This document shows positions 1 to 64,000 of a DNA stretch of 64,000 bases, one piece after another (the first letter of the stretch is position 1; each line of letters opens with the position of its first letter). The stretch comes from Halomonas sp. HL-93 (GTDB taxonomy: Bacteria; Pseudomonadota; Gammaproteobacteria; Pseudomonadales; Halomonadaceae): contig NZ_LT593974.1 of assembly GCF_900086985.1 (NCBI RefSeq), forward strand, positions 1,550,001 to 1,614,000, given 5' to 3'. Below the pieces are notes generated by a model. The model saw only the letters and a program-made list of their open reading frames with translations, had not been told where the DNA came from and ran no database searches. The position numbers and the translations under genes were made by a program.

Positions 1-476
<476 letters not shown>

Positions 477-550
477 TTGCTCCCGCACAACACCAGATAA
501 CTTTTATGAGTGTCGCGCAAGCGGCTCGCAAGCATTTGAAGGGTTTTACT

Positions 551-1300
551 ATGTTGGAAGTCAACGATTTACACGTCACCGTCGAAGGCAACGAAATTCT
601 TAAAGGCCTTTCTCTGACGATCAACGAGGGTGAAGTGCATGCCCTGATGGGTCCTAACGGCGCGGGTAAATCCACGTTGTCAGCAGTGATTGCCGGAAAA
701 GATGGCTACGAAGTCACTCAGGGCAGCATTACCTTCAAAGGCCAGGACGTGCTGGAAATGGAAATTGAAGAGCGCGCCCAGGCAGGCCTGCTGCTGGGTT
801 TCCAGTACCCGGTTGAAATCCCGGGGGTGAAAAATATCTATCTACTTAAAGCAGCGCTCAACGCGCAGCGCGCTGCGCGGGGTGAAGAGGAGCTGCCGGC
901 GCCTGAGTTCATCAAGCTGGTAAAAGAGAAGCTTGGCTTGATGAAGATGGACGCCAGCTTTCTTCAGCGTGCAGTTAACGAAGGCTTTTCTGGCGGTGAG
1001 AAAAAGCGTAATGAAATTCTGCAAATGCTGGTGCTTCAACCCAAGCTCGCCATGCTCGATGAAATTGACTCAGGTCTCGATATCGACGCCATGAAAGTTG
1101 TTGCCGACGGGGTCAACAGCCTGCGCGCCCAAGATCGCGCGATTCTGCTAGTTACCCACTATCAGCGCCTGCTGGATTACATCGTACCGGATAAAGTGCA
1201 TGTACTGGTCGATGGCCGCATTGTTAAATCCGGTGATGCGGAACTTGCCAAAGAACTGGAAGCCAATGGCTACGAAGGCATTGAGGAGTCTGCGGCATGA
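551..1300 (+). CDS. sufC: Fe-S assembly ATPase SufC
   Basis: SufC is the ABC-type ATPase of the SufBC2D scaffold; it drives the conformational change that lets SufB-SufD assemble a cluster. The protein has Walker A (GPNGAGKST), the signature region (FSGGEKKRNE, the Suf-specific variant) and Walker B with the following Glu/Asp (LAMLDEIDSGLD). I place the start at the ATG at 551 (249 residues, starting MLEVNDLHV) because this matches the family length and has a GAAGGG-like site just before it. An upstream in-frame ATG at 506 would add 15 residues that look like leader sequence. The stop codon overlaps the sufD start in an ATGA arrangement, so the two are translationally coupled. Confidence 0.96.
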   Translation: MLEVNDLHVTVEGNEILKGLSLTINEGEVHALMGPNGAGKSTLSAVIAGKDGYEVTQGSITFKGQDVLEMEIEERAQAGLLLGFQYPVEIPGVKNIYLLKAALNAQRAARGEEELPAPEFIKLVKEKLGLMKMDASFLQRAVNEGFSGGEKKRNEILQMLVLQPKLAMLDEIDSGLDIDAMKVVADGVNSLRAQDRAILLVTHYQRLLDYIVPDKVHVLVDGRIVKSGDAELAKELEANGYEGIEESAA

Positions 1301-2637
1301 GCGATACGCAAACGTTCTTGGACACGCTAAAAGCGCGTAGCCAACAGCGCGAAGCAGAGCCAACCTGGATTGCCGCCCGCCGTCAAGCAGGCGCGGCTCG
1401 CTTCGAGGCCATTGGCTTTCCTACGCGCCGCGATGAAGAGTGGAAATATACCGATGTGCGCGCCATTGCTCAGGGTAACTTTGCTTTGGCGGAAAGCGCT
1501 GAGTTTTCCCAGGCCCAGGCAGCCGCGCTGACGCTGCCCCTGGATGCCTATCGCCTAACCTTTGTCGACGGCGTGTTTTCTGCCGCGCTTTCCGATCTGG
1601 AAGCCCTGCCCGATAGCGTGCAGGTTGTGCCGCTCTCTAAAGCGCTTAATGACAACCATGAAGCTGTTGGTGGTCCGCTTGGCCGCCTAACCAGCGTTGA
1701 TTTTTCCGCCTTCGCGGCGCTCAATACGGCGTTTATGGAAGAAGGTGCCGTGGTGCGTATTGCACCGGGCACGGTGGTTGAAAAGCCCATCTTGCTGCAG
1801 TTTCTTTCCCGTGCGGGTTCGCCGGTCATGAGCCACCCACGCATCCTGGTGGAAGCGGGCGGTCGCAGCGAAGCAACGCTGATTGAGCATTACGCGGGTG
1901 AAGCCGATGCGGCTAATTTCACCAATGTGGTGGCTGAATTGATGCTGGATCGTGGGGCTATTTTAAACCACTACAAGCTTCAGGAAGCGCCGCTGGGCGA
2001 TATGCACGTGGCCAGCATTCACGTGGAGCAAAACCGCGACACTCGTTATAGCTCCTACAACCTGAACCTGGGTGGGGCGCTGGTGCGCAACGACCTGATC
2101 AGTGATTTAAATGGCCAGGGTGCAGAAACCAACTTCCTGGGTCTTTTCTTTGGTCAGGGCCGTCAGCACGTGGATAACCACACCAAGGTTAACCATAATG
2201 CGCCGCTGACGTTCTCCAACGAGAACTACAAGGGCATTCTGGATGACCGTGCCCATGGCGTGTTTAACGGCAAGGTGTATGTGAAGCGCGACAGCCAGAA
2301 GATAGAAGGCTTCCAAAGCAACCAAAACCTGCTGCTTTCCGACCGCGCTCACATCGATGCCAAGCCCGAGCTTGAGATCTATGCAGACGACGTCAAATGT
2401 TCGCATGGCACGACCACCGGCCAGCTCGATGAAGAAGCGATTTATGCGCTACGTACCCGTGGCATCGACGAGGCCACGGCCCGCGGTTTGTTGACGCTGG
2501 CGTTTGCCGGTGAAGTGCTGGATCAGGTAGCGCTGGATGCCGTGGCCGAGCGCGTAGAGCTTGCCGTCGCCGGTAAATTGCCAGAGCGCTTTAACCTTGC
2601 CGGGTTGGTAGAAGCAGCGGTTGCGCTCAACGACTAA
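1297..2637 (+). CDS. sufD: Fe-S cluster assembly protein SufD
   Basis: SufD pairs with SufB to form the scaffold heterodimer of the SufBC2D complex and helps iron entry. The 446-residue product has the N-terminal helical part seen in SufD (DEEWKYTDVRAI, a typical SufD/B N-terminal motif) and a C-terminal beta-helix with the conserved VKCSHGTTTGQLDEEAIYAL stretch; the His in KCSHG matches the SufD His needed for cluster formation in E. coli (His360). Its start overlaps the sufC stop by four bases (ATGA). sufS follows after 14 bases. Length is close to E. coli SufD (423). Confidence 0.96.
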   Translation: MSDTQTFLDTLKARSQQREAEPTWIAARRQAGAARFEAIGFPTRRDEEWKYTDVRAIAQGNFALAESAEFSQAQAAALTLPLDAYRLTFVDGVFSAALSDLEALPDSVQVVPLSKALNDNHEAVGGPLGRLTSVDFSAFAALNTAFMEEGAVVRIAPGTVVEKPILLQFLSRAGSPVMSHPRILVEAGGRSEATLIEHYAGEADAANFTNVVAELMLDRGAILNHYKLQEAPLGDMHVASIHVEQNRDTRYSSYNLNLGGALVRNDLISDLNGQGAETNFLGLFFGQGRQHVDNHTKVNHNAPLTFSNENYKGILDDRAHGVFNGKVYVKRDSQKIEGFQSNQNLLLSDRAHIDAKPELEIYADDVKCSHGTTTGQLDEEAIYALRTRGIDEATARGLLTLAFAGEVLDQVALDAVAERVELAVAGKLPERFNLAGLVEAAVALND

Positions 2638-2651
2638 TCAAGGAGCTATCG

Positions 2652-3917
2652 ATGCCCCATACCGTGATTGAGACGCCCTTGGAGCAGGTTAGCGCACGCT
2701 ATGACGTGGCCGCCCTGCGCCGGGAATTCCCGGTGCTTGGCCGGGAAGTTAACGGCAAGCCGCTGATCTACCTGGATAACGCGGCGACCAGCCAGACGCC
2801 ACAGTCCGTAATTGAGGTGTTCAGCGATTATTATTCGCGCTACAACGCCAATATTCACCGTGGCTTGCACACCCTGGCAGATGAAGCCACCGCTGCGTTT
2901 GAGGGGACGCGTCAGCGAGTTAAAGGGTTTCTCAACGCGGAAGACGCACGCCAGATTATCTTTACGCGCGGGACTACCGAAGCGATTAATCTGGTAGCGC
3001 AAAGCTGGGGGCGTACCCAGTTGCATCCAGGGGATGAGGTGTTGATTTCGATGTTAGAGCATCACTCCAACATCGTCCCCTGGCAACTGTTGGCGGCCGA
3101 GCGTGGATTTACCATCAAGGTTATCCCTGTGGACGAGCGCGGTGCGCTGGACATGGGCGCCTACCAAGAGCTATTAAGTGAGCGCACCAAGCTGGTTGCC
3201 GTCAACCACGTGTCCAATGCTTTGGGCACGATCAATCCCGTTAAAGAGATGGCATCGCTGGCCCATCAGGCTGGCGCATTGATCCTCATCGATGGTGCTC
3301 AGGCCGCGCCGCATCAACCAGTGGATGTACAGGACATCGATGCTGATTTCTATGCCTTCTCGGGGCATAAGGTCTACGGGCCTACCGGCGTTGGTGTTCT
3401 GTATGGAAAAAAAGCCCTGCTGGAGGCGATGCCACCTTGGCAAGGCGGCGGTGAGATGATCGATACCGTCTCCTTTGACGTTGGCACTACCTTTGCTGCT
3501 ATTCCACACAAATTCGAGGCAGGTACACCAGCGATTGCCGAAGTGATCGCTTTAGGCCGCGCCCTTGAGTGGATGGAAAGAGTCGGTGTTGAGGCCATAA
3601 GTGCCTGGGAAAGCGTATTGCTTAATCACGCCACCCAGGCAGTCAGCCAAGTCGAAGGGCTGCGTATCCTGGGCACTGCGCCAAACAAAGCGGGAGTGCT
3701 GTCTTTCGTGGTAGACGGGGTCCATGCTCAGGATATTGGACTGTTGATCGACCAGTTGGGCGTGGCGATCCGTACGGGGCATCACTGTGCTCAGCCGCTC
3801 CTGCATCATTTTGGGGTAGAGGCAACGTGCCGGGCGTCGTTTGCCGCGTATAATACTCTGGAAGAGGTAGATACGTTTGTGGCGGCGCTAAATCGCGTCA
3901 TCGGTATGGTGCGCTAA
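2652..3917 (+). CDS. sufS: Cysteine desulfurase SufS
   Basis: A PLP enzyme that removes sulfur from cysteine as a persulfide for the SufBC2D scaffold. The protein is 421 residues. Visible: the PLP-Lys motif AFSGHKVYGPTG (Lys240), the conserved EHHSN segment (about 136-140), and the catalytic Cys in RTGHHCAQPLL (Cys379). The long spacing of this loop and the motif type are those of group II desulfurases (SufS/CsdA) rather than IscS. Start has an AGGAG ribosome site nine bases upstream. No sufE or sufU lies downstream in this window; sufT follows after 8 bases, so a sulfur acceptor protein must be coded elsewhere or upstream. Confidence 0.96.
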   Translation: MPHTVIETPLEQVSARYDVAALRREFPVLGREVNGKPLIYLDNAATSQTPQSVIEVFSDYYSRYNANIHRGLHTLADEATAAFEGTRQRVKGFLNAEDARQIIFTRGTTEAINLVAQSWGRTQLHPGDEVLISMLEHHSNIVPWQLLAAERGFTIKVIPVDERGALDMGAYQELLSERTKLVAVNHVSNALGTINPVKEMASLAHQAGALILIDGAQAAPHQPVDVQDIDADFYAFSGHKVYGPTGVGVLYGKKALLEAMPPWQGGGEMIDTVSFDVGTTFAAIPHKFEAGTPAIAEVIALGRALEWMERVGVEAISAWESVLLNHATQAVSQVEGLRILGTAPNKAGVLSFVVDGVHAQDIGLLIDQLGVAIRTGHHCAQPLLHHFGVEATCRASFAAYNTLEEVDTFVAALNRVIGMVR

Positions 3918-3925
3918 GGGAGCTT

Positions 3926-4495
3926 ATGGATATCGAGCAAGTAGCCAGTCTGCAGCGTGGGCAAAGCTTACCGCTTCAACGCGATGTGGAGGCGATCGCA
4001 ATTCCGTTTGGCAGCACTGAACAGCTTGCGGAAGACAGCGTTGTCAGCGTCATGCAAGCGAAGGGCAGTACGGTCAGTGTTGGCTTTGAAGGGCGGTTGT
4101 TTTTAATTGAGGGCAGTAACCTTGATGCGTTAGGGCTCCCGCCGCTGCCTCGGCCGACGCTGCACGAGAACGCTACGGAAGACGAAATCGAACAGTTCGT
4201 CTGGGATCAGCTGCGGACGTGCTTCGACCCGGAAATACCGGTCAATATTGTCGATCTGGGGCTGGTTTACGGCTGCCGAATTGAGCGGCTGATCAGCGGA
4301 GAGCGTATGGTGACCATTCGCATGACGCTCACCGCCCCCGGCTGCGGCATGGGCGATGTTATCGCCGCCGATGCGCGTAATAAGATTCTAGGCGCGCCGC
4401 AAATCAGCAAGGTGCATACCGAGATTGTCTTCAGCCCGCCCTGGAGCCGTGACATGATGAGCGAAGAGGCGAAGCTTGAGCTGGGTATGTTTTAA
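3926..4495 (+). CDS. sufT: Putative Fe-S cluster assembly protein SufT
   Basis: SufT belongs to the DUF59/MIP18 family and helps Fe-S protein maturation; its exact reaction is not settled. The 189-residue product has an N-terminal SufT-specific region (about 1-85) and the DUF59 domain with DPEIPVNIVDLGLVYG and the Cys-bearing motif TAPGCGMG (about 140), which is the only strongly conserved Cys in the family. It closes the suf operon, starting 8 bases after sufS with GGGAG before the ATG. The match in length and motif order with the SufT family is good. Confidence 0.92.
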   Translation: MDIEQVASLQRGQSLPLQRDVEAIAIPFGSTEQLAEDSVVSVMQAKGSTVSVGFEGRLFLIEGSNLDALGLPPLPRPTLHENATEDEIEQFVWDQLRTCFDPEIPVNIVDLGLVYGCRIERLISGERMVTIRMTLTAPGCGMGDVIAADARNKILGAPQISKVHTEIVFSPPWSRDMMSEEAKLELGMF

Positions 4496-4514
4496 CCGCG
4501 GGACGGTACGCTAG

Positions 4515-5195
4515 ATGCGTACACCGCTGATCAAATGGGTGTCGCGCATGTTAATGTCGCTAGGAGCGTTACTGCTGCTGGCGACTTTGCTATTTGTGGG
4601 TGGCAATCTGTGGGTGTTGGGACGAACGGCCCCTTACATCCATGAGCAGCTTTCCCAGTGTGTACCCGCCGAGGTGGGGGTGGTGTTTGGTACATCGCAC
4701 TGGACGCGCAGCGGCATGCGAAATCCTCACTTCCATGCAAGAATGCGCACCGCCGCTCGCTTGGTTGACCAGCAAAAAGTACAACACCTGCTGCTTTCTG
4801 GCGACAACCGCACTCAGGCCTACAATGAACCGCGCGCCATGTGGCGTGACTTATCCCGCCGCGGCGTTGCCCCCGAGCAGTTGACCATGGATTTTGCGGG
4901 TTTCAGCACCTACGACACCCTGTCGAGAGCGCGCGATGTTTTTCAGTTAGACAAAGCGGTATTGATTACGCAGGACTGGCATTTGCCCAGAGCGATATAT
5001 ATCGCCCAGGCTTTGGGCATGCAAGTCACTGGCTGCGTCGCGGCAGAGCACGACGGAGCGGGTGGCTGGCACGTGCTAATGCGTGAGTGGGCAGCTAGGG
5101 TGGCAACGCTCGGTGATTTATATATCTGGGATCGTGAGCCTTACTTTTTAGGCCCACCTGAACCTATTCAAAGCTTGCCCGCCCGCACTGATTAG
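4515..5195 (+). CDS. SanA/YdcF-family (DUF218) envelope protein
   Basis: A 226-residue protein with one N-terminal membrane segment (about 12-34) followed by a DUF218 domain. The motif VVFGTSHWTRSGMRNPHFH, then LLLSGDN and QDWHLPRA, is the pattern of SanA of E. coli (vancomycin exclusion at high temperature), so it is likely a membrane-anchored periplasmic protein that affects envelope permeability. The biochemical activity of this family is unknown. It starts 19 bases after sufT and may ride on the suf transcript, but the functions look unrelated. Its last four bases overlap the end of the convergent gene at 5192-5638. Confidence 0.82.
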   Translation: MRTPLIKWVSRMLMSLGALLLLATLLFVGGNLWVLGRTAPYIHEQLSQCVPAEVGVVFGTSHWTRSGMRNPHFHARMRTAARLVDQQKVQHLLLSGDNRTQAYNEPRAMWRDLSRRGVAPEQLTMDFAGFSTYDTLSRARDVFQLDKAVLITQDWHLPRAIYIAQALGMQVTGCVAAEHDGAGGWHVLMREWAARVATLGDLYIWDREPYFLGPPEPIQSLPARTD

Positions 5196-5638
5196 CTGCG
5201 AGTCTTGCGCTTTTGTAGCTCGTATAGCTCGCGGATAAGCTTACGACAGCCTTTCATGCACTCTTCTACAACTGGTTCAATGGGGGCCGGTAATGGATGG
5301 GTAAAGAGCGTTGATAGAGCCTGCATTAAGACACGTTCCTGCTCTAATAACTCATTGATCAGCACCTGGCTGTCGTTACCGACAAAGCTTTTTAAGCGAC
5401 TCCACAGCCATAAAAAATCATCCCGCTCGACGTCGGCGTCGCGGGGCAGCATCTTTAGATGTGTCCGTGCCAGCTCTTGTAGCTGATGCATGGTTTCCAA
5501 GCGTGCGGTGTAATGCGGCTTCAATGCCTCGCGCAGGGAAGGGCGCAGGCGTTCGATATTGTCCTGAAAATAATCAATACTGTCGGCGAGCGCTTCCAGT
5601 GCGCTGTCCATCGCCACTTGGCGATTGTCGAGAAACAT
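5192..5638 (-). CDS. Hypothetical all-helical protein
   Basis: I do not recognise this 148-residue protein. It has no signal peptide or membrane segment, is rich in Leu, Glu and Arg, and reads as a series of amphipathic helices (for example SALEALADSIDYFQDN and ELLEQERVLMQALS), so a helical bundle is likely. There are two cysteines, only one of them near the C-terminal helix (EECMKGCRKL holds both). A strong AAGGAGG site lies 10 bases before the ATG, which supports a real gene. It is downstream of rimK on the same strand after a gap of about 90 bases and converges with the SanA-like gene with a 4-base overlap. Confidence 0.65.
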   Translation of the reverse strand: MFLDNRQVAMDSALEALADSIDYFQDNIERLRPSLREALKPHYTARLETMHQLQELARTHLKMLPRDADVERDDFLWLWSRLKSFVGNDSQVLINELLEQERVLMQALSTLFTHPLPAPIEPVVEECMKGCRKLIRELYELQKRKTRS

Positions 5639-5726
5639 GAGCGTCTACCTCCTTCGGTGACGCAGATTGTGGCGGGGGCGCGTTGGATTTGCCACCCCCC
5701 TGGCGAATTATTTTTACGATGACCGA

Positions 5727-6635
5727 TTAACCTTTAGGCTTAGGCGGTGCCTTGCGCGCCGGCATGGCATTTTTTTCAATATGCTCAATAATCATGCTGG
5801 CAATGTCTTTGCCTGTAGCGCGCTCTATGCCCTGCAAGCCGGGTGAGGAATTAACCTCCATGATCACTGGGCCATGGTTAGAGCGCAGCAAATCAACACC
5901 GGCAACCCGCAACCCCATGGCCTTAGCCGCACGGATGGCCGTCGAGCGTTCTTCCGGTGTGATCCGAATCAAGCTGGCTGTTCCCCCGCGATGTAGGTTC
6001 GAGCGAAACTCGCCATCGGCCGCCTGACGCTTCATGGAGGCGACCACTTTATCGCCGATCACGAAACAACGAATATCGGCGCCGCGTGCTTCTTTAATGT
6101 ATTCCTGAACCATGATGTTGGCCTTCATGCCCATAAAAGCCTGAATGACCGATTCAGCCGCTTGGTTGGTTTCGGCTAATACCACGCCAATCCCTTGGGT
6201 GCCTTCCAGCAGCTTGATAACCAGCGGTGCACCTTTCACCATGGTGATGAGATCGGGAATATCGTCGGGGGAGTGAGCAAAGCCGGTAATCGGTAGGCCC
6301 AGCCCTTTACGCGACAGCAGTTGCAGGGAGCGCAGTTTATCCCGCGAACGCGTAATCGAGACGTTATCATTAATAACGTAGGTGCCCATCATTTCAAATT
6401 GGCGAAGTACCGCACAGCCATAAAAGGTGACGGATGAGCCAATACGCGGAATAACCGCGTCGAAAGGCTCGATCTCTTCGCCCTTATAGTGAATCGACGG
6501 GTGGTGGGAGGCAATGCTCATATAGCAGCGCAGCGTGTCGACTACCCGCGCGGTGTGTCCACGACCTTCAGCCGCTTCCACTAGGCGGCGAGTAGAGTAG
6601 AGATTGCGATTACGAGAAAGCAAAGCGATGTGCAT
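5727..6635 (-). CDS. rimK: Ribosomal protein S6--L-glutamate ligase RimK
   Basis: RimK is an ATP-grasp ligase that adds glutamate residues to the C-terminus of ribosomal protein S6. The product is 302 residues, as in E. coli (300). Seen: an N-terminal MHIALLSRN lead, the ATP-grasp segment [19 protein letters not shown], the glycine loop [11 protein letters not shown], the metal-binding end [15 protein letters not shown]. Start has GGAG upstream. It lies 63 bases after rimB on the same strand; rimB-rimK pairs are known in pseudomonads, where RimB modulates RimK. Confidence 0.94.
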
Positions 6636-6698
6636 GCGAAACTCCAGGCCTAGTCGAAGGGGTTAGTGGAAACATTGGTGAAAAAACAGCGTGGTACC

Positions 6699-7139
6699 TT
6701 AGGGTTCGCCGTGTAAAAACGCAGCGCCCGGCGCCACCAGTAAACGCCGCATCGCGCGGCGTCCTAGCAGCATGGGGTGGCGCATATTACTGCGGTCGGT
6801 CAGGCTTAACTCAACCGGAAAATTAAGCTCGCCCATGCGCATGGGGGTACGGATAATATAACGCCACTCAGCGTGCCCGTTCGAGCTGGTCACCCGGCGA
6901 CGATCATGTAAATGCACCTTCAATCGGTGAGCGGGGGTGTCAGGCCCGCCACTATGGGTGGTAAAACTGACCCATAGCTGCCCATGCTCATCTTCATGCG
7001 CCTCAATCTCCTCAGCATGAAGTGCTGAGGTACGCGCACCGGTGTCTGCTTTGCAGCATAGATGAAGCGCCAAGTCAGGCAAATAAACCATTTCACGGCG
7101 GCCAATTACCGCTTTGGCCAGGTATGGGAGTTCTTTCAA
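6699..7139 (-). CDS. rimB: RimB-like retropepsin family protein (ATP-dependent zinc protease family)
   Basis: Small protein of the family once called ATP-dependent zinc proteases, now seen as retropepsin-like. The active-site type motif KADTGARTSALHAEEI is clear, and the C-terminal MLLGRRAMR segment matches the second conserved block. In Pseudomonas the homologue RimB works with RimK on ribosomal protein S6. The start is uncertain: the longest frame begins with GTG at 7145, but AAGGAG directly abuts that codon; a TTG at 7139 has the same site at a proper 5-base distance, so I use 7139. It lies just upstream of rimK. No rimA was seen. Confidence 0.85.
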   Translation of the reverse strand: MKELPYLAKAVIGRREMVYLPDLALHLCCKADTGARTSALHAEEIEAHEDEHGQLWVSFTTHSGGPDTPAHRLKVHLHDRRRVTSSNGHAEWRYIIRTPMRMGELNFPVELSLTDRSNMRHPMLLGRRAMRRLLVAPGAAFLHGEP

Positions 7140-7215
7140 AACCACTCCTTAGGAAGCCGATAATTAACGATCGTGCCCTTCACGTTAATCGGACGTTCCA
7201 TTGCATCATCAATAA

Positions 7216-8262
7216 TCAACCCAAGGGTTGGCCGCTTCGAGCCGAAAGGTCGGCCACGCGGGCGTGGATCGTTGAGCCGTCGGGCGCGTCACGCAGGGCC
7301 ATCAGTATTGGTAAGCGTAGCCGGGGAATTAGCGCCAAGTCTCTCACCACGGCAATAAAATCGGTACGCTCGTCATCCGCCAGACGCGACAGAAAAAGCG
7401 GCAACCGTTCGCCGTCTTCCAGATGTGGCCAGCCTCGCCCTGCCATCGCGGCCAGCACGTCGGGACCACTGGTCGTCTCATCGCGAAGTAACTGGGTATA
7501 CCAATTACCTGCCTCGTGAGTGACGGTAGCACCTACTGCGCGCACGCAGGCGCATAGCATTTCAAGGTCACCTGCGATGATGGCCTGTTCGCCCCTTCGA
7601 CGCAATGCGGCGACCAAACCGCTGGTGAGTGCCTGATGCTCCAGACAGAGACAAAATGCCTGAGCAACCTCTGTGGGTAAATAAGCCAATTGGGTGGCCA
7701 GCCGTTCAGCAATGTCGTTATCCATACGGATAACCACGTCGGCGATGCCCTGTAACCCCAACTGCTGCCAGTCTAGCGTCTCTGGGTCGCGTAGGTAGGC
7801 GACGACGGGTTCAAAATGTTGGCTCGCAGGCAGCTTAAGGTCATAGGTTGCACGGGCATTGAGCATCGCCTGAAAATGAGCGCTCGGCGTAAAAGCGAGC
7901 GGGTTGTCCTTCATCAGGTTATCAACCTCAGGGGCTCGTTCTTGGCCTAGCTGCGAGACATTGCGGCCAAGGGTTTCGATCAACCGGTTTAAAAACGCAT
8001 CGCGCTGGGCGGGCACCAGATGGCCTTCCTCGTCCAGCGGCAGGGCCAGGAACCAGATCGCCGGCTCCGGCATATCCCCAAGCCGAAACACAATGGCCAC
8101 GCGCGCTTGGCTTTGCCAAGGGGCGGGCCAAGGGCTCTGCGCGTTTTCTAACTGGCGCAGCGCGTTATCTGAGCACGCCGTTACACGGCGACCCATATGA
8201 TAAAACGACACGCTGGCCCCGCTGCGCTGAAAGAACTCGTCTAGGGTGCGAATTGGTTGCAT
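7216..8262 (-). CDS. DUF3549 family protein
   Basis: A 348-residue soluble protein that I assign to DUF3549, a family found in Pseudomonas, Halomonas and related gammaproteobacteria, from its N-terminus (IRTLDEFFQRSGA, then YHMGRRVTAC) and overall length. Function is unknown. The N-terminal 125 residues look globular with a Trp-rich core (ALPLDEEGHLVP), the rest is mostly helical with repeated Leu/Ala-rich helices. Its ATG has AGGAAAGG upstream. It is upstream of rimB-rimK on the same strand (gap about 75 bases), so the three could share a transcript. Confidence 0.8.
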   Translation of the reverse strand: MQPIRTLDEFFQRSGASVSFYHMGRRVTACSDNALRQLENAQSPWPAPWQSQARVAIVFRLGDMPEPAIWFLALPLDEEGHLVPAQRDAFLNRLIETLGRNVSQLGQERAPEVDNLMKDNPLAFTPSAHFQAMLNARATYDLKLPASQHFEPVVAYLRDPETLDWQQLGLQGIADVVIRMDNDIAERLATQLAYLPTEVAQAFCLCLEHQALTSGLVAALRRRGEQAIIAGDLEMLCACVRAVGATVTHEAGNWYTQLLRDETTSGPDVLAAMAGRGWPHLEDGERLPLFLSRLADDERTDFIAVVRDLALIPRLRLPILMALRDAPDGSTIHARVADLSARSGQPLG

Positions 8263-8420
8263 AACGTCCTTTCCTGTTGCAAGCCTGCACTCTACCTTGC
8301 GGATAGCAGCCTGTCAGCCGTAGGCATTGATAATATCACGCCTTTTTTACTATCTGGTTAAAAATTAGACAGTCACCCGTAACCCGCATGAGAACCGCGG
8401 ATGCGACACATTTCCATAGC

Positions 8421-8463
8421 TTATCCACAGTCTCTTGCAAGTTTTCTGTGAGTCTGTGAATAA
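8421..8463. promoter_or_regulatory. Pair of DnaA-box-like 9-mers
   Basis: The intergenic space between the divergent DUF3549 and yqcC genes (8263-8551) carries TTATCCACA at 8421-8429, the perfect consensus DnaA box, and TGTGAATAA at 8455-8463, the complement of TTATTCACA, one base off the consensus. They face each other 25 bases apart. This is far too little for a replication origin by itself and no dnaA, gyrB or gidA genes are near. It could be a DnaA-titrating or DnaA-regulated promoter region, or chance. Confidence 0.35.
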
Positions 8464-8551
8464 CGGGGGCCGTCGGTGGGTGAGTGGCAACTCGGGGACA
8501 GAGTTGGGATAATATATTTAACCCATACGACAGATTTAACTTAGGTGGTTT

Positions 8552-8884
8552 ATGAGCGTCCATCAACAGCTTCACACTGCGCTTCTTGAGCTTGAAGCTA
8601 CCTTAAAAGCCGCCAATCTATGGCGCATGCCGGCACCAGAGGCTGCGGCCTTTTCCAGCCAGCAGCCGTTCTGTATCGATACGATGTCGCTGCTCCAATG
8701 GCTGCGTTTTGTGTTTATTGCTCGGTTAAACACGTTAGCTGAAGCAGGTGGGCCAATGCCGGCCAAATGTGATGTGGCGCCGGCTATAGCGGCGCATCTT
8801 AAGCAGGAGAACGTACGAGCCAGCGATTATTTGTTGGTGGTTAGGGCCGTTGAGCGCATTGATCAGCTGGTTACCGATAACTAA
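8552..8884 (+). CDS. yqcC: YqcC family protein (DUF446)
   Basis: A 110-residue soluble helical protein of the YqcC/DUF446 family, recognised by LLELEATLKAANLW near the N-terminus and the central FCIDTMSLLQWLRFVFIARL block, which is the hallmark of the family. Function is unknown. The family is about 105-110 residues, so this is full length. In other gammaproteobacteria yqcC often sits next to a tRNA pseudouridine synthase (truC); here it stands alone between divergent DUF3549 and convergent ompW genes. Confidence 0.88.
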   Translation: MSVHQQLHTALLELEATLKAANLWRMPAPEAAAFSSQQPFCIDTMSLLQWLRFVFIARLNTLAEAGGPMPAKCDVAPAIAAHLKQENVRASDYLLVVRAVERIDQLVTDN

Positions 8885-8888
8885 TGAA

Positions 8889-8918
8889 ATCGCCCCTGAC
8901 CACTTATCAGAGGGCGAT
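8889..8918. terminator. Hairpin between convergent yqcC and ompW
   Basis: ATCGCCC (8889-8895) pairs with GGGCGAT (8912-8918), extended by CTGA/TCAG with a one-base bulge. It lies between the ends of yqcC and ompW. No run of T follows on either strand, so it is a stem-loop that may stop transcription from both sides rather than a classic intrinsic terminator. Confidence 0.5.
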
Positions 8919-8948
8919 GGCCGTTAGATGTACTGTCTGTCTGCCTAT

Positions 8949-9575
8949 TTAAAAACGATAGCTGATGCCTCCCATTACCACCACGGGATCAATGTCTACG
9001 CTACCGGCTGACTCTCCGTTGATGGTGGCATCGCTGTCGATATCGATGTACCAGGCGGCTGCGTTCAACGCCCAGTGATCATCAATCAGCAAGTCAACGC
9101 CCACTTGGCCTGCAACTCCCCATGAATCCTCCAAGGACAGCGAAGCTCCGATATCGGTCTTTTCGTCAGAGAAATGTGTGTAATTGACGCCAACTCCCAG
9201 GTAGGGCTGAACGCGGGCATTGCTGCCGCCTAATGGGTAATATTGGAAGGTCAGCGTAGGCGGAAGGTGCTTGGTCGACCCGTCTGTAACGCCATCGACC
9301 TGTAAGTCGTGCTTAAAGGGCAGGGCAGCTAGCAGCTCGACACCTAAGGTGTCGTGAAAGCGGTAGCCCAGCGTAAAGGCGGGCCCGCTTTCCGAGTCTA
9401 CGTGTACATCAGCGCCGCCTAGCAGCTCGCCATTATCGCTGGTGGGGGCAACCTTGGCGATGCCAAGGCGGGTGAAAAAATCGCCTTCCCCATAAGCAAA
9501 GCTGGCGCCGCTGAAGGTAAGTGTGGCGGTCGATAGGCTGATTGCGACAATGTGACGAGGTTTGATGTTGCGCAT
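8949..9575 (-). CDS. ompW: OmpW family outer membrane protein
   Basis: An eight-strand beta-barrel porin of the OmpW family, implicated in passage of small hydrophobic molecules and in stress response. From the ATG at 9575 (AGGAG about 8 bases upstream) the product is 208 residues with a signal peptide ending around SFAYGEGDFF. Seen: the N-terminal strand GDFFTRLGIAKVAP, the central LGVELLAALPFKHDL and LPPTLTFQYYP, PYLGVGVNYTHF, and the C-terminal strand ending in SYRF with terminal Phe as expected for outer membrane proteins. A longer frame to 9608 exists but lacks a ribosome site. A possible Anr/FNR site lies upstream. Confidence 0.9.
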   Translation of the reverse strand: MRNIKPRHIVAISLSTATLTFSGASFAYGEGDFFTRLGIAKVAPTSDNGELLGGADVHVDSESGPAFTLGYRFHDTLGVELLAALPFKHDLQVDGVTDGSTKHLPPTLTFQYYPLGGSNARVQPYLGVGVNYTHFSDEKTDIGASLSLEDSWGVAGQVGVDLLIDDHWALNAAAWYIDIDSDATINGESAGSVDIDPVVVMGGISYRF

Positions 9576-9661
9576 GGAGTCACTCCTGATTGCAAGGCGG
9601 GCGGCCATTCATTGGCTGCTTAACGGTGCAAACAGTTTATCGAGACGCTGCGAGTGGATTA

Positions 9662-9675
9662 TTGATCTATGGCAA
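9662..9675. promoter_or_regulatory. Candidate Anr/FNR box of the ompW promoter
   Basis: TTGAT-CTAT-GGCAA (read on the + strand) fits the FNR/Anr palindrome TTGAT-N4-ATCAA in 8 of 10 positions. On the ompW strand a TAAACT hexamer at 9635-9640 could be the -10 element; a start about seven bases beyond it would put the box centre near -41, the place of a class II FNR-activated promoter. E. coli ompW is known to be FNR-controlled. The rest of this 340-base gene-free stretch (9576-9915) holds only the hairpin at 9831-9871. Confidence 0.45.
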
Positions 9676-9830
9676 GAGTTATTAGACAACTGTGCTTAGA
9701 GTGATTCGGTATCGCTCATGGGTAGACTTTTAAGCAGTTATTGAGGCAGACCAGAGTCGCGCTGAAGGGCTTTAGATATCACCAAGAGTTTTACCGTGTG
9801 ATGTAAGCTAATGGCGTCACTGAAGTGAAT

Positions 9831-9871
9831 GAGGCCTTCCCGTGACGGTGTACCTGACACGGGAAGGCCTC
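9831..9871. terminator. 14-bp perfect stem-loop downstream of putP
   Basis: Bases 9831-9844 (GAGGCCTTCCCGTG) are the exact reverse complement of 9858-9871, with a 13-base loop. It is 45 bases past the putP stop codon. It is very stable but has no T-run on either side, so it may block 3' decay or act as a factor-assisted terminator for putP. Confidence 0.6.
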
Positions 9872-9915
9872 ATGATCAACCTATTGGCTAGGTTGAGTGC
9901 GCGGTTCGCACTCGT

Positions 9916-11406
9916 CTAGCGATCGATATGCTGATATTCACCGGCATCGGCAGTAGCGCTGCTTACTGCCAAAATGGCGATAAACGAAGCGATGAAGCCA
10001 GGAATGATCTCGTACACGCCAGGGCCACCCATGAATTCAGCGTTCCAGCCCAATGCAATCCAGATCATAACGGTGGCGGCACCCACCACCATGCCTGCGA
10101 TGGCACCGGCGCCGTTCGTGCGCGACCACATCAGCGACAGGATAATCAGCGGCCCGAATGCTGCACCGAAGCCTGCCCAGGCGTTGCTAACTAGACCCAG
10201 AACCTGAGAGTCTTCATCAGATGCAATGAAAGCGGCAACAATGCCGACTAGTACCACGCAGACACGGCCTACGGCGACACTTTGTTGCTCAGATGCCTTC
10301 TTATTCAGGAACAGACGATAGAAGTCTTCAGTCAACGATGAAGATGCCACTAGAAGCTGGCTGGAAACGGTGCTCATGATCGCAGCAAGCAGCGCTGCAT
10401 AGAGGAAACCGGTGATCAGCGGATGGAACAGTAGATCTGCCAGGACAATAAAGATGGTTTCCGGATCCTCGACATCCATGCCGTTACGGAGCGCATAGGC
10501 CCGACCGAAAATGCCCAAAGAAACAGCGCCAATCAGCGAGATAAGCATCCAGCCCATGCCAATGTTACGGGCAATCGGTACATCCTTGAGTGTCCGGATG
10601 GCCATGAAGCGCACAATGATGTGCGGCTGGCCGAAATAGCCAAGCCCCCAGGTCACCGCCGACAGCCACCCGATAAAGGTCAATCCGGACGTCCAGGACA
10701 GTAGCGTGGGGTCGGCTTCATTTAAGGTTTGTGTTGCCTGGCCGAAACCGCCCCCACCTTCGCCGAATAGCACCACCGCAGGCATGATGATCAGCGCCAG
10801 CATCATGATGCAGCCTTGCACGAAGTCGGTCATGCTCACCGCAAGGAAGCCGCCAACCACGGTATAAATAAGCACCACGCCCAGTGTAATAATGACCCCC
10901 ATGGCATAGTTGCTCATATCACCGACGTTGAAAACGCCAGAGAACGCGCTTTCAAACAGCTTGCCGCCAGCCACCAGTCCCGATGCGGTATAGACCGCAA
11001 AGAAGACGACGATCACGATGGCAGACACTGTGCGCAGGGAAAGCGCCCGTGTCGGGAACCGGTTTGCCAGGAACGCCGGAATGGTAATCGCGTTGCCATA
11101 GTGAACGGTTTGTTCACGTAGGCGCGGAGCGACCAGAATCCAGTTGAATAACGCCCCCACAAGCAAACCAATCCCGATCCAGGCCGAGCCCAAACCTGAA
11201 GCGAACAACGCCCCAGGCAAACCCAGCAGCAACCAGCCACTCATGTCCGATGCGCCGGCCGATAGAGCCGCCACTTTTGGGCTGAGGGTTCGGCCCCCGA
11301 GCATATAATCTTCAGATGAAGAAGTGGCTTTGCGCATCGCGTAAATACCGATGGCGATCATTAGCGCAAAGTACGCAATGAGACTTATCCAAACACCGAT
11401 GGCCAT
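9916..11406 (-). CDS. putP: Sodium/proline symporter PutP
   Basis: A sodium:solute symporter (SSF family) of the inner membrane that brings in proline with Na+. The 496-residue length equals E. coli PutP (502). The N-terminus MAIGVWISLIAYFALMIAIG, the Na+/proline motif SSEDYMLGGRTLSPKVAALS and the ASDMSGWLLLGLPGALF block are diagnostic, and about 13 hydrophobic segments can be read. Start has AGGAGA upstream. It follows putA on the same strand after 283 bases, enough room for its own promoter. In a halophile it may serve both proline catabolism and osmoprotection. Confidence 0.95.
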   Translation of the reverse strand: MAIGVWISLIAYFALMIAIGIYAMRKATSSSEDYMLGGRTLSPKVAALSAGASDMSGWLLLGLPGALFASGLGSAWIGIGLLVGALFNWILVAPRLREQTVHYGNAITIPAFLANRFPTRALSLRTVSAIVIVVFFAVYTASGLVAGGKLFESAFSGVFNVGDMSNYAMGVIITLGVVLIYTVVGGFLAVSMTDFVQGCIMMLALIIMPAVVLFGEGGGGFGQATQTLNEADPTLLSWTSGLTFIGWLSAVTWGLGYFGQPHIIVRFMAIRTLKDVPIARNIGMGWMLISLIGAVSLGIFGRAYALRNGMDVEDPETIFIVLADLLFHPLITGFLYAALLAAIMSTVSSQLLVASSSLTEDFYRLFLNKKASEQQSVAVGRVCVVLVGIVAAFIASDEDSQVLGLVSNAWAGFGAAFGPLIILSLMWSRTNGAGAIAGMVVGAATVMIWIALGWNAEFMGGPGVYEIIPGFIASFIAILAVSSATADAGEYQHIDR

Positions 11407-11689
11407 AAAAACGTCTCCTGTTTCTTAGTTATTAAGTCGGGCGTAGTGCCGACAGGTTGGTGCGCTTGCCAACAAGGCGTTGGCAGCGGTGCAGTTTTGT
11501 TTTTTTAAACCCCATTCGTATTCACGTGAGGGGCCCCTAGGTCGTCTGGCCGCGATGTCCTCAGTGAGGTTGTTGGAACGGTTGTACGTAGCTTCTCTAT
11601 ATCGAGAACATAACCGGCGATCCCTTTGTTATTTTTCCCCATGAGACGCTTCCTTTTAAGACGTTCAGTTTATTAGTGTGACGAGCGGC

Positions 11690-14600
11690 TTACTCATCGC
11701 CCAGTGCCAATAGCGACGCATTGCCCCCTAGGGCAGCGGTGTTATTGGTAATGGTTTTTTCGGTAACAAAACGCTGTAGGTAATTCGGCCCACCGGCTTT
11801 CGGGCCCGTGCCTGACAGCCCTTGGCCACCAAAGGGTTGTACACCCACCACAGCACCGATGATATTGCGGTTGATGTAAACGTTGCCGACTCGCATTTTC
11901 TGAGCTATTTCAGCGGCAAAGGATTCATTGCGGCTATGTACCCCAAACGTCAGGCCATATCCCCGTCCGTTGATGTGGTTAATGACTTGGTCGAGTTCAC
12001 TGGCCTTGTAACGCACGATGTGTAGGATTGGGCCAAACTGTTCGCGGGTGAGTGAGTCGATGCTGTCGATGACGAAGGCAGCGGGGGCCACAAAGGTGCC
12101 ATTGCGGGTATGCTCAGACGCCATCGGCGTTTCCGCCACAAGGCGGTTCTCAGCCTTGAGTTTTTCGATGTGCTCAAGCAAACCTTTGCGGGCGTCTTCG
12201 TCGATGACCGGCCCGACATCGGTACCAAGGTCTCGAGGGTCGCCAATATGCAGTTCGCTCATTGCCCCTTTAAGAATCTCGATAACTCGATCGGCCACAT
12301 CGTCCTGCAAATATAAAACGCGTAGCGCCGAGCAACGCTGCCCCGCACTCTGGAATGCCGACTGAATCACGTCTACCACGACTTGCTCGGGCAGGGCGGT
12401 CGAGTCGACGATCATGGCATTCATTCCGCCGGTTTCAGCGATCAAGGTCGGCAGTGGTGCGTTCTCCCGCGCTGCCAGGGCACGGTTGATGATCTGTGCA
12501 GTATCCGTCCCGCCGGTGAATACCACGCCGGTAATCCGTGGGTCAGACGTCAGCACGCTGCCTACTGTTGGGCCATCACCTGGTAGTAGCTGCACCACGT
12601 CGCGGGGCATGCCGGCTTCATGCAGTAACTCGATGACACGGTGGGCCACAATGGAGGTTTGTTCGGCGGGCTTGGCCAGTACGGTGTTGCCCGCTACCGC
12701 GGCGGCCACAACCTGACCGCAGAAAATAGCCACCGGGAAGTTCCAGGGGCTAATCGCCGCAAACACACCCTTGCCCCCCATCAATAACTGATTAGATTCT
12801 CCCGTCGGGCCGGGTAATTCGATTGGCTCGCCAAACGATTCTTCTGCACGCATGGCGTAGTAGCGGCAAAAGTCCACGGCTTCCTTGATTTCATCAACAC
12901 CGTCGGTCAGCAGTTTGCCGCCTTCCCGGGAACACAGCGTCATAAGTTCCGGCATGTGTTCTTCCATCAAGTCGCCCAGCCGCCGGATAATGGCGGCGCG
13001 TTCGACAACCGGTGTGGCGTCCCAACGGGGAAAGGCATTCCAGGCGGCGTCCACTGCCTTGGCGGCTTGCTCTTTACTGGTCCATTGCACGCTGCCTACG
13101 GTTTGGCGGCGATCATAGGGCGATGTGACCTTATGCGTGTTGGCGGCGTCATCGCCGACGTCAAACGCCAGCAGCGGTTTGGTCGGGTACTGTTTGTCCA
13201 TGAAGGTAGCCATTTCCTCCATGAGCGGATAATAGTGACTGCGAATATTCAAATTAACGCCACGAGAGTTAAGCCGTTTTGGGCCGTAGATATCTTTAGG
13301 CAGGGGGATAAGCGGGTTGACTAACGACGGTTGCTGGCGAAGCGTATCTACCGGATGTTGGCAGAGGGATTCAACCGGCACGTCGGGGTCGACCAGTTGG
13401 TGTACGAACGAGGAGTTAGCGCCATTCTCAAGCAAGCGACGTACTAGATAAGGTAACAAGTCTTTATGGGCCCCCACCGGTGCATAAATGCGGCAGTAGG
13501 TCCCTTTGGGAGCGCGCTCAAGAGCAGCCTCGTAAAGCGCTTCACCCATGCCATGTAGGCGCTGGAATTCAAATGGGCGACTGGTGCGATGCGCCAACTC
13601 CAAGATGGTGGTGATGGTATGCGCATTGTGAGTGGCAAACTGTGGGAAAATACGCCCTGCGGTGTCATTGGATAGCAAGAACTGGGCGCAGGCCAGGTAA
13701 GCCACATCGGTGGCCGCCTTGCGGGTAAAAACCGGGTAGCCTTCCACACCCAACTGCTGGGATTCTTTGATTTCTGTATCCCAGTAGGCGCCTTTCACCA
13801 AACGCAACGGAATTTCGTCCCCTTGCTGCTCAGCAAGTCGGTTAATGTAATGCAGCACCGGTAGCGCGCGCTTGGAGTATGCCTGAACCACTAGACCAAA
13901 GTGGCCCCAGCCTTTGACGGCGTCGCTTTCATATACCGCGCGAAATACTTCAAGTGACAGTTCTAGACGGTCGATCTCTTCGGCGTCGATGGTAACAGCC
14001 ACGTTTAGCTCGCGAGCTTTAGAGACCAGCTTTATTACGCTATCGACAAGCTCGACTAAAATCTGCTCACGGCGGCCGAATTCATAGCGAGGGTGAAGCG
14101 CTGAAAGCTTAATCGAGACCGATGGGGCCGGGGTTTTGTCGCCTAGGCTTTTACATGTTTTGCCCACTTGCGCAATCGCGCGGGCGTAATCGTCAAAGTA
14201 GCGCTGGGCATCATCCCGTGTGCGGGCAGCTTCGCCCAGCATATCGTAGGAATACGTATAGCCTTTATTAAACAATGGTTTCGAACGTTTTAGGGCTTCG
14301 TCAATGTCGCGCCCCAGGACAAACTGCTTGCCCATGATCTTCATGGCTTCGTACATCGCACGGCGAATAACGGGTTCGCCCATACGATTAACCATGCGGT
14401 TGATGAAGTTGGCTGGCTGTCCTTCCCGAGGATGATCCATATTGAGGACACGGCCGGTCATTAATAAGCCCCAGGTGGAGGCATTGACCATCCAGGATTC
14501 GCTTTTACCAATATGCGACTGCCAGTCGGCAGGGCCAAGCTTGTCCTCAATCAGCGCATCAGCGGTGGCTTTATCGGGAATACGCAGCATGGCTTCCGCC

Positions 14601-14881
14601 AGGCACATGAGCATCAGGCCTTCATGGGTATCCAAACTGTATTGCTGCAGTAACTCATCAATCGTATCAACCGCCGTATCCATTTTACGTACGTCGCGGA
14701 CGAGCGCAGCAGTGTTGGCTTCGATTCGGGTAAAGTCGTCGCGGTCAACGTCGAGCAGAGTCATCAATTCGCCAACAAAGCTTTCTTCATCCACCACGTA
14801 ATGGTCGCTGATACGATCCATTAAGGTAGCGAGGTCGGTTTGCCAGATGGCCGGGTCACGCAGTGTCTTGGCGTTGAGCAT
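11690..14881 (-). CDS. putA: Bifunctional proline dehydrogenase / L-glutamate gamma-semialdehyde dehydrogenase PutA
   Basis: PutA oxidises proline to glutamate in two steps: an FAD proline dehydrogenase half and an NAD P5C dehydrogenase half. From the ATG at 14881 the product is 1063 residues; a TTG at 14893 would add four. Seen: PRODH motifs (LVKGAYWDTEIKE, PVGAHKDLLPYLVRR) in the first half; ALDH motifs in the second (ISPWNFPVAIF, TLIAETGGMNAMIV, catalytic Cys in SAGQRCSALRVL). The protein starts directly with a PRODH-associated helical domain and has no ribbon-helix-helix DNA-binding domain, so unlike E. coli PutA it should not repress its own promoter. GGGGG precedes the start by 5 bases. 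An AraC-type regulator lies immediately downstream of the start side, at 15026-15853. Confidence 0.96.
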   Translation of the reverse strand: MLNAKTLRDPAIWQTDLATLMDRISDHYVVDEESFVGELMTLLDVDRDDFTRIEANTAALVRDVRKMDTAVDTIDELLQQYSLDTHEGLMLMCLAEAMLRIPDKATADALIEDKLGPADWQSHIGKSESWMVNASTWGLLMTGRVLNMDHPREGQPANFINRMVNRMGEPVIRRAMYEAMKIMGKQFVLGRDIDEALKRSKPLFNKGYTYSYDMLGEAARTRDDAQRYFDDYARAIAQVGKTCKSLGDKTPAPSVSIKLSALHPRYEFGRREQILVELVDSVIKLVSKARELNVAVTIDAEEIDRLELSLEVFRAVYESDAVKGWGHFGLVVQAYSKRALPVLHYINRLAEQQGDEIPLRLVKGAYWDTEIKESQQLGVEGYPVFTRKAATDVAYLACAQFLLSNDTAGRIFPQFATHNAHTITTILELAHRTSRPFEFQRLHGMGEALYEAALERAPKGTYCRIYAPVGAHKDLLPYLVRRLLENGANSSFVHQLVDPDVPVESLCQHPVDTLRQQPSLVNPLIPLPKDIYGPKRLNSRGVNLNIRSHYYPLMEEMATFMDKQYPTKPLLAFDVGDDAANTHKVTSPYDRRQTVGSVQWTSKEQAAKAVDAAWNAFPRWDATPVVERAAIIRRLGDLMEEHMPELMTLCSREGGKLLTDGVDEIKEAVDFCRYYAMRAEESFGEPIELPGPTGESNQLLMGGKGVFAAISPWNFPVAIFCGQVVAAAVAGNTVLAKPAEQTSIVAHRVIELLHEAGMPRDVVQLLPGDGPTVGSVLTSDPRITGVVFTGGTDTAQIINRALAARENAPLPTLIAETGGMNAMIVDSTALPEQVVVDVIQSAFQSAGQRCSALRVLYLQDDVADRVIEILKGAMSELHIGDPRDLGTDVGPVIDEDARKGLLEHIEKLKAENRLVAETPMASEHTRNGTFVAPAAFVIDSIDSLTREQFGPILHIVRYKASELDQVINHINGRGYGLTFGVHSRNESFAAEIAQKMRVGNVYINRNIIGAVVGVQPFGGQGLSGTGPKAGGPNYLQRFVTEKTITNNTAALGGNASLLALGDE

Positions 14882-15025
14882 CGAAGCCCCCAAAGTCGGA
14901 ACAGATGGGTAACAGGACGTAAAGCCTGAGATAACGCTCGAATGTAGAGCGCACTAGCCGTCGGTGTATGCCGTTTTCGCGGGAAAACGTGTCAAATTCG
15001 TGGCAAGTTCACTGTTTTTACGACT

Positions 15026-15853
15026 TTAGTTGAGTTTGGCAGGCTCTGCCAGCGTCCCAGAGGCGCGTCCTTTTAACGAGCCGAAGGACGAATGGGTTTG
15101 GCGAAGCTGGCGGGGAGAGAGACCATAGCCACGGCGAAACGCATGTGACAACGCACTTTGGTTGGCAAAGCCGGTTTGCAGCGCTATGTCGGTCAGCGAT
15201 AAATGGCTTTGCACCACAAGCTGGTGGGCAGCATGCAACCGTTGGCGCTTGACGTATTGCCAGGGCGAGAGGCCTGTCTGTTGACGAAACCGTTCCGAAA
15301 AATGCGCTTCGCTTAAGCACACCAGTTTGGCAAGATCGGCGACGCGCAGGTCATCGGCCATATGTTGCTGAATGAAGCGGTCAAGGTGTCGCATGTTAAG
15401 GCGGCGCGAGGGGGGGCTGGGATCATTACCTAAACGCGCCTTAAGCGCGCCTAAAAACGTGGCCGCCAGACGGTCGTGTTGGAAAGGTGTAATAGTGGGA
15501 GAGGCGGTTTGGCCCAGTTCACTTTCCATGAACGCAAGGTAATGGCGTAGCGAGTCATCCAGGGCAAAAAAGCGAGGTGCATCGAACAGTGCCACCAGCT
15601 CGCGCTGCTCACCGGTTAGCGCGGGGGCATCTTCGGGTAAATCCAAAATCAGCTGTCGGTTATAGCCGCTGCCTGAATAGTAGTGCTCATGATTGGCGGG
15701 CACAATACAGCCCGAAAATGCGTTGACCCGGCCGCCTAATCCCTCGATCTCAAACTCCGAGGCACCACACAGGGTAATAACGATCTGATGAAAATCATGG
15801 GAATGGTGGCGCGTAGCGCTTTCCAAAGGAATTCGACGAATTGTACTGGGCAT
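15026..15853 (-). CDS. AraC family transcriptional regulator (possible proline regulator, PruR-like)
   Basis: A 275-residue regulator from the ATG at 15853 (GGAGG nearby); the longer frame to 15982 runs into the upstream gene and has no ribosome site. An N-terminal cupin-like sensor (HHSHDFHQIVITLCG, then GCIVPANHEHYYSGSG) is followed by a C-terminal AraC domain with two helix-turn-helices (LRVADLAKLVCLSEAHFSE and LTDIALQTGFANQSALSHAF). It is just upstream of putA on the same strand. Because PutA here lacks its own DNA-binding domain and PruR of Pseudomonas, the proline activator, is also AraC type, a role in put control is likely, but that is inference from position. Confidence 0.85.
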   Translation of the reverse strand: MPSTIRRIPLESATRHHSHDFHQIVITLCGASEFEIEGLGGRVNAFSGCIVPANHEHYYSGSGYNRQLILDLPEDAPALTGEQRELVALFDAPRFFALDDSLRHYLAFMESELGQTASPTITPFQHDRLAATFLGALKARLGNDPSPPSRRLNMRHLDRFIQQHMADDLRVADLAKLVCLSEAHFSERFRQQTGLSPWQYVKRQRLHAAHQLVVQSHLSLTDIALQTGFANQSALSHAFRRGYGLSPRQLRQTHSSFGSLKGRASGTLAEPAKLN

Positions 15854-15876
15854 AGGAACCTCCGTCGCCACCTGCG

Positions 15877-16236
15877 TTAATGTGCATGGAGTGCGGTATG
15901 GGCGGCTAAGTGATCGCGTAAGGCTTGTAGCTCTGCTTGCCCCTCGTCGTTGAGCAAGGGTTTGCCTTGAGCCAGCTGCCAACGTCTGCCATGTTCTTCC
16001 ATTAAATGGGATGCCCGTCGCCGCACCCCTTCTAAATAGTCGCTATGTCGGATTGGGTAACCGATTAGTGCGTTCCATTCCGTTTCGCTAACCTGGCTGG
16101 CCAGCGCTTTGTCAAACAGCGCTAGCAGATCTTTCGGTTCAGTGCGGTATCTGGGCGTGCGCGAGGTCATCAATACAGCGACGACACTGCCAATCACCAC
16201 GAAACACACCCCAAAGACCAAAAGATAAAGTGCCAT
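15877..16236 (-). CDS. Hypothetical single-span membrane protein
   Basis: From the ATG at 16236 (GGGAG upstream) a 119-residue protein with one hydrophobic N-terminal segment (LYLLVFGVCFVVIGSVVAVL) and a charged cytoplasmic part. I do not recognise a named family. The soluble part has RYRTEPKDLLALFDKALASQ and a C-terminal helix ending in a His-rich tail (HLAAHTALHAH). It is upstream of the AraC gene by 23 bases on the same strand, so the two probably form a short operon. Confidence 0.65.
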   Translation of the reverse strand: MALYLLVFGVCFVVIGSVVAVLMTSRTPRYRTEPKDLLALFDKALASQVSETEWNALIGYPIRHSDYLEGVRRRASHLMEEHGRRWQLAQGKPLLNDEGQAELQALRDHLAAHTALHAH

Positions 16237-16269
16237 GCAGAGCTCCCTTGGGGTTGAGCGACAAATCAC

Positions 16270-16449
16270 CGGGCGTTAAGTATACCGTTCAGACCTTTCT
16301 AAACGAAAATTTTACTTATTTTCGAACTTTTCCAGCACAGCGTGTCATAGAGTGTACAAGCAATGCAGCGATAGCAGTCGTTAATGGTGTTGCTTAGCTT
16401 ATTGTTTTGATCCCTTGCTTCCGCTGCTCCATGAGTAGCGGTTTTTTTT
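16270..16449 (+). ncRNA. Candidate small RNA ending at the orphan terminator
   Basis: Proposed only because of the strong + strand terminator at 16421-16449 in a 270-base stretch between two minus-strand genes. The stretch is AT-richer than its surroundings and has no good + strand reading frame. I could not find a convincing -35/-10 pair, so the 5' end given is a guess, and no known sRNA family (6S, CsrB/RsmZ GGA repeats, tmRNA, RNase P) is evident. Confidence 0.35.
16421..16449 (+). terminator. Intrinsic terminator on + strand with no known upstream gene
   Basis: CCGCTGCTC (16421-16429), loop CAT, GAGTAGCGG (16433-16441), then eight T (16442-16449): a nine-pair stem with one G-T pair and a full T-run, so a strong Rho-independent terminator reading rightward. 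All recognised genes around it (15877-16236 and 16509-16916) are on the minus strand. It therefore points to a + strand transcript starting somewhere in about 16260-16400, most simply a small RNA. Confidence 0.8.
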
Positions 16450-16508
16450 GCCTCGATTTTATGACGTGACGACGTTGAACCGCCTAGCACATCGCCACGA
16501 TAGTTGGT

Positions 16509-16916
16509 TTAGTGGCGGCGAATGGTCAGTAGCGCGACAAGGATATCTCGTCGTGTGACAATTCCCACTAGGCGTCGTTGTTCGACCACTGGGTAGATTT
16601 TGGGTTTCGCCCCAAGCATCTCTTGGGCTAAATCGGTAATACTTTTTGCCGGGGTAACGCTGAGCACTTCATTGCGCATCATCTCTCTGACCAAGGGCGC
16701 CTCATCGTCATGATAAATGCTGTCGAGAACCCGGCCCAATACATCCTGCTCTGAGATAAATCCGATTAAATTGTCGTGACGATCGACTACTGGCGCACCC
16801 GGCAAACGGTGCAACGCAAGCCCCTGGGCCAACGTGGTAATCGACATCTCGGGTGAGACACGGTAGCAATCGCGGGACATGATATCGCGCACGGTGTGAG
16901 GCGTAGGTTTTGGCAT
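16509..16916 (-). CDS. CBS domain protein
   Basis: A 135-residue protein from the ATG at 16916 (AGGAGA upstream) made almost entirely of two CBS domains: VRDIMSRDCYRVSPEMSIT ... GAPVVDRHDNLIGFISEQD and VREMMRNEVLSVTPAKSIT ... YPVVEQRRLVGIVTRRDIL. Such paired CBS modules bind adenosine nucleotides and regulate partner proteins; the partner here is unknown. It stands alone, with a terminator-bearing gap downstream. The frame can be extended to 16967 but that part is basic and lacks a ribosome site. Confidence 0.88.
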   Translation of the reverse strand: MPKPTPHTVRDIMSRDCYRVSPEMSITTLAQGLALHRLPGAPVVDRHDNLIGFISEQDVLGRVLDSIYHDDEAPLVREMMRNEVLSVTPAKSITDLAQEMLGAKPKIYPVVEQRRLVGIVTRRDILVALLTIRRH

Positions 16917-17119
16917 AGTGACTCTCCTTAAGCGTGAGCGTGACGATTGTTTAACTAGCCGTCGCACTATTTACTCTAGGTGATTCACGTGCAGATGCGA
17001 TGATCATCCAACTGTATAATTCAACGCTATAAAAGCGCTTGTTAAAGAACAGCGGACGCCGCAATTGTCATATTGAATAGGTCGAATGACCGGGTGGCGT
17101 AGCGTAAGGAGGAGAGAAT

Positions 17120-17644
17120 ATGGACGCACGTGAATATTTGAACCGCAAAGGCGTACCGTTAGATCGAGATGCCGACCGTCCCAACACGCTGGAAGAAAAA
17201 GCCTGGGAGCGCGCGCGCGGGGCTGGGCAAAAACGGCCTAAGTCGGGTACGCCCCATGACTGGGAAGAATGGGAGCGCTATCACGATGATTTGGCACACG
17301 ATGCTGATACCTTGGCGCAAAAAATCGACAAGGACGCCCATCGCAAAGCGACAGCGAACGATCAGGTCAAAGCAGAAACAGTGCCGTCTGGCGATAACAG
17401 CGTTGAATTTTTTACCCCTGAAAACACCGGTGGCAACGAACCCAGCATTCAGCCTCCCCCGGCCAAGGCGCTGCCTGGATCGGTTAAAGCCGCTTATTTT
17501 GCGCTGGCCGTGCTATTACCACCGTTAGCAGTGGCCTTGACGGAAGGGGGAGGGCGGCGCGTGTCCATCGCAACGTTACTGACACTGTGTGTATGGGTGC
17601 CGGGGGTTGTGTACGCGCTGGCCTGGTTGCGTCGAGAGATTTAA
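17120..17644 (+). CDS. Hydrophilic protein with C-terminal Pmp3/UPF0057-like membrane domain
   Basis: A 174-residue protein with two parts. Residues 1-120 are very hydrophilic and charged (HDWEEWERYHDDLAHDADTL) with no hydrophobic core. Residues 123-172 form two membrane segments with the pattern FALAVLLPPLAVAL ... GRRVSIATLLTLCVWVPGVVY, which matches the Pmp3/YqaE (UPF0057) family, normally a stand-alone peptide of 50-60 residues linked to membrane potential and salt stress. AGGAGGAG before the ATG is a very strong ribosome site. It stands alone. The N-terminal part may be a soluble binding or regulatory arm. Confidence 0.78.
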   Translation: MDAREYLNRKGVPLDRDADRPNTLEEKAWERARGAGQKRPKSGTPHDWEEWERYHDDLAHDADTLAQKIDKDAHRKATANDQVKAETVPSGDNSVEFFTPENTGGNEPSIQPPPAKALPGSVKAAYFALAVLLPPLAVALTEGGGRRVSIATLLTLCVWVPGVVYALAWLRREI

Positions 17645-17762
17645 GACCAGCTTTTAAACGTTGCCCCTCTGGCGATCCCACAGTTTTTTGCTTAAAGGTC
17701 ATTGGCAACGGCGATACGGTACGTATAATTCGCGTCAACTTTTATAAAAGCTGGGGTTTACC

Positions 17763-18632
17763 ATGGCGTATCTCGTCGGTGTCACCGTACTGTGGGCGTT
17801 TTCTTTTTCACTGATAGGCGTTTACTTGGCGGGGCAGGTCGACAGCTATTTTGCAGTACTACTCCGGGTAGGGCTTGCCGCCTTGGTTTTTTTACCGTTC
17901 TTACGGCCGCGTCTTTTGAAGGGTAAGCAACGTTTGGCGCTTATGGCGTTGGGCGCCATTCAGCTGGGCATTATGTACACGTTCTTTTATCAGTCGTTCC
18001 TATTGTTGTCGGTGCCTGAAGTTCTGCTGTTTACCATTTTTACGCCTATCTATATCGCACTGCTTGACGACCTGATGTTTGGTCGTTTCACGCCGATCTA
18101 TCTGTTAAGCGCTATCCTGGCGGTGATTGGCGCCGCGGTTATTCGCTACGACGGGGTTGATGGTGGTTTTTGGATGGGGTTTTTGGTCGTTCAAGGAGCT
18201 AATCTGTGCTTTGCTATTGGCCAGGTTGGTTACCGGCGCCTGGCCGCTGACTTACCCGCCGATTTACCCTGGCATAATGTGTTTGGCTGGTTTTTTATCG
18301 GTGCCATGGTGATTGCGCTGCCGGCCTTTTTACTGTTTGGCGATGGCGCTGCTTTACCCACCACTGGCGTACAGTGGGGTGTATTGGCCTGGCTAGGCCT
18401 GGTGGCGTCAGGCGTGGGTTACTTTGCCTGGAATCAAGGGGCCACCCGGGTGGACGCGGGTAGCTTGGCGGTTATGAATAACGCGTTGATTCCCGCAGGG
18501 CTAGCCGTCAATCTATTGATCTGGAACCGCGAGGCTGATATGTCTCGGTTACTACTCGGGGCGGGTATTTTGGCCGCTTCTTTATGGCTGAATCATTGGT
18601 GGCGGCAACGCCAGCGGGTGCACCCTGCCTAA
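17763..18632 (+). CDS. EamA/DMT family transporter, YigM-like (biotin transporter type)
   Basis: A ten-span inner membrane transporter of the drug/metabolite superfamily with two EamA repeats. The opening VTVLWAFSFSLIGVYLAGQV, LGAIQLGIMYTFFYQSFLLL and GQVGYRRL segments are very close to E. coli YigM (BioP), reported as a biotin transporter and formerly called a carboxylate/amino acid/amine transporter. Length 289 against about 299. Substrate here is by analogy. It stands alone, 62 bases before the nadK frame, on the same strand. Confidence 0.82.
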   Translation: MAYLVGVTVLWAFSFSLIGVYLAGQVDSYFAVLLRVGLAALVFLPFLRPRLLKGKQRLALMALGAIQLGIMYTFFYQSFLLLSVPEVLLFTIFTPIYIALLDDLMFGRFTPIYLLSAILAVIGAAVIRYDGVDGGFWMGFLVVQGANLCFAIGQVGYRRLAADLPADLPWHNVFGWFFIGAMVIALPAFLLFGDGAALPTTGVQWGVLAWLGLVASGVGYFAWNQGATRVDAGSLAVMNNALIPAGLAVNLLIWNREADMSRLLLGAGILAASLWLNHWWRQRQRVHPA

Positions 18633-18694
18633 GTCCATTTGCCCGAGCTACTTCCCCTCGCCATAATGGGGGCTGATCTTATCCGAGTCGGCCC

Positions 18695-19630
18695 ATGACC
18701 CATCATGTTCAGGAAGCTGCTGTGCCATCGAATATACCAAAGGAGTCGGGTCGGCCATTTAATACCATCGGGTTAATTGGCCGACTGGGCAGCGATAAAG
18801 TCATCGACTCGCTGCAGCGCTTAGTCAATTACCTGGTTGAGCATCGCTACCGCGTACTGGTCGAGGATCGTACAGCAACGGTGATCCCGCACCATGGTCA
18901 GCCCGAGGCCAGTCGCCGTGCTCTGGGTGAGATGTGTGACCTGGTGATTGTGGTCGGCGGCGATGGCAGTCTGCTGGGCGCGGCCCGGACGCTTTGCCAT
19001 AGCGGTACGCTGATTTTAGGCGTCAATCGAGGGCGGCTGGGCTTTTTAACTGACATCTCACCGGCCGAACTGGAAACCCGCGTTGGTGAAGTGCTGGCCG
19101 GTGAGTTCGAGTTGGAAGAGCGGTTCCTGCTAGACATGGCGCTTTACCGCAATGGCGTGATGGTGGGCTCTGGCGAGGCGCTCAATGAAGTTGTTGTTCA
19201 CCCTGGCAAAGCGGTGCGTATGATTGAATTTGAGCTGTTCATCGACGGACAGTTCGTCTACAGCCAGCGTAGTGATGGTTTGATTATTGCTACCCCCACG
19301 GGCTCGACGGCCTACGCGTTATCCGGCGGCGGGCCAATCATGCATCCCAAGCTGGATGTGGTTACCTTGGTGCCGATGTTTCCCCACACCCTCTCAAGCC
19401 GGCCCATCGTGATTGATGCGGCTAGCGAAATTCGCCTGCACATCGGCGAGACCAATCAATCTTATCCTCATGTAAGCTGCGATGGGCAAACGCGGTCGGT
19501 CGCCAAGCCAGATGACGTAGTGGTGATTACCCGGAAGCCAGAACGAGTTCAGTTGGTGCATCCCATTGGGCACAATTTTTATGAGGTGCTGCGCAGTAAG
19601 CTTGGCTGGAGCAATCGGTTGGGAGACTGA
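18695..19630 (+). CDS. nadK: NAD kinase
   Basis: NadK phosphorylates NAD to NADP in the cytosol. Family motifs are clear: the GGDGSLLGAAR catalytic loop, GVNRGRLGFLTD, NEVVVHPGK, and TPTGSTAYALSGGGPI. Two starts are possible. The ATG at 18695 gives 311 residues but has a weak ribosome site; a GTG at 18722 gives 302 residues, closer to E. coli NadK (292), and has AGGAAG eight bases upstream. I keep the longer frame for completeness. The next gene starts 2 bases after the stop, so the pair is one transcript. Confidence 0.95.
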   Translation: MTHHVQEAAVPSNIPKESGRPFNTIGLIGRLGSDKVIDSLQRLVNYLVEHRYRVLVEDRTATVIPHHGQPEASRRALGEMCDLVIVVGGDGSLLGAARTLCHSGTLILGVNRGRLGFLTDISPAELETRVGEVLAGEFELEERFLLDMALYRNGVMVGSGEALNEVVVHPGKAVRMIEFELFIDGQFVYSQRSDGLIIATPTGSTAYALSGGGPIMHPKLDVVTLVPMFPHTLSSRPIVIDAASEIRLHIGETNQSYPHVSCDGQTRSVAKPDDVVVITRKPERVQLVHPIGHNFYEVLRSKLGWSNRLGD

Positions 19631-19632
19631 GT

Positions 19633-20649
19633 ATGGTCAACCAAATCGCCGCCAAGCCGGGGTTTGAAGGCTATGATCTGATTGGGGATGTGCATGGCTG
19701 CGGGGCAACGCTTGCGGCGCTGCTCGAAAAGCTTGGTTATCGCCAACGCAGCGGAGTATATCGCCACCCGCGTCGGCGGGTTATCTTCTTAGGGGACCTC
19801 ATTGATCGTGGACCGCGTATCCGGTTAGCCGTGACTATCGCTCGACGTATGGTCGAGGCGGGCGAAGCCCAGATCGTCATGGGCAATCATGAATACAATG
19901 CGCTGGCGTATACCCACCCCGCGCCTCCAGGTAGCCATAAACGCTGGCTACGCGAGCATACGCCGCGCCACAACCGCATTATTCAAGACACGCTGGCGCA
20001 GTACCGCGACCACACCAACGAATGGGAAGATACGCTTGCGTGGTTCAAAACGATCCCGCTGTTCATTGAGCAGGATGGCATGCGGGTGGTGCACGCCTGC
20101 TGGGACAACGCATTGATCGCCAACTTTAAACGGGATCACCCGGACGGCTGCCTGGATGATGCCTTTCTTGTGGCATCTACCGATCCTTCGACCCAGGCGT
20201 TTCGCATTTTGGATCGCTTGACGCGGGGCAGCCATCTTCCGCTGCCAGACAACATCGCGATTCACTCGGGAGACGGATTTACGCGGCGTAGCTTCCGCAC
20301 GCATTTTTGGGCGGCGTCGCCACAATGCTGGGGGGATGTCGCTTTCCAGCCCGATAACTTACCCGGTGATTTAGAGCAGCGACCGCTGAGTCAAGAAGAG
20401 CGCAGCACGCTGAGTTATTACGGCCCAGACGAGCCGCCATTATTCATTGGACACTATTGGTGTGAGGGCATCCCCGCGCTTCCTACTGCGAATATTGCCT
20501 GTTTAGATTACAGCGCCGTGAAGTATGGCCGATTGGTTGCCTATCGCTGGCAAGGCGAAGAAAAGTTAAATGCCGATCATTTCGTTTGGATTCAAGTGGA
20601 TAGAGAAGAACAGAGCGTTTTAAATACGGTAGTGGATGACGATGATTAA
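19633..20649 (+). CDS. Metallophosphoesterase (Ser/Thr phosphatase-like fold)
   Basis: A 338-residue calcineurin-like phosphoesterase. The metal motifs appear in order: GDVHG (about 18-22), GDLIDRG (about 53-59) and GNHEYN (about 86-91), then VVHACWD and the later His in FIGHYW. This is the layout of PrpE/ApaH-like phosphatases, but it is longer than either, with an insert between residues 100 and 250. Substrate is unknown; a diadenosine tetraphosphate or protein phosphatase role is possible. It follows nadK by 2 bases, so a link to nucleotide metabolism is plausible. A strong terminator follows at 20762. Confidence 0.85.
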   Translation: MVNQIAAKPGFEGYDLIGDVHGCGATLAALLEKLGYRQRSGVYRHPRRRVIFLGDLIDRGPRIRLAVTIARRMVEAGEAQIVMGNHEYNALAYTHPAPPGSHKRWLREHTPRHNRIIQDTLAQYRDHTNEWEDTLAWFKTIPLFIEQDGMRVVHACWDNALIANFKRDHPDGCLDDAFLVASTDPSTQAFRILDRLTRGSHLPLPDNIAIHSGDGFTRRSFRTHFWAASPQCWGDVAFQPDNLPGDLEQRPLSQEERSTLSYYGPDEPPLFIGHYWCEGIPALPTANIACLDYSAVKYGRLVAYRWQGEEKLNADHFVWIQVDREEQSVLNTVVDDDD

Positions 20650-20761
20650 CTTGAATTATTATTTGATACATTACGTTACATAATTTTTGCAAAACATATG
20701 AACTAACCCTATCGCCGCCCGTCTGAATAGGTGTTCCCTTGAATGATCCCTTGCTATTTAC

Positions 20762-20789
20762 CCGGCGGCCCCCTCCGCCGGTTTTTTTT
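20762..20789 (+). terminator. Rho-independent terminator after nadK-phosphoesterase
   Basis: CCGGCGG (20762-20768), six-base loop, CCGCCGG (20775-20781), then eight T (20782-20789). It lies 113 bases after the phosphoesterase stop codon and ends the nadK transcript. Confidence 0.92.
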
Positions 20790-20878
20790 GGTGGAAATGA
20801 TAGCCACCGTATAGGCATGCTAAGACGTGCTCTATCAAGTTGGCCGCGAGGCCTACGCTATTATTACGAAGGAAGCCT

Positions 20879-21724
20879 ATGCACCCAGTGATGCGTTTAC
20901 CCCCCAACGCGGATACTCAGGCATTACGCAAAGCGCTTTGGCGTTATCGCATTGGGCACCGCATAACCGCTGAAGACAATGCCCAGGTGCTTTGGGTCGC
21001 CGATCCAGGTCAACGTGAAGCGCTGCTTGCGCTGGTTGCCCGTTGGCAGCAGGGCGAACCTCTTGAGTTAGCTGAGCAGGCTTCAACGGAACGTTCCCCC
21101 GCGCTGCTATCAATCCTCAAGCGTCTACCGGTCACCGTGGCCATGGTGGCGGTGAGTTTGGTCGTCTTTGCGCTGATAGGGATTTTTGGTGACCTGTTTA
21201 TCGTGGCCCTTACCATCGTGCCGATTGGTATTGCCAACGGTGAGCTAGCTTACGGTTCGCTCTCGGATACACTCTCTAGCTTCCAGATATGGCGCCTGCT
21301 TTCGCCAGCATTTCTGCATTTTGGCTGGATGCATCTGATCTTCAACCTGATGTGGGTATGGTATTTCGGCCGTCAGGTCGAAGCCTTGCAAGGTGGACGT
21401 ACGCTGCTCTTGCTGTTGGTAGTGGCGGGCGTGTTGGCGAATCTGGCCCAATACGCTACAGGCACGGTACTGTTTGGCGGTATGTCGGGGGTGGTTTATG
21501 CCTTGCTGGGGCACGTTTGGCTAATGTCGCGCCGGGTGCCGCGAAGCGGTTTTTTTGTCCCGCAAATGCTGGTTGTGTTCATGCTGGGCTGGATGGTGTT
21601 TACCATGACCGATATGGCTGGTTTGGTAGGCTTTGGCAACGTTGCCAACGAGGCACATCTTGGCGGATTGATCGTCGGTCTGCTAACGGGCTGGTATTAT
21701 AGCGCGCGGCGTTTACGGTCTTAA
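20879..21724 (+). CDS. glpG: Rhomboid family intramembrane serine protease (GlpG-like)
   Basis: An inner membrane protease that cleaves membrane segments of other proteins. From the ATG at 20879 (AAGGA upstream; the TTG at 20840 has no site) the product is 281 residues: a soluble N-terminal domain (1-75) as in GlpG, then six or seven membrane segments. The catalytic Ser is in GGMSGVVYALLG (Ser203) and the His in EAHLGGLIVG (His260); the HxxxN pair of the oxyanion site is in MHLIFNLMW (His152, Asn156). It is followed after 14 bases by the DUF1315 and DUF2797 genes on the same strand. Confidence 0.92.
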   Translation: MHPVMRLPPNADTQALRKALWRYRIGHRITAEDNAQVLWVADPGQREALLALVARWQQGEPLELAEQASTERSPALLSILKRLPVTVAMVAVSLVVFALIGIFGDLFIVALTIVPIGIANGELAYGSLSDTLSSFQIWRLLSPAFLHFGWMHLIFNLMWVWYFGRQVEALQGGRTLLLLLVVAGVLANLAQYATGTVLFGGMSGVVYALLGHVWLMSRRVPRSGFFVPQMLVVFMLGWMVFTMTDMAGLVGFGNVANEAHLGGLIVGLLTGWYYSARRLRS

Positions 21725-21738
21725 CTGAGGAGTTTGGC

Positions 21739-22023
21739 ATGAGTGATATGACCTTCGACAAAATGATCAACCAGATGACCCCGGCCATTTACCAGAGCCT
21801 TAAACAAGCGGTGGAGTTGCGCAAGTGGCCAGATGGCCGCTACCTCACTGCCGAGCAAACCGAGCTGTGTTTGGAAGCCGTGATGCGCTTTGAGGTGGAG
21901 AACAACGTGCCCGAAGCCAACCGTGTCGGTTACCTGGAACAGCGCACCTGCGGCGCAGGCGCCACGGGGCAGGGTGTCTCGCCAGAGATGGCAGGCCTTG
22001 CCAAGGATGCTTCGCGTGACTGA
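21739..22023 (+). CDS. DUF1315 family protein (YeaC-like)
   Basis: A 94-residue soluble protein of DUF1315, typified by E. coli YeaC. MTPAIYQSLKQAVELRKWPDG and EQTELCLEAVMRFE are the recognisable conserved stretches. Function unknown. The start has GAGGAG about 10 bases before. Its 3' end overlaps the start of the DUF2797 gene, and in pseudomonads the two families are also neighbours, so they likely act together. Confidence 0.88.
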   Translation: MSDMTFDKMINQMTPAIYQSLKQAVELRKWPDGRYLTAEQTELCLEAVMRFEVENNVPEANRVGYLEQRTCGAGATGQGVSPEMAGLAKDASRD

Positions 22024-22852
22024 TGCGCTAGCACAGGGTTGCCTACGCAAAATGGCGGTAGCACCTGGCTCATCACAGGCTCGGCCTGTCAGCTACCAGC
22101 TGCGTGCGGGCGAATATCACATTGATCTGAATGAGCGGATTGGGTCACCGCTAGTGCTGCGCTGGAGTGGCGCTATTGCCTGCACCCATTGCGGTCGGGC
22201 GACCAAAAAGAGCTTTGCCCAAGGTTATTGTTACCCCTGTTTTAAGCGACTGGCCCAGTGTGATACCTGCATCGTCAAACCTGAGACTTGCCATTACTTT
22301 CAGGGCACCTGCCGTGAACCCGAGTGGGCCCAGCAGCATTGCTTTCAACCGCATATCGTTTACTTGGCTAACTCGTCGGGTTTGAAAGTGGGCATTACGC
22401 GTAAAACACAGATGCCAACGCGATGGCTGGACCAGGGCGCTATACAGGCATTGCCAATTCTGGAAGTCGATACTCGCCAGCAGGCAGGCTTTGTCGAGAT
22501 GCTTTTCAAGGACCACGTAGGCGACCGGACCAACTGGCGGGCCATGCTCAAAGGCGACGTGGTGGAACTTGATCTAAAAGCCGAACGTGATCGTCTCATG
22601 GCCGCAACGGCCAGTGGCCTTGGGCAACTGAAAAGCGAGCACGGAGCCGATGCCATTCGCGAGTTGGACGCGCAGCATTATGCATTCCAATATCCGGTCG
22701 CGACCTTTCCCAGCAAAATCGTCTCACATAATTTTGATAAGCAGCCCGAGGTAAGCGGCTTACTACAGGGCATCAAAGGCCAGTATTTAATGTTGGATAC
22801 CGGGGTGATTAATCTGCGTAAATTTACGGGGTATGAAGTACAAGTAATTTAA
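22016..22852 (+). CDS. DUF2797 domain protein with zinc-binding Cys clusters
   Basis: A protein of about 278 residues assigned to DUF2797, function unknown. The start is a choice: GTG at 22016 has AAGGA eight bases upstream and overlaps the DUF1315 stop by 8 bases; ATG at 22007 is too close to that site; the frame stays open further left to 21890. Seen: a zinc-ribbon like region with CTHCGR, GYCYPCF and CDTC, then PETCHYFQGTCREPEW, followed by a GIY-YIG-like stretch (HIVYLANSSGLKVGITRKTQ) that suggests a relic or divergent nuclease fold. No membrane segments. Confidence 0.82.
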   Translation: MTDALAQGCLRKMAVAPGSSQARPVSYQLRAGEYHIDLNERIGSPLVLRWSGAIACTHCGRATKKSFAQGYCYPCFKRLAQCDTCIVKPETCHYFQGTCREPEWAQQHCFQPHIVYLANSSGLKVGITRKTQMPTRWLDQGAIQALPILEVDTRQQAGFVEMLFKDHVGDRTNWRAMLKGDVVELDLKAERDRLMAATASGLGQLKSEHGADAIRELDAQHYAFQYPVATFPSKIVSHNFDKQPEVSGLLQGIKGQYLMLDTGVINLRKFTGYEVQVI

Positions 22853-22931
22853 AATGGTTAGCCAAGGTACGTTTGCTTGACTAAGTTTAGGAAACTATTG
22901 CTCCTGACTTAAGTAATGCAAGGAAGCTTTG

Positions 22932-23357
22932 ATGCCCTGGCTTAAACTGCTTCATATTGCCGCGCTAGTGATTTGGTGCGGCTCGCTGCTTTATCTACCT
23001 GCCTTGCTTAGTCAAGCCCTGCAGCTACCCAAGGGCTCGGGGTTTGCTAAGGGCACGCCGCCTATGCCCCGATTCTTTTATAACTCGATTGCGACCCCGG
23101 CCGCGCTAGTGGCTATCGCCTCTGGAACGCTATTATTTCTGGTTAACGGTTTACTGGGGGGATGGTTAGTCTTAAAACTGGGCTCGGTGGTGGCCATGGT
23201 CGCCGCCCACGGCTGTTTTGGCTGGTTAATACTGCGTCTTGAAAGGGGGCATTATCGCTGGGTAAAGCCCGCCAACTGGTCCGCGCTGTGCGTGGCATTG
23301 GCGGGTATTCTAAGCGTGCTAGCATTTGTGTTAGCCAAACCGATGGATTGGAGCTAA
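22932..23357 (+). CDS. CopD-like four-helix membrane protein
   Basis: A 141-residue inner membrane protein with four hydrophobic segments and conserved His at LLHIAALVIWCGSLLYLP, which fits the CopD/HemJ-like group of small heme or copper-associated membrane proteins. ATG at 22932 has AGGAAG upstream. It sits beside the oxidase locus (coxB-coxA-copper ATPase), which supports a role in respiratory metal or heme handling, but the assignment is by pattern only. It converges with the DUF2231 gene, 10 bases apart. Confidence 0.7.
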   Translation: MPWLKLLHIAALVIWCGSLLYLPALLSQALQLPKGSGFAKGTPPMPRFFYNSIATPAALVAIASGTLLFLVNGLLGGWLVLKLGSVVAMVAAHGCFGWLILRLERGHYRWVKPANWSALCVALAGILSVLAFVLAKPMDWS

Positions 23358-23367
23358 CACCATGGCG

Positions 23368-23829
23368 CTAATCCTCAACGTCGACCCCCACCGCGTGTTC
23401 ATACACCAGTTGCCCACCCAGAAGACCCGCCACGGCGATCAAACCAGCGGTGATCAGCGATATGGCCAGCCCCCACGGCCAAACCGCGTTGAGGTCGTTA
23501 AAGCGCAACAGCCAGTTCAGCGACGCCAGCGAAAGCATTACTACCGCTACAATGGCATGGCTCCAGCCGGTAATCAGGCGGCGAATACGCGGCACGGTGA
23601 CCAAGTCAATAATACCTGCCGTACTGGCTATCCAGCCACCAAAAGCGCCCACGCCCGCCAGCCACAAACTGGCGCGCAACCAAAAGGGATCGCCGCTCAG
23701 CAAAAAGCCAATATCGCTGGCGACCAGACCCAACAATGCTGCAACGGGAAAATGAATCATCACGGGATGCAGTGGGTGCCCGGCGATAGCCGCGCGGCTA
23801 GTGATCGAGCGTTGGCGAGTTTTTGCCAT
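23368..23829 (-). CDS. DUF2231 family membrane protein
   Basis: A 153-residue inner membrane protein with four hydrophobic segments. The opening AIAGHPLHPVMIHFPVAALLG is the hallmark of DUF2231. ATG at 23829 has AAGGAAG upstream; the extension to 23862 is unlikely. Function is unknown; the family is common next to cytochrome oxidase genes. It is divergent from coxB, so the short gap 23830-23880 must hold both control regions. Confidence 0.85.
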   Translation of the reverse strand: MAKTRQRSITSRAAIAGHPLHPVMIHFPVAALLGLVASDIGFLLSGDPFWLRASLWLAGVGAFGGWIASTAGIIDLVTVPRIRRLITGWSHAIVAVVMLSLASLNWLLRFNDLNAVWPWGLAISLITAGLIAVAGLLGGQLVYEHAVGVDVED

Positions 23830-23877
23830 AGTCACTTCCTTTGTGCACGAAAAGCAATTCAAGGGGTAACGCTAAGT

Positions 23878-24909
23878 ATCCAACGCTTAATCCCGCAGCG
23901 GGTCAACCGGCTTACCACACCGTTAGCAGCATTGATGGGGATGCTGTTGGTCGGTTGCGCTGGCGATAACTCTATTCTAGACCCTGCAGGCCAGGCAGCG
24001 CGAGATGTGGCGCTGGTCTGGTGGGTGATGCTGGGTTTTGGCACCGCTGTATTGATCACGGTCACCAGCTTTTGGCTTTATGCTTTCAAGCGCAAAGAGA
24101 CAATACGCACGCCTGCTCAGGAGCGCCGTATAGCGCGATGCTGGATCATCGGCGGCGGGATTATACTTCCGGTAGCCAGTATTACCGCGCTGTTAACCTT
24201 TGGGGTCCCAACTGGGCAGCGAATGTTAACGCTGCCATTGAGCGATCCACCGGAAGTGATTGAGGTGATGGGTCATCAATGGTGGTGGGAGGTGCGCTAC
24301 CCCGGGGCGGAAGGAGGCGAGGTGGTGACCTCTAACCAACTGATCATGCCAGCGGGTGAGCCAGTTGATTTTCACGTCACCGGTGCCGATGTGATCCACG
24401 CCTTCTGGGTGCCACGGCTGGGCGGCAAAATCGATATGATCCCTGGGCGCGTTAATAAAATCCGCTTGGAAGCAGATGAACCAGCGGTATTTGGTGCTCA
24501 GTGCGCCGAGCTTTGTGGCGTAGGCCACGCCCACATGCATCTTCATGTAGAAGCCGTTGAACGCGAAGAATACGAAGCGTGGTTGGCGGCTCGTCAAACG
24601 GATGAATTGGCATCGTTAGCGGCAAATGGCCAATCGCATGAATCTGCCAGGGAGGCCTTTACGACCCATTGCGCCAGTTGCCACCGGGTGGCGGGGCTCT
24701 CAAACGCTGGAGAAGGGCCTGATCTTTCTGACCTGGGCAGTCGAACTAACTTGGGGGCTGGCGTTATGCCCATGGAAGAAGGCGCGGTGGCCCACTGGCT
24801 ACAGCATCATCAACGCCTAAAGCCGGGCAACAAAATGCCACCTCAGGATGATATTGAAACGGACACCTTGGAAAACCTGGGTGATTGGCTGGAGACGCTA
24901 ACCCCATGA
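23878..24909 (+). CDS. coxB: Cytochrome c oxidase subunit II with fused cytochrome c domain
   Basis: Subunit II accepts electrons from cytochrome c at the CuA centre and passes them to subunit I. Visible: a lipoprotein-type signal (LAALMGMLLVGC), two membrane segments, the CuA ligand motif CAELCGVGHAHM, and a C-terminal cytochrome c domain with CASCH heme site and the axial Met near NKMPPQ. That makes it a caa3-type oxidase. The start is unclear: the frame is open from 23362 but the left part is antisense to the DUF2231 gene. The only ATG codons near the signal (23935, 23941) leave no charged n-region. The stated start is approximate (an ATC at 23878, after AAGGGG at 23861). Its stop overlaps the coxA start (ATGA). 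Confidence 0.85.
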   Translation: MQRLIPQRVNRLTTPLAALMGMLLVGCAGDNSILDPAGQAARDVALVWWVMLGFGTAVLITVTSFWLYAFKRKETIRTPAQERRIARCWIIGGGIILPVASITALLTFGVPTGQRMLTLPLSDPPEVIEVMGHQWWWEVRYPGAEGGEVVTSNQLIMPAGEPVDFHVTGADVIHAFWVPRLGGKIDMIPGRVNKIRLEADEPAVFGAQCAELCGVGHAHMHLHVEAVEREEYEAWLAARQTDELASLAANGQSHESAREAFTTHCASCHRVAGLSNAGEGPDLSDLGSRTNLGAGVMPMEEGAVAHWLQHHQRLKPGNKMPPQDDIETDTLENLGDWLETLTP

Positions 24910-27446
24910 CGCCTATCAACCGAGACGTTACTCCGCCAGGGGATGTACCTGAAGACCCGCAGGGCTTGCACAATGATTTACATGAAATATGGGGCAATCC
25001 GCGTGGTTTGAAAGCGCTGACTATCGTGAACCACACCACCCTCGGCCTGAGGTTTATGGTTACCGGAATGGTGTTCTTTTTGATGGGCGGCATGCTGGCC
25101 ATGCTGGTGCGTGCCCAGTTGGCACTGCCTGGCCAGGGCTTCATGACACCGGATATTTATAACCAAGTGACCACCATGCATGGCACGGTGATGATGTTCC
25201 TGTTTGCTATCCCGGTACTTGAAGGGTTAGCGATTTATATGATCCCTAAGATGATCGGTGCACGTGACCTGGTTTGTCCAAGGCTAACCTCACTCGGCTA
25301 CTGGTGCTATTTGTTTGGCGGCATCATTGTAACGTTTAGTTTGGTGCTGGAAATGGCGCCTGATAGCGGCTGGTTTATGTATACGCCACTGAGTAGCAGT
25401 GAGTATTCACCTGGTTTGGGCTCAGATTTCTGGCTGTTAGGCATCACTTTTGTAGAAATCTCGGCGCTTTCTGCGGGGGTCGAGCTTGTGGTTTCGATTC
25501 TACGCACGCGGACCCAAGGAATGGCGTTGCATAAAATGCCGCTATTTGCGTGGTACATCCTCGCCATGGCGCTGATGATTGTCGTCGGTTTTCCACCCTT
25601 GATCCTTGGCAGTATTCTTTTAGAGCTTGAGCGTGCGGTAGGCATGCCGTTTTTCGATGTCGCCGGGGGTGGTGACCCGATTCTTTGGCAGCACCTTTTT
25701 TGGCTATTTGGTCACCCTGAGGTTTACATTATTTTCTTACCGGCGGCGGGTATTGTCTCTACGCTGATTCCGGTCTTTGCCGGTCGTCCTATTGTCGGCT
25801 ACGGCTGGGTGGTCTTTGCCATTCTCGTCACCGGCTTTATTAGTTTTGGGCTGTGGGTTCACCACATGTTCACGGTGGGCATCCCTCAGTTGGCTCAAGC
25901 GTTCTTTTCTGCAGCCAGTATGTTGGTCGCAGTACCCACAGCGATTCAGGTGTTTGTGTGGTTGGCTACGCTGTGGCTGGGTAAGCCCAAAATGAAACTG
26001 CCGATGCTTTGGATTGTAGGGTTCCTGGTGATTTTTGTATGCGGTGGTTTAACCGGGGTGATGCTGGCGCTAGTACCGTTTAACTGGCAGGTACACGATA
26101 CCCACTTTGTGGTGGCGCACATGCACTATGTTCTGGTCGGGGGGATGTTCTTTCCGCTGATTGCTGGTCTGTACTACTGGCTACCCCTGTTTTCTGGTCG
26201 CATGCCGTCTGAAGCACTCGGCAAATGGGGATTTTGGCTCACTTTTATCGGTTTTAATACCACCTTTTTGATTATGCACTGGACCGGCCTAAAGGGCATG
26301 CCGCGCCGGGTTTATGCTTATGATACGGGTATGGGTTGGGATGTTTTCAATCTTATATCGTCAATGGGTGGCTTCATTTTGTCTGTCGGTATTGCCATGG
26401 TGCTGTTGGATATTGCGCTGCACTTCCGTTTTGGCAAACCTGCAAAACATAACCCATGGAATGCCGATACCTTGGAGTGGGCCAATACTATGCCGCCGAG
26501 CGCCTATAACTTTGTCAGCCTGCCCAACGTCGATACGCGCCATCCGCTATGGGATGATCCTGATTTGCCACGCACTATGATGGAGGGTAAGCATGGGTTG
26601 GCAGTGGCTAGCCATGGCCGGCGCGAAATGTGGGGTAGCGACCCTCTGACGGGTAAGGTGCGAGAAACCGTCCACCTGCCAGGTAATTCTTGGTGGCCCT
26701 TATTCGCTGCGATGGCGCTGGCCGTGGTGTGTTTAAGCTTGCTGACAAAGTTCTATCCATTGGCGGGTTTCGCGGTGGTGGTGGCCGGGGTATTTCTGCT
26801 GCGTTGGTCGTGGGAGAACGGGGCGCACCCTAAAGCGGCGCCAGATGCGAAGGTTAACCGTGGTGACCCACCGCTACATTCGCGCACCATGGACGGCCCA
26901 GGGCTGTGGGCCATGTCGGTGACGTTGCTCGCTAATGGCTCGTTCTTCCTTGCCTATCTATTTGGCTGGTTTTACCTGTGGACGGTATCACCTGAATGGC
27001 GAATGCCTGAGTCATCGCCGCTCTCATTGGTGTGGTTAATCGTTGCCGGATTGGCGCTGACTGTTGGTGCTGGGTTACTGGAAAAGCATGTACGTGGTTT
27101 ACGTCAGCAGCGCGATGTAGGGCTGGCAGTCGGTATGTATTGCATTAGCGCCCTGGGAGCTTTGCAGGTAACGCTCACGCTATGGGTACTGCTAGCGGCA
27201 GATCTCGCGGTTACTGAGACCACCCACGATGCGGTGGTAATGGTGGGGCTGGTTTATGTGTTGCTGCACGGTGGCTTGGGTGCCGTTCTTACGCTGCTTC
27301 AGGGGTTACGTGTGGGGTATGGTTATGTAGGGGCTCATGTTCCTTTCGAGCCTATGGTGGTCGCGCAGTGGTGGCGTTATAACGTGGTGACCTTCTGGGT
27401 CATCGTGGGCGCGCTTGCCGTGTTGCCACGTGTGATAGGGGGCTAA
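24906..27446 (+). CDS. coxA: Cytochrome c oxidase subunit I fused to subunit III
   Basis: A 846-residue inner membrane protein. Residues from about 45 to 570 are heme-copper oxidase subunit I: HGTVMMFLFAIPV, the Glu-Tyr motif GHPEVYI that marks a type A1 enzyme, MVAVPTAIQVFVW, and the heme His pair in VVAHMHYVLVGG. The C-terminal part (about 650-846) is a subunit III with LLANGSFFLAYLFGWFYLW and HGGLGAVLTLLQGL. Such I-III fusions are known in caa3 enzymes. ATG at 24906 overlaps the coxB stop; a TTG at 24885 is less likely. No separate coxC or ctaG was found. Confidence 0.94.
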   Translation: MTPINRDVTPPGDVPEDPQGLHNDLHEIWGNPRGLKALTIVNHTTLGLRFMVTGMVFFLMGGMLAMLVRAQLALPGQGFMTPDIYNQVTTMHGTVMMFLFAIPVLEGLAIYMIPKMIGARDLVCPRLTSLGYWCYLFGGIIVTFSLVLEMAPDSGWFMYTPLSSSEYSPGLGSDFWLLGITFVEISALSAGVELVVSILRTRTQGMALHKMPLFAWYILAMALMIVVGFPPLILGSILLELERAVGMPFFDVAGGGDPILWQHLFWLFGHPEVYIIFLPAAGIVSTLIPVFAGRPIVGYGWVVFAILVTGFISFGLWVHHMFTVGIPQLAQAFFSAASMLVAVPTAIQVFVWLATLWLGKPKMKLPMLWIVGFLVIFVCGGLTGVMLALVPFNWQVHDTHFVVAHMHYVLVGGMFFPLIAGLYYWLPLFSGRMPSEALGKWGFWLTFIGFNTTFLIMHWTGLKGMPRRVYAYDTGMGWDVFNLISSMGGFILSVGIAMVLLDIALHFRFGKPAKHNPWNADTLEWANTMPPSAYNFVSLPNVDTRHPLWDDPDLPRTMMEGKHGLAVASHGRREMWGSDPLTGKVRETVHLPGNSWWPLFAAMALAVVCLSLLTKFYPLAGFAVVVAGVFLLRWSWENGAHPKAAPDAKVNRGDPPLHSRTMDGPGLWAMSVTLLANGSFFLAYLFGWFYLWTVSPEWRMPESSPLSLVWLIVAGLALTVGAGLLEKHVRGLRQQRDVGLAVGMYCISALGALQVTLTLWVLLAADLAVTETTHDAVVMVGLVYVLLHGGLGAVLTLLQGLRVGYGYVGAHVPFEPMVVAQWWRYNVVTFWVIVGALAVLPRVIGG

Positions 27447-27451
27447 GCCCG

Positions 27452-27808
27452 ATGACAACCACGATGAAGCGTCTGCATTTAACCCATCCGATACATTTCA
27501 TTATCGGCTTAACGCTATGGAGCGCTTGGTTTGTGACTGTTTACGGGGGGCATGCGGTGGCCTGCGCTGCCATGCCTCCTGACCCAGAGCAGGGCGTTTT
27601 TACGTTAGTTAACGCTATGCTGCTGGTCGTTAGTTTGATGGCAGTTGGTTTATTGGCGGTACTCGCCTTGGGGTGCTGCCGCATCGCCCAGCACCATCAG
27701 GGGCGCTTGCGCTTTAATGCTGTGGTTTCCGCTGGGCTCTATCTTTTCTCTGCCTTGGGCGTTGTTTTTACGGCGATGCCCATTGTAGGTATACCGCCAT
27801 GCCTGTGA
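27452..27808 (+). CDS. Hypothetical three-span membrane protein of the oxidase cluster
   Basis: A 118-residue protein with three hydrophobic segments (about 15-38, 48-72, 88-112) and Cys-rich patches (VACAAMPPDPEQG and LGCCRIAQHHQG). I do not recognise the family. It starts 5 bases after coxA and its last 10 bases overlap the copper ATPase start, so it is firmly inside the oxidase operon. By position it may be a small assembly or stabilising subunit. Confidence 0.75.
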   Translation: MTTTMKRLHLTHPIHFIIGLTLWSAWFVTVYGGHAVACAAMPPDPEQGVFTLVNAMLLVVSLMAVGLLAVLALGCCRIAQHHQGRLRFNAVVSAGLYLFSALGVVFTAMPIVGIPPCL

Positions 27809-29997
27809 GTGGTGCGGCTCAAGAGGACGAACAACTCTATACCCTTCAAGGTATGTGGTGCACCAGTTGTGCTCAGGCGGTAGAAGGCTTCCTCAAACAG
27901 CTTGACGGTGTACACGACGTTAGCGTGCATTACCCAAGCGCCACGCTTTGCATTATCGGCACGCCTGCCGCGACCCAGCTTTCAGCACTCGCCCCACAAG
28001 TAAAACGCTTAGGCTACCGCCTCAGATCTCTGGAGCCGGTGGTAGATGCGCACGTGCGATTGGAACAGGAGAGCCGCCATCTTACCCTCAGGCTCATGGT
28101 GGGCTCGCTGTTTGGCATGTGGACCATGCTCGCCTCAGTGTTGATTTATGCCGGTGCCTTGCCTAGTGAACGAGTTGAAGTGGTGGTGGCATGGATAGCA
28201 GGGGCCTTTTCACTGCCCGTTGTGTTGTTTGCAGGCGTGCCTTTTTATCGCGCGGGGTGGCGTACGGTGCTCGCCAAACGTCCCGGCATGGATGTGCTCG
28301 TCAGCCTTGGCGTGTTTAGCGCAGTGATCGTATCGATATGGCTTTTATGGCGCGGCTCTGTTGAGGTGTATTTCGATACGGCGGTGATGCTGGTCGTGCT
28401 TCTATTAATCGGGCGGCAGGTGGAAACCCTTTGCCGGCACCGAGGACTAAAAGCGTTGGATGCGCTGGCACTGCCCGACGTGAACATAAGGGTTTGGCAA
28501 GATGAAACCTGGAAATCGCTACCCGTTGGTGACGTGTCCACGGAAATGCGCATTGAACTATCGCCGGGCGAGTTAGTAGCACTGGATGGCACCCTTGAGA
28601 CATCAGGTTGGATAGATACGGCTTCGCTCACCGGTGAAAGTTTGCCGCGCCACTTCAGTGCAGGGCAAACGGTATACGCTGGCTGCCGCTACCTTGGCAA
28701 AACTCCTATTGTGATGCGGGTAAGTGCTCAAGTGGGCAAGCGCCGATTGGATCGACTGTGTGACGAGATGCGGCGCTATCAAGCGAGAAAAGGCGAACTA
28801 CAGAAGCTCGCCGACCGCTTTGCTGCCTGGCTAAGCCCTCTAGCGCTGTTGCTCGCAATGCTTACGCTGCCTGGAGCGCTTTTACTGGGGCTGGGCTGGG
28901 AAGAGGCGTTCGCGCGGGCACTTTCGGTGTTGGTCGTGGCATGCCCCTGCGCGGTCGGTCTTGCGGTGCCGCTAGCAAGCCTTGCGGGTAGTGGCCAAGC
29001 CATGCAGCAAGGCATCGCGCTGCGTGACCCCGTGGCGCTTGAAACCTTGGCGCGGATTCGCTCGGTAGCATTGGATAAAACCGGTACATTGACGACCGGC
29101 AGCCATGCGGTGCTGCACTGGCAGGCACGAGATGACGTTGATGAGCCCACCTTGAAGAAGAAGCTTAGCGCCGCAGTGAGTGGAAGCGAACACCCATTGG
29201 CACAAGCGTTAGCGCGCTGGTCAGACAGCCAACGTGGACAGTACGATCAACAGAATATTGAAGTAAAAGAGTCACCTGGCGAAGGGCGGCATGTGCAACT
29301 CAGTAGCGGTGAGTGGTTAACGGTAGGCAGTGCTCGGTGGTTTGCCAGCCAACACATAACGCTTCCTGCCCAAGCAGAAACCGGCACCATGGCTTTTGCC
29401 TCCCAAGTGATGATAGCTGATGGGACAGGCTGGTTAGCGACGTTCTATTTAACCGACCAACCTGTGCAAGATGCTGAACCTAGCGTGAAACGCCTGCTAG
29501 CGTCAGGCTATGTGGTGGCCATGATCAGCGGCGATCGGCAGGGCGCGGTTAGTTGGCTAGCTCAACAGGTAGGGCTTACGCGTGAAACTTGCTACGCGCA
29601 GTGCTCGCCTGAAGCTAAAGCGCGATTATTGCAGGGGTTGCCATCACCGACGCTGTATGTGGGTGACGGCTTAAACGATACCTTGAGCTTGGCCGCGGCA
29701 GATGTCGGTATTGCGCCACTCAGCGCCAGCGAGGCAGCCCGAGAGGGAGCTTCAGCCCAGCTAATGACCACAGGTATTGGTGGCGTAGTGAAGTTGCTAA
29801 GTATTGCCAAACGCACGCGGCGAATCATGGTTCAGAATCTGTTCTTTTCAGCGTTCTATAATACGCTGGCGCTGGGTCTAGTGTTGATTATGGCCATACC
29901 ACCGTTGGTGGCGGTACTCGCCATGGCGGCAAGTTCGCTAAGCGTTACGCTCAATGCCGCGCGGCTGGCATGGGCCGAGCCGGAGGGAAGCGCTTAA
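27799..29997 (+). CDS. Copper-type P1B ATPase of the oxidase locus (CtpA/CopA2-like)
   Basis: A 732-residue copper-transporting ATPase. Order of features: heavy-metal domain with GMWCTSCA (Cys21, Cys24), membrane pairs, phosphatase motif TGES (278-281), metal-selective CPC (382-384), phosphorylation site DKTGT (Asp426), hinge GDGLND. CPC plus a single HMA domain is the CopA/CcoI pattern for Cu(I). Placement directly after coxA in one transcript suggests that it exports copper for CuA/CuB assembly rather than for resistance. Start overlaps the previous gene by 10 bases. Confidence 0.9.
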   Translation: MPVSGAAQEDEQLYTLQGMWCTSCAQAVEGFLKQLDGVHDVSVHYPSATLCIIGTPAATQLSALAPQVKRLGYRLRSLEPVVDAHVRLEQESRHLTLRLMVGSLFGMWTMLASVLIYAGALPSERVEVVVAWIAGAFSLPVVLFAGVPFYRAGWRTVLAKRPGMDVLVSLGVFSAVIVSIWLLWRGSVEVYFDTAVMLVVLLLIGRQVETLCRHRGLKALDALALPDVNIRVWQDETWKSLPVGDVSTEMRIELSPGELVALDGTLETSGWIDTASLTGESLPRHFSAGQTVYAGCRYLGKTPIVMRVSAQVGKRRLDRLCDEMRRYQARKGELQKLADRFAAWLSPLALLLAMLTLPGALLLGLGWEEAFARALSVLVVACPCAVGLAVPLASLAGSGQAMQQGIALRDPVALETLARIRSVALDKTGTLTTGSHAVLHWQARDDVDEPTLKKKLSAAVSGSEHPLAQALARWSDSQRGQYDQQNIEVKESPGEGRHVQLSSGEWLTVGSARWFASQHITLPAQAETGTMAFASQVMIADGTGWLATFYLTDQPVQDAEPSVKRLLASGYVVAMISGDRQGAVSWLAQQVGLTRETCYAQCSPEAKARLLQGLPSPTLYVGDGLNDTLSLAAADVGIAPLSASEAAREGASAQLMTTGIGGVVKLLSIAKRTRRIMVQNLFFSAFYNTLALGLVLIMAIPPLVAVLAMAASSLSVTLNAARLAWAEPEGSA

Positions 29998-30033
29998 TCC
30001 AGCTCAGCCTTGCGCCACCTTATTTATCCTTCT

Positions 30034-30336
30034 TTATTGCGAATACCCAAGCGCTTGCTTAAGCCGTTCGGCGTGGCTAGCCACCCAGTGAGGGTCAATC
30101 GCGCCCCAGTTTTGAATGCGATAGCGGCCAATGTTGTGTCGCTCGCCTTTGTCTTTCTCGAAAACGCACTCTATGTCCAGCTCGGCAAGCGAGGTGATGG
30201 TGTCTTGCGCGGTGCGACGAGGCATGCCGGTGGCCTCTATCAGGGTCGGCACGCTGGCAACCCCCTGGTCAATCAAATATGCCACGTAAAGACGGCGGTA
30301 AAAACTCGATTTTGTTTTGCTCAGCGGCGCGGACAT
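30034..30336 (-). CDS. Small winged-helix DNA-binding protein
   Basis: A 100-residue protein with one helix-turn-helix type segment (VASVPTLIEATGMPRRTAQDTITSLAELD) followed by a wing-like beta hairpin (HNIGRYRIQNWG). AAGGATG lies before the ATG. I know similar conserved small proteins in Halomonas and Pseudomonas but no function. It follows the radical SAM gene on the same strand by 39 bases and converges with the copper ATPase. Confidence 0.75.
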   Translation of the reverse strand: MSAPLSKTKSSFYRRLYVAYLIDQGVASVPTLIEATGMPRRTAQDTITSLAELDIECVFEKDKGERHNIGRYRIQNWGAIDPHWVASHAERLKQALGYSQ

Positions 30337-30375
30337 TTTGCATCCTTCTACACAGTGAAAATGTTGCCTGCCAGT

Positions 30376-31458
30376 CTAAATGAATAAATCTCCCTGCGCT
30401 CGCGGCGGGCGAAAGTCATGGGTGTTCAATCCCTGCTCGGTGCGTGACTGCATGTTCCATTGGCGGCTGGCGCGTTTAAACCGCTGGCCGATCATCTCGG
30501 CAAACACCCCTTCACCGCGAAAGCGCTTGCCAAAGCGCGCATCGTAATCTTTCCCGCCCCGGCACTGACGAATCAGACTCATGACCTTTGCCGCCCGCTC
30601 TGGGTAGTGGGCTTCCAGCCATGCTTCGAACAACGGGGCGACTTCATGGGGCAGGCGCAACAGCATCCAGGAGGCGGTGCGGGCTCCCGCTCGGCTAGCG
30701 GCTTCCAAAATACGCTCGATTTCATGGTCGGTGAGCCCTGGAATAATCGGCGAGATCAGCGTGCCCACGGGGATACCCGCGGTATTCAGTTCGCGGATTA
30801 CCTTTAAGCGCGCCTGGGGCGACGCCGTACGCGGCTCCAGCGTGCGTTTTAGATTGGCATCCAGGCTGGTAAGGCTGACAAACACCCTCACCAACCGATG
30901 CTCAGCCATTTCTGATAGAAGCTCTAAGTCACGCAATATCAAGCTGCTTTTGGTGACGATAGTGACCGGGTGGCGACATGCCAGTAACAGCTCAAGCAGG
31001 CGGCGGGTGGTTTGGTGTTTTGCCTCAAGGGGCTGGTAGCAGTCGGTATTGCCCGAAAGGTTGATCGGTCGGCAAACGTAATGGGGATGGCAAAGCTCCT
31101 CGGTAAGCCGTTCCACCAACCCGCTGCGGGCAATCAGTTTGGTTTCAAAATCGAGCCCAGGTGACAAATCCCAATAGGCATGAGAAGGGCGCGCGTAGCA
31201 ATAAACACAGCCATGTTCACAACCGCGATACGGATTCAGCGAGCGGTCAAACGGCAAATCCGGTGAGTTATTCCAGGACAGCGCGCTTTTGCTCACTTCC
31301 TCGCGCACCTCGGTGGCGATAGTCGTCGATGATTCCTCCCGCCACCAGCCGTCGTCTTCCACAACGCTGTGGGTGGGAGCAAAACGGTTATGCGGGTCAT
31401 ACGTCGCCCCGCGCCCTTTATAGGGAGATAGCTGGGAAGGGTGGCCAAGAGATGCCAT
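30376..31458 (-). CDS. PA0069-family radical SAM protein (spore photolyase-like)
   Basis: A 360-residue radical SAM enzyme of the PA0069 family, related to spore photoproduct lyase in sequence but with unknown substrate. The Fe-S motif is GCEHGCVYCYARPSH, with the CX3CX2C spacing of radical SAM enzymes. The N-terminal lead SLGHPSQLSPYKGRGA is typical of the family. The promoter side holds a LexA-like sequence at 31476-31491, hinting at DNA-damage control. The winged-helix gene lies downstream. Confidence 0.9.
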   Translation of the reverse strand: MASLGHPSQLSPYKGRGATYDPHNRFAPTHSVVEDDGWWREESSTTIATEVREEVSKSALSWNNSPDLPFDRSLNPYRGCEHGCVYCYARPSHAYWDLSPGLDFETKLIARSGLVERLTEELCHPHYVCRPINLSGNTDCYQPLEAKHQTTRRLLELLLACRHPVTIVTKSSLILRDLELLSEMAEHRLVRVFVSLTSLDANLKRTLEPRTASPQARLKVIRELNTAGIPVGTLISPIIPGLTDHEIERILEAASRAGARTASWMLLRLPHEVAPLFEAWLEAHYPERAAKVMSLIRQCRGGKDYDARFGKRFRGEGVFAEMIGQRFKRASRQWNMQSRTEQGLNTHDFRPPRAQGDLFI

Positions 31459-31475
31459 AGGTTCACCTCTTTAAT

Positions 31476-31491
31476 ATGGTTTTATATACAG
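31476..31491 (-). promoter_or_regulatory. LexA-like site before the radical SAM gene
   Basis: On the minus strand the sequence CTGTATATAAAACCAT fits the LexA box CTGTATATATATACAG in 12 of 16 positions; the left half is perfect. It ends 18 bases before the radical SAM start codon (31458), a position expected for a repressor. The CAG end is degraded to CAT, so the site may be weak or a chance match. Confidence 0.35.
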
Positions 31492-31629
31492 TAGTGGTGA
31501 AATAAACAGAAATCAATAGTAAGTAAATTACGTAATCTGGTAGCAGGCTAAAAGGACGCTACCCAAAGAACTATGGTGGGTTTAATGTGCTAGGTGGGTT
31601 TGTGACCAGAGAGTCAGCGAGGAGGCGCT

Positions 31630-32361
31630 ATGTCAAAAGTAGTCATTGTGACAGGAGGAAGCCGGGGTATTGGGGCCGCAACGTCAATGTTGCTTGGTGC
31701 CCAAGGCTATGCGGTGTGTGTTAACTATCTTGCTAACAGAGAACGAGCGGATAGTGTGGTGGATTCTGTTGTCCGTGATGGTGGCCAAGCCTTTGCCTGT
31801 CAAGCGGATGTCAGCAAAGAGGCTGACGTCATCCGTCTGTTTGATGCAGCAGAAGAGCGCTTTGGCAGTGTCACTCACTTGGTCAACAATGCAGGCATAC
31901 TGTTTACTCAATCCAAGCTAGCGGATATCGACCTTGCGCGCTTTAACCAAGTGCTGAATAGCAACGTGGTCAGCTGCTTTCTGTGTTCGAGAGAAGCCGT
32001 GAGACGTTTTCAACAGGGTAGTGCAATCGTCAATGTCTCGTCGCTTGCCTCGCAAACAGGTTCGCCCTTTGAATATGTTGACTACGCTGCATCGAAAGGT
32101 GCCATGGACACCCTAACAAAGGGGTTGTCTCGCGAAGTTGCTGGCTCTGGGATTCGGGTTAACGCCGTTCGTCCCGGTTTTATCTACACTGATATGCATG
32201 CCGATGGTGGAGAACCAGGGCGGGTTGACCGTTTAGCTCCCCAGATTCCTATGCAGCGTGGCGGTAGCGCCGAAGAAGTGGCTAATACCATCGCTTGGTT
32301 GCTCTCGGACGAAGCCTCTTATGTCACGGGATCATTTATTGATGTGGCAGGCGGGCGGTAA
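31630..32361 (+). CDS. SDR family oxidoreductase
   Basis: A classical short-chain dehydrogenase/reductase of 243 residues. Seen: nucleotide motif TGGSRGIG (8-15), NNAG (86-89), catalytic Ser within IVNVSSLAS (about 137), Tyr152 and Lys156 in YAASK, and the PGFIYTDMH segment. An acyl-carrier or sugar-like substrate cannot be told from this. Start has GAGGAGG upstream. It stands between divergent radical SAM and the following DinB gene, 68 bases apart. Confidence 0.9.
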   Translation: MSKVVIVTGGSRGIGAATSMLLGAQGYAVCVNYLANRERADSVVDSVVRDGGQAFACQADVSKEADVIRLFDAAEERFGSVTHLVNNAGILFTQSKLADIDLARFNQVLNSNVVSCFLCSREAVRRFQQGSAIVNVSSLASQTGSPFEYVDYAASKGAMDTLTKGLSREVAGSGIRVNAVRPGFIYTDMHADGGEPGRVDRLAPQIPMQRGGSAEEVANTIAWLLSDEASYVTGSFIDVAGGR

Positions 32362-32429
32362 TGCTGTTCTTCGCCCATATTCAAACGTTCTAAATGGATG
32401 CTGCTTTTGATAAGGAAAGGTCTTAACTC

Positions 32430-32975
32430 ATGACACTTCAACAACACTTCGAGCAGTTAGCCACTTATAACCAGTGGATGAACGCTAAACTCTATGATGC
32501 CGCCGGTACGCTGAGCGACTCTGAACTGACGGAAGAGCGTGGCGCGTTCTTCGGCTCGATTTTTGGCACACTAAACCACATCGCGGTAGCCGACACGATT
32601 TGGCTCAAGCGGTTTGCAACACACGCCTCCTCTTCCGAAAGAACGCTTGAGGTAATGGGGGCACTACCTACGCCAGCTCGTCTTGATCAGACTCTCTTTG
32701 ATGGCTTGGAGGGGTTGAAAGCGCATCGCCAATGGCTCGATACCGTGATTATTAACTGGGTAGCGGCGCTGACAGACGACGAGTTGAGTACCACGCTGAG
32801 TTATCACAACACAAAAGGAGTGGCATCAAAACGGCGCTACTCAAGCCTGGTCGTTCACTTCTTCAATCACCAAACCCATCACCGCGGGCAGACAACAACG
32901 CTGCTCTCCCAAGCCGGTGTGGATGTTGGCGTCACCGATCTGCTGGCGTTGATTCCGGAGGAGGTGGAAATATGA
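32430..32975 (+). CDS. DinB family protein
   Basis: A 181-residue DinB/YfiT-like four-helix protein with the metal-binding His triad: His near LNHIAVADTIWLKRF, and the pair in FNHQTHHRGQTTTLL. This superfamily includes thiol transferases and damage-induced proteins; the substrate is unknown. AGGAAAGG precedes the ATG. A terminator at 33053-33089 lies between it and the convergent pgi. Confidence 0.85.
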   Translation: MTLQQHFEQLATYNQWMNAKLYDAAGTLSDSELTEERGAFFGSIFGTLNHIAVADTIWLKRFATHASSSERTLEVMGALPTPARLDQTLFDGLEGLKAHRQWLDTVIINWVAALTDDELSTTLSYHNTKGVASKRRYSSLVVHFFNHQTHHRGQTTTLLSQAGVDVGVTDLLALIPEEVEI

Positions 32976-33052
32976 TGCTTAACCACCTTTTTAACTTTCT
33001 AGTTCGTTGATGTTATGTAGCTGACCGTATATAGGGGCTAGGGGCAGGAATA

Positions 33053-33089
33053 AACGCCTTGGTTTTCTCAAGCCAAGGCGTTCGTTTTT
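33053..33089. terminator. Terminator between convergent dinB-like gene and pgi
   Basis: AACGCCTTGG (33053-33062) pairs with CCAAGGCGTT (33073-33082); five T follow at 33085-33089 on the + strand. The ten-pair stem is also a stop for pgi transcription from the right, although with no T-run on that side. Confidence 0.85.
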
Positions 33090-33109
33090 CTCCCGTTTAC
33101 CAGACTAGC

Positions 33110-34777
33110 CTAGCGCTTCTTCTTGGCAGGTTTCTTATCGGCAGCGGCTTGGACGCTCTCCTTCTCGTCGCTGCCGCCATCGGGGAAGTGGGCACGTACC
33201 AGTTCCAGCAGGCCCTGGGTGGAGGCGTCGAAATCGGCGGCGTTGGTGTCAATGCGCTCGCTGATTTCGCCGGCGATACGCTTGCCAAGCTGCACGCCCC
33301 ATTGATCGAAGGAGTTGATGTTCCAGATCACCCCTTGCACGAACACTTTGTGCTCGTATAGCGCGATCAACGCTCCCAGGTTTTTCGGCGTTAGCTCATC
33401 CAGCAGTAGGGTGCTGGAAGGGCGATTGCCGGGGCAACTGTAGGGGTCGTGCTGGCTGAGTTCTTTACTATCGCCCTGACTACCTTCCATAAAGGCGTTG
33501 GCCTGGGCGAGCATGTTGGTCAGCAGAGCGAAATGATGGTCTTCCACGCCCGGCTCGGGCTTGAGCGAGGCGATAAAGTCGATGGGCACATAGCGGGTGC
33601 CCTGGTGCAGTAGCTGGAAGAAGGCGTGCTGACCGTTGGAGCCGGTTTGGCCCCACACAATCGGGCCGGTTTTGTAGTTCACCGGGTGGCCGAAGATATC
33701 CACCGACTTGCCGTTGGATTCCATATCCAACTGCTGCAGGAATGAGGGTAACTGGTGCAGGGCCTGGTCGTAAGGCACCACCGCCTGGGTTTCAGCGCCG
33801 ATGAAATTGATGTACCAGATGCCGATCAGCGCCATCAGCACCGGCATGTTCTCTGAGAAGGGCGCTTCAATGAAGTGATTGTCCATCTCATGCGCGCCTT
33901 CCAGCAGCTCGATAAACCCTTCAAAGCCGATGGAAAGGGCGATGGGCAGGCCGATCGACGACCACATGGAGTAGCGCCCGCCGACCCAGGCCCAGAATTC
34001 GAATACGTTCTCTTCGCGGATGCCGAACTCCATCGCCGCCTTGCGGTTGGTAGAGGCGGCGATAAAGTGCGCGCCTACGTCGGCATCGTCACCGGCGTTT
34101 TCCAGGAACCAGCGCCGCGCCGTTTTGGCGTTGAGCAGCGTTTCCTGAGTAGAGAAGGTTTTGGTTGAGACGATAAACAGCGTGGTGGCCGGGTCGAGCC
34201 GGGATAGCACCTTTTGGATATGGGTGCCATCCACGTTGGAAACAAAGTGGAAGTGCAACTCCGGGTGGCGGTATTTGAGCAGCGCGCGAACCGCCATATT
34301 GGGGCCAAGATCGGAGCCGCCAATGCCGATGTTGACCACGTCTTTGATGCGTTTGCCGCTGTAGCCTTTCCACTCGCCGCTGCGCACCGCCTCGGAAAAC
34401 AGCTTGATCTGCTCGCGGGTGCGGGTGATTTCCGGCATGACGTCCTTGCCGTCGACAAACACCGGTTCGTCGCCCAGGTGGCGCAGTGCGGTGTGCAAGA
34501 CCGGACGGTCTTCGGTGACGTTGATGATATCGCCGGAGAACATCTGCGCGCGCCGCTGTACAAGCGCGGAGTGGTCGGCTAACTCAATCAGCTTGGCCAG
34601 CACTTCATCGGAGACATGATGCTTGGAGTAGTCGAGGAAAAGACCGCCCACCCGCAGGCTCATTTTGTCAAAGCGCTGCGGGTCATTGGTGAAATAGTCA
34701 CGAATGCGGTCGTTAGCGGTTTTGTCGCGCAGGCGTTCAAGTGCCTGCCACGTCACACTGCGGGTTAGCTGGAACAT
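33110..34777 (-). CDS. pgi: Glucose-6-phosphate isomerase
   Basis: Pgi interconverts glucose 6-phosphate and fructose 6-phosphate. 555 residues, as usual for the bacterial enzyme (549 in E. coli). Signature NIGIGGSDLGPNM, FIVSTKTFSTQETL, and GGRYSMWSSIGLPIAL are visible, and the final active-site part VIWNINSFDQWGVQLGK. The C-terminus ends in a lysine-rich tail (PAKKKR). A HexR-like palindrome lies 48 bases upstream of its start. The gene sits alone between the dinB-like gene and fruA. Confidence 0.97.
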   Translation of the reverse strand: MFQLTRSVTWQALERLRDKTANDRIRDYFTNDPQRFDKMSLRVGGLFLDYSKHHVSDEVLAKLIELADHSALVQRRAQMFSGDIINVTEDRPVLHTALRHLGDEPVFVDGKDVMPEITRTREQIKLFSEAVRSGEWKGYSGKRIKDVVNIGIGGSDLGPNMAVRALLKYRHPELHFHFVSNVDGTHIQKVLSRLDPATTLFIVSTKTFSTQETLLNAKTARRWFLENAGDDADVGAHFIAASTNRKAAMEFGIREENVFEFWAWVGGRYSMWSSIGLPIALSIGFEGFIELLEGAHEMDNHFIEAPFSENMPVLMALIGIWYINFIGAETQAVVPYDQALHQLPSFLQQLDMESNGKSVDIFGHPVNYKTGPIVWGQTGSNGQHAFFQLLHQGTRYVPIDFIASLKPEPGVEDHHFALLTNMLAQANAFMEGSQGDSKELSQHDPYSCPGNRPSSTLLLDELTPKNLGALIALYEHKVFVQGVIWNINSFDQWGVQLGKRIAGEISERIDTNAADFDASTQGLLELVRAHFPDGGSDEKESVQAAADKKPAKKKR

Positions 34778-34824
34778 AGAGAGGTCCGTTGTTGTAGGTC
34801 GGCGAGTTGCCTTGAGGTTATGTA

Positions 34825-34839
34825 TGTAAAAATACTACA
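34825..34839. promoter_or_regulatory. HexR-like palindrome upstream of pgi
   Basis: Read on the minus strand: TGTAGTATTTTTACA, an interrupted palindrome nearly the same as the sites at 43819 and 61253 and like the HexR consensus TGTA(A/G)T...ATTACA known from other gammaproteobacteria. It is 48 bases before the pgi start codon. Confidence 0.65.
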
Positions 34840-34912
34840 TAAAACCCACGCTGTGGCAACCTTACGCGGATAAAAGCATGGCACAAGGTAATAAAACCAA
34901 TAATACGCCAAT

Positions 34913-34936
34913 GAAAAGGCGGGCAATGGCCCGCCT
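34913..34936 (-). terminator. Terminator of the fruBKA operon
   Basis: AGGCGGGC (34917-34924), loop AATG, GCCCGCCT (34929-34936). Read on the minus strand the stem is followed by TTTT (34914-34917 complement). It lies about 10 bases after the fruA stop codon. Confidence 0.8.
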
Positions 34937-34945
34937 GACATCCGC

Positions 34946-36688
34946 TTAGCTGGCAACCGCCACCTGTGCGGCGCCGCGTTTTATCATGGCGTAGCCCAGT
35001 CCGGTAATCAGCGAGCCGATCACAATGGCACCCAGGTAGAGAATAACCGGCGTGATGGCGTTGGGAATCAGCAGGACAAAAATGCCGCCATGCGGTGCCA
35101 TCAGTTTAGCGCCTACCAGCATGGAAAGCGCACCGGTAACCGCACCGCCCAGAATACAGGCGGGAATCACGCGTAGTGGGTCTTTGGCTGCAAACGGAAT
35201 TGCCCCCTCGCTGATAAAGCACATGCCCAGCACAAATGACGCCTTGCCCGCTTCTCGCTCGGGCGCCGAGAACTTGTGGCGTGCCACGAAGCTGGCAATC
35301 CCCATGCCGATAGCAGGCACCATGCCCGCGGCCATAATCGCGGCCATAGGGCCGTAAGTCTCGGATGCCAGCAGGCCTACGCCAAAGGTATAGGCGGCTT
35401 TATTGACCGGGCCACCCAGGTCGAAACACATCATCGCGCCTAGCAGAACGCCCAGCAGCACGGCGTTGGTGGAACCCATGGTCTCGAGAAAGCTGGTCAG
35501 CGCGTTGAGGATGCCTGCAACAGGTTCGCCGACGATATAGATCATCACCAGGCCGGTGACCAAGCTGGCGATTAGCGGAATAATCAGAATCGGCTTAAGC
35601 GATTCGATACTCGAAGGTAGCTTGACGTAGCGAATAACGGCCAAGGCTACGTAACCTGCTAAAAAGCCCGCCAGAATGCCGCCGATAAAGCCGGAACCAA
35701 TGCTAGAGGCCAACATGCCGCCAATCATCCCCGGCGCGATACCGGGGCGGTCGGCAATCGAGTAAGCGATATAACCTGCGAGCACAGGAATCATCAACGC
35801 GAAGGCGGTGCCACCACCAATTTCCATTAGCGCAGCAGGCAGCGAGCCTTCCTCCTCGGCGGCGTTAATGCCAAATACAAACGATAGCGCGATCAATAAG
35901 CCACCAGCCACGACCATCGGTAGCATAAACGAGACGCCGGTTAGTAGGTGCTTGTAAACGCCTTTTTCCTTGGCACTTTTGCCTTCACCGCCAGTGCTGG
36001 GCTGGTTGCTGTCTTCAACGCTTGCGTAGGTAAGGGCGGCTTCCAGGGTCGGACGCGGTTTTTTCAGTGCATTACCGGTAGACGTGCGATAAATGCGTTT
36101 GCCCGCAAAGCGGCTGGGATCAACGTCGATATCGCAGGCGAGTACCACCACATCGGCGTCGGCAATTTCCTGTTCGGTCAGTTGGTCCTGCGCGCCGACG
36201 GAGCCCTGGGTTTCCACGCGAATGGCGTGGCCCATGGCCTTGCCCGCTTCGGCCAGCGCTTCGGCAGCCATAAAAGTATGCGCAACGCCCGTCGGGCAGG
36301 CCGTCACGGCAACAATCTTTTGGCCTCCAGTGGCCGCTGGCACAGCGGTGCTGGCAGTGGGCCCACTAGCGGGCGTCTGATAAAGCGGCGCATCACGTTT
36401 TGCCGTGGTCAAGAAGGTGCTGGGATCGGCGAGCGCCTCGGCAATCGGCGCTCGATACAGGCGCTTACCTTCAAAACGCTCGGGCGCGGGAACATGCTCG
36501 GCTGCGACGACAATCAAGTCGGCGTTGGCAATCTGCTCGGCGGTGGCGGCTTCTAGCGGCGCGAGTTCGCCGTGCATTTCCACGTGAACATGCCAGCCCA
36601 TTCGCTCGGCTGCCTGTTCCAGCCGCTTGGCCGCGAGGAAGGTGGTCGCCATGCCGCTGGGGCAGGCGGTAATCAGGATCAGGTTCAT
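34946..36688 (-). CDS. fruA: PTS fructose transporter subunit IIBC
   Basis: FruA brings fructose across the inner membrane as fructose 1-phosphate. 580 residues. Two IIB-like domains lie at the N-terminus: the first with ITACPSGMATTFLAAK (about 6-22), the second with VTACPTGVAHTFMAAE (about 130), which holds the phosphorylated Cys; a hydrophobic IIC domain with about nine membrane segments follows (from about 235), including GFIGGILAGFLAGYVA and MCFDLGGPVNKAAYTFG. The same IIB'-IIB-IIC order as E. coli FruA. It is last in fruB-fruK-fruA and its start overlaps the fruK stop by four bases. Confidence 0.95.
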   Translation of the reverse strand: MNLILITACPSGMATTFLAAKRLEQAAERMGWHVHVEMHGELAPLEAATAEQIANADLIVVAAEHVPAPERFEGKRLYRAPIAEALADPSTFLTTAKRDAPLYQTPASGPTASTAVPAATGGQKIVAVTACPTGVAHTFMAAEALAEAGKAMGHAIRVETQGSVGAQDQLTEQEIADADVVVLACDIDVDPSRFAGKRIYRTSTGNALKKPRPTLEAALTYASVEDSNQPSTGGEGKSAKEKGVYKHLLTGVSFMLPMVVAGGLLIALSFVFGINAAEEEGSLPAALMEIGGGTAFALMIPVLAGYIAYSIADRPGIAPGMIGGMLASSIGSGFIGGILAGFLAGYVALAVIRYVKLPSSIESLKPILIIPLIASLVTGLVMIYIVGEPVAGILNALTSFLETMGSTNAVLLGVLLGAMMCFDLGGPVNKAAYTFGVGLLASETYGPMAAIMAAGMVPAIGMGIASFVARHKFSAPEREAGKASFVLGMCFISEGAIPFAAKDPLRVIPACILGGAVTGALSMLVGAKLMAPHGGIFVLLIPNAITPVILYLGAIVIGSLITGLGYAMIKRGAAQVAVAS

Positions 36689-37656
36689 AGCGTAGCTCCC
36701 TCGGTGATGGTGTCGTCAAGACGCCGTACCCGGGTCTGTTGTTGGAGTGAATCGAAGTCTGGGGCTTGGGGATTGCCCACGCCCACATGGCGAACGGCCT
36801 CGGCTGACAACGCCGTGGCGAAACGAAGGGTGTGCTCGGGGTCGTGGCCGCTAAGCAGGCCGTGGAGCATGGCCGCGACGAAGGTGTCACCGGCGCACAC
36901 GGTGTTGACAGCAGTGACGGTCGGCGGGGTTGAATGCCAACTGCCCTGGGCGTTAACCCACAGCACGCCATCGACACCTGCAGAGACCAGCGCGTGTTCC
37001 ACGCCGCTTTGATGTAGGCGGCGCGCCGCCTGGGTGAGCGCGGGACTTGTGTCAAGCGCTGCGCCTGCCCACTCGGCAAGTTCAAGCTCATTGGGTTTGA
37101 CGGCAGTGGGCTTTGCCTCAATAGCGGCGTTAAGCGCCTCGCCGCTGGTATCCACCCACAGCGGCACGCCGCTGGCCTTCAGGTGTTGGAGGAGGGTGCG
37201 AAAGTCATCCAGATTGAGCCCCGGCGGTAAGCTGCCGGCCACCACAACCGCGTGTGGCGGCGTGGTGCTGTGTAGTTGCGTATCCAGCCGCACCGTTAAG
37301 CGCTCTAGATCGTCTTGAGTGACCGGCATGCCCGGGCCGTTGATGTCAGTGACGCGGCCGCTGTGTTCGGCCAGCTTGGCATTGATGCGCGTTTCACCCG
37401 CTACGCGCACAAAATCGTCACGCAGCGCGGAATGCTGAAAGGCCAGCGCGAAAGGTGCGTCATTATCGGCGCCGAGAAAGCCGCTGACGGTGACCTCGTG
37501 GCCTAACCTCGCCAGTACCCGTGCGACGTTGACGCCTTTACCCGCGGCTTCAAGCTGTGCGTGATGGGGGCGGTTTACCGCGCCTAAAGTGAGCTGGTCA
37601 AGGCTGAATGCCAGGTCCAGCGCCGGATTGAGGGTAATACATAGCACGCGGGCCAT
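36685..37656 (-). CDS. fruK: 1-phosphofructokinase
   Basis: FruK phosphorylates fructose 1-phosphate to fructose 1,6-bisphosphate. A PfkB-family sugar kinase of 323 residues: sugar-site motif AAGKGVNVARVLARLGHE (about 36-53) and the C-terminal ATP-site motif NTVCAGDTFVAAMLHGLLSG with the catalytic Asp in GDTF. It overlaps fruB by one base and fruA by four, so the three are one transcript with coupled translation. Confidence 0.95.
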   Translation of the reverse strand: MARVLCITLNPALDLAFSLDQLTLGAVNRPHHAQLEAAGKGVNVARVLARLGHEVTVSGFLGADNDAPFALAFQHSALRDDFVRVAGETRINAKLAEHSGRVTDINGPGMPVTQDDLERLTVRLDTQLHSTTPPHAVVVAGSLPPGLNLDDFRTLLQHLKASGVPLWVDTSGEALNAAIEAKPTAVKPNELELAEWAGAALDTSPALTQAARRLHQSGVEHALVSAGVDGVLWVNAQGSWHSTPPTVTAVNTVCAGDTFVAAMLHGLLSGHDPEHTLRFATALSAEAVRHVGVGNPQAPDFDSLQQQTRVRRLDDTITEGATL

Positions 37657-40529
37657 CAGTAAGCCTCCAGCGCGTCGCGCACGTCATCGCTGGTGGCTTG
37701 AGCCAGGGCCAACTGAGCGCGGGCTTGGGCATCCGCCAGGTCAAACTCGCGCAGTCGCGCCTTGACCAGCGGGATCTGCCGGGCGCTGACGGAAAGCTCG
37801 TCTACGCCCAGGCCGACCAGCACCGGTACTGCCATGGCGTCGGAGGCCAGCTCGCCACATACGCCCACCCATTTTCCCTGGGCGTGGGCCGCATCGACGG
37901 TCATCTGAATCAAGCGCAGCACTGCGGGATGTAGGCCGTCAGCCTGGGCGGATAGCTCCGGGTGGCCGCGGTCGATGGCCAGGGTGTACTGGGTTAAATC
38001 GTTGGTGCCCACCGAGAAAAAGTCCACTTCGGCGGCAAGCGACGGAGCCAGCAGGGCACTGGAAGGCACTTCGATCATCACGCCGAGCTGCACGTCGGTG
38101 GCGCGCTGAGACGGCGAAATTTCACTCAGTAGCCGGTCATAAATCGCCTTGGCGGCGCGGAATTCGGCGATGTCTTTGACCATCGGTAGCATGATACGCA
38201 GTGGCTGATGGGCACTGGCCATCAGCAAGGCGCGTAGCTGCGTTTCCAGCACTTGTGGCTGGGTCAGCGCCAGGCGGATGCCGCGCAGGCCGAGGAAGGG
38301 GTTGTCTTCCTGAGGCACCGGCCAGTAGGGCAACGGTTTGTCGCCACCGACATCCAGCGTGCGCGCCACCAGCGGGCGGCCATCCAGCGCATCCACTGCT
38401 TGGCGGTACTCGGCAATTTGGGTCGCCAGATCCGGCGCGCTGGCGTGCGCCATAAACAGAAACTCGGTGCGCAGCAGGCCAACGCCCTCGGCGCCGCGCT
38501 CAACGGCATCTTCGGCGTGGGCGGTGTTGCCCAGGTTGGCCGCCACTTCAACCCGATGACCATCGCGGGTCTGGGCGGTTGCAAAGCGGCTTTCCCAGGC
38601 GTCGGCCTCACGTTGCTGCTGGTCAAGCAACTGCTGCTCGGCGCGTTGCAGGCGGTCTTCCGAAGGTTGGTAGGTGACCCGGCCGCGTTCGCCGTCAAGA
38701 ATCAGCATGCCGCCGTCAGGTAGGGCCATGACCGCTTCACCGGCACCCACCACCGCCGGGATGCCCAGCGCACGGGCCAAAATTGCGCTATGTGCGGTGG
38801 CGCCGCCACGAACGGTAAGCAGGCCGTGTACCCGAGTAGTGTCCAGCCGCGCGACGTCGGATGGGCCGATATCGTCCATCACCAAAATATACGGATGGTC
38901 GGGAGGCGTCGGCAGTTTGACATCGCAAAGCACGCCCAGCACCCGGCGACCAACGTCGCGCAAGTCGGCGGCGCGTTCGGCCAGTAGCCGGTCGGCGAGC
39001 ATTTCCTGGGCGTGGGCGGCCGTGTCGATAGCTTCCCACCAGCCGGCTTCCGCAGACGCCCCGTCGCGGATGGCGTCGATGGCAGCCTGGAGTAGCTCCG
39101 GGTCGTCGAGCATTTCTTCGTGCATGGAAAGAATATCGGCGACTTCACCGCCCGGTGCATTATGTACCAGCGCTTCCAACTGGGCGGCGCCTTCTTTCAG
39201 CGCCTCGCGCAAGCGAGCAACTTCTCGTTCAGGGTCATCGGCGTGCTGCGGGTACTTAAAGATCGGCGGGCGAATGACAAATACCGGGGCAATGGCTAGC
39301 CCTGGAGAGGCGGCCACGCCGGTATGCGGCGTATCATTGGCCAATGGCTCAACGGTTGCTTTGGCAGTGCTGTTGGCCGCTGAGATGCTCTCACGCCCGC
39401 CGTCAAACGGGGCAACCTTTTCGCCCAGGCCAGACTCAACGGCCTCGCTGACGGCGGCGAGTGCCTGGCTTGCCTGCTCGCCCTCGGCGGAAAATATCAG
39501 CCATTGGCCGCGCCGTGCGCCCAAACCAATCACCTTGGTCAGGCTGGCGGCAGAAACCGGCGTGGCGCTGCCTTCCTCAAGGCGGACGTTGATCGGAATA
39601 CCCTGAGCACGGGCGATTTGTACCAGCTGCTTGACCGGGCGGGCGTGCAGGCCGTGAGGGTTCAATACCCGAGCGCGTTGGGTTTGCGTGCTGGCGGTTT
39701 CACCCGCCAAGGTGGCCAGCCACTGCGCGCTGGTGTTGTTCACCAGGCTCTCGCTTTCGTTTCGTGCCAGCAGCGGCAGCAATTGTTCAAGCAGCGGGAG
39801 GTGGTTCTCGCCGCTGGCCGCCAGGCAGAACAAGGCGTGAACGGGGTGGTCGCGATGTTTGAGCGATGCATCAGACGGTGTGGCGACGCCAAGAGCGGGC
39901 TGGACGACACCGTGAGGGTGACTTGCCAGCCACAGGCCGTTACCCAGCCAGGTGGGTTCAGCAGACGCAATAGCGGTTATGAAGGCATTATCCACGCAGC
40001 CGCTTTGGCGCAGTCGCGCGGCGGCGGCCAGGGTTAATTCCTGGAGGTCTTTGGCGGGGAAGCTAACGCACAGCGTGTCGTTATCCAGGCGAGGCATCAC
40101 GGCCGGCTTAGAGAGCAAGCGGGCAACGTCGGCGGCGGATGCCGCCGTTGCCAACTGTTCAGCAACGCCTTCGCGGTCGAGCACATGGGTCAGTTGGCGT
40201 AAAATGTCGAGGTGTTCGTCGTTTTGCGCGGCAATGGTGACCAGCACATGCACCTGCTGGCCATCGTGCCATTTCACACCGTCAGGAAACTGTAAAACAC
40301 GAACCCCGGTTTGCTTGACGTGCTGGCGGCTTTCCGGCGTGCCGTGGGGAATAGCAATAGCATTGCCCAAAAACGTCGATGATTGCGCTTCCCGGGCGTG
40401 GAGGCCGTCGCGGTAGCCGGGCTCGACGAAGCCTGCCTTCACCAGCGCGTCGGCAGCGCCGTCCAGTGCCGCTTGCCAGTCGTCTGCGTGGCAGTCGAGC
40501 AAGATGTCATCAGAGCCAAGCGTCAGCAT
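37656..40529 (-). CDS. fruB: PTS fructose multiphosphoryl protein FruB (IIA-HPr-EI)
   Basis: A 957-residue fusion that takes phosphate from PEP to FruA. Domains in order: IIA (1-145) with His62 in AIPHG; a second IIA-like stretch (about 150-275) in which SHPHGVV replaces the active-site loop; HPr (about 285-370) with His295 in GLHARP; enzyme I (about 400-957) with His580 in GGATAHSAIL and the PEP-binding GTNDLTQYTLAIDRGH block. It is therefore a self-contained fructose PTS as in Pseudomonas. The second IIA may be a degenerate duplicate. Two FruR-type operators lie between it and the divergent fruR. Confidence 0.95.
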   Translation of the reverse strand: MLTLGSDDILLDCHADDWQAALDGAADALVKAGFVEPGYRDGLHAREAQSSTFLGNAIAIPHGTPESRQHVKQTGVRVLQFPDGVKWHDGQQVHVLVTIAAQNDEHLDILRQLTHVLDREGVAEQLATAASAADVARLLSKPAVMPRLDNDTLCVSFPAKDLQELTLAAAARLRQSGCVDNAFITAIASAEPTWLGNGLWLASHPHGVVQPALGVATPSDASLKHRDHPVHALFCLAASGENHLPLLEQLLPLLARNESESLVNNTSAQWLATLAGETASTQTQRARVLNPHGLHARPVKQLVQIARAQGIPINVRLEEGSATPVSAASLTKVIGLGARRGQWLIFSAEGEQASQALAAVSEAVESGLGEKVAPFDGGRESISAANSTAKATVEPLANDTPHTGVAASPGLAIAPVFVIRPPIFKYPQHADDPEREVARLREALKEGAAQLEALVHNAPGGEVADILSMHEEMLDDPELLQAAIDAIRDGASAEAGWWEAIDTAAHAQEMLADRLLAERAADLRDVGRRVLGVLCDVKLPTPPDHPYILVMDDIGPSDVARLDTTRVHGLLTVRGGATAHSAILARALGIPAVVGAGEAVMALPDGGMLILDGERGRVTYQPSEDRLQRAEQQLLDQQQREADAWESRFATAQTRDGHRVEVAANLGNTAHAEDAVERGAEGVGLLRTEFLFMAHASAPDLATQIAEYRQAVDALDGRPLVARTLDVGGDKPLPYWPVPQEDNPFLGLRGIRLALTQPQVLETQLRALLMASAHQPLRIMLPMVKDIAEFRAAKAIYDRLLSEISPSQRATDVQLGVMIEVPSSALLAPSLAAEVDFFSVGTNDLTQYTLAIDRGHPELSAQADGLHPAVLRLIQMTVDAAHAQGKWVGVCGELASDAMAVPVLVGLGVDELSVSARQIPLVKARLREFDLADAQARAQLALAQATSDDVRDALEAY

Positions 40530-40577
40530 AGGTGTCTCCTGTAGAACGATGGTCGTAGCGCACCGAAGTGAGCTGGA

Positions 40578-40589
40578 TGAATCGTGTCA
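40578..40589. promoter_or_regulatory. FruR/Cra-like operator (weaker copy)
   Basis: TGAATCGTGTCA at 40578-40589 resembles the Cra/FruR operator TGAAACGTTTCA with three or four changes. It is 49 bases before the fruB start, next to the better copy at 40610-40621. Confidence 0.5.
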
Positions 40590-40609
40590 TCTCTGTATAG
40601 TTGCTATGC

Positions 40610-40621
40610 TGAATCGATTCA
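40610..40621. promoter_or_regulatory. FruR/Cra-like operator
   Basis: TGAATCGATTCA is a perfect 12-base palindrome and fits the Cra/FruR consensus TGAAACGTTTCA in 10 of 12 positions. It lies between the divergent fruB and fruR genes and can serve both promoters. Confidence 0.75.
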
Positions 40622-40709
40622 CTTTAGGACACAAGGGCTCTGCGCCTAGACTTTGGTCTGATAGGTGTCTGCTGGCTGTTAAACTGGCGTTAATCAGAGG
40701 GGGAATTGC

Positions 40710-41711
40710 ATGACACTTGCCGATATTGCCCGGCTTGCCGGAGTATCACGCACCACCGCCAGCTATGTGATTAATGGCCAGGCTGAAAAACGCCGCATAA
40801 GCGAAGCAACCATTGAAAAAGTCATGGCGGTAGTTCGCCAGCACCGTTATCACATCGACCCCCAGGCTGCCGCGCTGCGCCGGGGTGCGAGCCGGTTGCT
40901 TGGGCTGATCGTCCCTGACCTGGAAAACATCAGCTACGCCCGGCTCGCCAAACGCATAGAGCGGGGCGCTCGTGAGCGCGGCTATCAGCTGCTCATCGTG
41001 AGTTCCGACGATTGCCCGGAGAGCGAGCGGGGCTTGGCGCTGGCGCTGCGCGCCCAGCGCTGTGAAGTGCTTATCACGGCGAGTTGCTTAGCAAGCGACG
41101 ACCCTTTTTACGCGGATTTGGTAAAAGAAGGCTGGCGTGTGGTGGGGATGGACCGGGGGCTGGACCCTGCGCTCTTCGCCAGCGTGGTCAGCAACGATCG
41201 ACAAGCGGCGTTAACGTTGACCCAGTCGGTGATTCATCCCGCTACTCAGCGGGTGGCTTGGCTCGAGGCGATGCCCGATTTGTCTATCAGCCGTGAGCGT
41301 CGGGCCGGGTTTCAGCAAGCGCTTGCGGGCACGTCGATCACGCCGCTGTATTTGAGTGGTACGCATTACGAACGCAGCGAAGGCGCGCGGTTGGCAGTCA
41401 AGTTGCTGGATGAAGAAGGTGGGGCGGATGCGATGGTAACGGCGTCCTATACGCTGTTGGAAGGCGTGTTTGACGTGTTTCTGGAGCGTGGAGGCCTACC
41501 CGATGGCTTGAGGCTGGCAACGTTCGGCGACCACCGTCTGCTGGACTTTTTACCTCAGCCGATCAATTCGGCTCTGCAGGATTATGACCGCATCGCCGAA
41601 TTAACCTTGCGCTGTGCCTTGGCTGCCACGGAGGGTGAGTACGTATGTGGTCAACAGGAAGTCGCACGGCATTTGCGCACCCGCCATGCCGGTGCGCAAA
41701 TGATTGTTTAA
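40710..41711 (+). CDS. fruR: Fructose operon regulator FruR (LacI family)
   Basis: LacI-family repressor of 333 residues, divergent from fruBKA. The N-terminal HTH and hinge (MTLADIARLAGVSRTTASYV ... EATIEKVMAVVRQHRY) are close to Cra/FruR of enterics, and the effector domain has the SRLLGLIVPDLENISYARLAK start typical of that group. In pseudomonads FruR controls just the fru operon with fructose 1-phosphate as inducer; I infer the same here. Start has AGAGGGGG upstream. Confidence 0.92.
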   Translation: MTLADIARLAGVSRTTASYVINGQAEKRRISEATIEKVMAVVRQHRYHIDPQAAALRRGASRLLGLIVPDLENISYARLAKRIERGARERGYQLLIVSSDDCPESERGLALALRAQRCEVLITASCLASDDPFYADLVKEGWRVVGMDRGLDPALFASVVSNDRQAALTLTQSVIHPATQRVAWLEAMPDLSISRERRAGFQQALAGTSITPLYLSGTHYERSEGARLAVKLLDEEGGADAMVTASYTLLEGVFDVFLERGGLPDGLRLATFGDHRLLDFLPQPINSALQDYDRIAELTLRCALAATEGEYVCGQQEVARHLRTRHAGAQMIV

Positions 41712-41733
41712 CGCCACGTTCGAGCCAGGCAAA

Positions 41734-42210
41734 TTAAACGGTGCGTGCTTCGGCCCAGGCGTTGGCGTCGGGAATCGACATCTCGTAGCGTTCGCCAAGG
41801 TAGGGCGAGGAAAGCACAAAGTCGGCGCTGGCTGCATTGCACGCTACCGGTACGTTCCATAGTGCGGCGAGGCGCAGTAGCGCTTTGACATCTGGGTCGT
41901 GGGGCTGGGGGGCAAACGGGTCCCAGAAAAAAATCAACACGTCGAGTGCCTGCTCGGCGATACGCGCGCCAATTTGCTGGTCGCCGCCAAGCGGGCCGCT
42001 CATCAAGCCTTCCACCGGCAGCCCCAGCTCGCTGCGCAAGCGATTCGCTGTGGTGCCGGTGCCAAGCAGTTCGTGCTGGCTCAACGTGTCCTTCCAGCGC
42101 GTCGCCCACTCGAGCATTTCGGTTTTCTTGCCATCGTGGGCGATTAACGCAATTCGCTTGCGGGCCTGAAGCGTACGAAGTGCCTGACGAGGTGGTCGCG
42201 CATCATTCAT
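41734..42210 (-). CDS. mgsA: Methylglyoxal synthase
   Basis: MgsA turns dihydroxyacetone phosphate into methylglyoxal and phosphate, a bypass that frees phosphate when sugar phosphates build up. 158 residues from the ATG at 42210 (GGAG nine bases upstream); a TTG at 42225 would add five. The KRIALIAHDGKKTEML start and GLMSGPLGGDQQIGARIAE with the catalytic Asp, then LIFFWDPF, are clear family signs. It follows pyk by 45 bases on the same strand, so it likely shares its promoter. Confidence 0.94.
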   Translation of the reverse strand: MNDARPPRQALRTLQARKRIALIAHDGKKTEMLEWATRWKDTLSQHELLGTGTTANRLRSELGLPVEGLMSGPLGGDQQIGARIAEQALDVLIFFWDPFAPQPHDPDVKALLRLAALWNVPVACNAASADFVLSSPYLGERYEMSIPDANAWAEARTV

Positions 42211-42255
42211 GGCATGGCTCTCCAAGGCATGGTCATTATCACGGCATGAGGGTGT

Positions 42256-43722
42256 TTACTCGGCCGCAACGGCTAACACCTTCATGGTATTGGTACCGCC
42301 ATGGGCGTTCATGTGGTCGCCCCGGGTGAGAATGACATGCTCGCCGGGCTCCGCCAAGCCGTGGGCCTTTAGCAGCTTCAGCGCCTCGCCGTTGACCTCT
42401 TCTGCCTGCATATGGGTGGTATCAAATGGAATTGACACTACGCCCCGATACAGTGCCATACGGCGTTGCGCGATAGGGCTATGGGCTAGGCCGACAATGG
42501 GTAGTTTGGAGCGAATCCGCGAAGCAATCAGCGGGGTGTAGCCCGTAGCGGTCATGCAGGCAATCACGCTTACACCCTCAAGATGGTTGGCCGCGTACAT
42601 CGCAGATAGCGCGATGGTTTCATCAACGCGCTCAAAGCCTTCGTGGATGCGATGTCCCGATTCCTGTGCAATGCGTTCCCGCTCAGCACCCAGGCACACG
42701 CGATTCATGGCTTCAATGGTTTCGACCGGATAATCCCCCGCGGCGGTTTCGGCTGAGAGCATCACCGCATCGGTAGCATCCAGCACCGCATTGGCTACAT
42801 CAAATACCTCGGCGCGGGTGGGTAGCGGCGACTCGATCATCGATTCCATCATCTGGGTGGCGGTAATCACCGCGCGATTCAGCGTGCGGGCGTGCTTGAT
42901 GATACGTTTTTGGGTGCCAATCAGCGCTTCGTCGCCAATCTCAACGCCCAGGTCGCCGCGGGCTACCATGACTGCTTCCGAGGCCTGGATGATGCCATCC
43001 AGGGTCGCGTCGTCGGCCACGGCTTCCGCGCGCTCGAGTTTGGCGACCAGGCCGATCTCTTTGCCAGCATCGCCCAGCAGTGTACGTGCCTCTTGCATGT
43101 CGGCAGCGCTACGCGGGAAGGAAACCGCCAGGTAGTCCACGCCGATGTCCACGGCGGTGATCAGGTCGGCCTTGTCCTTTTCGGTCAGCGCTGGGGCTGA
43201 TAGGCCGCCGCCTTGCTTGTTGATGCCTTTGTTGTTGGACAGCTTGCCACCCACGTGAACCCGGGTATGTACCTCCTGGTCTACCACTTGGGTGACATCC
43301 AGCACCACGCGGCCATCGTCGAGCAGTAAGCGGTCGTCGACGGTGACGTCGTCAATCAACGATTTATAGTCACAGCCGACCCGTTCCTGGTTGCCTTGGT
43401 TGGCATCCATCGCCATGTCGAGGATAAACGGCTGGCCTTGAGTGAGATGGATAGCCCCATCCTGGAAGCGCGAAATGCGAATCTTGGGTCCCTGGAGGTC
43501 ACCCAATGCCGCGACGCTGCGGCCCAGTCGCTGAGCGATCTCGCGTACGTCTTGTAGGCGGCGTCGATGGTCATCGGCAGCGCCATGGGAAAAATTCAGC
43601 CGAACGACGTCGACGCCCGCTTTAAGCATTGCCTCCAGCACGCCGGGGCGGTCGCTGGCGGGGCCTAACGTGGCCACAATCTTAGTGCGGCGTAAAGGGA
43701 GCGAGAGGGTCTGGCTCGTCAT
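42256..43722 (-). CDS. pyk: Pyruvate kinase
   Basis: Pyk turns PEP and ADP into pyruvate and ATP. From the ATG at 43722 (AGGAGA upstream) the protein is 488 residues; the longer frame to 43788 lacks a ribosome site. RRTKIVATLGPASDRPG start, the catalytic Lys region GDLQGPKIRISRF, MVARGDLGVEIGDE, and AVMLSAETAAGDYPVE are visible. It is divergent from gap with 266 bases between, holding a HexR-like site, and is followed by mgsA. Confidence 0.96.
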   Translation of the reverse strand: MTSQTLSLPLRRTKIVATLGPASDRPGVLEAMLKAGVDVVRLNFSHGAADDHRRRLQDVREIAQRLGRSVAALGDLQGPKIRISRFQDGAIHLTQGQPFILDMAMDANQGNQERVGCDYKSLIDDVTVDDRLLLDDGRVVLDVTQVVDQEVHTRVHVGGKLSNNKGINKQGGGLSAPALTEKDKADLITAVDIGVDYLAVSFPRSAADMQEARTLLGDAGKEIGLVAKLERAEAVADDATLDGIIQASEAVMVARGDLGVEIGDEALIGTQKRIIKHARTLNRAVITATQMMESMIESPLPTRAEVFDVANAVLDATDAVMLSAETAAGDYPVETIEAMNRVCLGAERERIAQESGHRIHEGFERVDETIALSAMYAANHLEGVSVIACMTATGYTPLIASRIRSKLPIVGLAHSPIAQRRMALYRGVVSIPFDTTHMQAEEVNGEALKLLKAHGLAEPGEHVILTRGDHMNAHGGTNTMKVLAVAAE

Positions 43723-43818
43723 TGCACATTCTCCTGGGTCGGCCATGGTTATTGTTAGCGCCTCGTTGGGCGTTGAAATTGCGGGCAATTAAGTTGTGGA
43801 CTACGATAGCGTTTATAT

Positions 43819-43833
43819 AGTAATTTTACTACA
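43819..43833. promoter_or_regulatory. HexR-like palindrome between pyk and gap
   Basis: On the minus strand TGTAGTAAAATTACT, differing from the zwf site (61253) by one base of fifteen. It is 97 bases from the pyk start and 155 from the gap start. HexR controls gap and pyk in several gammaproteobacteria. Confidence 0.7.
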
Positions 43834-43988
43834 TATTGCTTGATTGACAGCCTTTTTGAAGACTTAAAACACGCCATTAGTCCCAATAAGACGCTTAAGT
43901 ACGTATTTTTAGTAATTTTATTGATGCGGGCGTAGATGTTTTGCAAACGTTCGCTACCAACAGTTCTCTGCAAAGGTGAGGTGCTTCC

Positions 43989-44996
43989 ATGACAATAAGA
44001 GTAGCTATTAACGGCTTTGGTCGCATTGGCCGCAACGTACTTCGCGCCCTGTACGAAAACGGTTACCGCGATCGCCTGCAGGTAGTGGCGATTAACGACC
44101 TTGGCGACCCATCGCTGAACTCCCATCTGCTTCGCCATGACACCGTTCACGGCCACTTTCCGTTTGCGGTAGAGCATGATGCCGAGAGTATTAAAGTCGA
44201 CGGTGACCGCATTGCCATCTCTTCGGAGCGCGATCCTTCCCGGCTGCCCTGGGCGTCGATGAACATCGACATTGTGATGGAGTGCACCGGCCTGTTCACT
44301 AAGCGCGAAGCGGCAGCCCAGCATATTGCGGCGGGCGCAAAGCGGGTGCTGATTTCAGCGCCTAGCCCGGATGCCGATGCGACGATTGTGTATGGTGTTA
44401 ACGACGATGTGCTGACCGCTGAACATACCGTGGTGTCCAATGCCTCCTGCACCACCAACTGCCTGGCGCCGGTGGCAAAAGCATTGAACGATGCAGTGGG
44501 TATTGAAAACGGTCTGATGACCACTGTGCATGCTTACACCAACGACCAGAATTTGTCGGATGTTTACCACTCCGACCCCTACCGGGCGCGCAGTGCAACG
44601 CACTCGATGATTCCAACCAAAACCGGTGCGGCGGCTGCGGTTGGGCTGGTGCTCCCCGAGTTGGCCGGTAAGTTTGACGGGCTGGCGGTGCGGGTCCCGG
44701 TCATCAACGTCTCGCTGGTGGATCTAACGTTTAACGCTGGGCGCGATACCACCAAGGAAGAGATCAACGAGATCGTCGAGAAAGCCGCTGCCAACTCACC
44801 GATATTGGCAGTTAATGCCCAGCCCTTGGTGTCCATCGATTTTAACCACGATGCTCACTCGTCCACCTTCGATGCCAATCACACCCGTGTTAATGGCCGC
44901 CTGGTGAAAGTTATGGCCTGGTATGACAACGAGTGGGGTTTCTCCAACCGTATGCTGGATACTGCCGAGGCGATGCAGGCAGCGTCCGCCAAGTAA
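43989..44996 (+). CDS. gap: Glyceraldehyde-3-phosphate dehydrogenase
   Basis: A 335-residue type [21 protein letters not shown] nucleotide site, NAD-selective AINDL (Asp37), catalytic Cys154 in [12 protein letters not shown], and the phosphate-site loop [10 protein letters not shown] with [19 protein letters not shown] are in place. Erythrose 4-phosphate dehydrogenase (Epd) was considered because the opening and the DFNHDAHS stretch are Epd-like, but the phosphate loop and the MIPTKTGAA block are those of GAPDH. Divergent from pyk. Confidence 0.95.
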
Positions 44997-45005
44997 TACC
45001 CTCCC

Positions 45006-46055
45006 TCAAGGGCAGGTATCGCCGAGCAGCAGCTCTGTTTTCAGCAACTGCTGTTCGGCGGGCAGATGGCCAAGAATCATCTGCGCCGCGACTCTGCCTT
45101 TGCCCACGCTATCCTGGCGCACGGTGGTCAATCGTGGCGCCCGGTACTGGCCCTCTGCAATACCGTCAAAGCCGGTAATGCGTAAGTCCTCAGGCACTCG
45201 AATGCCGCGCTGTTCGGCAAGCGTCAGCGCCGTCAAGGCAATACGATCCGACATGCACAGCAGCAGGTCAGGGCGCAGATGCTCGGGCTGATCGAGTATT
45301 TCTGCCAATACCGGGCTGCACACGTCGAAAGTATTCTCCTCAATATTCCATAGCGGCACCGCGCCGGGCGTGATGCCGTGTTCTTCCAGCGCCTCATAAA
45401 AGCCCGCCAGCCGCGCGCGGCTGATGGTGCTGGTGCTCGGCAGCATGGTATGGGCGGCCGTTACGCGACCGTTGCAGGGCTCGACGGTCAGCCTCAGATT
45501 GATGATCGCCGGGCGCTCGGGGCGCTGCTTGAGTGCATAGCAGGCAATTCGGTAGCTGGCCTCGGTGTCGTCGATATGCACCGTCGGGCAACCCTCCACG
45601 TCAAAATCCACCGACACAAGCGGGCGCTGATACGGCAAACGTTGCAGTAACTGATTGTTGGGCATCAGGCCGTAGACGATAAAGCCGTCGGCGATATTGG
45701 CCGAGCCTGCGGGCTGCGAGTCGTGGCCGCGTCCCGGCAGTAGCAGGAGCGTATGACCATGGGCGTCCAGCACTTCGGCGACGCCGGACAAAAACTCGCT
45801 GGCGACCGCATCATTCAGGCTGTAGGTGAGGCTTTCCGCCAGCACCACGGCCACGATGCGTGAGCGCCCGGTACGCAGGCTGCGGGCCTTGGCGTCGGGG
45901 CCGCTGTAGCCAAGCCGGGCAGCCTCGCTAAGGATGCGTTCGCGAAGCGTGGGGGAGAGCTGGTCTGGCCGGTTGAACGCGTTGGAAATAGTGGCAGTCG
46001 AGACGCCGAGTTCACGGGCAAGGTCCTTGAGCGTCATTCGGCGTGGTGGTGTCAC
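45006..46055 (-). CDS. LacI family regulator of the alpha-glucoside operon
   Basis: A 349-residue LacI-family protein. Its HTH (MTLKDLARELGVSTATISNAF) is close to the N-terminus; the effector domain runs from about 65. GTG at 46055 has AGGAAA about eight bases upstream, better than the in-frame ATG at 46037. It is the last gene of the binding protein-permease-glucosidase-ATPase run, on the same strand, 127 bases after the ATPase. It likely represses that run through the palindromes at 52188 and 52342. Converges with gap, 9 bases apart. Confidence 0.88.
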   Translation of the reverse strand: MTPPRRMTLKDLARELGVSTATISNAFNRPDQLSPTLRERILSEAARLGYSGPDAKARSLRTGRSRIVAVVLAESLTYSLNDAVASEFLSGVAEVLDAHGHTLLLLPGRGHDSQPAGSANIADGFIVYGLMPNNQLLQRLPYQRPLVSVDFDVEGCPTVHIDDTEASYRIACYALKQRPERPAIINLRLTVEPCNGRVTAAHTMLPSTSTISRARLAGFYEALEEHGITPGAVPLWNIEENTFDVCSPVLAEILDQPEHLRPDLLLCMSDRIALTALTLAEQRGIRVPEDLRITGFDGIAEGQYRAPRLTTVRQDSVGKGRVAAQMILGHLPAEQQLLKTELLLGDTCP

Positions 46056-46118
46056 GGGATTTCCTATGCAGGCTAATTGTTATGCGTCCACCCGCAAGAA
46101 TACCGACCCCCGCCACGT

Positions 46119-46149
46119 CACGACAAGCCCTATCAAGGGGCCTGTCGTG
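46119..46149. terminator. Hairpin between the ATPase and LacI genes
   Basis: CACGACA (46119-46125) pairs with TGTCGTG (46143-46149), with CCC/GGG inside as a second short stem. It lies between the end of the ABC ATPase gene and the start of the LacI gene. There is no clear T-run, so it may be an attenuating or mRNA-protecting stem rather than a full terminator. Confidence 0.45.
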
Positions 46150-46182
46150 GGCCGGGGGTTGATGAAAAGGGAGGTACGCTGT

Positions 46183-47289
46183 TCAGGCGGCGTGTCGTTG
46201 GTCAGGCAAGTCTAACGCTGCGCCACGCTCGTCGAACAGGTGAACATGTTGGGTGTCCGGCACCAGGGCGACAAACTGGCCTTGTTGCCAATGGCTGGGG
46301 GCCTCGCCGCGATAGATGAGCAGCGTATCACCTTCCTTGGGCTCCAGATAAACGTAAACCTCGTTACCCAGGTATTCGACGTTGACCACTTCAAAACGGT
46401 TGTCGCCTGAGGGCTCTGCCAGGCGAAGGTGTTCCGGACGCACGCCCAGCGTCAGTGGCGTGCTTGACGGCAGGCGCTGGGCGTCCTGGGGCAGGGCGAG
46501 CTCGCCCACGCCGAGGGCGCTTACCCGGCAGCCCTGGGCATCGCTGCCCTGCAGTTGAGCGGGCATAAAGTTCATCGTCGGCGAGCCCATAAAGCCAGCG
46601 ACAAACTTGGTGGCAGGGCGCTGGTAAAGCTGATGGGGGCTGCCGACCTGCTCGACGCGGCCACCGTTGAGCACCACGATCTTGTCCGCGAGCGTCATGG
46701 CTTCCACTTGATCGTGGGTCACGTAGATCATGGTGGAGCCCAAGCGATTATGCAGGCGGGCGATTTCGTTGCGCATTTGCACGCGTAGTGAGGCGTCCAG
46801 GTTGGAAAGCGGCTCATCAAACAACAGAATGCGCGGCTCACGTGCCATGGCGCGCCCCATGGCCACCCGCTGGCGCTGGCCACCGGAAAGCGCCTTGGGC
46901 TTGCGATGTAGCAGCTCTTCCAACTGAAGAATTTTGGCGGTGCTCATCACACGCTCGTTAACCGTTTCATCCGTCTCTTTGGCAAGCTTCAAACCAAATG
47001 CCATATTGTCGTACACGGTCATATGCGGGTAGAGCGCGTAGGACTGGAATACCATCCCCACACCGCGTTCACGTGGCGGTAAGTCGTTGACCACGGTGTC
47101 GCCGATGCGCAAATCGCCATCGGTGATCGACTCAAGACCCGCAATCAGGCGTAACAGGGTGGATTTACCGCAGCCCGACGGACCGACGAAAACGACGAAC
47201 TCTCCATCGCCCACCTCTAAGTCAACATCGACGATAATGTGGTCGCGGCCAAACACTTTGTTGATTTTTTCAAGTGTAACACTTGCCAT
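46183..47289 (-). CDS. ABC transporter ATP-binding protein (MalK/AglK type)
   Basis: The ATPase of the alpha-glucoside importer, 368 residues. Walker A GPSGCGKST, signature LSGGQRQRVAMGRA, Walker B ILLFDEPLSNLD, followed by the C-terminal TOBE/OB domain (VRPEHLRLAEPSG) of the MalK/UgpC group, which couples to MalF/MalG-type permeases. Lies 56 bases after the glucosidase on the same strand. Confidence 0.93.
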   Translation of the reverse strand: MASVTLEKINKVFGRDHIIVDVDLEVGDGEFVVFVGPSGCGKSTLLRLIAGLESITDGDLRIGDTVVNDLPPRERGVGMVFQSYALYPHMTVYDNMAFGLKLAKETDETVNERVMSTAKILQLEELLHRKPKALSGGQRQRVAMGRAMAREPRILLFDEPLSNLDASLRVQMRNEIARLHNRLGSTMIYVTHDQVEAMTLADKIVVLNGGRVEQVGSPHQLYQRPATKFVAGFMGSPTMNFMPAQLQGSDAQGCRVSALGVGELALPQDAQRLPSSTPLTLGVRPEHLRLAEPSGDNRFEVVNVEYLGNEVYVYLEPKEGDTLLIYRGEAPSHWQQGQFVALVPDTQHVHLFDERGAALDLPDQRHAA

Positions 47290-47345
47290 GGGTGACTCCT
47301 TGCCAACCTCAAGGCCCTATTGCCGTGGGTTGGCCTGTTGTTGTG

Positions 47346-49007
<1,662 letters not shown>

Positions 49008-49016
49008 GAAAAGTCC

Positions 49017-49859
49017 TTAGCCTTTGACTGCGCCGGCGGTAAGCCCCGAAACGATGCGCCGCTGGAAGATAATCACCAGCACCACTAGGGGCACGGTGAC
49101 CACCACAGAGGCCGCCATGATGGGCCCCCAGGGCAACTCGTGGGCGCTGCCGCCGGACAGCAGCGCAATCGCCACCGGCACCGTGCGCTGGGTGTCGCTG
49201 AGGGTGAAGGTGAGCGCGAACAAAAACTCGTTCCAGGCGGCAATAAACGCCAGCAGCCCGGTGGTTGCCATGGCAGGCCACATCAGCGGTAGAAACACCT
49301 TGGTAATGGTGATCCACGGCGTTGCGCCGTCCATAATCGCGGCTTCCTCAAGCTCCATCGGCAACTGCTTCATAAAGGTGGTCAGTACCCATACCGTGAA
49401 GGGCAGCGTGAAAATGGTGTAGCTCAGGATCAGCGCGGCGGGGTTGTTGTATAAATTCAGCGTGCGGATTACCTCAAACAGCCCCGAGAGCACCGCTACC
49501 TGGGGAAACATCGACACGCCAAGAATGATCAGCAGCACCGTTGAGCGACCGCGAAAGCGCACCCGCCCCAGTGCGTAAGAGGCCGTAATGCCCAGCAGCA
49601 GGGCGATAAATACCACGCTGATCGACACGACAATCGAGTTAAGGATGGCGCGTAAAAAGCTGGCCTCGGTCAGTATTTGCGCGTAATTGCTTACGTCCCA
49701 GGTAGAGGGCCAAAGCTCAATACGGAACAGGTCGCTTGACGGCTTGAACGAGGTGATCACCGCGTAATAAAACGGAAAGACGGCGTAGACCATGATCAGC
49801 GCGACTAGCGCCCAAAAACCAACCCGCTTGGCAATTTTGCCCAGCTGACGTGTGGTCAT
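49017..49859 (-). CDS. Carbohydrate ABC transporter permease (MalG/AglG type)
   Basis: Inner membrane permease of 280 residues with six spans. The EAA loop for ATPase contact reads LEEAAIMDGATPWITITKVFLPLMWP, and the C-terminus ends in the VSGLTAGAVKG sequence typical of MalG-type subunits. Four-base overlap with the other permease upstream and 9 bases to the alpha-glucosidase. Confidence 0.94.
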   Translation of the reverse strand: MTTRQLGKIAKRVGFWALVALIMVYAVFPFYYAVITSFKPSSDLFRIELWPSTWDVSNYAQILTEASFLRAILNSIVVSISVVFIALLLGITASYALGRVRFRGRSTVLLIILGVSMFPQVAVLSGLFEVIRTLNLYNNPAALILSYTIFTLPFTVWVLTTFMKQLPMELEEAAIMDGATPWITITKVFLPLMWPAMATTGLLAFIAAWNEFLFALTFTLSDTQRTVPVAIALLSGGSAHELPWGPIMAASVVVTVPLVVLVIIFQRRIVSGLTAGAVKG

Positions 49860-50839
49860 GAATCACCTCCCAGTTGCAGTTGCTTGCGGCCGACATACAG
49901 GTAGGCAACGGTCGCCAGGGCTATAATCAGGAACAGCAGGGTAGACGCTGCACTGCCATAGCCAACGTCCTGGAATTCCACCAGTTGCTGGCGTGCATAT
50001 ACCGACATGGACATGGTGCTGGTGGAGTTGGAGGTCAGCACGTAGATGACATCGAACACCCGCAGGGCATCGAGCAGGCGGAAAATCACTGCCACCATCA
50101 GCGCAGGCGTGACCAACGGCAGCGTGACCTTGAAGAACACCCGAACCGGATGAATGCCGTCGACCTCGGCGGCCTCGTAGCAGTCCTTGGGCAGCATTTG
50201 CAGTGCGGCAAGCACCAGCAGGGCGACGAAGGGAATGGTCTTCCATACGTCGACCATAATCACTGCCCACATGGAGTAGGTGGCGCTGGCGGTCCAGGCG
50301 ATGGGGTCGTCAATCACGCCAAGGCCCATCAGCATATGGTTGATAATGCCGAACTGGTCATTGAGCATCCACGCCCACATTTGCGCGGAAACAATCGTTG
50401 GGATCGCCCAGGGGATCAGCACCGCGGCGCGCACGATGGTGCGGCCTTTAAACTCGGCGTTGAGAATCAGCGCGACAATCACGCCGAAAATCACTTCAAG
50501 CGATACCGACACCACCGAGAAATACACGGTATTCCACACCGAGCGCCACCATACCGGGTCGGCGAGCACGCCAAACCAGCGGCCATCTTCATAGACGAGA
50601 TAGTTCTCGACGCCGATCAGATTGGCCGCGCTAAGGTCGGTTAACGAGGCGTCGGTAAAGCTTAGGAAAAACGTACGAATCAATGGCCAGCCCGCCACCA
50701 GCATGAGGGCAACCAGCATGGGGGTTAAAAACAGCCAGGCCGCCTTAACACGTTGGCGGCGCACCTTGGTGCCGCGTCGTGGCTTGGTAGCCAAAGAGCG
50801 CGCCCCTTCGGGCGCGCTGTGGTGAGAAGACGTCGTCAT
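49856..50839 (-). CDS. Carbohydrate ABC transporter permease (MalF/AglF type)
   Basis: Inner membrane permease of 327 residues with a long basic N-terminal cytoplasmic tail and six spans; no extra periplasmic domain as in E. coli MalF. The EAA loop is KDCYEAAEVDGIHPVRVFFKV... with the conserved Gly in the DG pair. Starts 14 bases after the binding protein gene and overlaps the next permease by four. Confidence 0.94.
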   Translation of the reverse strand: MTTSSHHSAPEGARSLATKPRRGTKVRRQRVKAAWLFLTPMLVALMLVAGWPLIRTFFLSFTDASLTDLSAANLIGVENYLVYEDGRWFGVLADPVWWRSVWNTVYFSVVSVSLEVIFGVIVALILNAEFKGRTIVRAAVLIPWAIPTIVSAQMWAWMLNDQFGIINHMLMGLGVIDDPIAWTASATYSMWAVIMVDVWKTIPFVALLVLAALQMLPKDCYEAAEVDGIHPVRVFFKVTLPLVTPALMVAVIFRLLDALRVFDVIYVLTSNSTSTMSMSVYARQQLVEFQDVGYGSAASTLLFLIIALATVAYLYVGRKQLQLGGDS

Positions 50840-50853
50840 GAAACTCTCCCGCG

Positions 50854-52131
50854 TTACCAGCTACGACGCTTCAGGCGTGCAAGCTCGTTTTCCAGATCCT
50901 CAACGGCTTGGGTGCCGTCTTTGGTGCCGGAAAGCACGTCGTGCGAGGCGCTAAAGAAGGCGTTGCTCACCCGGCCGTAGGCATCGCCAGTCGGCGCGGA
51001 GGGGCGGGCAACCGCATTGGTGAAGGTGTCGTATAGCGTGCCGAAGAACGGTACGGCCTCTAACACCTCGTCATCCTGGTAGAGCGAGTCAATGGTCGGG
51101 TTGTAGGATGCCTCAATGGCGCGGCGTTTCTGTTCTTCTTCACCGGCCAGGAAGGCGACCAGCTCAGCGGCAAGTTCGGGGTTTTCGCTGTAGCGGGATA
51201 CCGCGAGGTTCCAGCCGCCAAGCCCGGCTGCACTTTCGCCGTCTTCGCCGCCCGCCGGTAGCTGCGTCACGCCCACTTTGTCGCGCACGTCGCTATCGTC
51301 GCTTTGTGCCAACGACCAAGCGTAGGGCCAGTTACGCATAAAGACCGCATTGCCGCCCTGGAACACGCCGCGAGCTTCTTCTTCGGTGTAGTTGAGCACG
51401 CCGTCAGGCGAAATATCGCCAACCCACGAGGCGGCCAGGTCAAGCGCTTTGGCGGCTTGTTCGTTATTGATGCTGACCTCGCCGTCTTGCTCGACAATCG
51501 TGCCGCCGCCGTGGCTTGCCACCCATTCCAGCGCGTTCACCGTTAACCCTTCGTAGGCGCGGCCCTGAAAGACATAGCCTTGCATGCGGTCGTTGCCTTC
51601 CTCGCGCTCCGCCTGTTTGATCTCGCGGGCGGTTTCGGTCATTTCTTCCCAAGTCGTCGGCACATCAAAGCCGTGTTTTTCAAGCAGGTCTTCTCGGTAG
51701 TAGAGCACGCCCGCATCGGTAAACCACGGCATCGCGACCAGCCGATCATCGATGGTGTTGTTGGTCACGATGGTGTCGAAATGACCCTCTGCGGCGTCAT
51801 CGCCAAGCACCTCACTCAAATCGAGCAGGTGGTTGGCAAGCAGACCCGGCCAGACCACGTCAATCTGCATGACGTCGATATCGCTCGAGTTGGCGGAAAG
51901 TATCTGCTGGTAGAGCGAGAGTCGTTCGGTCGACGAGTTGGGCGTCGAGACCACGTCGACCTCGTGGCCGGTTTTCTCTTCCCAGGCTTCAACGCCTTGC
52001 TCGCAAAGCTCAAGTTCGGCACCTACGGCTCCGCATGAAATGGTCAGTTCAGCCGCTTGGGCTTGGCTAATGCCGCCAGCAGCGCTGGCGAGCGCGATGG
52101 CTGTTGTCAGCAGTGTCTTTTTCATGGTCAT
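50854..52131 (-). CDS. Extracellular sugar-binding protein (alpha-glucoside/trehalose type)
   Basis: The 425-residue periplasmic binding protein of the importer, family 1 type. Signal peptide of about 26 residues (MKKTLLTTAIALASAAGG, cleaved near AQAAELT) and no lipobox Cys. WEEKTGHEVDVVSTPNS and the later NAVFMRNWPYAW stretch are typical of ThuE/AglE/MalE-like proteins. First gene of the operon; upstream are three operator-like palindromes. Which disaccharide it prefers cannot be read from the sequence; the alpha-glucosidase suggests maltose, trehalose or sucrose. Confidence 0.92.
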   Translation of the reverse strand: MTMKKTLLTTAIALASAAGGISQAQAAELTISCGAVGAELELCEQGVEAWEEKTGHEVDVVSTPNSSTERLSLYQQILSANSSDIDVMQIDVVWPGLLANHLLDLSEVLGDDAAEGHFDTIVTNNTIDDRLVAMPWFTDAGVLYYREDLLEKHGFDVPTTWEEMTETAREIKQAEREEGNDRMQGYVFQGRAYEGLTVNALEWVASHGGGTIVEQDGEVSINNEQAAKALDLAASWVGDISPDGVLNYTEEEARGVFQGGNAVFMRNWPYAWSLAQSDDSDVRDKVGVTQLPAGGEDGESAAGLGGWNLAVSRYSENPELAAELVAFLAGEEEQKRRAIEASYNPTIDSLYQDDEVLEAVPFFGTLYDTFTNAVARPSAPTGDAYGRVSNAFFSASHDVLSGTKDGTQAVEDLENELARLKRRSW

Positions 52132-52187
52132 ACCTCGATGTTTGTTGTTGTCGGATTAGGCATCGTTGAAGAGCGGCTGAAGGCGCA

Positions 52188-52201
52188 CTTAAACGATTAA
52201 G
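52188..52201. promoter_or_regulatory. LacI-type operator, copy 1
   Basis: CTTAAACGATTAAG, a 14-base palindrome with one broken pair; 57 bases upstream of the binding protein start on its strand. Same core as the perfect copy at 52342. Confidence 0.65.
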
Positions 52202-52341
52202 TTCGTGCGTTCAGTTAGCCGTCTCTAGGCGACAAGTTCAATAGCGACTTTTGTCTAATGATTTGTTCAGGTTTTGCTAACACGATACTTGGCGTTTAGA
52301 CATTGGTCGATAATTAGTAATTGCTGGTTGGTTTACATGTG

Positions 52342-52355
52342 CTTAATCGATTAAG
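52342..52355. promoter_or_regulatory. LacI-type operator, copy 2 (perfect palindrome)
   Basis: CTTAATCGATTAAG, a perfect 14-base palindrome with the central CG usual for LacI-family operators. It is midway between the binding protein and porin genes. Confidence 0.75.
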
Positions 52356-52426
52356 TTTTGCCTGTTCCGCTCTTTGGGCAAGCAATGTTGGTTGCTTTAC
52401 CAATCGGCGGGATGACCACGTTCAAC

Positions 52427-52440
52427 AATAATCGATTCAA
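52427..52440. promoter_or_regulatory. LacI-type operator, copy 3 (weak)
   Basis: The core AATCGATT recurs at 52430-52437 with flanks that fit copies 1 and 2 only in part; on the minus strand it reads TGAATCGATTAT, also close to the FruR site at 40610. It could be bound by the local LacI protein or by FruR. It is 75 bases upstream of the porin start. Confidence 0.45.
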
Positions 52441-52502
52441 GCGCTACCGCTTTCATGCGCATCGGCTCGACGTAGTGACAGCGGGGCGTCTAACAACAAT
52501 AG

Positions 52503-54026
<1,524 letters not shown>

Positions 54027-54080
54027 GCAAGTCAGGCCCTGCATAAGACCGGGCCGCTCATTGTTTCTCCGTTTCTGCTT

Positions 54081-54106
54081 GCCCGCGATGCCTCGCGGGC
54101 TTTTTT
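54081..54106 (+). terminator. Terminator of the porin gene
   Basis: GCCCGCGA (54081-54088), loop TGCC, TCGCGGGC (54093-54100), then six T. 55 bases after the porin stop codon. Confidence 0.93.
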
Positions 54107-54218
54107 ACGTTATCTAAAAATATTTGTCACTGGCTGCATCCAATCGGTCTCCTCGCGGGTATTCCCTATACAGCCGTCTTTTTGCAGCGGCTGGTTATCT
54201 CACTCAAGGAGACTGAAC

Positions 54219-54740
54219 ATGACCACTCATCACCTAACGCGCGCTGCTTTGGCCGCTGCTCTGATCACCTCTTTCAGTCACGCCGCCCTGGCCGAAACGC
54301 CGGCGGACGTCCAGGTACCGGACGGTAACAACATTGTGCTCGAGACCGTCGGTGTCGGCGCGATTACCTACATGTGTGAAGCCAATGATGACGGCGACAT
54401 GGGTTGGGTTTTCAAGGGCCCGCACGCCGCCCTTAACGACGGTGAAGGCAGCCAGGTCGGCAGCTACTACGGCCCGCCTGCAACCTGGGAAGCATTGGAT
54501 GGTTCTAAAGTCACCGGTACCCAGTTGGCAACCGCCGCCAACGGTGATGGCAACATTCCGCTGCAGCTTGTGGCAGCCAACCCCGCTGAGGGCGAAGGCG
54601 CCATGACCGGCGTCAGCTACATTCAGCGCCTGAACACCCAGGGCGGTGTTGCGCCGGATGTGGCCTGCGATATGGATCATGAAGGCGCGACCGCCGTGGT
54701 CACCTATCAGGCGGACTACATCTTCTGGACGGCTGAGTAA
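54219..54740 (+). CDS. DUF3455 family secreted protein
   Basis: A 173-residue exported protein, DUF3455 by its pattern: signal peptide (about 1-25, cleaved near ALAETPADV), VPDGNNIVLETVGVGAITYMCE, then GPHAALNDGEGSQVGSYYGPPATWE and YIQRLNTQGG. Two Cys (in YMCE and VACD) could form a disulfide. Function unknown; in other proteobacteria DUF3455 genes commonly neighbour ECF sigma factors, as here, suggesting it is a target of that factor. AAGGAG precedes the ATG. Confidence 0.88.
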   Translation: MTTHHLTRAALAAALITSFSHAALAETPADVQVPDGNNIVLETVGVGAITYMCEANDDGDMGWVFKGPHAALNDGEGSQVGSYYGPPATWEALDGSKVTGTQLATAANGDGNIPLQLVAANPAEGEGAMTGVSYIQRLNTQGGVAPDVACDMDHEGATAVVTYQADYIFWTAE

Positions 54741-54849
54741 GTCAACGAGAGCGCTTATGCCGCAGGGGGCTCGTTTGTCGGGTCCCTTGCGGCTATGCTG
54801 TCTGTGGAAACGACGACCGGCGTCGGTGCCGTCACCTGGGAGCCAGGGT

Positions 54850-55413
54850 TTGACTGACGTGTCTTCAGAATTTGATCATGCGGATGCATTGTTGAGATGC
54901 GCCCGTGGCGAGCATGACGCCTTGCACCAGCTCTACGTGTACGAAGGGGCCAGGCTTCTTGGTGTGGTGTTAAGAATCGTCAAGGACCGGGGCATGGCTG
55001 AGGATATCGTTCACGATGCCTGTCTCAATATTTGGCAACGCGCCAGTAGTTTCGACCCTGATAAAGGATCCGCACGAACATGGATATTTAGCGTGGCGCG
55101 CCACCTAGCGTTAAACGCTATTCGTTACCGTAATCGTGAAGTCACCTTTGATAGTCACGACCCGGAAGACGACGACCAAGACGAGCGCTTCCAGCATGCA
55201 TCAGTGGCTGAAGACGCCTTTGATTGGCAAACCGGCCAGCGTATCGATGAATGCCTTCGGCAGTTAGAAACCGAGCGCCGCAATTGCGTGCTGCATGCCT
55301 ATGTTGATGGCTTGAGCCACGCTGAAATTGCCGCGCATACCGGCACGCCGCTGGGCACCGTCAAAGCCTGGATTAAACGCAGTCTGCTGCGCCTACGGGA
55401 GTGCATGGCATGA
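54850..55413 (+). CDS. ECF-type RNA polymerase sigma factor
   Basis: An ECF sigma factor. Region 2 (RCARGEHDALHQLYVYEGARL ... AEDIVHDACLNIWQRA) and region 4 (RRNCVLHAYVDGLSHAEIAAHTGTPLGTVKAWIKR) are clear. I start it at TTG 54850, with GGGAG seven bases upstream (187 residues); GTG 54859 is an alternative, and the open frame to 54646 is antisense or overlapping with the DUF3455 gene. Its stop overlaps the next gene (ATGA), which codes for the likely anti-sigma partner. The group resembles the SigK/RskA pair of sigma factors. Confidence 0.88.
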   Translation: MTDVSSEFDHADALLRCARGEHDALHQLYVYEGARLLGVVLRIVKDRGMAEDIVHDACLNIWQRASSFDPDKGSARTWIFSVARHLALNAIRYRNREVTFDSHDPEDDDQDERFQHASVAEDAFDWQTGQRIDECLRQLETERRNCVLHAYVDGLSHAEIAAHTGTPLGTVKAWIKRSLLRLRECMA

Positions 55414-56141
55414 CCCGCCCCAGTCAGCACGCACACGAAGACGACCATGCCTTGGCGGGTGAATACGTACTGGGCACGCTGTCGTCAGAGCAGCGCAAAG
55501 CCTTAGAAGCGCGGTTACCCAACGACCCGGCATTGCAAAAAGCCGTGATGGCTTGGGAAGAGCGTTTCTTTCCCTATACCGCTATCACCGACCCGGTAAC
55601 GCCTTCCGATTATTTATGGCCACGTATTGAACGCAGCATTGCGTCACGTGAAGCGTTTGCTAAGCGTACCCATCCTGTCGTACCGCCAAAACCCCGCCGC
55701 ATGCTGCATAGCTTAACGCTTTGGCGCGGCGCTGCCGGGTTTGGCTTAGCGGCGGCGTTGGTGATGGGTGTGATGCTGGCAAATGAACAGACTACATCGA
55801 CGACGCCCGAGTACATGGTGGTGTTGCTGGCGCCCCAAAGCCAGTCCGCCGGGTGGGTGGTCCAGGCCTCAACCCGCCAGGAAATTGAGCTGATTCCGCT
55901 GGGCACCTTTGAAGTGCCGGAGGGCAAAGCGCTGGAGTTCTGGACCAAAGCCGATGAGTGGCAGGCGCCGGTGTCGCTTGGACTGGTGGAGCCCGGGGAG
56001 CCGATCCGTGTGCGCCTGGATGAGCTGCCGCCGCTTGAGGATAACCAACTCTTCGAGCTCACTCTGGAAGACGAGAGTGGCTCGCCCACAGGATTGCCGA
56101 CGGGCCCCATTCAGTTCATTGGCCGTGCGGTAGAAATCTAG
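55410..56141 (+). CDS. Anti-sigma factor (RskA-like)
   Basis: A 243-residue membrane-anchored anti-sigma factor. N-terminal cytosolic zinc-less anti-sigma region (ALAGEYVLGTLSSEQRKALEAR, WEERFFPYTA), one membrane span (about 107-124, AAGFGLAAALVMGVMLAN), and an extracytoplasmic C-terminal RskA-type domain (LGTFEVPEGKALEFWTK ... VSLGLVEPGEPI). The ATG at 55410 overlaps the sigma stop by four; an earlier start at 55401/55404 adds only three residues. It should hold the sigma factor inactive at the membrane until a signal is seen outside. Confidence 0.87.
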   Translation: MTRPSQHAHEDDHALAGEYVLGTLSSEQRKALEARLPNDPALQKAVMAWEERFFPYTAITDPVTPSDYLWPRIERSIASREAFAKRTHPVVPPKPRRMLHSLTLWRGAAGFGLAAALVMGVMLANEQTTSTTPEYMVVLLAPQSQSAGWVVQASTRQEIELIPLGTFEVPEGKALEFWTKADEWQAPVSLGLVEPGEPIRVRLDELPPLEDNQLFELTLEDESGSPTGLPTGPIQFIGRAVEI

Positions 56142-56173
56142 CGTTACGCGCCGAATCAAGTTGTCGCGGAAAC

Positions 56174-57547
56174 CTAGAAGAACGTCAGCCCCACCTGGAA
56201 GAGGCGCTCCACATCGCGGATGCGCCGCTTGTCGATGACGAACAGAATCACGTGGTCGCCGCTTTCGATGACGATGTGGTCGTGGGCGATCATGACCTCC
56301 TTGCCGCGCACGATCGCCCCGATGGTGGTGCCGTCGGGCAGGTCGATCTCGCGAATGGGGCGGCCGACCACCTTGGACGACTGCTTGTCGCCGTGGGCGA
56401 TGGCTTCAATGGCCTCCGCCGCGCCCCGGCGCAGCGAGTGGACGTTGACGATATCGCCACGCCGCACGTGGGTCAGCAGGCTGCCGATGGTCGCCTGCTG
56501 GGGCGAAATGGCGATGTCGATCTCGCCGCCCTGGACCAGGTCCACGTAGGCGGCGTTGTTGATCAGCGTCAGTACCTTTTTGGCGCCCAGGCGCTTGGCC
56601 AGCAGCGACGACATGATGTTGACCTCGTCGTCGTTGGTCAGCGCGCAGAAAATATCGCAGTCTTCGATGTTCTCTTCTTCCAGCAGCCGCTTGCTGGTGG
56701 CGCTGCCGTGGAGCACCACGGTGCGATCGAGCCGCTCGGACAGCGTGGTGCAGCGCTCCAGGCTGTGCTCGATGATCTTGACCTGGTGGCTGTGCTCTAG
56801 GTGCTCGGCCAGCCGCTCGCCGATATTGCCGCCCCCGGCGATCACTACCCGGCGGAAGTCCCGCTCGACCCGGCGCAGTTCGCTCATCACCGCGCGGATA
56901 TCGCGCCGGGCGGCGAGGAAAAATACCTCGTCGTCGGCTTCGATGACGGTATCGCCGCGCGGAATGATCGGCCGGTTGCGGCGGTAGATCGCCGCCACTC
57001 GGGTGTCCACGTTGGGCATGTGGCGGCGTAGAAAGGCCAGGTCCTGGCCGACCAGCGGGCCGCCGTAAAACGCTTTCACCGCCACCAATTGGACGAGCCC
57101 ACCGGCAAACTCCAGCACCTGCAGCGCGCCGGGGTGTTCGATCAGCCGGCGCACGTGGTCGGTGACCACCTGCTCGGGGCTGATCAGCACGTCGATGGGA
57201 ATCGCCTCGTGGGCGAACAGCCCCTTGCGGGTCAGGTATGCCGAGGAGCGCACCCGGGCGATCTTGGTCGGGGTGCGAAACAGGGTGTGCGCGACCTGGC
57301 AGGCGATCATGTTGATTTCATCGCTGCTGGTCACGGCAATCAGCATGTCGGCGTCTTCCCCGCCCGCCTGGCGCAGCACGATGGGGTAAGAGCCCGCGCC
57401 GGTGACCGTGCGGATGTCGAGCTTGGTGTGCAGCTCGCGCAGTTTCTTGGCATCGGTATCGACGACGGTGATGTCGTTTTCCTCACGGGCGAGATATTCC
57501 GCAAGGGTGCCGCCGACCTGGCCGGCGCCGAGAATGATGATTTTCAT
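56174..57547 (-). CDS. trkA: Trk potassium uptake protein TrkA
   Basis: The cytosolic NAD/NADH-binding regulatory subunit of Trk K+ uptake. 457 residues, the usual length, with two RCK (Rossmann plus TrkA-C) repeats: [13 protein letters not shown] at the start and [13 protein letters not shown] at about 236. It follows the kdpE-like regulator in a 4-base overlap (57544-57547). It comes last in trkH-kdpD'-kdpE-trkA. Ends 32 bases before the convergent anti-sigma gene. Confidence 0.95.
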
Positions 57548-58263
57548 GGGGTGTATTCCTCTCGGTCTGGCTCAAAGGCCAAGCGGTAGCCAATCCCCGG
57601 TTCGGTCTGCAAAATGCTGGGGGACTGGGGGTCGTCGCCTAATTTTTGACGTAGTTTGCTGATGATAATGCGCAGGTAGTGGGTATCGTCCTGGTGGCTG
57701 GGCCCCCAAATATCACGCAGCAGCTGGGTTTGCGTAATCACGCGGCCGGCCTGGGAGACGAGTGGTGCGAGCACCGCAAATTCCTTCGGCGTTAAGTGCA
57801 CGGACGTTCCATTGACGCTGACCTGATAGGTCGTCAAATCAATCCTCAGGCCGCCGTGTTGGTAACGCCCTTCGCGACTGCCCTGTGTCTGGCGGCGCAA
57901 CAGCGCGCGAATACGTGCCAGCAGTTCCTGAATGCCAAACGGCTTGGTGACATAGTCATTGGCGCCGCTGTCGAGGGCGCGTACTTTTTCAGCCTCATGC
58001 CCGCGAACCGATACGACAATGACGGGCACCTGGTGATGCTCACGAATGGCACTGAGTACCTGCTGACCGTCCATATCCGGCAAGCCAAGGTCGAGGAGGA
58101 CAAGGTCATAGCGCGTGGGGCCGGCGCCAAGTCGTGCCAGCCCTTCATGACCGGTCGCCGCTTCGGTCACCGCAAAATTCTGTGATGTCAGGCTGATGCG
58201 TAAAAAATGACGGATCTGGGGTTCATCATCGATAACCAGTATCCGGTGATGGTCAGTCGTCAT
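57544..58263 (-). CDS. KdpE-like response regulator (OmpR family)
   Basis: A 239-residue OmpR/PhoB-type regulator: receiver domain with the acidic pair DDEP, phospho-acceptor Asp58 in LLDLGLPD, Lys107 in YVTKPFG; then a winged-helix DNA-binding domain (about 135-235) with [14 protein letters not shown]. The KdpE-like character is in the receiver ([25 protein letters not shown]). The ATG at 58263 is chosen because the upstream part overlaps the kinase gene in another frame. It overlaps the kinase end by 11 bases and trkA by 4. In E. coli KdpE activates kdpFABC; no kdp transporter is in this window. Confidence 0.92.
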
Positions 58264-59383
58264 GGGGTGGCTCCTGATGGGGCGGGGGTAGAGGGAGCGA
58301 CATCTCCATGCAGGTGCCCAGGCCATCGGGGCCGTCACAGGCACTGATGCGTCCGCCGTGGGCGCCTAGCATTGCCTGGCAAATGGCCAGGCCCAGTCCG
58401 CTGCCATGGGGGCCACGATCACCGTCGCTGCCGGTCACGAACATATCAAAGACACGCTCGCGCAGGTCAGCGGCAATGCCTGGTCCCTGGTCGGTGATGG
58501 AAAATATCAGCTGTGACGAACCGGGCGGCACCTCGGCACGTATGGCGATCTGCCCGCCAGGCGGGGAGAATCGCGCCGCGTTGTCGAGGACGTTGACCAG
58601 CGCCTGCTCGATGAGTGCCGGATGGACGTAGAGCAGCGGTAAGTCGCCAGGCCATTGCTGAACGATATGGCAATGCGCGAGGGCACTGCCGAGACGTTTG
58701 CGGGCCGACACCACCAGGTCGTCGAAGGCGATCCAGTCACGCTCGATTTTTAAATCGCCGTGGCCCAGGCGGGTCATGTCCAGCAGGTTCTGGATATAGC
58801 GGTTTAGCCGCTCGCTTTCGCTCAATACACTGTCCAGCAGCGCGAAACGATCTTCCTGGCTAAGTTGAGCGTCCAGCGTGCGTAAGGAGCTGGTGGCGCC
58901 AATAATAGACGCCAGCGGCGTACGAAAATCATGGGAGACCGATGACAGCAGCGCCGAACGTAAACGCTCGCGGTCTTCGGCCAGGCGCGCTGCATTCAGG
59001 TCCAGCAACCGCTGGCGACTGTCCCCTGCAAGCTTACCGACCACCAACGCGACCAGGAGAAAAAACAATAGCGTGACGAGCTGTTCCCTTTCTTCGACGG
59101 CCAGGGAAAAGTGCGGCACCGTGAAGCAGAAGTTAAAGGTCAGAAAGCCCAGCACGGCGCTGATAAGCGCTGCCGAACTGCCCGCCATGACGGCGCTTGC
59201 CAGCACCGCTGTCAAAAAAATCAGTGAAAGATTGGCCAGCGCCATCCAGGCGTATAGACCCCAGGCGACAAGTAGCGCGACAAGGGTTGTGATCAGTGCC
59301 GTGGCTACCTCGCGCAGAGTTGGCCAACGCAAGCGTTGCGCAAACCGTGGGAGGCGATAAAGCAGGAGAGTCATCAATGACAT
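58253..59383 (-). CDS. Short KdpD-like sensor histidine kinase lacking the N-terminal KdpD/USP domains
   Basis: A 376-residue kinase against about 890 for KdpD. It begins directly with a DUF4118-type four-span membrane domain (about 27-120), goes straight to the H-box with His151 (SSVSHDFRTPLASIIGA), N-box Asn268 (NVLDNAARFSPPGG), DQGPGI (298-303) and GSGLGL. The N-terminal KdpD sensor, the USP domain and the GAF domain of E. coli KdpD are absent. ATG 59383 has AGGT about seven bases before it. It lies 23 bases after trkH and overlaps the response regulator, so it is a Trk-linked signalling pair. What it senses is unknown. Confidence 0.9.
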   Translation of the reverse strand: MSLMTLLLYRLPRFAQRLRWPTLREVATALITTLVALLVAWGLYAWMALANLSLIFLTAVLASAVMAGSSAALISAVLGFLTFNFCFTVPHFSLAVEEREQLVTLLFFLLVALVVGKLAGDSRQRLLDLNAARLAEDRERLRSALLSSVSHDFRTPLASIIGATSSLRTLDAQLSQEDRFALLDSVLSESERLNRYIQNLLDMTRLGHGDLKIERDWIAFDDLVVSARKRLGSALAHCHIVQQWPGDLPLLYVHPALIEQALVNVLDNAARFSPPGGQIAIRAEVPPGSSQLIFSITDQGPGIAADLRERVFDMFVTGSDGDRGPHGSGLGLAICQAMLGAHGGRISACDGPDGLGTCMEMSLPLPPPHQEPPHDD

Positions 59384-59406
59384 GGGTGACCTATCGTTGG
59401 CTTACG

Positions 59407-60897
59407 CTAGCGTCGCCAGAACATCGGCGTCAGTAGCACAATGACGGTAAGAATTTCTAACCGACCCATTAACATGCCGATACACAGTAGCCATTTGGCA
59501 GCGTCGGGCAGGGAAGCAAAATTACCGGCTGGGCCGATAATGTCGCCAAGACCGGGCCCCACATTGGTCACCGCCGTAGCGGCACCGGATAGGGATGTCA
59601 CAAGATCGAGGCCCAGGGCTGACAGACCCAGCGCCAATGCTGCGATGGTGATAAAAAAGAAGAATGAAAAGGCAACCACGCTGCGGGAAATGTCGCTGGT
59701 CACTATCTGTTCGTTATAGCGAGTAGTGAAGACCCCGTTGGCATGAATCAGGTAGCGGAGCTGGTCACGCAGCATCAGCATGGCAATCTGGAAACGAAAA
59801 ATTTTCATGCCGCCGCTGGTGGAGCCGCTGCATCCGCCCACAAAGGTCAGGTAGAAAAACGCGACAATGGCCAGTGCGCCCCATTGCGTATAATCATCCG
59901 AGGCATAACCGGTGGTCGTGACAATGGATACGACGTTGAAGGTGACGTGGGTAAGCGATTCGAACCCCGCGGCGCCATTCATGATCCGCCAAAGAGTGAG
60001 CAGACCAATCGCTATGCATAGCACGCCCAGTAGCCCCCGAACCTGCTGATCTTTCCATAGGCTGCTGCGAGAACCGCGCAGAAAGCGGATATAAAGCACG
60101 AACGGTAACGCCCCGCTGAGCATAAACAGACTGGCCATCCAGAGTATCCACGGCTGATCGGCATAGGCACCAAACGAAGCGTCTGAATTCGCGAAACCGC
60201 CGGTTGAAAGCGACGTCATGCCGTGAACGATGGCATCTAATGGATCCATGCCGCCTAGCCAATAGCTCAGCATGGCAATCAGCGTCATCACCACATAGAT
60301 ACTCAGCGTTGCCTTGGCGATCCCCCCGGTACGCGGCATGACCTTGTCCGACCAGTCGGACGATTCCGTATGGAAAAGCCGCATCCCGCCGACTTTCAGA
60401 AACGGCAGGATGGCGATCCCCATGACGATAATGCCGATACCCCCCATCCATTGCATGATCCCCCGCCAGAGCTTGAGCCCGTCGGAAAGATCCTCAATGC
60501 CCACCAGTATCGTCGAGCCGGTCGTGGTGATGGCAGACACTGACTCAAAGACGGCGTTGGTAAAGGTGAGTTGTGGGGCGCCAAGCACCAGCGGAAGGCT
60601 GGCAAAGCCACTGATGCTGACCCAGCTCGCAGCCGTCAGGATAAACATCTGCCAGGGTTTCAGTTCGAGGGTGGCGCGATAGGTAAGCAGCCAGGCGGTT
60701 GCCACAGCGGCAAGCACCAGCAGTACCGACACCCCAAAGGCCAATGCATCAGGGTCGCGTTCGGCCAACAGCACCGTTAGCGGTACCATCATGAATAACG
60801 CAAGGATAAGCCAAAGCACCGATAGCACTTTGACTACGGGCGCCCACTGACGGTAGGCGTATCGGCTGCGGTAAACCCATGGCGTTAGGTAATGCAT
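59407..60897 (-). CDS. trkH: Trk potassium uptake protein TrkH
   Basis: The K+ channel-like inner membrane subunit of Trk. 496 residues with ten or more spans and the four P-loop filter sites: TTTGSTIL, SLSTGGFAN, VTTTGYAS and AVTNVGPGLGD. The N-terminus and length fit the TrkH/TrkI group of halomonads. First gene of trkH-kdpD'-kdpE-trkA on the minus strand. Halomonads use Trk as a main K+ uptake route for osmoadaptation. Confidence 0.93.
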   Translation of the reverse strand: MHYLTPWVYRSRYAYRQWAPVVKVLSVLWLILALFMMVPLTVLLAERDPDALAFGVSVLLVLAAVATAWLLTYRATLELKPWQMFILTAASWVSISGFASLPLVLGAPQLTFTNAVFESVSAITTTGSTILVGIEDLSDGLKLWRGIMQWMGGIGIIVMGIAILPFLKVGGMRLFHTESSDWSDKVMPRTGGIAKATLSIYVVMTLIAMLSYWLGGMDPLDAIVHGMTSLSTGGFANSDASFGAYADQPWILWMASLFMLSGALPFVLYIRFLRGSRSSLWKDQQVRGLLGVLCIAIGLLTLWRIMNGAAGFESLTHVTFNVVSIVTTTGYASDDYTQWGALAIVAFFYLTFVGGCSGSTSGGMKIFRFQIAMLMLRDQLRYLIHANGVFTTRYNEQIVTSDISRSVVAFSFFFFITIAALALGLSALGLDLVTSLSGAATAVTNVGPGLGDIIGPAGNFASLPDAAKWLLCIGMLMGRLEILTVIVLLTPMFWRR

Positions 60898-61252
60898 TGC
60901 TTAGCTCGCTAGTTAATCGTTTTTAGCATGGCTCATCACATCACGAACGCGTATAAAAAGTCCGTAAAAAACGTCATGTATTTCTATTGTTTCGTCGTGA
61001 CACGAGCCAGCTTTAACTGTCACTTTTGGATGATGTAAAGGCTGCCTGCGTCGCGAGTTTCATCGCGGTGGATCATGGAGGCGAATTGCAGACCGGGGAT
61101 ACGTAGGTCGGTGCGATCTGGCATCTTCAGGCGTGTTACTTGGCATGTTTCGAGGAGCTAAATCGCCTCGCGCATACAAAGCGCAGCCGCGGCTAGTCGT
61201 TATGCAACCGTGCAGAACCATAATAGAGTTAAGGTAACGCTCGAAGAATTTT

Positions 61253-61285
61253 TGTAGTAAAATTACACGCAATATTGCGTATAAT
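61253..61285 (+). promoter_or_regulatory. HexR-like site and -10 element of zwf
   Basis: TGTAGTAAAATTACA (61253-61267), an interrupted palindrome fitting the HexR consensus, followed by a perfect TATAAT at 61280-61285. No good -35 hexamer is spaced properly from it, so HexR bound here would cover the -35 region. It is 87 bases from the zwf start. HexR is the known regulator of zwf and eda operons. Confidence 0.72.
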
Positions 61286-61304
61286 GCCTTTTTTCAGATA
61301 GATT

Positions 61305-61337
61305 TTAGGTAATCTAACAACATTAGATCATCTAATG
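61305..61337 (+). repeat. Two palindromes in the zwf leader
   Basis: TTAGGTAATCTAA (61305-61317, imperfect) and CATTAGATCATCTAATG (61321-61337, perfect around its central C). They share the ATCTAA/TTAGAT units, so the middle units can pair with either neighbour (ATCTAA 61312-61317 with TTAGAT 61323-61328, loop CAACA). The second palindrome ends six bases before the AGGAG of zwf. Operator for a second regulator or a leader RNA switch are both possible. Confidence 0.6.
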
Positions 61338-61353
61338 ATCCACAGGAGCTGAG

Positions 61354-62859
61354 ATGAGCCCGTCACCTGCTTCCCAGGGTGCCCCGCTGGGCGATCCGAA
61401 TCATGCCATCGATTTAGCGCTGTTTGGCGCGCTGGGCGACTTGGCACTGCGCAAGCTGTTTCCTGCGCTGTACCACCTGGACCGCGAAGGCCTGATGCCC
61501 GAGAGCACGCGCATTTTGGGGTTGGCACGCCAGGAGCACGATACCGCCGCGTTTCGTCAGCTGGTCAGCGGTGCTTTGCAGAAGCGCCTCAAGAAGGACG
61601 AGCAGGACAAGGAAAGCCTCACGCGCTTTCTCGATCGCCTGGATTACCTGCAGCTGGATTTTACCAGCGCTGACGGTTTTTCCGCCGTTCGCCAGTGGCG
61701 CGAGGGCTCACCGCGTCCCATGGTGGTCTATTTATCGGTCGGGGCGAAAATCTACGGCGATATCTGCCGCAACCTGCAGGCCAGCGACAGCCTGGATGAC
61801 GAGACCCGGGTGGTGGTCGAAAAGCCGATCGGGTTTGACCTGGCGTCTTCTGAAGAAATCAATGATGCGATTGGCGAGGTCTTCCCCGAATCGCGGGTTT
61901 ACCGCATCGATCACTATCTGGGCAAGGAAACCGTTCAGAACCTGATTGCGCTGCGCTTTGCCAACCCGCTGTTCGGCACCCAGTGGAATCAAAACCATAT
62001 TTCCCATGTGGAAATCACCGTGGCGGAAAAAGTCGGCATCGAGGGCCGCTGGGGGTATTTCGACGAAGCGGGCCAGCTGCGCGATATGGTGCAAAACCAT
62101 CTGCTGCAACTGCTTTGCCTGATTGCCATGGACCCGCCCTCCAATCTGGACGCCGACGCCATTCGTGACGAAAAGGTCAAGGTGCTCAAGGCGCTCAAGC
62201 CGTTTACCGGTGAGGCGTTGGGCAGAGACGTGGTGCGCGGCCAGTACACAGCGGGCACCAGCGACGGCCAGCAAGTGCCGGGCTATCTGGAAGAAGAAGG
62301 CGCCAATACCGAAAGCCAGACGGAAACCTTTGTGGCCATGAAAACCGAAGTCGCCAACTGGCGCTGGGCTGGCGTGCCGTTCTATTTGCGTACCGGCAAG
62401 CGGATGCCGGAGAAACTGTCACAGATCGTGATTCACTTCCGTCAGCAGCCCCACTATATCTTTGACCCAGACCAGCGAAACATTGCGGCCAACAAGCTGA
62501 TTATTCGCCTGCAGCCGGAAGAGGGCATCGCGCTACAGGTGCTCACCAAAGATAGTGGCCTGGACAAAGGCATGCGCCTGCGCCCCGGCCCGCTGCACCT
62601 GGATTTCAACAACGCCTTTCCCAAATCGCGCATCCCCGATGCCTATGAGCGTTTGCTGCTGGAAGTCATGAAAGGTCAGCAGTACCTGTTCGTGCGTCGT
62701 GATGAAGTCGAGCACGCCTGGCGCTGGTGCGATCAGTTGATCGACGGTTGGAAAACGCGGGAAACCCCGCCGCGCCGTTATCCGGCGGGGTCCTGGGGGC
62801 CGGTGGCCTCCATTGCCATGATTACCCAGGATGGTCGTAGCTGGTACGAGGATTATTAA
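61354..62859 (+). CDS. zwf: Glucose-6-phosphate 1-dehydrogenase
   Basis: Zwf oxidises glucose 6-phosphate to 6-phosphogluconolactone with NADP and opens the Entner-Doudoroff and pentose phosphate routes. 501 residues, the usual length. [16 protein letters not shown] nucleotide motif, [13 protein letters not shown] with the catalytic His region, and [16 protein letters not shown] are visible. AGGAG precedes the ATG. pgl starts one base after the stop, then eda, so they are one operon. Confidence 0.97.
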
Positions 62860-62860
62860 G

Positions 62861-63526
62861 ATGAGCGACGCACGCATTCAATTGGCCGAACAACTGGCTG
62901 AAGCCATCTTTCAGGCGCTAAACGACGACCTGGAGCACCAGGAGCGCGCGTTGCTGGTGGTTTCTGGTGGCTCAACGCCGGTACCGTTTTTTAAGGCGCT
63001 AGCGGCCAAGCCGCTGGCTTGGGAGCGGGTGGACATCACGCTGGCGGACGAACGCTGGGTCGACGAACACAGCCAGGACAGCAACGCCAAACTGGTGCGC
63101 GAACACTTGCTCCAGGGCGCGGCAGCGGCGGCTAATTTTGTACCCATGACCTCTTCCGCGGGCACGCCTGAGGAAGGCGTGGCCGAGGTCAGTGAGCGAA
63201 TGCTTGCGCTTAGCTGGCCAGCGAGCGTGGTGATTTTGGGCATGGGGGGCGATGGCCACACCGCCTCGCTATTTCCTGACAGCATGGAGCTGGGTCTGGC
63301 GCTCTCCACTGAGGAACCGCTGGTGGCTGTGCGAACGCCCAGCCAGCCCCAGCCACGCATTACGTTTTCGGCGGACCGTCTGCATCAGGCGCGCCGCCAC
63401 ATATTACATATTACCGGCGACGATAAGCGAGCGGTGTTGGCCAAGGCGCTGAGTGGGGACGACGTGCGTCAACTGCCCATCCGCGCCTTCTTATCCTGCC
63501 CCTTGGCGATTTATTGGGCGCCTTAA
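62861..63526 (+). CDS. pgl: 6-phosphogluconolactonase
   Basis: Pgl hydrolyses 6-phosphogluconolactone. 221 residues from the ATG at 62861 (AGGA upstream); the frame to 62831 overlaps zwf. LLVVSGGSTPVPFFKAL, ITLADERWVDE and LGMGGDGHTASLFPDS are the family motifs. It starts one base after zwf. Confidence 0.96.
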   Translation: MSDARIQLAEQLAEAIFQALNDDLEHQERALLVVSGGSTPVPFFKALAAKPLAWERVDITLADERWVDEHSQDSNAKLVREHLLQGAAAAANFVPMTSSAGTPEEGVAEVSERMLALSWPASVVILGMGGDGHTASLFPDSMELGLALSTEEPLVAVRTPSQPQPRITFSADRLHQARRHILHITGDDKRAVLAKALSGDDVRQLPIRAFLSCPLAIYWAP

Positions 63527-63566
63527 CGCCGCTTTCGCCAACAATAATTTGCTTGGAGACTCACAC

Positions 63567-64000
63567 ATGACCATTGATAAACAGCTACCGTCGACGCGCA
63601 CCGCGGAGCTAGACAGCATTTGTCTGAAGGCCGAAGTGATTCCGGTCATCACCATCGACCGCCTGGAAGACGCCGTGCCGATGGGCCGCGCGCTGGTGGA
63701 AGGCGGCTTGACCGTGCTGGAAATTACCCTGCGTACCGAGTGCGCGCTGGAAGCCATCAAGCGCATGAAAGAAGCGCTACCGGGGGCGAGTATCGGCGTG
63801 GGCACGGTACTAACGCCTGCCCAGTATCGCCAGGCCGAGCAGGTTGGCGCTGATTTTGTGGTCACCCCAGGGGCGACCGACGCGTTGTACCGCTATGGCG
63901 TGGAAAGCCCGGTACCGATGTTGCCCGGCGTGTCGACTATCTCGGAACTGATGACTGGCTGGCAGTATGGCTATCGTCGGTTCAAGTTCTTTCCGGCGGA
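63567..64000 (+). CDS. eda: KDPG aldolase (2-dehydro-3-deoxyphosphogluconate aldolase), N-terminal part
   Basis: Eda cleaves 2-keto-3-deoxy-6-phosphogluconate to pyruvate and glyceraldehyde 3-phosphate. About 144 residues are visible before the window ends. VIPVITIDRLEDAVPMGRALVEGG, EITLRTECALEAI with the conserved Glu-Arg, FVVTPGATDALY, and the Schiff-base Lys near RFKFFPA are clear. GGAG precedes the ATG. Third in zwf-pgl-eda, which is usual in Pseudomonas and relatives. Confidence 0.95.
   Translation, partial: MTIDKQLPSTRTAELDSICLKAEVIPVITIDRLEDAVPMGRALVEGGLTVLEITLRTECALEAIKRMKEALPGASIGVGTVLTPAQYRQAEQVGADFVVTPGATDALYRYGVESPVPMLPGVSTISELMTGWQYGYRRFKFFPA

Follow-up and report, generated by a model that had tools for sequence, protein, structure and literature searches.

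The stretch of DNA analysed here, referred to as the window, covers 64,000 nucleotides of the Halomonas sp. HL-93 genome. On its minus strand, from 60897 to 56174, it carries four genes in the order trkH2, kinase, regulator and trkA2 with gaps of 23, −11 and −4 bases; re-reading of the sequence matched exactly the gene order, coordinates and gaps of a preliminary description of the locus. The −11 overlap follows from taking the ATG at 58263 as the regulator start (a mechanical list of open reading frames has a GTG at 58344). Judged by their spacing, the four genes probably form one transcript. The features are:

60952..60970, minus strand: predicted operator, KdpE-type tandem box TTTTTACG-GAC-TTTTTATA, 54 bp 5' of the trkH2 ATG
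59407..60897, minus strand: trkH2, second TrkH-type K+ channel subunit, 496 aa (Pfam TrkH, 194 bits, above cut-off)
58253..59383, minus strand: short KdpD-type histidine kinase, 376 aa (Pfam; KdpD as best NCBIfam model; kinase tree)
59009..59305, minus strand: DUF4118 four-helix membrane domain, kinase residues 27-125 (Pfam; AlphaFold model)
58757..58960, minus strand: HisKA domain, kinase residues 142-209, with conserved His151 (Pfam; alignment)
58286..58618, minus strand: HATPase_c domain, kinase residues 256-366 (Pfam)
57544..58263, minus strand: KdpE-type OmpR-family response regulator, 239 aa (Pfam; KdpE as best NCBIfam model)
56174..57547, minus strand: trkA2, TrkA ring subunit, 457 aa (Pfam; NCBIfam; 450/457 residues as in trkA1)

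Both the TrkH channel and the TrkA protein of a Trk system are present in the operon, as shown by Pfam and NCBIfam. The NCBIfam TrkH models match trkH2, all below cut-off, and its product is 39% identical to the other TrkH of the genome. Upstream, zwf lies divergently; downstream, a convergent gene for an anti-sigma protein with an RskA_C domain occupies 55401-56141. Beside the latter, within 54646-56141, is an open reading frame that resembles an ECF sigma factor by eye, and both adjoin the operon in many relatives too.

The whole genome (one contig, 4.14 Mb) was searched for further potassium genes. It contains two TrkH and two full-length TrkA proteins, with the housekeeping Trk locus arranged as fmt-rsmB-trkA1-trkH1. 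The KdpDE-type pair does lie inside a trk operon, as first described, and this operon is more precisely a second Trk system beside the housekeeping one; as shown below, it also occupies a conserved slot at which several different cassettes occur. DUF4118 gave a single match in the 4.14 Mb, the operon kinase, and neither KdpA nor the KdpD N-domain gave any. Judged by KdpA, the absence of the KdpFABC pump, previously noted at the locus, extends to the entire genome, and there is no full-length KdpD that might be paired with it elsewhere.

The 376-aa kinase consists of DUF4118, HisKA and HATPase_c only, with no Pfam match to the KdpD N-terminal ATP-binding domain (PF02702), USP or GAF. When aligned to E. 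coli KdpD, the short kinases are missing approximately residues 1-380 and 505-648, in agreement with the earlier view of a KdpD-like kinase without the N-terminal KdpD/USP half and the GAF part. Its best NCBIfam model is KdpD (193 bits, far under the cut-off of 1123, because most of the model is missing), and KdpD is also its best solved relative by sequence. That the protein joins a DUF4118 membrane domain to a kinase core of KdpD type is shown by Pfam, by this best though sub-threshold model and by the kinase tree. Foldseek with the AlphaFold model of the kinase (moderate confidence; mean pLDDT 71.5, pTM 0.48) returned ordinary kinase cores. The model has a single helix from residue 97 to 169, running from TM4 through the DHp, with block confidences of ~53-75. 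Arginines R123, R125, R133, R140 and R142, which follow TM4, are kept in 9/9 short kinases aligned.

What such a kinase could sense may be judged from E. coli KdpD, in which TM4 and R503-R511 have been named as the site of K+ sensing, a role also claimed for the C-terminal domain (PMC2714519). The preliminary description held that the kinase must sense through its membrane domain alone. In that wording the claim is not supported, as the kinase core is kept and so is a stretch rich in arginine behind TM4. According to the same source, several truncated E. coli KdpDs answer K+ limitation yet fail to repress at higher K+, the phosphatase is deregulated when a truncation takes in the N-terminal Walker motif, and KdpD without USP gives lower expression under salt stress. 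Taken together with the kept arginines and the helix model, the E. coli truncation results therefore lead us to expect a K+-responsive kinase with a weaker shut-off, which may suit a transporter working at higher K+.

The regulator likewise has KdpE as its best NCBIfam model (221.5 bits, not reaching the cut-off of 325), and 101 of 224 aligned residues (45%) are identical to E. coli KdpE. The DNA contacts of the E. coli protein include R193, R200 and T215 (PMC3264566), and the alignment places the same residues at these positions in the regulator, itself a protein of the OmpR type.

To place the operon in its family, 275 Halomonadaceae genomes were searched with PF13493; 112 had a match above the cut-off, and 80 regions were fetched from 79 of these and typed with protein probes. 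Besides the window, 20 loci have a short kinase, all in the order trkH2, kinase, regulator, trkA2 (trkA2 runs into a contig end in four). Another 17 have an inverted kdpABC-kdpDE beside trkH2, with trkA2 on the far side in 15 and none in L102 and L144. The inverted cassettes at the trkH2-trkA2 slot are those of L093, L102, L111, L115-L119, L121-L124, L127, L130, L135, L141 and L144. Two loci (L134, L140) are in line, trkH2 being followed by kdpABC-kdpDE and trkA2. A mid type (n = 18; L112, L143 and L148 among them) shares with the window the trkH2-KdpD-KdpE order, the lack of kdpABC and the box before trkH2, but differs in its ~670-aa kinase, which has no KdpD domain and retains USP and GAF. 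Here trkA2 or a piece of it follows in 10 loci and was not found in the fetched stretch of the other eight; in one mid-type locus, a 66-residue match (L113:6267-6464) is all that remains of trkA2. The remaining regions have kdpABC-kdpDE without trkH2 (n = 13), other arrangements (n = 9) or a contig end (n = 1, L094). Among 11 loci compared, the nine with the same kinase come from named relatives in Halomonas and Vreelandella, and the other two have distant kinases (27% identity). Regulatory and pump cassettes take turns at the trkH2-trkA2 slot from one related species to the next.

The domain content of KdpD varies with these types. Against E. coli KdpD, the full forms are complete and the mid-length forms lack approximately residues 1-225. 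KdpA is absent from 21/21 short-kinase and 18/18 mid-length genomes, and present in 5/5 genomes with kdpABC at the locus. Every KdpD with kdpABC at the fetched locus has the N-domain (31/31), compared to only 3/47 of those without kdpABC (44/47 lack it), although the tree offers only 2-3 informative independent pairs for this link (sign test p 0.25). The exceptions, L096, L103 and L152, are full-length KdpDs, and no KdpA was found in those genomes.

The predicted operator was first spotted by eye as a tandem box and then counted. In E. coli, the half-sites of KdpE read TTTATA and TTTACA and are spaced 5 bp apart (PMC3264566); the window box is TTTACG-N5-TTTATA at 60968-60952. A degenerate pattern, TTTTACRNNNTTTTTA, written after seeing the trkH2 promoters, occurs once in 4.14 Mb, exactly at the trkH2 box, while a reversed control gave none (exact matches in both cases). 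With one mismatch allowed, TTTTTACRNNNTTTTTA has one match in the window against 0.01 expected. Exact TTTTTACRNNNTTTTTA lies within 220 bp of trkH2 in the window, in 18/20 short and in 12/18 mid loci, and also before trkH2 in 5/16 inverted and 0/2 in-line loci; an altered box with two mismatches is present in 11/16 inverted and 2/20 short loci (L123 was left out of the count for its short upstream piece). The background for exact TTTTTACRNNNTTTTTA was 0.35% of 6000 random pieces from the same loci, true sites included. The box is therefore not tied to the short pair, being exact in some inverted-kdp loci too. Tandems also precede kdpA, with 0-3 mismatches in 13/13 kdp loci without trkH2 and 1-2 in the 17 inverted loci.

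The published E. coli half-sites served as an independent pattern. At up to one mismatch, this was found in 13/20 short, 2/18 mid and 5/16 inverted loci, compared to 2/5000 random pieces (0.04%) and 0/309 AT-rich pieces, and the trkH2 box was the only such site in the 64 kb of the window. At two mismatches the pattern says little, because it matches 17/20 zwf upstream pieces as well as 16/18 mid loci, and 7% of AT-rich random pieces. A de novo motif search in 12 stand-alone kdp promoters gave a downstream element of CATCGAATTTTTACGCC type; this second kdp-promoter element is missing before trkH2, and a promoter scan gave no sigma-70 match there. A separate sequence, TTTGTAGTAAAATTACA, lies before zwf at 61251-61267; a similar one, TGTAATTTTACTACA, recurs upstream in several relatives and is perhaps the site of another regulator.

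The kinase alignment and tree (79 rows) left out L087 and L093, which have broken frames, and L094, which is at a contig end. In this tree the kinases from the trkH2 slot, 56 in number, all fall into a single clade (SH-aLRT 99). Inside it the short kinases (20 rows) form one clade with a support of 100; the inverted ones (16 rows) also form a single clade with a support of 100. The kinase of L096, beside trkH2 but pointing away, falls outside the slot clade. These values deserve less trust, since the tree was built quickly and has long branches (E. coli, L152, L142). Short and inverted types are intermixed in the trees of trkH2 and zwf, and on both the window's sister is L127, a species with a full inverted kdp cassette. 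The number of changes needed between the two types was eight on the trkH2 tree (at least five on starred branches) and five on the zwf tree (at least three). The simplest reading would be that cassettes have been exchanged between species at a fixed slot; old coexistence of the cassette types followed by loss would be an alternative history. Repeated decay of inverted kdp loci into short ones was considered and set aside, as each type is one clade on the kinase tree yet requires those several changes on the trkH2 and zwf trees.

The two trkA genes (trkA2, 56174-57547; trkA1, L183:4441-5814) have a history of their own. TrkA1 and TrkA2 differ in 7/457 residues and their DNA is 89.5% identical, the similarity ending at the start and stop codons. 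In a first set, each genome's two copies pair with each other (7/7). A second set of 31 genomes (30 valid; G176 was excluded, as the operon copy picked had 8% protein identity) gave 17 within-genome cherries, and copy labels changed 26 times on the tree versus 21 in shuffles; the 60-bp flanks of the copies were not alike. The window's copies do not form a cherry in this set because the operon copy joins both copies of G274. This concerted evolution of trkA1 and trkA2 fits repeated gene conversion inside the coding sequence. Two draft assemblies have both trkA copies interrupted at identical codons, the pattern expected of collapsed repeats. At 0.88, the GC3 of trkA2 exceeds that of trkA1 (0.77) and of its operon neighbours (0.65-0.70).

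Among 369 genomes drawn from the whole class, 61 had DUF4118 at E ≤ 1e-8, three of them from the Halomonadaceae, and 28 regions were fetched. Three loci from other gamma-proteobacterial families (L187, L188 and L189) have a 498-545-aa kinase that starts at or near the membrane domain, together with a regulator. Kinase and regulator are divergent from trkH, and trkA then follows in L187 and L189; no KdpA was found in the three genomes. For the E. coli-type site, L187 has a perfect match between the genes, nearer the kinase, the best in L189 has two mismatches, and L188 has none. The pairing of a trimmed KdpDE with Trk has probably evolved on more than one occasion.

Set beside known systems, the window's pair shares with E. 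coli KdpDE the DUF4118 domain, the arginines after TM4, the HisKA-HATPase core, an OmpR-type regulator and tandem T-rich half-sites 5 bp apart. Unlike E. coli KdpDE, it lacks the KdpD ATP-binding domain, USP and GAF, has no KdpA in its genome and lies inside a trk operon. Halomonas elongata (TrkH and TrkI with TrkA) has two Trk channels (PMC5231179), and thus resembles HL-93 in having a second TrkH-type channel beside the housekeeping one; in contrast, the trkH2 operon brings its own sensor pair and its own trkA. Kushneria konosiri is reported to have two copies each of TrkA and TrkH and a single KdpD and KdpE (PMC6167781), a gene set that perhaps reflects the same arrangement. The titles and abstract openings retrieved in a literature search did not name a trk operon with KdpDE.

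What does a KdpDE-type pair do in a Trk operon? The best reading is that KdpDE has been re-targeted from Kdp to Trk: it appears that the sensor pair, whose usual job is to turn on an emergency K+ pump, was kept, the pump lost, KdpD trimmed to its membrane and kinase parts, and the pair put over Trk, an ordinary uptake system. The self-regulated module proposed in the preliminary description is likely because a KdpDE-type pair lies in the Trk operon, there is no KdpA and a KdpE-type box precedes trkH2, all of which was read from sequence. We therefore consider it probable that the operon is an autoregulated K+ uptake unit in which a pair of the KdpFABC type now serves the Trk genes around it. 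Using its kinase core and four-helix membrane domain, the shortened KdpD would detect salt stress or a lack of K+ and then phosphorylate the KdpE-like regulator. Once phosphorylated, the regulator would bind the tandem box before trkH2 and, activating rather than repressing, raise TrkH2, TrkA2 and the sensor pair together. TrkH2 would presumably transport K+, and TrkA2, being nearly identical to TrkA1, would probably add to a gating-ring protein common to both TrkH channels.

Other explanations have to be weighed against this. The pair could be co-transcribed with trk and have other targets, the box being bound by another regulator or by none. The box does precede trkH2 also where the full inverted kdpABC-KdpDE is present, and T-rich sites with two mismatches are not rare in AT-rich upstream pieces; we nevertheless think this unlikely, since the exact pattern occurs nowhere else in the genome (exact matches only) and the trkH2 box resembles those before kdp operons. 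The loss of three cytoplasmic domains, and the deregulated phosphatase of the E. coli truncations that include the Walker motif, might instead point to a pair that represses or tunes trk in response to a cue other than K+ (Na+, membrane tension or an envelope signal, for instance). We give this little credence, as the short kinases share a conserved DUF4118 domain and conserved arginines behind TM4.

That the operon is a decaying, functionless remnant of a kdp locus seems very improbable. Domains and kdpABC are indeed missing, and the kinase frame is broken in two of the 20 other short loci (L087 and L091), but these two genomes are 74% and 80% complete, and in one of them zwf and trkA are broken as well. 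In the other 18, as in the window, the short kinase has an intact frame, and the catalytic motifs are conserved over many species. This speaks against a frameshifted kinase remnant, a prospect that the preliminary description had raised.

Returning to re-targeting of KdpDE from Kdp to Trk, we put forward a tentative suggestion with some doubt: the N-terminal KdpD/USP half may be a pump module that gives shut-off at moderate K+, as befits a pump of high affinity, and was shed on re-targeting to Trk, whose working range lies at higher K+, moving the set point up. If this is true, the trkH2-trkA2 slot of the Halomonadaceae would be a natural swap experiment in set point and transporter.

New here are the KdpE-type box, the alternative cassettes at the slot, the link between N-domain and kdpABC, and the homogenisation of trkA. 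The signal sensed by KdpD and the role of its large N-terminal half are a long-running question. At one locus, related species offer a graded series, from full KdpD with the pump, through KdpD without both N-domain and pump, to a membrane-kinase KdpD in a Trk operon, and the role of each domain is therefore directly testable. The trkA pair is in addition a clear case of gene conversion keeping two copies alike. For halophiles, the operon suggests a route by which K+ uptake may be placed under KdpDE control without Kdp.
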